Shown here: positions 1 to 22,336 of the stretch, in pieces | Layout of the letters: every line of letters starts with the position of its first letter | Position numbering within the stretch: the stretch's first letter is position 1 | IMG/VR virus record: IMGVR_UViG_3300022198_000022 | Coordinates: 1-22,336 of that record | Direction: 5' to 3' (one strand) | Length of the DNA stretch: 22,336 nucleotides | Source of the DNA: a virus | Translations under genes and position numbers: made by a program | The notes under the pieces: model-generated | Told to the model about the DNA's origin: nothing | Database searches by the model: none | Seen by the model: only the letters and a program-made list of their open reading frames with translations

Positions 1-12
1 GATATAGGCTTC

Positions 13-468
13 CTAGCCATCTTTCTTCAGCCCGTGGACGTATCCATTGTGTTTGTTGTATGTAAGCGACTCGCCTCGACCACCCTCAACGTAGCTACAA
101 TGTACCCAGCCAGAATTACCGCCAGTGTAGCACTCAAGAATAAGCTGGTCATAGTCTAGGTTGTCCTCAATCCATTTAGCCAAGTCATAGTTGTCTATGC
201 CTGGAACCTCAAAGTCTGCCGCCTCACCCTTAGCATGCTGGCTGTCTAAACTACTGCCAATAGCAATGCACAACTCTGGGCTGCGGTATCCACTTGATAC
301 CATAAATGGCCCAAACTCGTCACGAATTGGTTGTAATATCTTCTCACATAACATCTCCATTGCTTCTATATGATGCAACTCTGGAGTATTCGGTATGCCT
401 TTACGGTCAGCAGTCTGGCTTTTAACCATCTCCTCCAACGTAAAGTTGGGCGACAGATAATAACTCAT
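13..468 (-). CDS. Endolysin, M15-type zinc D-Ala-D-Ala (carboxy)peptidase
   Basis: A 151-aa protein that looks like a single-domain M15_3/VanY-like peptidase, expected to cut peptidoglycan cross-peptides in the periplasm at the end of infection. Visible motifs are SSGYRSPE (residues 58-65), then SQHAKGEAADFEV (76-88) giving zinc ligands His78 and Asp85, and GWVHCSY (120-126) giving His123; Glu112 in LILE is the likely catalytic acid. There is no signal peptide or membrane segment, so export would depend on a holin. The ATG at 468 overlaps the stop of the preceding basic microgene (ATGA), and the upstream lysine codons give a purine-rich AAGAAGAAA stretch as ribosome binding site. It is the last gene of the lysis cassette in the window; the next gene lies beyond position 1. 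Family assignment is from motif recognition; substrate specificity is inferred. Confidence 0.9.
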   Translation of the reverse strand: MSYYLSPNFTLEEMVKSQTADRKGIPNTPELHHIEAMEMLCEKILQPIRDEFGPFMVSSGYRSPELCIAIGSSLDSQHAKGEAADFEVPGIDNYDLAKWIEDNLDYDQLILECYTGGNSGWVHCSYVEGGRGESLTYNKHNGYVHGLKKDG

Positions 469-584
469 TTCTTTTTCTTCTTAGCTTTCTTGACTGCCTT
501 TAGGTCTGCGCCGGTAATCTTCTTGCGAGGCGAAGCCATTGCAGCCAGCTTCTTCTGCTTTGGTGAATACTTGTTGTATGGCAT
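465..584 (-). CDS. Very basic 39-aa phage microprotein (MPYNKYS family)
   Basis: A 39-aa protein, MPYNKYSPKQKKLAAMASPR then KKITGADLKAVKK and a poly-lysine tail. It has 15 Lys/Arg and one acidic residue. I recognise this family (MPYNKYS...KKITGADFKAL...) from marine T7-like phages, where its function is unknown. The start shown is the second of two consecutive ATGs (587 and 584): the family begins MPYNKYS, and the ATG at 584 forms a TGATG overlap with the stop of the upstream microgene. Its own stop overlaps the endolysin ATG (ATGA), so the two are probably translated together. A role in nucleic-acid binding or membrane interaction is only a guess from charge. The longer ORF in another frame over the same bases is a shadow. 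Confidence 0.85.
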   Translation of the reverse strand: MPYNKYSPKQKKLAAMASPRKKITGADLKAVKKAKKKKK

Positions 585-733
585 CATTTCTTCCTCTTGG
601 CTGTCTTTGCCGATTGCTTGAACGCCTTTGCCGTCGGTGCGCCTTTGCTTCCAGGCTTGCGCATCGTTTCTCCACTACCAGCTTTAATACGTTTACGCTT
701 GGCGTGGATGTTCGCATATAAACCGCGCTTCAT
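584..733 (-). CDS. Very basic 49-aa phage microprotein (MKRGLYANIH family)
   Basis: A 49-aa protein beginning MKRGLYANIHAKRKRIKAGS and ending TAKRKK, with 17 Lys/Arg and one Glu. It belongs to a highly recurrent family in marine podoviruses and cyanophages (MKRGLYANIHAKRKRI.AGSGE.MRKPGSKGAPTA...), which I recognise from memory; no function is known to me. Its ATG overlaps the stop of the holin-like gene (ATGA at 730-733) and its TGA overlaps the ATG of the next microgene. The middle segment SGETMRKPGSKGAPTAKAF is low in hydrophobicity, so a membrane role looks unlikely. DNA or RNA binding is possible but unproven. Confidence 0.88.
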   Translation of the reverse strand: MKRGLYANIHAKRKRIKAGSGETMRKPGSKGAPTAKAFKQSAKTAKRKK

Positions 734-1125
734 TTTGTTACCTTCTTTAACTTTTCTACCGTCCTTAGACCACCAAGTCCAAGCATACCTAAGAGTACAG
801 TCATCAGGCTATCCATGTCAAATACAGGTAACTCTGGTATTTCTACACCCAAGTAAGCACATACAAAAATTGTAACAGGGGCAAAAATAAAGTGCCACCC
901 CATTGCACTCGCCAAAATCCAGCCAAGAAATGGTCTCCAGCCCGCCACAAAGATGCTACGATGCTGTGCCTCTGCCTTGTTTATCTCAAGCTGCCCCATG
1001 ATTTGTTCTTGCATATGTCTTTCTGACATAGTGGCAATCTCATGGGCCAGTTGGGCTTTCTGGTCTTTGTCTTCAATGAATTTGTCTAATAGCCCAGTGA
1101 CAGGCCCAATCAGTGCTTGTAACAT
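730..1125 (-). CDS. Holin-like membrane protein, GTA_holin_3TM type
   Basis: A 131-aa protein with a cytoplasmic-looking charged N-terminal half (residues 1-55, helical, including ALAHEI-type and EINKAEAQHRS segments) followed by WRPFLGWILASAMGWHF (63-79) and hydrophobic stretches at about 67-93 and 107-121 (LMTVLLGMLGLGGLRTVEK). The arrangement 'KAEAQ..S...WRP' before the first membrane helix is the signature I know from the 3-TM holin family of gene transfer agents (PF11351-like). Its role would be inner-membrane permeabilisation so that the M15 endolysin can reach the wall. It starts at ATG 1125, two bases past the TAA of the 36-aa gene, and its TGA overlaps the next ATG. Other small membrane proteins nearby could also be holins, so which one triggers lysis is not settled. 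Confidence 0.8.
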   Translation of the reverse strand: MLQALIGPVTGLLDKFIEDKDQKAQLAHEIATMSERHMQEQIMGQLEINKAEAQHRSIFVAGWRPFLGWILASAMGWHFIFAPVTIFVCAYLGVEIPELPVFDMDSLMTVLLGMLGLGGLRTVEKLKKVTK

Positions 1126-1126
1126 A

Positions 1127-1237
1127 TTACCCCCAGAATGTTTTTACCTTATTGCGTTTGTTTACCCGCTTCTTGTGTTGGCCTGGCCTATGCTTTGGCT
1201 TTTTAGGTTCAAACTTTACTTCTACTTTCTTGGCCAT
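1127..1237 (-). CDS. Basic 36-aa microprotein
   Basis: A 36-aa protein, MAKKVEVKFEPKKPKHRPGQ then HKKRVNKRNKVKTFWG, with 14 Lys/Arg, two His and only two Glu. The start is supported by GAGGGTAAAGG lying just upstream of the ATG at 1237, and the stop is one base before the holin-like ATG. It overlaps the end of the preceding membrane-protein gene by 29 bases in another frame. I believe similar K/R-rich proteins ending in TFWG occur in related marine phages, but this memory is weaker than for the two microproteins nearer the endolysin. Function unknown; the tight fit between two real genes and the strong ribosome binding site are the main evidence. Confidence 0.7.
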   Translation of the reverse strand: MAKKVEVKFEPKKPKHRPGQHKKRVNKRNKVKTFWG

Positions 1238-1436
1238 GTCCTTTACCCTCATGGTTCATCCAGACTGCAAATGCGCCAGTCATCGCGCCAGTCACCACAC
1301 TAACCAGGCCAGCTTGTGAAGGGCTTGGATTAGGCAACGACATAAACCATTCTACCACACGCCAACTCATTAGCGTCATAACCAGCATCATAAAGCGTGG
1401 CAGTATCTTCCACTCAAGTATCTGTTTAGCACTCAT
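1209..1436 (-). CDS. Small membrane protein, possible second holin
   Basis: A 75-aa protein with two predicted membrane segments: about 11-33 (ILPRFMMLVMTLMSWRVVEWFM) and about 41-60 (QAGLVSVVTGAMTGAFAVWM), ending in a charged tail (NHEGKGHGQESRSKV). The WKxLPRFMML...WFM.LP.P...Q...VS...G.MTGAFAVWMNHE pattern recurs in marine phages and is usually left as hypothetical. Size, topology and place between the nuclease and the 3-TM holin candidate make it a plausible holin, antiholin or pinholin partner. The ATG overlaps the TGA of the nuclease gene (ATGA at 1433-1436). The C-terminal 29 bases overlap the next microgene. Family recognition is fair; the lysis role is inference from context. Confidence 0.8.
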   Translation of the reverse strand: MSAKQILEWKILPRFMMLVMTLMSWRVVEWFMSLPNPSPSQAGLVSVVTGAMTGAFAVWMNHEGKGHGQESRSKV

Positions 1437-1846
1437 CGTGCCGCCCTAACTGCCGCAAGCGCCTTATTAAACGAATGCAACTCCGCTTTAGGCGCATCAA
1501 ATAACTGGGGCGACATGCGCTTAGAATATTGTTGCACTTGGGCGATTGGCAAGAACAACGCTTTCCGATGTTGATAGCCCACAAGGCATAATATGTCATA
1601 GTCTTTCTCACTTGGTAAAATTTTATTCTTTTGTCCACTACCAAACTGAAAATGGTACACCGGAGTTCTAGCATCTTTCTCGCCAGATAGCTGCGCAGTC
1701 TTAACTTGTATCCTGATATATTCATCATCTTTCCACGCCAATAAATCCACTTTGTCTTGCTGGCACATCGACACTCGCCAGCCTAATGATAACATAATTC
1801 CCGCTGCCAGGTATTCACCAATCAAGCCCGTGGTTGTCTGACTCAT
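1433..1846 (-). CDS. PD-(D/E)XK endonuclease-like protein
   Basis: A 137-aa protein whose first half fits a small PD-(D/E)XK nuclease of the PDDEXK_5 / resolvase-like kind: TGLIGEYLAAGIMLSLGW (6-23) with Glu11, then DKVDLLAWKD (31-40) with Asp34, and RIQVKT (45-50) giving the Q-x-K pair Gln47 and Lys49. Such enzymes are metal-dependent DNA endonucleases that resolve branched DNA or cut foreign DNA. The C-terminal half (YDILCLVGYQHRKALFLPI) fits the later beta strands of the fold. The gene lies inside the lysis cassette, one base after the TGA of the upstream coiled-coil membrane protein and overlapping the next gene by ATGA. T7 keeps its resolvase (gp3) in the early region, so a late position is unusual. 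Activity is inferred. Confidence 0.75.
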   Translation of the reverse strand: MSQTTTGLIGEYLAAGIMLSLGWRVSMCQQDKVDLLAWKDDEYIRIQVKTAQLSGEKDARTPVYHFQFGSGQKNKILPSEKDYDILCLVGYQHRKALFLPIAQVQQYSKRMSPQLFDAPKAELHSFNKALAAVRAAR

Positions 1847-1847
1847 A

Positions 1848-2258
1848 TCAGGTTCTTACCGCCAGCCAGATTATAAATAACAATAAGGCAGCGCCTAGTC
1901 CAGTTGCAGTCACAACAACCACTACCTCTAGTATTTGCCGCCGTCTTTCTTGCTGCTTGTAAATGGCTTCCTGTCTCTGTTTCCTTATTCTGCCTTCAAG
2001 CTGGATTAAATCTGCCCAGGCTTGTGGGCCGTATGACATGTTCAGAAAGTTCTTGAGTTCCTGTCGCTGCGCTTCCAGCTTCTTCTTGGCTGCGTAAGCC
2101 TGTAACGCCTCCTCCTCAACAGAACCAGCGGCTAATAGCTTCTTAAATATAGGTGGGTTCTTGGCCTGTTTCTCGGCCTGGTCAACGTCAGATGCCATCT
2201 TCATCCAGCGCGACACATCGCCCATACAGGATTCAATGTCTCTGCCAGCAGCAATCAT
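1848..2258 (-). CDS. Coiled-coil protein with C-terminal membrane anchor; true start probably upstream (about 2324)
   Basis: From the first ATG the product is 136 aa. Residues about 55-105 are charged and helical (AYAAKKKLEAQRQELKNFL, RIRKQRQEAIYKQQERRR) and a single strong membrane helix ends the protein (LEVVVVVTATGLGAALLLFIIWLAV). The reading frame stays open for 22 more codons upstream, encoding DPISITAAVSGATAAFNTIK, which looks like the N-terminus of homologous marine-phage proteins (DPIS...AAFN..K...AGR.IE). No ATG, GTG or TTG lies in that stretch. A good AAAGGA site (2333-2338) sits 8 bases before an ATA codon at 2322-2324. The 2258 ATG has only a weak site. The protein is common in these phages and its function is unknown; topology and position suggest a lysis accessory or spanin-like role, which is speculative. 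Confidence 0.82.
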   Translation of the reverse strand: MIAAGRDIESCMGDVSRWMKMASDVDQAEKQAKNPPIFKKLLAAGSVEEEALQAYAAKKKLEAQRQELKNFLNMSYGPQAWADLIQLEGRIRKQRQEAIYKQQERRRQILEVVVVVTATGLGAALLLFIIWLAVRT

Positions 2259-2320
2259 ACTCTTGATAGTGTTAAACGCCGCTGTAGCCCCACTGACAGC
2301 CGCTGTGATGCTAATAGGGT

Positions 2321-2521
2321 CTATGACAGCATTCCTTTCTTTAGAACGTCACAACGCCATTTGATAGGCATTAAGTTTGCTATCTCCCCTACCGCCCTTG
2401 ACATCTCCATAGCGCGGTTACGACACTCTCTCTCAGTATAATATGGGCCTCTAATATCGTGAAATTCTACACAGTTAGTCGGTGAACCAATGACACAAGC
2501 TAGGACAATCGCCTTATACAT
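2321..2521 (-). CDS. Small Cys-containing phage protein, unknown function
   Basis: A 66-aa protein with four cysteines (9, 17, 33, 57), a very short hydrophobic N-terminus (MYKAIVLACVIG) and the pattern GPYYTERECRNRAMEMSR in the middle. I recognise the general form (YKAIV.AC...C.....RGPY.T...C..RA.EM...) as a recurrent small protein of marine phages, located next to the lysis genes. Two disulphides would fit a periplasmic protein, but the hydrophobic segment is too short for a convincing signal peptide and the sequence before Cys9 (V-L-A) is not a proper lipobox. Its ATG overlaps the end of the upstream holin-like gene by 8 bases, and its TAG overlaps the putative ATA start of the next gene. 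Confidence 0.8.
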   Translation of the reverse strand: MYKAIVLACVIGSPTNCVEFHDIRGPYYTERECRNRAMEMSRAVGEIANLMPIKWRCDVLKKGMLS

Positions 2522-2687
2522 CGTCCTGTCGACCAGTCAACCGCTTGACGGTCTCGGTCTCCCAGATACGCAGCAGCCACCAACACAACGCAACCAGCGC
2601 AGTAATCTCAGGCAACGCCTCAAAGAACGCGCCTATCGTAATACCGCCGAAGGCTAGGTCAGCCGTTGTCTTGGTTTCTTCCGTCAT
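2514..2687 (-). CDS. Small single-pass membrane protein, holin-like
   Basis: A 57-aa protein (MTEETKTTADLAFGGITIGA...) with a central hydrophobic region: FGGITIGAFFEALPEITALVALCWWLLRIW, about residues 13-42, then ETETVKRLTGRQDDV. Proteins of the form MTEE....DLAFG...G......P...ALV...W.L.RI.ET.TV..L.GR are frequent in marine podoviruses and are often annotated as putative holins. Two consecutive ATGs exist (2690 and 2687). The second is preferred because the GAGG site upstream is 7 bases from it and only 4 from the first; the first would form a TAATG overlap with the upstream gene. The stop lies inside the next gene (8-base overlap). The short length kept it out of usual ORF thresholds. Confidence 0.82.
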   Translation of the reverse strand: MTEETKTTADLAFGGITIGAFFEALPEITALVALCWWLLRIWETETVKRLTGRQDDV

Positions 2688-2689
2688 CA

Positions 2690-3238
2690 TTACGCCTCAT
2701 CAGGCCAGTTATTGATGGGTGCGTTGCCAGTTGGATTGCCATCGGCATCAACCGGCACATCATATAATGCCATAAACGCAGTTAAATCACTAGCCGCTGT
2801 GATGGCTGCTTCGATATTGTTGCTGGCTGTGCGGATTGCGGCGCGGGCAGTAGCAACGTCTGTCGGCAATGAATAGTCTGCAACCTCAGATGCCTTGATA
2901 ACCATCCAGTCAGTTACCGCCAGCTTGTCACCCGCTTGACGCTTGACCAGTTGAATGGCGTTAGTCTTTAGCCCTTTGGTCACAACCTGTTGACCGTCAG
3001 CGTCCAGCACAGGGTTGTTGTTCTCGTCAACCTCATTCACGTCATCCAGCGACTTAGCCACACCGGCTGACCAGTAGAACCGCCCATCAAAGCTGGCTGC
3101 GTCATCTTCCCAGACTAGCCCCTTGGCTGCTTTGGTTGCCGCATCCCATAGCATCCAGTTGGATGGGTGCTGTATTCCGTCATTGTCTGTCCACGCTTTG
3201 CCAGCGCGGATAATACGACCTGAGTATTTATATGCCAT
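2690..3238 (-). CDS. Tail-fibre-associated protein, possibly an assembly chaperone
   Basis: A 182-aa protein with an N-terminal part built around short beta-like segments (KYSGRIIRAGKAWTDNDGIQ; HPSNWMLWDAA; WEDDAASFDGRFYWSAG), a middle DWMVIKASE (109-117 region), then a helix with RAAIRTASNNIEAAI and the distinctive end TAFMALYDVPVDADGNPTGN...NWPDEA. The 'DWMVI....E......YRAAVR' arrangement resembles tail-fibre assembly/tail chaperone domains, and the TAFMALYDVPVD motif is recurrent next to fibre genes in marine phages. It follows the big adhesin by 9 bases with a good AGGAG site, so a role in folding or attaching that adhesin is likely but inferred. A minor structural role is the alternative. 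Confidence 0.7.
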   Translation of the reverse strand: MAYKYSGRIIRAGKAWTDNDGIQHPSNWMLWDAATKAAKGLVWEDDAASFDGRFYWSAGVAKSLDDVNEVDENNNPVLDADGQQVVTKGLKTNAIQLVKRQAGDKLAVTDWMVIKASEVADYSLPTDVATARAAIRTASNNIEAAITAASDLTAFMALYDVPVDADGNPTGNAPINNWPDEA

Positions 3239-3247
3239 TGGTATCTC

Positions 3248-6200
3248 CTATCTGGCGTTAGCGTATTTAAAGGGGTTTTCGGCAAAGGCGAGGAATATGA
3301 ATGTTGCGCCGGATGCGTTAGTTCCGTTTCCACTATTTCTTAACTTAAAACCGTTTGATGTAAAATCTATTGGAAATGCGTCTACTGTTTCAGCACCAGA
3401 ACTATCAGCAAATAAAACATTTCTTGAACCATCGTTAAAAGGTTCACGTTTGTCATCTCTAATTTCCCACGATTGTGCGGTTGTGCTACTTTTAATCATA
3501 ACCCAAGCTGGCCTAAACCCTGTGTAGACAAACGGCCCATCTGTGCTGCCGTTGCCGGTGTAGGAACCCGCCTTAGTGGTGTCTGTGTTTGCGAAACAGT
3601 AGGCTATGAGTTCATCACCGCCTCTATTTACTGAAGTGTCAGTTCCAATTTGAAAAACAGAAGATGTTGGAAGTCCAGTAAAGAAAGAGGAATTAGATGC
3701 TTCTGCGCTAGTGCCATTAAGGTTCATGTAATGAGTTCCACTGCTTAAACCAACACTCCAGACACGCCAATTATCAGCAAAATCTCTATTCTTAACAATT
3801 ACCAAATCTGGGGTAACGCCTAAACCATGACCAACTGTAGCGTTAGAACCTGTACCAGTATAACTAACTATGCTAAACCCTGCCGTGGTATTCGCGGAAA
3901 CCTGTGACGTAATGCTACCATCGGTATTGCTGACCGCTGTACCGCCAGCTTTCCAAGACCACGCTGCGTAAGTTGCGCCATTATCATTGGTTGAACCGCC
4001 ACCAGAACCGCTGATTGTAAAGCCGTCACTATCAAATGATACAAGACCGCTTTCTGTGGTTTCTGCTGCTGTTGTATTAGATACAAGCCGCTGTGATGCG
4101 CCTCTGATTGTGTCACCTAAATGGTGACTTTCAGCACCGCTTCTTTTCTTAAACCACAAAAAATCTGGGGTGTGATTTGTGCCAGTCACCGCTTTGCTGC
4201 TGGTTCCATCACCAGTATAAAGCACCGTATTGAAATGTTCCGACCCATCCACAATCGTAGGCGTTGGAAGGTTTGCGGTACAAAGCGCAAGGTAGCCTGA
4301 CGGTGGCGCATAGGCAAAGTCACCTATGCCGTTGTCGTCTTGGTTGCCGCCAGCGGTGGTTGCGCCAGAAAAGGTGCTGTCTTGGCCGAAGTTAGAAACA
4401 TATGTAACCGTGGAACTTCCTTGTCCGTTACTATTACAGAAAACATATTCAGCATTATTAATATTGATAGCACCTTGAGATGAACCGTTTTTGTAAAACG
4501 TAACAGTGTTTTGTGCGCTATCTAAATCTAACGCTATTCCAATAACATCGCCAATAGCCCAAGTTGCGCCATAAGCCGCACCGCCGGGGAGTTTTGAACC
4601 GTTCATTACATAGCCGTAACCAGAACCGCCAATCAATGACTCATCAAGCTGCCTGTCGCTATCAAACCCATCTACAGTACATATACCAACCATAGCGTTA
4701 GAAGCTGTTTTAGCTGTGCAAACCATTTCAGCAAACCACTTGCCACTGCTAACAGCTATTGCACTTCCAGATGTGCTGGCGTTAGTGTCTACAGTTTTTA
4801 AGTTACCTTCGCTAAATGTGATGTTTCCTGTGGTATCCAATAAGGGGTTCATTGCAGCAAAGTTATTCGCCGGACTGTCAATCAGACTGTCACGATAGTC
4901 TAGGTTGTTAGGTGTCCAGTGGTTGCCCTGCCCAGATACGTCCTTCCAGAAGGCTGCTTCGCGTGTGTCGGCAAAGGCCATATAGATAAAAGTGTTGCCA
5001 GATGTATTGAGTGCAGAACCAAGAGTTTCAAATCCTGTGCTTGTAGCTACAAAGCTGTCAAAGTTACCTTCAGCGTCAGATAGGTTTGCCCTTAAATAAT
5101 CACCGTAAGTTCCATCAACGCTTCTGGTATTATCATAAATAAACCAGTTTCCTGTGCTAGTTGTGTCCTTTACTAGAAGCCAAGCTGGACGGAAGCCACA
5201 GTTCACAGCATTACCAGCCGCACCTGTGCCAGTAAAGCTACCGATGGACGAGTAGCCAGCCACCGAATGGAAACAGTAGGCTACAACATCACCTGAACCT
5301 GTATTCGGTGTAAACACGGTTGCGGTTGGGGAAGCACTAGCACTATCAGTTTTGCCAACAGTTGTATTAAGTCTTAAATAATCGTTACTCCCATCAATAG
5401 CCGTAGTTCCAACAATCCAATCTGATGTTGAACTGCGCCGTTTTTCAATGATTAGTTCTGGGGCAGTCCCAAGCCCGTGTCCGACTGTTCCTGTGGTTGC
5501 TGTCCAAGTAACGATGCTAAATCCATTAGCTTGTGAAGCCTTGACCGTACTGGCGATTGACCCATCAGTATTGCTGACAGGTGAACCGCTGCCAGCATCC
5601 CAGTTCCACGCAACGTGATTGTACCCGCTACCATTAAGGGCAGAACCTAACGTAAAACCGTCTGCGTCAAATGATGTTACTCCAGAAAGAGTATCTTCCG
5701 CTGCTGTTCCGTTTGTGTATAAACGATAAGTTGCGCCGCGTACCGAATCAAATACGTTATTACCCGACAAACCGTTTCTAATTTTTATCCAAACCCAATC
5801 AGGCTGAAAGCCCAGCCCGCTTATGCTTTGACCATTCGCTGAACCATTGCCACGATAGGTAACTGCATTGAACCCCTCGCTGACCACATCATCTTGGAAG
5901 GTCAGGTGGAAACCGTTTGTACCGTATGTGCCAGCGTAGTCAATCTTTTCCCAGTAGCCGTTGGTGGACTGACCAAAGCTGCTTGCGTCTAGGGCTTGAC
6001 CGTCAATGAAATAGACATCGGATAGGTAGCCGTCTAGGTGTTTATTATTAAGCCTAGCATTGTCTGCAATTGTATGCAAAACACCAGATTGGTTCCAATG
6101 GCTTTCGTGGTTTAGTGGTGGATAAGTTGCAGTTGAGAATGATGTTACCTGTTCACCATTAACATATAGCTTAAGACGATTAGATGCTGTAGCTTGCGTA

Positions 6201-6547
6201 GTGTCAACAGCAAGCACAAGATGATACCAAGCTGAAGCATCACGATAAACTGCATTTGTGGCTAACAATGCGTCAAGGCCATCATCCATATAAATGCCAA
6301 TAGTATCATTATTGCTGAAGCGGAATTGATTAGCATCAACACCGGCATATGATGAAAAGATTACAGCCTCAATACCCAAGTTCCCACGCTTGACCCAGCC
6401 ACTCCAAGTCCAAGTCTTGCGGTTGCCAGCAGCAGCCGGTGTCCAGCTTAGATACTGGCTTTCGTCATCGTTGAACTTGAGGGATTGCTGGGTGGCTTCC
6501 GCACCAGTTGCGTACATCCACTGCGAAGAACCTATTGGTGTAGACAT
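3248..6547 (-). CDS. Large tail adhesin / receptor-binding protein with LamG and SPRY domains
   Basis: A 1099-aa protein. Residues about 20-205 form a LamG/concanavalin-like jelly roll (TWTWSGWVKRGNLG; WYHLVLAVDTTQ; LKLYVNGEQVTSF; GYLSDVYFIDGQAL). Residues about 247-527 contain three related beta modules (A: FQPDWVWIKIRN; B: GHGLGTAPELIIEKRR; C: GFRPAWLLVKDTT). Residues about 528-570 hold the FWKDVSGQGNHWTPNNLDYR link. Residues about 580-755 look like a SPRY/B30.2 domain (GKWFAEMVC; DVIGIALDLD; VTFYKNGSSQG). Residues about 792-1092 repeat modules A', B' and C'. There is no visible depolymerase or hydrolase motif and no intramolecular chaperone domain. It should project from the tail and bind host glycans or proteins. 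It lies after the short gp17-like adaptor, suggesting the distal part of a multi-protein fibre. Domain calls come from pattern recognition. Confidence 0.85.
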   Translation of the reverse strand: MSTPIGSSQWMYATGAEATQQSLKFNDDESQYLSWTPAAAGNRKTWTWSGWVKRGNLGIEAVIFSSYAGVDANQFRFSNNDTIGIYMDDGLDALLATNAVYRDASAWYHLVLAVDTTQATASNRLKLYVNGEQVTSFSTATYPPLNHESHWNQSGVLHTIADNARLNNKHLDGYLSDVYFIDGQALDASSFGQSTNGYWEKIDYAGTYGTNGFHLTFQDDVVSEGFNAVTYRGNGSANGQSISGLGFQPDWVWIKIRNGLSGNNVFDSVRGATYRLYTNGTAAEDTLSGVTSFDADGFTLGSALNGSGYNHVAWNWDAGSGSPVSNTDGSIASTVKASQANGFSIVTWTATTGTVGHGLGTAPELIIEKRRSSTSDWIVGTTAIDGSNDYLRLNTTVGKTDSASASPTATVFTPNTGSGDVVAYCFHSVAGYSSIGSFTGTGAAGNAVNCGFRPAWLLVKDTTSTGNWFIYDNTRSVDGTYGDYLRANLSDAEGNFDSFVATSTGFETLGSALNTSGNTFIYMAFADTREAAFWKDVSGQGNHWTPNNLDYRDSLIDSPANNFAAMNPLLDTTGNITFSEGNLKTVDTNASTSGSAIAVSSGKWFAEMVCTAKTASNAMVGICTVDGFDSDRQLDESLIGGSGYGYVMNGSKLPGGAAYGATWAIGDVIGIALDLDSAQNTVTFYKNGSSQGAININNAEYVFCNSNGQGSSTVTYVSNFGQDSTFSGATTAGGNQDDNGIGDFAYAPPSGYLALCTANLPTPTIVDGSEHFNTVLYTGDGTSSKAVTGTNHTPDFLWFKKRSGAESHHLGDTIRGASQRLVSNTTAAETTESGLVSFDSDGFTISGSGGGSTNDNGATYAAWSWKAGGTAVSNTDGSITSQVSANTTAGFSIVSYTGTGSNATVGHGLGVTPDLVIVKNRDFADNWRVWSVGLSSGTHYMNLNGTSAEASNSSFFTGLPTSSVFQIGTDTSVNRGGDELIAYCFANTDTTKAGSYTGNGSTDGPFVYTGFRPAWVMIKSSTTAQSWEIRDDKREPFNDGSRNVLFADSSGAETVDAFPIDFTSNGFKLRNSGNGTNASGATFIFLAFAENPFKYANAR
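3272..4174 (-). repeat. Second copy of three-part beta module in the adhesin (A'-B'-C')
   Basis: Residues about 792-1092 of the adhesin. Landmarks are A': HTPDFLWFKKRSG to YAAWSWKAGG; B': GFSIVSYTG, GHGLGVTPDLVIVKNR to IAYCFANTD; C': GFRPAWVMIKSST to FIFLAFAENPF. Strings shared with the first copy include VSNTDGSI, GFSIV, TVGHGLG, GFRPAW and IAYCF/VAYCF. A SPRY-like domain separates the two copies. Confidence 0.75.
4967..5809 (-). repeat. First copy of three-part beta module in the adhesin (A-B-C)
   Basis: Residues about 247-527 of the adhesin. Landmarks are A: FQPDWVWIKIRN to HVAWNWDAG; B: GFSIVTWTA, GHGLGTAPELIIEKRR to VAYCFHSVAG; C: GFRPAWLLVKDTT to FIYMAFADTR. The same three landmarks return in the same order near the C-terminus (3272-4174). 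The copies are clearly divergent at amino-acid level, so this is an old duplication within the gene and not a recent tandem repeat. Confidence 0.75.
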
Positions 6548-6555
6548 AAGACCCC

Positions 6556-7206
6556 CTAGCCAAACGCCAGTTGAGGCGCACCAAGTAGAATAGAACCGCT
6601 TGCCTTTACAATGTAAGGCACAACATCATAAGCATCAGCCGTACTGGATATGGTTAAACCAGCAGCACCAGCAGTCTCATAGTCTGTGCCAAGCGATACT
6701 GTATAGCCACCAGTGCTATCTTGAATAAAGATGATGAACCCAGACTGACCAATGGTCTCAGTAGTAGGATTAACCAGCGTCACATCATCTGTCAGTGTCA
6801 GGATAAAATTCTGATGTGTGGCAAAGTCTAGCGTAATGTTGCCAGTAGCAGCACCAGCAGCCGGAATAGACCTAGTGTCAGTAGACCCAACAACAGCACC
6901 ATTAAACGTACCGCCAATCAACGGCATTGCATCAGCACCGTTATATAGGCGGTAGACAGTAACAACTACACTGTCACTAGCTGACAATGCAGTGAGGCCA
7001 TCAATGGTATTGGCTGTGTTTGTGTTGTAGTCAGTGCCAGCCGCTAACAATGTGCCGTTAAGATGTACCGTGACATTTGAACCTGACGTAAACAACAGCG
7101 GATTGCCAGCGTTATCAACGCCAGAAATGCTAGTCTCGCCGCCAACAGCCGTGTAAGTGTAAACGGCGTTGTTACTAAAGTTCGCGTCAGCACCAATGTA
7201 CCGCAT
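6556..7206 (-). CDS. Beta-rich tail fibre-associated structural protein
   Basis: A 216-aa protein with no signal peptide, rich in Thr, Ser, Gly and Val. The N-terminal half carries NPLLFTSGSNVTVHLNGTLL then AGTDYNTN, a pattern common in phage fibre proteins (a linker that ends VVTVYRLYNGADA). The C-terminal half has NFILTLTDDVTLVNPTTETI, SGFIIFIQDSTGGYTVSLG and ends GSILLGAPQLAFG, a terminal motif I know from pelagiphage-type fibre proteins. Its ATG overlaps the upstream stop by one base (TGATG) and has a GGAG site 8 bases away. It probably forms part of the fibre or a fibre collar between the gp17-like adaptor and the large adhesin. Confidence 0.72.
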   Translation of the reverse strand: MRYIGADANFSNNAVYTYTAVGGETSISGVDNAGNPLLFTSGSNVTVHLNGTLLAAGTDYNTNTANTIDGLTALSASDSVVVTVYRLYNGADAMPLIGGTFNGAVVGSTDTRSIPAAGAATGNITLDFATHQNFILTLTDDVTLVNPTTETIGQSGFIIFIQDSTGGYTVSLGTDYETAGAAGLTISSTADAYDVVPYIVKASGSILLGAPQLAFG

Positions 7207-7556
7207 CAGGTTATCTCCGTAACACTCAATGTTGCGTCAATCTTGGCAGACACGCTGCAATCAATCTTGATAACGTCACCAGTTTGCAAGATGTACTTAT
7301 TGCCAGACATTAACTCTAGTGATGAACCAACTAAGATAGGAACGTCTTTGATAACGCTGACCGTCTCGTTAGTCTCAGTGTCAACCGTTGTAGACACAAT
7401 TTGCACTGTGGCTGTAACTGAGGTTGTGTGGATGTTTGCCAGTGTCAGCCCAATAATAACTGCCGTAGTCGCAGCCGGAACTGTATAAAGCGTGTCAGGC
7501 GTACCAGCACTGGCTGGCATAGCCCCATTAGTTTTTAGTTTAAAGGTATTAGCCAT
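7206..7556 (-). CDS. Small beta-rich virion protein, fibre module
   Basis: A 116-aa protein (MANTFKLKTNGAMPASAGTP...) in which DTLYTVPAATTAVIIGLTLA is followed by TATVQIVSTTV and a mid-section VPILVGSSLELMSGNKYILQ then TGDVIKID, ending in alternating hydrophobic residues typical of a beta sandwich. This resembles small structural proteins in many marine phages that sit near the fibre genes (YTVPA.TTA...GL.LAN.......V....ILQ.GD.I....). It has an AGGATAG site before its ATG, which is four bases after the stop of the gp17-like gene. The exact place in the virion is unknown. Confidence 0.72.
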   Translation of the reverse strand: MANTFKLKTNGAMPASAGTPDTLYTVPAATTAVIIGLTLANIHTTSVTATVQIVSTTVDTETNETVSVIKDVPILVGSSLELMSGNKYILQTGDVIKIDCSVSAKIDATLSVTEIT

Positions 7557-7560
7557 TTTA

Positions 7561-8301
7561 CTATCCTAAGATTATTGCGAACTCACCTGCTAAAGATTCA
7601 ATCTGGGCTGTAGATGCACCGCCAAGTGCGGCGGTAGTATCAATCAACAAATCCCATTTAGCAGCGTCCGCGTTACTGCTAATCGGTGTGCTGCCGCTTG
7701 ATGTGTGCGCTGTGTTAGCAATATACACATTGTAATTGCTGGTATCGGTAACAATGTCACGCGCAGTATATGCTGTGCCAGATGCCCAAACGCCCTTAGA
7801 CACACCAATCTCTTGAGTAACCGCAAGTTCGCCATTCGTGTCAAATGCTAGAATTTTGTTTGCACGGTCAGCCGCACCCACAGCAAATTCTGTCGAGGCC
7901 ATAGTATTCGTACGCGACAGTTTGATTGAACGGTCTAGTTCTTCCTGGACTTCCTGTACCAAGAACGTCAGCTTATCAAGCGCATCTTCATGTGCTTCGG
8001 CTGGGAACGGGTCATTCGGTGTGTAATCTGTCGTCTGTGTCTGTGCTGACTCACGCCGCAACAAAACTGTTTTGCCTGTAGCTGGGGCTGTGACGAATGT
8101 AACCGTTCCACCACCAGCATTGCCTACACCAGATACAGTGTAGTTTGTCGTGATTGTCTGGACAGTCTCAGTAGCTGTAGCGTTGTCGCGCAGAATTACA
8201 GCGATATCGTCCTCGTCAAATATCTTGAACGTGTACGAAAACGCAACGGTGCTGCTATCACCCGCGTAGCTATTTTTAGTTGTGGTACTGCTAACTGTCA
8301 T
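7561..8301 (-). CDS. Tail fibre adaptor with T7 gp17-like N-terminal domain
   Basis: A 246-aa protein. Residues 1-150 match the phage T7 tail fibre N-terminal pattern: AFSYTFKIFDEDDIAVILRD, then NYTVSGVG, VTFVTAPATGKTVLLRRES, and helix DALDKLTFLVQEVQEELDRS with the SIKLSR end. This domain docks a fibre to the tail tube complex. Residues about 170-221 look like a small carbohydrate-binding module of the CBM5/12 type (GVWASGTAYTARDIVTD; YNVYIANTAHTSSGS; KWDLLID). There is no long shaft or receptor-binding head; T7 gp17 is about 550 aa. The protein is therefore probably an adaptor that carries the downstream fibre proteins. AGGAG lies 8 bases before the ATG. Confidence 0.85.
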   Translation of the reverse strand: MTVSSTTTKNSYAGDSSTVAFSYTFKIFDEDDIAVILRDNATATETVQTITTNYTVSGVGNAGGGTVTFVTAPATGKTVLLRRESAQTQTTDYTPNDPFPAEAHEDALDKLTFLVQEVQEELDRSIKLSRTNTMASTEFAVGAADRANKILAFDTNGELAVTQEIGVSKGVWASGTAYTARDIVTDTSNYNVYIANTAHTSSGSTPISSNADAAKWDLLIDTTAALGGASTAQIESLAGEFAIILG

Positions 8302-8352
8302 ATTTAACTCCTAGCATATATATACAGCATTTTTACCTGTTGCGAAAGGTTG

Positions 8353-10983
8353 TTAGAATTTCTGTGCGTACTGACTTGGTGGGAAATAAAACTCCTGTTC
8401 CATGTCGCTTTCCATGCGCCGTTCCATTCTGCGTAAATAGCCTGGGTTTGTCTTTTCCATTAGCCCGTATATGAACAGGTAATCTAGTGCTGTTTTTGTG
8501 TAGAAAAGATTTAAGCCAGGTGTATTGCTGACAGCAAATCGTGTTGCATTTTTTACAAGTGGGTCAGTGTCACCTGTTTCGACAGCTTCCAAAACGTTCC
8601 CATATATTCTTGCTATATCATCAATACTTCCAAATGTAGGGCCAAGAAGGTTCTGTGTCAGAGTTTGCCCATACTTATTATACTCGCCGAACAAAAAGTC
8701 TCCGTAAATCCCAGCGCCACCGCCTTGAACAAACGCTTTTGTTAGGACTTCTACGTTAAGACCTTCTTCAACACTAAACGCCTCTAATGGTTCTTTACCC
8801 TTCAGTATGTCTTTCAAGGTCAACGACAAATACCCCATCATTGTCGTTCCAACCATCATCTGTGCAAGACCGTATATACCACTCTTAGTGCCACCACCGA
8901 GTTGCTTAGACACTTGGTATTGACCAGACATTCCCTTCATAACCATAGTGATTGGAAAACCTTTTAACTGGCCTATAGCGCGTAACGCCTCACCAGCGAT
9001 TGTGCCACGCGCTGTGCCTTGGTTCATAAAAGCGCGTTCTTTTGCACCAGGCGTAGGTATCGCGGTGTCTGCCGAGTCTGTAAGATAGGTTGATATTTTT
9101 GTAGACAAGTCATCACGATATTTCTGTATCATGGTTGCCGTAGCTTTTCTTAATGGGCGTTGGCGGGTTGCGTTTATTTTTGCTAGTGCCGCAGCCTCCA
9201 CCACAGAGTCAGCTACTGTCTCAATGCCAGATGGCGTAATGTAATCGCGTCCATCTACAGCTTTCATGTCCATACTACGCATAACATTCCAGTCGGCTTC
9301 TGTTATGCCATAGCGTTCTAAGTTAAGCCTTGTCCTGTCGCCAATCTCATTAAATGATTTTCCAGCATACCTAGCTAAATCCGCAGACATCATCCGCGCC
9401 AAGCCAACCTTTTGTGCGTTATTCCACCAGTTCATTCCGTTAATTCTAAAGAACATCTGGTGTGCTTTGGCTATTGCGCCAGGGCCACTGTCATTTGCGC
9501 CAAATCTAGCGTGGACATCTCCCAAGAAACTCTCAACACCTACACTTAAAAGATACGCTAGTTCTTTCTGTTCATCGCTATTGTAGCCTCTGAATATGTC
9601 ACTGAAGGCTTCCGCATATGAACCGAATATGCCACGTTCAGTTCGAGTGTTTATAAAGTGCGCCTTGGTAGCAATGTCTGAAAATGATGATATTGTTGCC
9701 ATGCCTAGCTTTGCCATGTTTTGCAACATGCGCCATCCAGCCGCGATGCCCGCAAAATCTGCACCAAATGCTACAGGAAGCCCAGCACCCCTCGCACGGG
9801 TAGAACCATCTATCTCCTTGAATTGATTTTCTAATCTGCCTTTTCTACGCCGAACTTTGTCAACGCCAGCCATGCTTGGGTCTTTTTCCAAATCATTTAT
9901 AATGCGCTTAAACATGGCCTCTGGGTTTGTTCCGAAGACTTCCATTATGCCGATTGCTTGGGCATCATGCGTTACGCCGTTTATGACAGATTCCGCTAAA
10001 CTCTGGCGGCTATAGGTTTTAGCGTATTCGTGCGCTGCCTTTCCGCTTTTGAAGTGTATCACACGGCTTTGGCTTAGTTTCTTCGCCAAGTTAGCTGGGC
10101 CAGTAAAAGACTCCAAGCTATCAACCTTACCGTCGTCGCCTCTCAGCGCATTAACTTTTTGGTGATTTCCACTAACAAGATTATCCCATATGTCACCCAA
10201 GAAATCTTCGTTTGAATACGGCTGTCCATCCTTGGTTGGAGGTTTATTCTGAAATGTCTTTGCATCCAAAACGCCATCTTGCATCATATAGGCAACCCAC
10301 TTTGCCCTAGCTTGCCTAAACTGTTCGTCAGTCTTTGCCCCGTCTCTTAACAAGATAGGGTCGTGTGTCTGACGGACGACATAATTCTTCAACTCTCCTA
10401 CCATAGCGCCTAGTCTGTTCTTGCGCTTTAGAAGACGTTTCTGTGTTATTTGAATTATCTCAGCTATACGTTTAGCTTCTGGGCCACCGGCTTGGCTGGT
10501 GTTGAATGTGTCAGGGTCAAACATAGCTTCGTATATTTTTTCATCTAACTCTCCGCTTTTGAACAGAACATCTAGCTTCTCCCTGCGGAGTGCTGCAACC
10601 AATTCGCCAGCATACTTTGTCATAATAGCTTGTTGACGGGCATCAATGCTGTTCTGACCACCCTTCATAAACTTATAGCTACCAACCATAATAGCTGATA
10701 AGGCGGCGGCGGGGTCATCAGAGGCTTTCACAAAACGCATTGTGTCAGCATAAGCCTTCGCGTTTAGCAGTCTATTACGCTTTTGCATCACCGCGTTGAT
10801 TCTGGCTTGTTTCGCAATTTCTTTGGCTAAACCAAATATCTCTAGTTCTTCGCCTTCAGCGGCATTCTCAACACGCTTGGATAAGCGTTCATTTAGAACC
10901 TCGATTATTTCATCAGCCTCATCTGGAAGCAGATTGATTCCCGCCTCACGGGCTGCTGCCATTACCTCATCTACGCAACTCAT
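8353..10983 (-). CDS. Internal virion / DNA ejection protein, gp16 C-terminal-like
   Basis: An 876-aa protein. The start at 10983 (MSCVDEVMAAAREAG) is chosen because GGAG lies 9 bases upstream and the ATG overlaps the preceding TGA (ATGA); a longer version would need a TTG start. It is largely helical. Hydrophobic stretches occur at about 401-437 and in the AQMMVGTTMMGYLSLTLKDI region near 700-730. The segment GMNWWNNAQKVGLARMMSAD (516-535) and the C-terminal NLFYTKTALDYLFIYGLMEK with PGYLRRMERRMES and FYFPPSQ match a pattern seen at the ends of large internal or ejection proteins of podoviruses. It should be packed in the capsid and enter the cell envelope with the DNA. No lytic or polymerase catalytic motif was seen. 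Confidence 0.75.
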   Translation of the reverse strand: MSCVDEVMAAAREAGINLLPDEADEIIEVLNERLSKRVENAAEGEELEIFGLAKEIAKQARINAVMQKRNRLLNAKAYADTMRFVKASDDPAAALSAIMVGSYKFMKGGQNSIDARQQAIMTKYAGELVAALRREKLDVLFKSGELDEKIYEAMFDPDTFNTSQAGGPEAKRIAEIIQITQKRLLKRKNRLGAMVGELKNYVVRQTHDPILLRDGAKTDEQFRQARAKWVAYMMQDGVLDAKTFQNKPPTKDGQPYSNEDFLGDIWDNLVSGNHQKVNALRGDDGKVDSLESFTGPANLAKKLSQSRVIHFKSGKAAHEYAKTYSRQSLAESVINGVTHDAQAIGIMEVFGTNPEAMFKRIINDLEKDPSMAGVDKVRRRKGRLENQFKEIDGSTRARGAGLPVAFGADFAGIAAGWRMLQNMAKLGMATISSFSDIATKAHFINTRTERGIFGSYAEAFSDIFRGYNSDEQKELAYLLSVGVESFLGDVHARFGANDSGPGAIAKAHQMFFRINGMNWWNNAQKVGLARMMSADLARYAGKSFNEIGDRTRLNLERYGITEADWNVMRSMDMKAVDGRDYITPSGIETVADSVVEAAALAKINATRQRPLRKATATMIQKYRDDLSTKISTYLTDSADTAIPTPGAKERAFMNQGTARGTIAGEALRAIGQLKGFPITMVMKGMSGQYQVSKQLGGGTKSGIYGLAQMMVGTTMMGYLSLTLKDILKGKEPLEAFSVEEGLNVEVLTKAFVQGGGAGIYGDFLFGEYNKYGQTLTQNLLGPTFGSIDDIARIYGNVLEAVETGDTDPLVKNATRFAVSNTPGLNLFYTKTALDYLFIYGLMEKTNPGYLRRMERRMESDMEQEFYFPPSQYAQKF

Positions 10984-12695
10984 GTTCTTGGACTCCGTAT
11001 TAGGCAAGCCGCGCCTTTGCGACTTAGGTTCTCATACGCTTCTGCTTTTGCGTCTAGTTCTTCTGTAGCCGCGATAGACTGCTTTATATCATTAGGCAGT
11101 ATAGCTTGTGTCTCAGGCGTGTTTAGGTCTTCAGCTAACAATTCGTTTTCTGCCTCAATTTCTGCTGGGTCAATTTCCTCCATAACAGGCTTATCAGCTT
11201 CCATCTCTTTGACAGCATCTTTGTGTTCCGCTAAACGCCCTAAACCGTCACCATCCATAGAGGCATTATCAGCAGCGTTTTCTTTTTGTTGCGGGTTCAG
11301 AACGCCTTGTTCTGTCTCTACTAATCCAGATGCTTGTTGTTGCTGAGATTGAAGCGTAGCAATTTTCTCTTGCTTTGACTGTAGTTCTGATAGCTGTTTC
11401 GCTGTGTACTTAGGTTTGTCTAGCCCTTCTTTCTTTTGACGGGCTAAAACATCTTGTTGTATTTTTTGTATGTCAGCTTTTAATTTGGCTATTTCTTTTG
11501 CCGCTGCATCAGATATGTCAGGTTCGGCTGGGCGTTCTATTGTTTCACCAGCCCTGCGCCGCTTTTCAATTTCCACAGCTTTTTTGTCTTTTTTCAACTT
11601 TGCAACTAACGGCGCGTCACCCGAATCCTGTGCTGCTAAGATTTGCGAGTCAAACAAGTCAATTACATCATCAAGGTTTTCGGTCGGCAAGCTAGACACA
11701 GCGTCCTCACCATCAAGTACAGTTACTTCATAGTCCTCATCGTATGGAGACTTAGAGAATGTGTCGCTTGTGTCCAAAACTTTTTCAGTTCCGTCAACAT
11801 CTCGTATTGTGATTGTTCCGTCTTTGTCTATATCTACAATATCTACAGCCTTTGGGTTGCCTTCAGCGTCATAGACAATCTTTTTGCCAGCCTGTTCTTC
11901 CATCTTGGCGACATTAGTTTTTTCTACATTGTCTGTTATGCTTGTTACGTTTATTTCTTCGTCAGACACCGCTTGCTTGATAGATATTCGCTGAGTCTGG
12001 TCACGGGTTGATGACGGCATTTTGTTAATGCGGTCTGATATTTTACCAGCACCCCAATGTAACCCACCCCCAAGCGCAGAACCTACAGCTACATTCAGAA
12101 AGCTATCCATCAAACCGTAATCTGCGTCCTGTTCAGCTATCGCCGCGCCAATAACAATAGGTTCAATAGCCGCTGCACCGATAGCACCATCCATCATGCC
12201 AGTGGTAAATCTGTTGCCGTTACGACCCATCCTTGAGGCGCTGGTTGCCAGCCTCGCCGTAGCCACAGATGGAATAAAAGCAGACGCTACATTCAACGGG
12301 TCTAGAAAACTACCGGCAATAGCCACGCCAAACTGTGCCGCGCCTAATCCTAGCCCACCGCGAGAACGCGATAATGTGGTCTTGAACTCAGCGCGTTCAT
12401 CATATCGGTCAGCCAGTAATGTTGCTAAACCTTCTTTAATCCCTTCGTCACCAACCTGAATGCCGTCACGATAATAGTCGCTTGCCGCCCACTCATCTTT
12501 TGTTAGTGTTCTGCCTTCACGCCCAGAACCTAGCTTTTGTTCCGCTAGTCGCCCTAACGCATTGACAGGGTTGTAGTACAAAGTTTCGTCAAGCGTAGCC
12601 CCTAGAACATCTAATGTTCCAGTTTTCATGTAATCAAAATACTGGTTTCTTAGGTTCTCGTCTTCTTGTTGTTCTGGGATATAAACATCAACCAT
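10980..12695 (-). CDS. Internal virion / DNA ejection protein, gp16 N-terminal-like
   Basis: A 571-aa protein. Residues 1-110 are acidic and helical (MVDVYIPEQQEDENLRNQYF; TLYYNPVNALGRLAEQ; TKDEWAASDYYRDGI). Residues about 113-217 hold three hydrophobic stretches (GLGAAQFGVAIAGSFLDPL; AIGAAAIEPIVIGAAIAEQ; SFLNVAVGSALGGGLHWGAG), a pattern common in ejection proteins that cross the membrane. A very acidic zone (about 240-345) is followed by a Lys/Gln coiled coil (about 385-455). There is no SLT lysozyme motif of the T7 gp16 kind. It begins at TAATG overlapping the upstream stop and ends in an ATGA overlap with the next ejection gene, so the pair may equal one split gp16. Confidence 0.75.
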   Translation of the reverse strand: MVDVYIPEQQEDENLRNQYFDYMKTGTLDVLGATLDETLYYNPVNALGRLAEQKLGSGREGRTLTKDEWAASDYYRDGIQVGDEGIKEGLATLLADRYDERAEFKTTLSRSRGGLGLGAAQFGVAIAGSFLDPLNVASAFIPSVATARLATSASRMGRNGNRFTTGMMDGAIGAAAIEPIVIGAAIAEQDADYGLMDSFLNVAVGSALGGGLHWGAGKISDRINKMPSSTRDQTQRISIKQAVSDEEINVTSITDNVEKTNVAKMEEQAGKKIVYDAEGNPKAVDIVDIDKDGTITIRDVDGTEKVLDTSDTFSKSPYDEDYEVTVLDGEDAVSSLPTENLDDVIDLFDSQILAAQDSGDAPLVAKLKKDKKAVEIEKRRRAGETIERPAEPDISDAAAKEIAKLKADIQKIQQDVLARQKKEGLDKPKYTAKQLSELQSKQEKIATLQSQQQQASGLVETEQGVLNPQQKENAADNASMDGDGLGRLAEHKDAVKEMEADKPVMEEIDPAEIEAENELLAEDLNTPETQAILPNDIKQSIAATEELDAKAEAYENLSRKGAACLIRSPRT

Positions 12696-15304
12696 TAGAA
12701 CAGCTTTCTAGAACTCAGCAACTTGCGCTTTCTGTTTGCAACATTACCAACATAAGCTGGCCCCGACACACTCATTTCTTGATAAGTTCTAGCCATAGAT
12801 GCAACAGCCGTCATTGGAACCGTAATAAACGCATCCATAGCACCACCAGACGGGGCAACAGGTGCGCCGGTTCCGCTACGCTTTCTAACTACGTTTCCGG
12901 TCTGGTCAACCAAATACACACTTTTATTATCAGTAGATGTGCGCCATGTACCTTCCCTTATGAGGTCGGTAATATATTCCTCTCTAAATATTGCATCATC
13001 CCTGCCTTCTGGTGTAGGTGGATATTCTATGCTGGCTGCTAAGTGTTCTCTGTCGTCCTTAAAACTTGCTGAAAGAACGGCGGTTATAGGGGCTTTTAAG
13101 CCCTCATAAGTCCGGTCAATTCTTAGTGAAGATTTGTTTATTTCGGTGAATACAAACTTGTTGCCAACAACTGTATTATAAGCAATTTCCACAGCCTTCC
13201 TTGAAGTAATATCTGGGCTTACAGCTTTAATGTACGCCGCTGTGTTAGATACAATGTCTCGCATTTCTAATACATGACTCGCCCTGCCTTGACTCATACC
13301 CCCGCCAAGAACATCGTCAGTAATACCTCCGATGATGCTAGAAGAATACTCCTTCATCATAGTGGCGGTTTCAGCCTTTATGTCGTCTATATCGCTTTTT
13401 GCAACTTTATCTTGAAACTCTTTCTTGCCTTCCGCTGTGTTGCCAGCAAGAACAGCCTTCATGTTTACGTTTGTAGGGTCACTAGCCGCCACATTTTGCG
13501 CGAGGCTAATTTGCCCCGTGGTCGTTAAGTGGCGCATTACTCTGTTTTGGTTTTCGCCATAGCTATTAAGGAACTCGTCCATAATCTTGGCCTTGCCATC
13601 GTAAGATTCTTCCGCGTCATACGCAGCCTTAAACGCATTTAATTCAGCGTTACTTGCCACACGCGCGTCTAACGGAGGTATACCCATTTTGATTTGCATC
13701 TGTATGAGTTCATTAGGCGTAGTTTCCTTGCCTGGATTTTTTCTTTGGTAGTACCCCACAAAATCATTTTTTATTAACTTGTCTCGTTCCCCGATGCGTT
13801 CTTGTAGTAATTCGTAGGTTCTTGCACCTTGGGCTGTACCTCTGCCTTTGTACGCTTCACTAAGCGCAGCCCGTTGCTTTTCAGCACTAGAAAACTCTAT
13901 GCCCTTGAATATGCTTGATGCGGCAGATGATGACGCTATCTCTAACTCAAACTTATCAGCCGCTGCGAACTGTTCTGCGTTCCTTAGATTTGTCGCTATT
14001 CGCGCAGCTTCAGTCTGCATTTCGTCGGTCATTACACCGTCATTAACATTGACTTTAGCAACCAACTCGCGTTCAGCCGCTGCCGATTCACCTATAACTC
14101 TGGTAGCGCGTTCTGCTATTTCAGCATTGATAAGGCGTTTTATTACTTGCCTGTCATTGAAATCCTTGATATCAGGCGCAATAACAAATGCACCTTTTTC
14201 ATCAGTGCTTGTTACTTGATTTTCCATAGTCTTTAAATCAGCTAATGGCATATCCTGAACTTGTGCGTCTATGGCATTCAAGTTTGCGCTTAATGTTGCA
14301 GACTTGTCAGAGGTGTGGCGCGCTTTTATTTTCTGTATCAAGAAGTCTCTGTTCCGTGGCTTCATTGTTTTGAAGTCTACAGTAACTGTTTCTCCGGCAT
14401 TGTTTGTTATCTCAATGGATTCCCCACGCCTAATTTTAGATACAGCCGAATTAGGGTTGGTTTCATCAATCTCTTTCATATCCAAGAATGCTTCTTGTGA
14501 CTCATTTACAATCTGTTCATAGGCAGCATTGACCTGTAAATCATCTACGACTTTTTCTTGGGCAATAATTGCGGTTGTTCTTGTGGCATAATCTTGCGCT
14601 GACATATTTGCGCGGTCAGCCTCTAATGTGCTGCGCATTTTATCTATGTCTGACTGCGACTTCGCACCGTTTAGTTGTACTTCAAAGCTGCTGGCAGATA
14701 GTTCTTTCCTGTAATTACCTTTGTTGTACCTAATTCTTAAACCTTGCGCAGCCCATCTATCAAAGCCAGCATCAAGATTTTTTTGTAGTTGCTGATACAA
14801 GTCGCTAGATGGGTCTAAGCCTCTCATCTGTGACATTGTGTCTTGAATTGTCTGTTCAACTTGACTGACACGGATTGCTTGATGCTTCTGAAATGCTTGT
14901 TGACTGCCAGTAGCTATCTTGGCTGCGACTTGGTTATTAAATTCGGACTCAACTTTGCGGAACTGATTTTTAGTCAGCTTATCTCTAAGGGGTTCTAATT
15001 TTTGCTGGCGCAGTTTATCTGCAAATGCTTTCGCATCTGACTGGTAATCAGCAACTGTTGTTGCTTCGTTTTCATTAGTGAAATTATTTAACTGTTGGTT
15101 TGCAAACGTCTTTGCTTCATTGGCAAACTTTTCTGTCTCGGCTTCTTTCTCAGCCATGCCAAATCTGAAAGCAATGTCGCCAAGCTGCTTTCCAAAGCTA
15201 GAAAGTGCTTGACCAGGGGCTTCAAAGCCAGCACCCGCCCGTGGCCCCAATGACCCAGCGGCGAGTTCTGTTTGTTGTCTTTCATATACTGGTATTTTTG
15301 GCAT
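12695..15304 (-). CDS. Internal virion protein, gp15-like
   Basis: An 869-aa protein, almost wholly charged alpha-helix, starting MPKIPVYERQQTELA. The start at 15304 is preferred over a GTG at 15319 because GAGG lies 5 bases upstream and related proteins begin M.KIP.Y.R. The long helical middle has many AEKEAETEKFANEAKTFANQ-type stretches, and the C-terminal part carries VYLVDQTGNVVRKRSGTG. T7 gp15 (747 aa) and its relatives form part of the inner core and the periplasmic tube of the ejection apparatus; size, composition and position between gp14- and gp16-like genes support the same role here. No enzymatic motif was seen. It is 7 bases after the gp14-like stop. Confidence 0.8.
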   Translation of the reverse strand: MPKIPVYERQQTELAAGSLGPRAGAGFEAPGQALSSFGKQLGDIAFRFGMAEKEAETEKFANEAKTFANQQLNNFTNENEATTVADYQSDAKAFADKLRQQKLEPLRDKLTKNQFRKVESEFNNQVAAKIATGSQQAFQKHQAIRVSQVEQTIQDTMSQMRGLDPSSDLYQQLQKNLDAGFDRWAAQGLRIRYNKGNYRKELSASSFEVQLNGAKSQSDIDKMRSTLEADRANMSAQDYATRTTAIIAQEKVVDDLQVNAAYEQIVNESQEAFLDMKEIDETNPNSAVSKIRRGESIEITNNAGETVTVDFKTMKPRNRDFLIQKIKARHTSDKSATLSANLNAIDAQVQDMPLADLKTMENQVTSTDEKGAFVIAPDIKDFNDRQVIKRLINAEIAERATRVIGESAAAERELVAKVNVNDGVMTDEMQTEAARIATNLRNAEQFAAADKFELEIASSSAASSIFKGIEFSSAEKQRAALSEAYKGRGTAQGARTYELLQERIGERDKLIKNDFVGYYQRKNPGKETTPNELIQMQIKMGIPPLDARVASNAELNAFKAAYDAEESYDGKAKIMDEFLNSYGENQNRVMRHLTTTGQISLAQNVAASDPTNVNMKAVLAGNTAEGKKEFQDKVAKSDIDDIKAETATMMKEYSSSIIGGITDDVLGGGMSQGRASHVLEMRDIVSNTAAYIKAVSPDITSRKAVEIAYNTVVGNKFVFTEINKSSLRIDRTYEGLKAPITAVLSASFKDDREHLAASIEYPPTPEGRDDAIFREEYITDLIREGTWRTSTDNKSVYLVDQTGNVVRKRSGTGAPVAPSGGAMDAFITVPMTAVASMARTYQEMSVSGPAYVGNVANRKRKLLSSRKLF

Positions 15305-15311
15305 TACTTCC

Positions 15312-15767
15312 TCACGCACCTATGGTTGCAGCTTGAGTGCCGCCAGCCAACAAAGATTGATATGATGCTAGCTTGTAGGCAGATGCTTTAGCCCTGCCAG
15401 TCGCCCTAGTCAACGCAGCCTCTGACGCTTTAGCTGCCTGTTCCACATCAGCAGCATACTGTATGTTTAACGCATCCATTTCAGTATTGAAGAAAGAATC
15501 AGCTATAGCATCTAATGTGCTTCCCGCTAGTTCAACCCCTGATGCCGCTGTAGTTACCCGCTGTGTGGCAACTACACGTTCAGAAGCCTTGCGCATATTT
15601 GCTTCTTCAGTGGTCTTGCGACGCTGTAAAAGTATCGCCTCATTTTCAGCAACTTTTGCATTATACTCAGCCGTAGCCTTTGCTTGCTTTGCCGCCGCCT
15701 GATTACCTTTGAAACCTAAGACTCCACCTAGAATGGAACCCCCTTGTGCCATTGTTGATGCTTCCAT
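15312..15767 (-). CDS. Internal virion protein, gp14-like
   Basis: A 151-aa protein with a Gly-rich N-terminus (MAQGGSILGGVLGFKGNQAA) and a long helix with alternating Ala, Lys, Glu and Gln (AAKQAKATAEYNAKVAENEA; KASEAALTRATGRAKASAYK), separated by RVTTAASGVELAGSTLDAIA. This Q/N-A-E coiled coil with the ASGVE..GS motif is typical of gp14-type internal proteins, which form the outer-membrane pore of the ejection channel. I use the ATG at 15767, which overlaps the upstream TGA (TGATG); a GTG one codon earlier is possible. The internal ATG at residue 6 (MAQGG) also has a GGAAG site about 8 bases away, so that start cannot be excluded. Confidence 0.82.
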   Translation of the reverse strand: MEASTMAQGGSILGGVLGFKGNQAAAKQAKATAEYNAKVAENEAILLQRRKTTEEANMRKASERVVATQRVTTAASGVELAGSTLDAIADSFFNTEMDALNIQYAADVEQAAKASEAALTRATGRAKASAYKLASYQSLLAGGTQAATIGA

Positions 15768-16189
15768 CACATCACCCTTGCCATGCGATAGTAGTTACTA
15801 CCGTCTGGCCCAAATTTATACATAACACCTTCATCTTCAAATCCCATCCATCTGGCAAACCTAATCGCCTCTGGGTCGCCCGTGTGAATACTAGCTTGCA
15901 CACGATGTAAATTCGTTGTCGCCAGTATACTACTAAACAGTGTCTTAGCATACCTAGCTAGTGACAGCTTCCATTTCGGCGCATGCTTGGACAGGATTAC
16001 CCAGCCCTCGCCAACACCATCCCACATCTCATGTATGCCGCCGACAGCTACAACCTCATCATCGCCCATCACAGCATAGCCAATAACCTGTTTGCCGTTG
16101 TCAAACGCAGCCCGCATGCTTTCTGGAAACTCAAAGTCAGTCTCAATGCTATTAACAAGGCTAGAGTTAAATGGCACAATCCTAAGCAT
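15767..16189 (-). CDS. GNAT-fold internal virion protein, T7 gp13-like
   Basis: A 140-aa protein matching the T7 Gp13 family (PF11090/DUF2833-like), which has an acetyltransferase-type fold. Visible are YAVMGDDEVVAVGGIHEMWD (about 38-57), GVGEGWVILSKHA (58-70), the helix LARYAKTLFSSILATTN and HRVQASIHTGDPEAIRFARW-MGF (a GNAT-like motif B end). In T7, gp13 is needed for infectious particles and proper internal core assembly. The gene overlaps the end of the gp12-like gene by 8 bases and the next gene by TGATG. Whether it binds acetyl-CoA is unknown; a clear R/Q-x-x-G-x-G/A loop is not visible, so an enzymatic role is doubtful. Confidence 0.85.
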   Translation of the reverse strand: MLRIVPFNSSLVNSIETDFEFPESMRAAFDNGKQVIGYAVMGDDEVVAVGGIHEMWDGVGEGWVILSKHAPKWKLSLARYAKTLFSSILATTNLHRVQASIHTGDPEAIRFARWMGFEDEGVMYKFGPDGSNYYRMARVM

Positions 16190-18794
16190 CGAAAGTGTTT
16201 GACCTCCGCATGATAGCCAGCACAGTCATAGGCAATGGCTGTGACTGCCGCACAATAACCCGTGCATCTGTCTCATACCCTGATGGAAAATAAATCTCTT
16301 TGTCGCCTGTGAACAACGGCACGGCTTGGTTCATAGCCATGCTGCTATCACGGAATGGTAGTCTGTCTAGGTTGTTGAGGTCTGGCCCCAACTCTGCGCC
16401 GACTGTCTTAAAGAACCGCGCAGTCACGCCATGAATACGTTTAATCTTACCTTGGGCGATACCGTCGTCAGCGCCAGCCTCTAGCCGCAGCGTCTCAATG
16501 GTAGACGTGTATCCATAGCCCAAATGCACCTTAGATGCTGAACGGTCTAATGTAACCCGCCCGCCAGACACTACTTTATCAGCGTGTGTAGAACCGTCTG
16601 CTAGGATGGAAACAGTTTCACCCTCTAAATGATTTAGTCCACTAATGGTGGTTGTAGCTGAACCGTCGTATGTCAAACCGCTGTCTAAGTAGAACGCATC
16701 CTCAACATCATCGCCAAACTCAATAGGCTTCAGATACTCAACATGACGCACAGTAGCACCATTGATAGTGCGCCTTACAGACACATATACTTGGTCTTCT
16801 GCACCTGATGGTATAGCCGTAACACTCTCAACAATGCCGCTGCCACCAATGTCATGGTCATGCCAGCCGATAGCCGCGTTAGCACGGTCATATGTTAGTC
16901 CGATTAGCCGCCCGTCATTATGAACAAACCACACAATAAGTTCTGGTTCCTGTTGCCACACCATGTCAATCAGACCACCACGGGGGATATGGTCAGCCAG
17001 GATACTCAAGTCGATACCCAACAATCCATCAGTGTCCAAGTCAAAGGTAATCTCTTTCACCTTCTCTTGCCCCTTCTGGATAAGGATGGTGCTGTTGCCA
17101 GCCCGTAGCGGTCTTACCTCTGAACAACCGAATGTCGTCTCACGCAGCACGTTTACGTTTGTTGGCGTAACTGGCGTAGCACCTGTGCCACCTGATAGCG
17201 TAAATTCTGCGCTTGTGGTTAGGATTTGCAAGAAACGCGCTGGAAGCAAATGCCGGATAACATTCACCTTGTCTGACGCAATCGTCAGGTTTACTGCATC
17301 GTCATCATTCGTGCCAGGCGTGTGGTTCTCAAAGTCTGCACTAACAGAACCAAATACAGTCTGAGGCTGGCCGGTAGTACCAGCAAAGTATAGGCGTTGT
17401 TCATAGAAGCCTACTGCTTTTGGGTAACCTTGGTCGCCACCGAATGCGCCTAGTGACCATTTCTTTGTAGCATTGCCAGAACCTACAACGTGGTCAGGCA
17501 AGTTGCTATTCCCAAATGAGTCTTCTTTTACTGTAGCCGTAACCGTTGTTGAGTTTGTGAAAGCAGTTATTTCAACGTAACCTGTAGCATCATGGTCGTA
17601 ACGCCAAGCAATCGAACCATATGTTTCTGTGCCTTCTAGGTGTACTGGCGGTGTGTTCCCAGATGTTTGGGTAGAACCTGTTACCTGAGTATACACATGT
17701 CCATTATAACGTACAGATACACCATTAGCATAGCTGGTGCTTGCCGCCCACTCATCATGTTCAATTTCAAGCACCTCACGGAACCTGATGTAACGCCCAA
17801 CATCCGCTGCGGTGAACAATGCTGCCGATGCTGTAATCGTTACACTTCCAGTCTGGGCTGACGCATACAAAGTTGTTGTCGTGTCATTCTCGTCAAGGTA
17901 AGGGCCGTCAGTAAAATCAATGTCAGTTAGCGTAAAGCTGGTAGCTGTTGTGCGTGTTAGCTTGGCAGGGGCGTGGTCTTTGTGTGCCAAGTACAATACA
18001 TCAGCAGACTGTGCGTGGTTAATTTCAAATATGTCCGTGACCGAATATGTAGTCGCCACCTCAACAATATCGGATGCAGTGCCGCCGCTAACATAAGCAT
18101 TAAACGCAGTACCATCTATACCCAAAAGGCCAAACTGGTCTGATATAGAATCAACGCTAGTAGAAGTTGATGTTTCGGTACTTGTGCCACCAGTCAATGT
18201 CTCACCAGACACAAAACTGCCAGATACAGATTCCAAAAGCATTGTAGTGCCGTCATCAGAAACATACGTTCCAGTCGCACCTGATGTGCCGCCTGTTATT
18301 GTTTCCCCAGCCAGATACGCCCCAGATAGGCTAGTAAAATCAATTTCGTAATATTGGATAGTTTCAAATTCACGGTTATTCAACTCAGTCATGCCGGAAA
18401 CATTACTGATAAATATCCTGTCGTTTGTTATGTAACCATGTGAACTAATCGTCACAGCCACAGGGTTAGATTGTGTAGCCGCTGTGATGTTTTGTGAATT
18501 GCTTGTTAGCAGACCACCATCTCTGTAGAACCGAATATAGTTAGCGCCAAACTCTAGGATATATGCCTGTTCATCGCTGAACTCAAAATCAATCAGCCTG
18601 ACCTTACCGCCGTCTTTTGTGCGTCCAGCAAAGTATGTGCCTGGTCTCCGTGTAACGCCGCCTGACGGATACACAATCATATTGTTCAATGTCTGGGCAG
18701 CTTCATTGTACTTTTGTAAGTCAATGCGGCCTTCTAGCTTTGGAGATATTTCACCAGTGCGAAAGTTGGTGATAATGGAGGATACACGCGCCAT
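16182..18794 (-). CDS. Tail tubular protein B (gp12-like nozzle)
   Basis: An 870-aa protein, slightly longer than T7 gp12 (794 aa). The N-terminus MARVSSIITNFRTGEISPKL with GRIDLQKY...A..NMIVYPSGGVTRRPGT is diagnostic of the family. Later landmarks are the LIDFEFSDEQAYILEFGANY segment, IRHLLPARFLQILTTSAEFT, and RVIVRQSQPLPMTVLAIM near the end. Residues about 148-218 look inserted: two GET(I/L)TGGTS repeats separate REFETIQ from FGLLGIDGTAFNAYVSGG, which normally run on directly. A region around 345-410 (WAASTSYANGVSVRYNGHVY, SGNTPPVHLEGTE) looks like a CBM5/12-type module common in these proteins. It forms the tail nozzle that carries the fibres. Its ATG is 2 bases after the gp11-like stop. 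Confidence 0.92.
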   Translation of the reverse strand: MARVSSIITNFRTGEISPKLEGRIDLQKYNEAAQTLNNMIVYPSGGVTRRPGTYFAGRTKDGGKVRLIDFEFSDEQAYILEFGANYIRFYRDGGLLTSNSQNITAATQSNPVAVTISSHGYITNDRIFISNVSGMTELNNREFETIQYYEIDFTSLSGAYLAGETITGGTSGATGTYVSDDGTTMLLESVSGSFVSGETLTGGTSTETSTSTSVDSISDQFGLLGIDGTAFNAYVSGGTASDIVEVATTYSVTDIFEINHAQSADVLYLAHKDHAPAKLTRTTATSFTLTDIDFTDGPYLDENDTTTTLYASAQTGSVTITASAALFTAADVGRYIRFREVLEIEHDEWAASTSYANGVSVRYNGHVYTQVTGSTQTSGNTPPVHLEGTETYGSIAWRYDHDATGYVEITAFTNSTTVTATVKEDSFGNSNLPDHVVGSGNATKKWSLGAFGGDQGYPKAVGFYEQRLYFAGTTGQPQTVFGSVSADFENHTPGTNDDDAVNLTIASDKVNVIRHLLPARFLQILTTSAEFTLSGGTGATPVTPTNVNVLRETTFGCSEVRPLRAGNSTILIQKGQEKVKEITFDLDTDGLLGIDLSILADHIPRGGLIDMVWQQEPELIVWFVHNDGRLIGLTYDRANAAIGWHDHDIGGSGIVESVTAIPSGAEDQVYVSVRRTINGATVRHVEYLKPIEFGDDVEDAFYLDSGLTYDGSATTTISGLNHLEGETVSILADGSTHADKVVSGGRVTLDRSASKVHLGYGYTSTIETLRLEAGADDGIAQGKIKRIHGVTARFFKTVGAELGPDLNNLDRLPFRDSSMAMNQAVPLFTGDKEIYFPSGYETDARVIVRQSQPLPMTVLAIMRRSNTFDA

Positions 18795-18796
18795 GC

Positions 18797-19393
18797 TTAG
18801 AACCTGATGTTGGTGTATGTGTCGGCTTGAGGCTGTTCTGGATAACCTTCCATAGCGTCAATAGACTTGGCTTCTCTTAATCTTTGTTCATATAATGCGT
18901 TCATAGTTTGCGCGACAGTACCGCTGCCTGTAATTGCGTAAGCCGTCTCAGCGGCTAGACGATGTGCGATTGCTGACGAAAGCAGCGAGTCATATTGTTC
19001 TGTGTCTTCAATGCGACCAACATACACAATTCTGCATGTGCCTTGGTTTGACAGGATTTTGCGTCCTTCAATCTTATACATGACATTGCTATCATAAGCC
19101 GCTATATCGCTATTTACGTTTGAATCCCAGAATGACAGAACTCGTAAGCAGAACGGTTCTGTTGGCAATGTATACTGGTAAGTAAATCCGAAAGCTGGTG
19201 TTGCGGTGTCTTGCGCTAGTTCTGCCCGTGTCACCGCCGTATTCCAAGGATGTGCGCGTAGCACAGCATCCCGCACCAGTTCATAGTTACGGTTACACAG
19301 TCTAGCTTCTTTGGAGTTTTGCGTAAGAGATGTAATGGTTGCTGCGCCGAGTAAGTCCAACGCTTCATTACATATATCAACAACTGAGGGCAT
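18797..19393 (-). CDS. Tail tubular protein A (gp11-like adaptor)
   Basis: A 198-aa protein, almost the same length as T7 gp11 (196 aa). The N-terminal helix MPSVVDICNEALDLLGAATI, followed by ARLCNRNYELVRDAVLRAHP-WN (31-52), is the family signature; the C-terminal helix with SSAIAHRLAAETAYAITGS (about 143-161) also fits. The protein forms the ring that joins the portal to the gp12-like nozzle. The ATG overlaps the end of the upstream nuclease-like gene by 17 bases, with an AAAGG site about 10 bases before. Located directly before the gp12-like gene, as in T7. Confidence 0.92.
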   Translation of the reverse strand: MPSVVDICNEALDLLGAATITSLTQNSKEARLCNRNYELVRDAVLRAHPWNTAVTRAELAQDTATPAFGFTYQYTLPTEPFCLRVLSFWDSNVNSDIAAYDSNVMYKIEGRKILSNQGTCRIVYVGRIEDTEQYDSLLSSAIAHRLAAETAYAITGSGTVAQTMNALYEQRLREAKSIDAMEGYPEQPQADTYTNIRF

Positions 19394-19745
19394 GATTTAG
19401 TAACCTTTCAACTCTAACCAGTACGCCGAGACTTGCGTTGCTATCCCCACCCTTGAACGGGCCTCGTTGTCTATATGCTTCCCTTGCAATAATCTTTAAC
19501 TTTTCTGTAGGCAATAATACCACAGTTTCATCATCAAATACGAATGCCCAATGTGTTGCTTGTGATATTGATATTCCGCTTGGCTTTCCCCAGCAATGGT
19601 ATTCCACATAAACATTCCCAGTTTCTAAAGCCTTAAAATCTCTTTTAACCTCTATTGTATTTCCATCTAATACTTCGCCTAGCCACCTTTCGGCTATTTG
19701 ACCAACTTCTAAATCCCAGCGAAAATCGCCGCACGGTTTCATCAT
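19377..19745 (-). CDS. PD-(D/E)XK-like nuclease between head and tail genes
   Basis: A 122-aa protein if it starts at the ATG at 19745 (another ATG follows directly at 19742). GGAGG lies 5-8 bases before these ATGs. The longer frame to 19796 would have to translate through the GC-rich stem-loop and has no good site. Visible pattern: DLEVGQIAERWLGEVL (11-26) with Glu19, IEVKRD (31-36) giving Glu32-x-Lys34, GNVYVEY (43-49), then SGISISQATHWAFVF (56-70) and the end strand VVLLPTEKLKIIA. This is the layout of small Holliday-junction-resolvase-like or homing-type PD-(D/E)XK enzymes (E...D/E-x-K...VE....SGI..T.A..W.F). A role in trimming branched DNA for packaging is possible but inferred. Confidence 0.7.
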   Translation of the reverse strand: MMKPCGDFRWDLEVGQIAERWLGEVLDGNTIEVKRDFKALETGNVYVEYHCWGKPSGISISQATHWAFVFDDETVVLLPTEKLKIIAREAYRQRGPFKGGDSNASLGVLVRVERLLNHALSC

Positions 19746-19771
19746 ATCGCCCTCCAGCATGATGGGTTGTA

Positions 19772-19793
19772 TGGGGGCGGCGAACCGCCCCCA
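19772..19793 (-). terminator. Perfect GC-rich stem-loop after the head genes
   Basis: TGGGGGCGG and CCGCCCCCA form a 9-bp perfect stem around a 4-base loop (TTCG on the minus strand). It begins 6 bases after the stop of the 153-aa head protein and ends about 26 bases before the nuclease start. No run of T follows on the minus strand (ATACAACCCATC), so it is not a textbook Rho-independent terminator. It may attenuate transcription between head and tail genes, as Tphi does after T7 gene 10, or protect or direct processing of the head mRNA. The closing pair of the loop is G-C, so it is not the classical C(UUCG)G tetraloop. Confidence 0.5.
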
Positions 19794-19799
19794 CATTAT

Positions 19800-20261
19800 T
19801 TAGTCTACAACGTAGAGAACTGTCAGTTCAATCGTTCCTGTAGCGGCTGCGCCAGTCAAGGTAACTGTGACTGGATAGCCTTCATCGTCGGCATCAATTT
19901 CGATACCTGAACCAAGTGCCAGTGTAGCAGCAATGTCTGCTTTAGCGGCGCTGGCTGATGAAGCTGCGGCCTTGAACTCATCTGCGTCCAAAGCAACAGT
20001 TGTGCCGTCAGCGTTTGCGTAAGCACCATGACCTACAGACAACTGAGTTGATGCACCAAGCGCGTCATGCGCCAGTGAACCTGTCAGAATCCGTGCGCCG
20101 TCTGGGAGACGGAACATTTCAATGACGTCATCAGCCGGTAGGGCAGACGCTTCGTAAACACCATGTGCAACACGAACCCGACCACCCATTTCGTTGGTCT
20201 TGTTCATCACTACAGGGGTTGCGCGTGAATTAGTGCGCTGTGTTGAGTATACAGTAGCCAT
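19800..20261 (-). CDS. Head-associated structural protein next to the capsid gene
   Basis: A 153-aa protein, MATVYSTQRTNSRATPVVMN then GGRVRVAHGVYEAS, DVIEMFRLPDGARILTGSLA, TQLSVGHGAY, and a C-terminal beta sandwich ending GTIELTVLYVVD. The order RATP....N....GRVRV....YE......DV.EM.RLP.GAR....L recurs directly after capsid genes in marine podoviruses. It may be a capsid decoration or stabilising protein, but the exact place is not known to me. A GGGAG site lies 9 bases before the ATG, and the gene starts 14 bases after the capsid stop. The stem-loop at 19772-19793 follows its stop. Confidence 0.78.
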   Translation of the reverse strand: MATVYSTQRTNSRATPVVMNKTNEMGGRVRVAHGVYEASALPADDVIEMFRLPDGARILTGSLAHDALGASTQLSVGHGAYANADGTTVALDADEFKAAASSASAAKADIAATLALGSGIEIDADDEGYPVTVTLTGAAATGTIELTVLYVVD

Positions 20262-20275
20262 TTCACATCACTCCC

Positions 20276-21139
20276 TTAAGCAGCTTCGTCGCAGTCAATC
20301 TGGACGACTTTTTCTTCTTCCATACGGGTAGAACCGATTGACATGCAATAGTACACCTGAGTCGCGTAACCTTTGTCGTTACGTTCATCAATGCGCGCCA
20401 TTACGTCACGGCCTACTGCCAATGCAAGACCATCCTCTGCCCATGCAAAGCATGAACGGATGTCACCAGATTTAGCTAGACGATTGGTTACAATGAAGTT
20501 GAAGCCCATGAACTGATTGACTTCACCCTGAACAAGTGCCTTCACAGTGTTGAAGTCGCTTGAGGTGACGTTTGTGTCAGCCAAGAGTGCTTCAATCTGG
20601 TCAGGGCCACATGCGAGGTAGCGTGGGATAGATGGGTCAACATCTGACAGGTCAAGAATCTTCTTAGCCTGACGCAACTTTGCAAGTGACATGTCAGCAC
20701 CGCCGTTAGCAATTTGCTGTGCGGCTGGCAGGGCTGTTGAGGTTGAACCAGTTTCACCAGTAAATGCTGTGCCAAGTGCAGCGGCGATGATTTCATCGTC
20801 CATTGCGCGGCCCATAGCTGCGGCAGCAGCTTGTGCATATGCTGATGTTGGGTCGATAAGCATGCGCACTTTGTCCTGGTCATCAATCAGGTCTGCATAC
20901 TCATAGTCTACGAGTGACACCCGACGACGTGCGTGTGGGGTATCAATCTGTGGTGTGTCGGCATGGCGAGTTGTGCGCTTCTGCGCTGTTGCCTTACCAA
21001 CCTGGTCAAAGAAGGCATTTTTACCAGTCATATTCTCTACGCGCACCGCATCACGCAGACGGGAACCCATCTGCTGCGATAGCATCTGCACGTTTGCAGA
21101 ATACTGCTGGACAAATGCCGTGGTTACTTGGGTTGACAT
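20276..21139 (-). CDS. Major capsid protein
   Basis: A 287-aa protein of the HK97-fold group found in many marine podoviruses (T7 gp10A is 345 aa). Landmarks: N-terminal helix FVQQYSANVQMLSQQMGSRL (9-28), LRDAVRV, KNAFFDQVGKATAQKRTTRH (40-59; the F-G-rich loop region), ADLIDDQDKVRMLIDPTSAY in the spine, AMGRAMDDEIIAAALGTAFT (108-127), the SLAKLRQAKKILDLSDV stretch, CGPDQIEALLADTNVTSSDF and NFIVTNRLAKSG in the axial domain. AAGGAG lies 9 bases before the ATG. It follows the scaffold and a 79-aa gene, the normal T7-like order. No C-terminal frameshift product was seen. Confidence 0.92.
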   Translation of the reverse strand: MSTQVTTAFVQQYSANVQMLSQQMGSRLRDAVRVENMTGKNAFFDQVGKATAQKRTTRHADTPQIDTPHARRRVSLVDYEYADLIDDQDKVRMLIDPTSAYAQAAAAAMGRAMDDEIIAAALGTAFTGETGSTSTALPAAQQIANGGADMSLAKLRQAKKILDLSDVDPSIPRYLACGPDQIEALLADTNVTSSDFNTVKALVQGEVNQFMGFNFIVTNRLAKSGDIRSCFAWAEDGLALAVGRDVMARIDERNDKGYATQVYYCMSIGSTRMEEEKVVQIDCDEAA

Positions 21140-21166
21140 ATCTTGTCACTCCTTCTTTACACGGGG

Positions 21167-21406
21167 TTACATTTGAACGCTTTTCGGTGCGCTACCCTTA
21201 CGGACACTCCTGGTCTTTTCAGCCGACTTAAGGCCACCATCTTTCTGGTCGTCATCAGGACGAGTCGCCTCGCTACCCTGCATCACCCACTCGAAGTAAG
21301 TATCTGCGAGTAAGTGCGGCTTGAGTACATCACGACCGCTACCGAACTCGACAGCTAATCGTAGGCATTCAAGCCGAATATCTGTGATGGTCAGTTCCTC
21401 ATCCAT
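21167..21406 (-). CDS. Small hypothetical head-region protein
   Basis: A 79-aa protein: an N-terminal part ITDIRLECLRLAVEFGSGRD and ADTYFEWVMQG that looks helical, then a charged, probably disordered tail (DDDQKDGGLKSAEKTRSVRK). The helix pattern RLECLRLA......A..YF.WV has the form of small phage proteins found between scaffold and capsid genes; the function is not known to me. The ATG overlaps the scaffold stop by 8 bases, which supports translational coupling, and the capsid gene follows after 27 bases. A scaffold cofactor or DNA-binding role cannot be told apart from the sequence. Confidence 0.72.
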   Translation of the reverse strand: MDEELTITDIRLECLRLAVEFGSGRDVLKPHLLADTYFEWVMQGSEATRPDDDQKDGGLKSAEKTRSVRKGSAPKSVQM

Positions 21407-22244
21407 GTAACTGTTCCATCAAATGTTGCATACGTTCCACAGCTTTCTGTCTTGCAATCGGGTTCTTTCTATCCCAATAAGCATGAGACTTATCATTCAT
21501 AATGGCATCAATCTCAGCTTGCGCTGTAGCTGGTGTCATTACGCTTGACTGTGACATTTCTGCAACAGTGTCTTCACTGGTCACAGATTGCCTGAAATCT
21601 GCGATTTTTGCAAATGCTTTAATAAACTCAGCGTTGTCGCCCAGCTTTGAACCATCTGCTAAAGTGATGTTAAACATCTCAGGGTCTGCAAACTCTTGTG
21701 CTACTCGCGCAGCCGCTTCAACCTTTTGGTCAAAAGCCCTACCCCATTCTTGCCGCAATGACTGCACAGTTTGTTCCTTGGCAACCTCTGCTAATTCAAG
21801 AGACTGCGCACCTTCCTGTTCAACTGTGCTTCTGTAGTAATCAAGAACACCCTTGGCTTGGTCAGGTGTCAAGCGCAGTTTGTGCGCAACATCTGCGTAA
21901 TTTGCTGCTAATTCTTCAGTAATTACGTTTCCATCAACATCGAAGCTGTAATCCTTTGGTGTCTCTGGACGGCCTAGGCGGTCGTAAATACGGTCTAAGT
22001 CTTCATCTGTTGGGTTGACTGGAACTGCTATCTTGTCAGCACCAATCAATCTTTGCGCGTTAACATATGAACGGGCTAGGTTTTCAACATCCTTGATAGG
22101 CGAAATGCTAGGATGCTGGCGTAGTTCTTCTGGTATCATGTTTAGAAACTCGTTACCAGACCCGCCTGACGCTACTTCTGATGGGGTTTCCATCATAGGC
22201 GCAGCTTCTGGCTGGGCTACCTGTTCGGCGTTTTCCAATGACAT
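21399..22244 (-). CDS. Capsid scaffolding / assembly protein
   Basis: A 281-aa acidic, mostly helical protein, similar in length to T7 gp9 (307 aa). A disordered N-terminal part (about 1-30) is followed by FLNMIPEELRQHPSISPIKD (33-52), VENLARSYVNAQRLIGADKI (53-72), DRIYDRLGRPETPKDYSF (83-100) and a long helix (LRLTPDQAKGVLDYYRSTVE), ending with the basic helix RQKAVERMQHLMEQLHG, a usual capsid-binding end. The 'P.ELR.HPS....KDV..LA.SYV.AQ.LIG..KI..P' signature is typical of scaffolds in marine podoviruses. It guides capsid shell assembly and leaves before DNA packaging. GAGGAG lies 5 bases before the ATG. Confidence 0.9.
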   Translation of the reverse strand: MSLENAEQVAQPEAAPMMETPSEVASGGSGNEFLNMIPEELRQHPSISPIKDVENLARSYVNAQRLIGADKIAVPVNPTDEDLDRIYDRLGRPETPKDYSFDVDGNVITEELAANYADVAHKLRLTPDQAKGVLDYYRSTVEQEGAQSLELAEVAKEQTVQSLRQEWGRAFDQKVEAAARVAQEFADPEMFNITLADGSKLGDNAEFIKAFAKIADFRQSVTSEDTVAEMSQSSVMTPATAQAEIDAIMNDKSHAYWDRKNPIARQKAVERMQHLMEQLHG

Positions 22245-22246
22245 GT

Positions 22247-22336
22247 TTACTCCTCTTTCATCATATTGTGGATATGAAGGATAACAGCACGTTTCCCTTC
22301 CTCGAATGCTGTGGCATTGGCATCGCCAGCCACATA
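22247..22336 (-). CDS. 3' end of a small conserved gene between portal and scaffold (partial)
   Basis: An open frame enters from the window edge and ends at the TAA at 22247-22249, giving 29 residues: YVAGDANATAFEEGKRAVIL then HIHNMMKEE. The 'ATAF.EG.R.V.L.I' pattern is common in the small protein that follows the portal gene in marine T7-like phages. Its last codons (GAGGAG) double as the ribosome binding site of the scaffold gene, two bases downstream. The N-terminus and true length lie outside the window. Confidence 0.72.
   Translation of the reverse strand, partial: YVAGDANATAFEEGKRAVILHIHNMMKEE

Follow-up and report, generated by a model that had tools for sequence, protein, structure and literature searches.

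A probable AUA start codon in a membrane-protein gene of mostly marine phages

Here, we examine a 22,336-base virus record, a metagenomic fragment that we refer to as the window, and argue that one of its genes very probably starts at an AUA codon (positions 2324-2322, minus strand). Comparison across the gene's family shows what points to this start: the position of the codon, the restriction of that position to start codons, an invariant GG core in the Shine-Dalgarno region, constraint on codons 2-22, and the codon's replacement when upstream modules are swapped. Many uncultured phages, mostly from marine sources, carry the gene family, and the odd start appears to be kept in dozens of relatives. 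We also put forward, tentatively, a broader account in which the AUA start of these mostly marine phages was selected, is lost and regained by module exchange, keeps the output of a membrane protein low beside the lysis genes and, in its ATAG form, is tied to translation of the upstream gene.

The gene and its upstream junction

The gene adjoins the PDDEXK_5 endonuclease-like gene of a lysis-side cluster (window 13-1846). The features of the junction and of this cluster are:

2322..2324, minus strand: ATA, proposed here as the start (AUA); numbered codon 0 in the family alignment
2333..2338, minus strand: Shine-Dalgarno site AAAGGA, with 8 nt between the site and ATA
1848..2324, minus strand: the full gene as read from ATA (the ATA gene), 158 codons plus stop; phrog_32327 (unknown function)
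2259..2321, minus strand: codons 2-22 of the ATA gene, lost by a gene finder limited to ATG/GTG/TTG; they hold most of helix 1
2256..2258, minus strand: earliest ATG in the frame, coding for an internal Met; codon 23 when ATA is taken as codon 1
2321..2521, minus strand: upstream gene, 66 aa, with a hydrophobic N-terminus, cysteines and the C-terminal end ...KKGMLS
2323-2321, minus strand: stop TAG of the upstream gene, overlapping ATA as ATAG
13-468: M15 peptidase endolysin
465-587: short basic gene, MMPYNKYSPKQKKLAAM..., with an ATG start
584-733: short basic gene, MKRGLYANIHAKRKRIKAG..., with an ATG start; overlaps the holin stop as ATGA
730-1125: GTA-type holin
1209-1436: small membrane gene
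1433-1846: PDDEXK_5 endonuclease-like gene

At the junction the minus strand reads ...AAAGAAAGGAATGCTGTC ATA GAC CCT ATT AGC..., and the N-terminal peptide of the predicted product is DPISITAAVSGATAAFNTIK. An earlier reading made without database searches (the sequence-only reading) had noted that the frame contains no ATG, GTG or TTG (hereafter NTG) above the ATG at 2258, that AAAGGA lies 8 bases before an ATA, and that the TAG of the upstream gene overlaps this proposed start. These observations were borne out on the minus strand, with AAAGGA at 2338-2333, ATA at 2324-2322 and TAG at 2323-2321 within ATAG, and the frame is open further than had been claimed, from 2348 to 1848, with the 8 codons above the ATA also free of NTG. 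Given how often NTG occurs in the genes of the window, the chance of meeting no NTG is P = 0.32 over 22 codons and P = 0.21 over 30; in the window alone, the missing NTG is weak evidence and not striking. The ATA stands above chance because it is conserved at the exact codon in 62 distinct sequences.

The window protein matches the phrog_32327 profile (E = 1.3e-9, profile positions 2-147 of 152), as do 53 of 53 aligned family members. Among cultured Roseobacter phages its highest identity, about 44%, is to gp68 of phage CRP-603, which belongs to the same family but has a GTG start. Unlike the window gene, none of the phrog_32327 phage records examined starts with ATA; all ATA sequences are uncultured contigs, and a search for a cultured phage with the ATA form found none, the closest phage record being 44% identical. 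In the cultured relatives examined, annotated starts fall either at the Asp-Pro segment, as in CRP-603 gp68 and CRP-4 gp32, or one codon before it, as in CRP-5 gp33 and CRP-345 gp45.

An AlphaFold model (mean pLDDT 85), generated from an alignment of the window and fetched viral-contig sequences, consists of five helices (residues 6-25, 30-55, 59-64, 66-98 and 100-157), the first lying mostly above the internal ATG and the last including a C-terminal transmembrane segment. Searching PDB structures gave no match below E = 0.001, and the structure matches among viral proteins were uncharacterised phage proteins. Pfam matches, seen for some family members, were weak and scattered.

Start codons across the family

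We gathered relatives by protein and with two degenerate DNA patterns that ran from the Asp codon on and left the preceding codon free. Codon 0, which precedes the conserved Asp-Pro, was ATG, GTG or TTG in 149 of 276 distinct profile-matched sequences. NTG stood at codon -1 in 64, ATA occupied codon 0 with NTG at neither codon 0 nor codon -1 in 62, and ATC was found once; no further codon types occurred. In the pattern scan, the window's branch (89 distinct sequences) comprised 58 ATA, 22 ATG, 8 TTG and 1 GTG. In the other branch codon 0 was mostly ATG, and other sense codons were preceded by ATG, GTG or TTG, except in contig L317 (ATC); ATA codons there were always preceded by ATG. Where codon 0 is an internal Ile codon after an ATG, it is ATA in 13 cases and ATT in 9, and where no ATG precedes it, it is always ATA except for the one ATC. 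As internal Ile codons mix ATA and ATT, the uniform ATA elsewhere is therefore not codon bias. This is the pattern expected for a start position, and it would be hard to explain otherwise. The sequence-only reading had proposed aligning homologs: the homologs start at the DPIS/DPIT segment, with 382 of 388 profile matches extending to position 1 or 2 of the profile. A start at MIAAGRDIE, which that reading had named as the contrary case, was seen in none of them. The degenerate pattern had no match in GTDB genome contigs.

Contig L317 (IMGVR_UViG_3300048065_000034), with ATC at codon 0, has AGGAGG at 5 nt and no NTG above; it is a possible AUC start, a single case that could be a sequence error. 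ATA also occurs outside the main group, in L084/L323/L324, L043 and L374; their upstream contexts differ from one another, and none has a gene overlapping the start. In L374, seven consecutive G precede the putative ATA start.

Purifying selection on codons 2-22 matches that on the remainder of the gene, with pN/pS of 0.152 against 0.169-0.207 for the rest (58 ATA sequences). All 62 ATA sequences have GG at -11/-10, even where the sequence upstream is unrelated. The median anti-Shine-Dalgarno duplex is -4.3 kcal/mol in ATA members versus -3.3 in ATG members, and folding energies around the start differ little (-9.2 and -10.8 kcal/mol, respectively). From the upstream in-frame stop to the ATA, 41 of the 62 ATA sequences contain no NTG; the other 21, which count against a start at ATA, carry an in-frame NTG within the upstream gene, at codon -10 and/or -12, and this NTG is not conserved.

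ATA and NTG starts also alternate between close relatives. L176 (ATG) and L010 (ATA) share 95% identity over the gene but 22% upstream of it, the break falling at codon 0, and the same pattern was seen for L110 (ATA) versus L094 (TTG) and L143 (ATA) versus L116 (TTG). Placing ATA on a careful protein tree, built without codon 0, required 10 changes, at least 8 of them forced by well-supported branches. Many of these swaps probably arose by recombination at the junction, so that not all of them are independent mutations. When the junctions of L176, L010, L094 and L110 are set against that of the window above 2324, the upstream gene is seen to be exchanged among close relatives, with the break at the start codon or within a few bases of it; a start codon at the break therefore travels with the upstream module.

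Several other readings of the ATA can be weighed against these data. Since the window is a metagenomic fragment, one might suspect that the ATA was introduced in sequencing or assembly, or that the gene is decaying and has lost its ATG. However, the same codon recurs in 62 distinct sequences from many samples, their frames are intact under purifying selection, and near-identical contigs from other metagenomes (L001, L002, L007, L186 and L191) carry the same ATA, which is therefore not one assembly's error; these replicate contigs refute the idea, and we give it practically no weight. The lost ATG that the sequence-only reading had entertained likewise conflicts, as a recent loss, with 62 conserved copies across several lineages. 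Its further option, a short protein made from the ATG at 2258, has in its favour that this is the first ordinary start and that the codon-23 ATG is the first NTG in 57 of 62 ATA sequences. Yet codons 2-22 are constrained like the remainder, a short form would miss most of helix 1 in the AlphaFold model, and the Met at codon 23 is equally conserved as an internal residue in relatives with ATG at codon 1 (22 of 22) and absent in some ATA relatives (the L084 group), making this option extremely unlikely.

If ribosomes shifted by -1 where the upstream gene ends (CTG TCA TAG to ATA GAC), the two proteins would be fused; ATA would then simply encode Ile, and TAG would be retained to stop the upstream frame. 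A frameshift would likewise preserve the third base A, and in 46 ATA sequences the upstream frame does extend to TAG over the ATA or is truncated by the end of the contig. Against it, 16 of the 62 lack an upstream gene running in that frame at the junction (the stop lies at -14 to -26), the alignment of upstream sequences shows no evident slippery heptamer, relatives have ATG, GTG or TTG at the same codon, and the module swap replaces exactly codon 0 with ATG. We regard frameshifting as very unlikely; a start at the ATA, which the sequence-only reading had also offered, is what the comparison supports.

Overlap with the upstream gene and putative role of AUA

The ATA overlaps the upstream stop as ATAG in 46 of the 62 ATA genes, some of them cut by contig ends. 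Among scored sequences the upstream stop lies at +1 in 41 of 58 with ATA and in 0 with NTG, the latter usually having it at -2, -3 or -4. In nearly all members the second residue is Asp (GAY), or Glu. An Asp codon there makes the common ATGA overlap impossible, whereas ATA-GAY gives ATAG. This possibility probably explains why overlapping members favour AUA over AUU or CUG as a weak start. In the other 16 ATA sequences there is no overlap and the upstream gene ends 14-26 nt before the start, in contexts that include the L175 type, L008/L170, L043, L084/L323/L324 and L374. The overlap is therefore not the whole cause of the ATA and is not needed to keep it.

These figures bear on whether the ATA start is purely a by-product of overlap, with the upstream TAG fixed in place and weak initiation tolerated rather than selected. 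The stop at +1, which ATA-GAY allows and ATG-GAY cannot, fits such a by-product. But ATA is kept in several contexts that have no overlapping gene, and some relatives manage an overlap in other ways, by TAATG or by an upstream frame that reads past the ATG. We consider the by-product explanation a serious one, if rather doubtful.

With a start at AUA, the AAAGGA site 8 nt upstream would place ribosomes at the codon, initiator fMet-tRNA would pair with it with a third-position mismatch, and the product would be a protein of 158 residues beginning fMet-Asp-Pro-Ile. Weak initiation at AUA may hold this membrane protein at a low level, and that weak output is the reason AUA was selected seems to us plausible but short of probable. 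If AUA was indeed selected, output would depend on the initiation fidelity of the host (IF3, temperature, growth state). In the ATAG members, ribosomes ending the upstream gene might step back and restart. The stop/start overlap that marks termination-coupled reinitiation pairs is present in the window, as ATAG, and we see coupling to upstream translation in overlapping members as an evenly balanced prospect; the 16 ATA sequences that have no overlap show that it cannot apply throughout. The arrangement resembles the ATGA and TAATG overlaps of phage operons, in which stop and start share bases, a setting for coupled reinitiation. The window has an ATGA of its own at 730-733, between the holin end and the next small gene, whereas the ATA gene shares ATAG.

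Known near-cognate starts and consequences for annotation

Natural AUA starts are, to our knowledge, very rare among described bacterial genes. The AUU start of E. coli infC has a third-position mismatch with initiator tRNA and limits expression, and an AUG-to-AUA mutation of the T4 rIIB start gives a temperature-sensitive phenotype, which would be consistent with initiation at AUA that is genuine but weak. Our search of the open literature, incomplete in coverage, found no phage AUA start. For E. coli pcnB, an AUU start is described as limiting expression (Binns and Masters 2002, as cited in PMC13009471). The ATA gene is like infC and pcnB in its third-position mismatch and differs from them in that theirs is AUU, in cellular genes, with infC self-regulated by IF3. 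In S. aureus, initiation profiling revealed AUA starts for infC and ccpN, and AUA reporters of ccpN and citZ gave about 10-30% of AUG (PMC13009471). Our proposed AUA start, like theirs, comes after a strong Shine-Dalgarno site; they are Gram-positive chromosomal genes, whereas ours is a phage gene. Also unlike the S. aureus cases, the phage family mostly overlaps the upstream stop, and ATA and NTG alternate among close relatives. In a reconstituted system with IF3, mismatched codon-anticodon pairs gave very little product (PMC10158994); IF3 disfavours such pairs, and the yield from AUA could therefore be very low.

Three traits expected of a natural AUA-initiated gene were found here: AUA where homologs have NTG, a Shine-Dalgarno site at proper spacing, and coding constraint directly after the proposed start. 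Because AUA alternates with AUG, UUG and GUG among close relatives, the effect of a near-cognate start is directly measurable on an otherwise equal gene, and the ATA gene is a natural system in which to study translation initiation that is very weak or coupled.

An altered genetic code was considered and rejected: there is no tRNA in the window, and ATA is ordinary there, at 31% of Ile codons. Scanning the window for similar cases, we found none other among real genes with conserved similarity well above the first NTG. Across all fetched loci, a consistent non-NTG codon occurred only in the ATA-gene family (55 ATA of 57 flagged); the remaining flagged genes were antisense shadow frames or had scattered codons, and the neighbouring endonuclease family, flagged with ATT, CTG or CTT, has an ordinary ATG further upstream. 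For gene finders limited to ATG, GTG and TTG, 41 of the 62 ATA genes would be called from an internal codon, dropping the conserved N-terminal segment, and the other 21 could be extended into the upstream gene.
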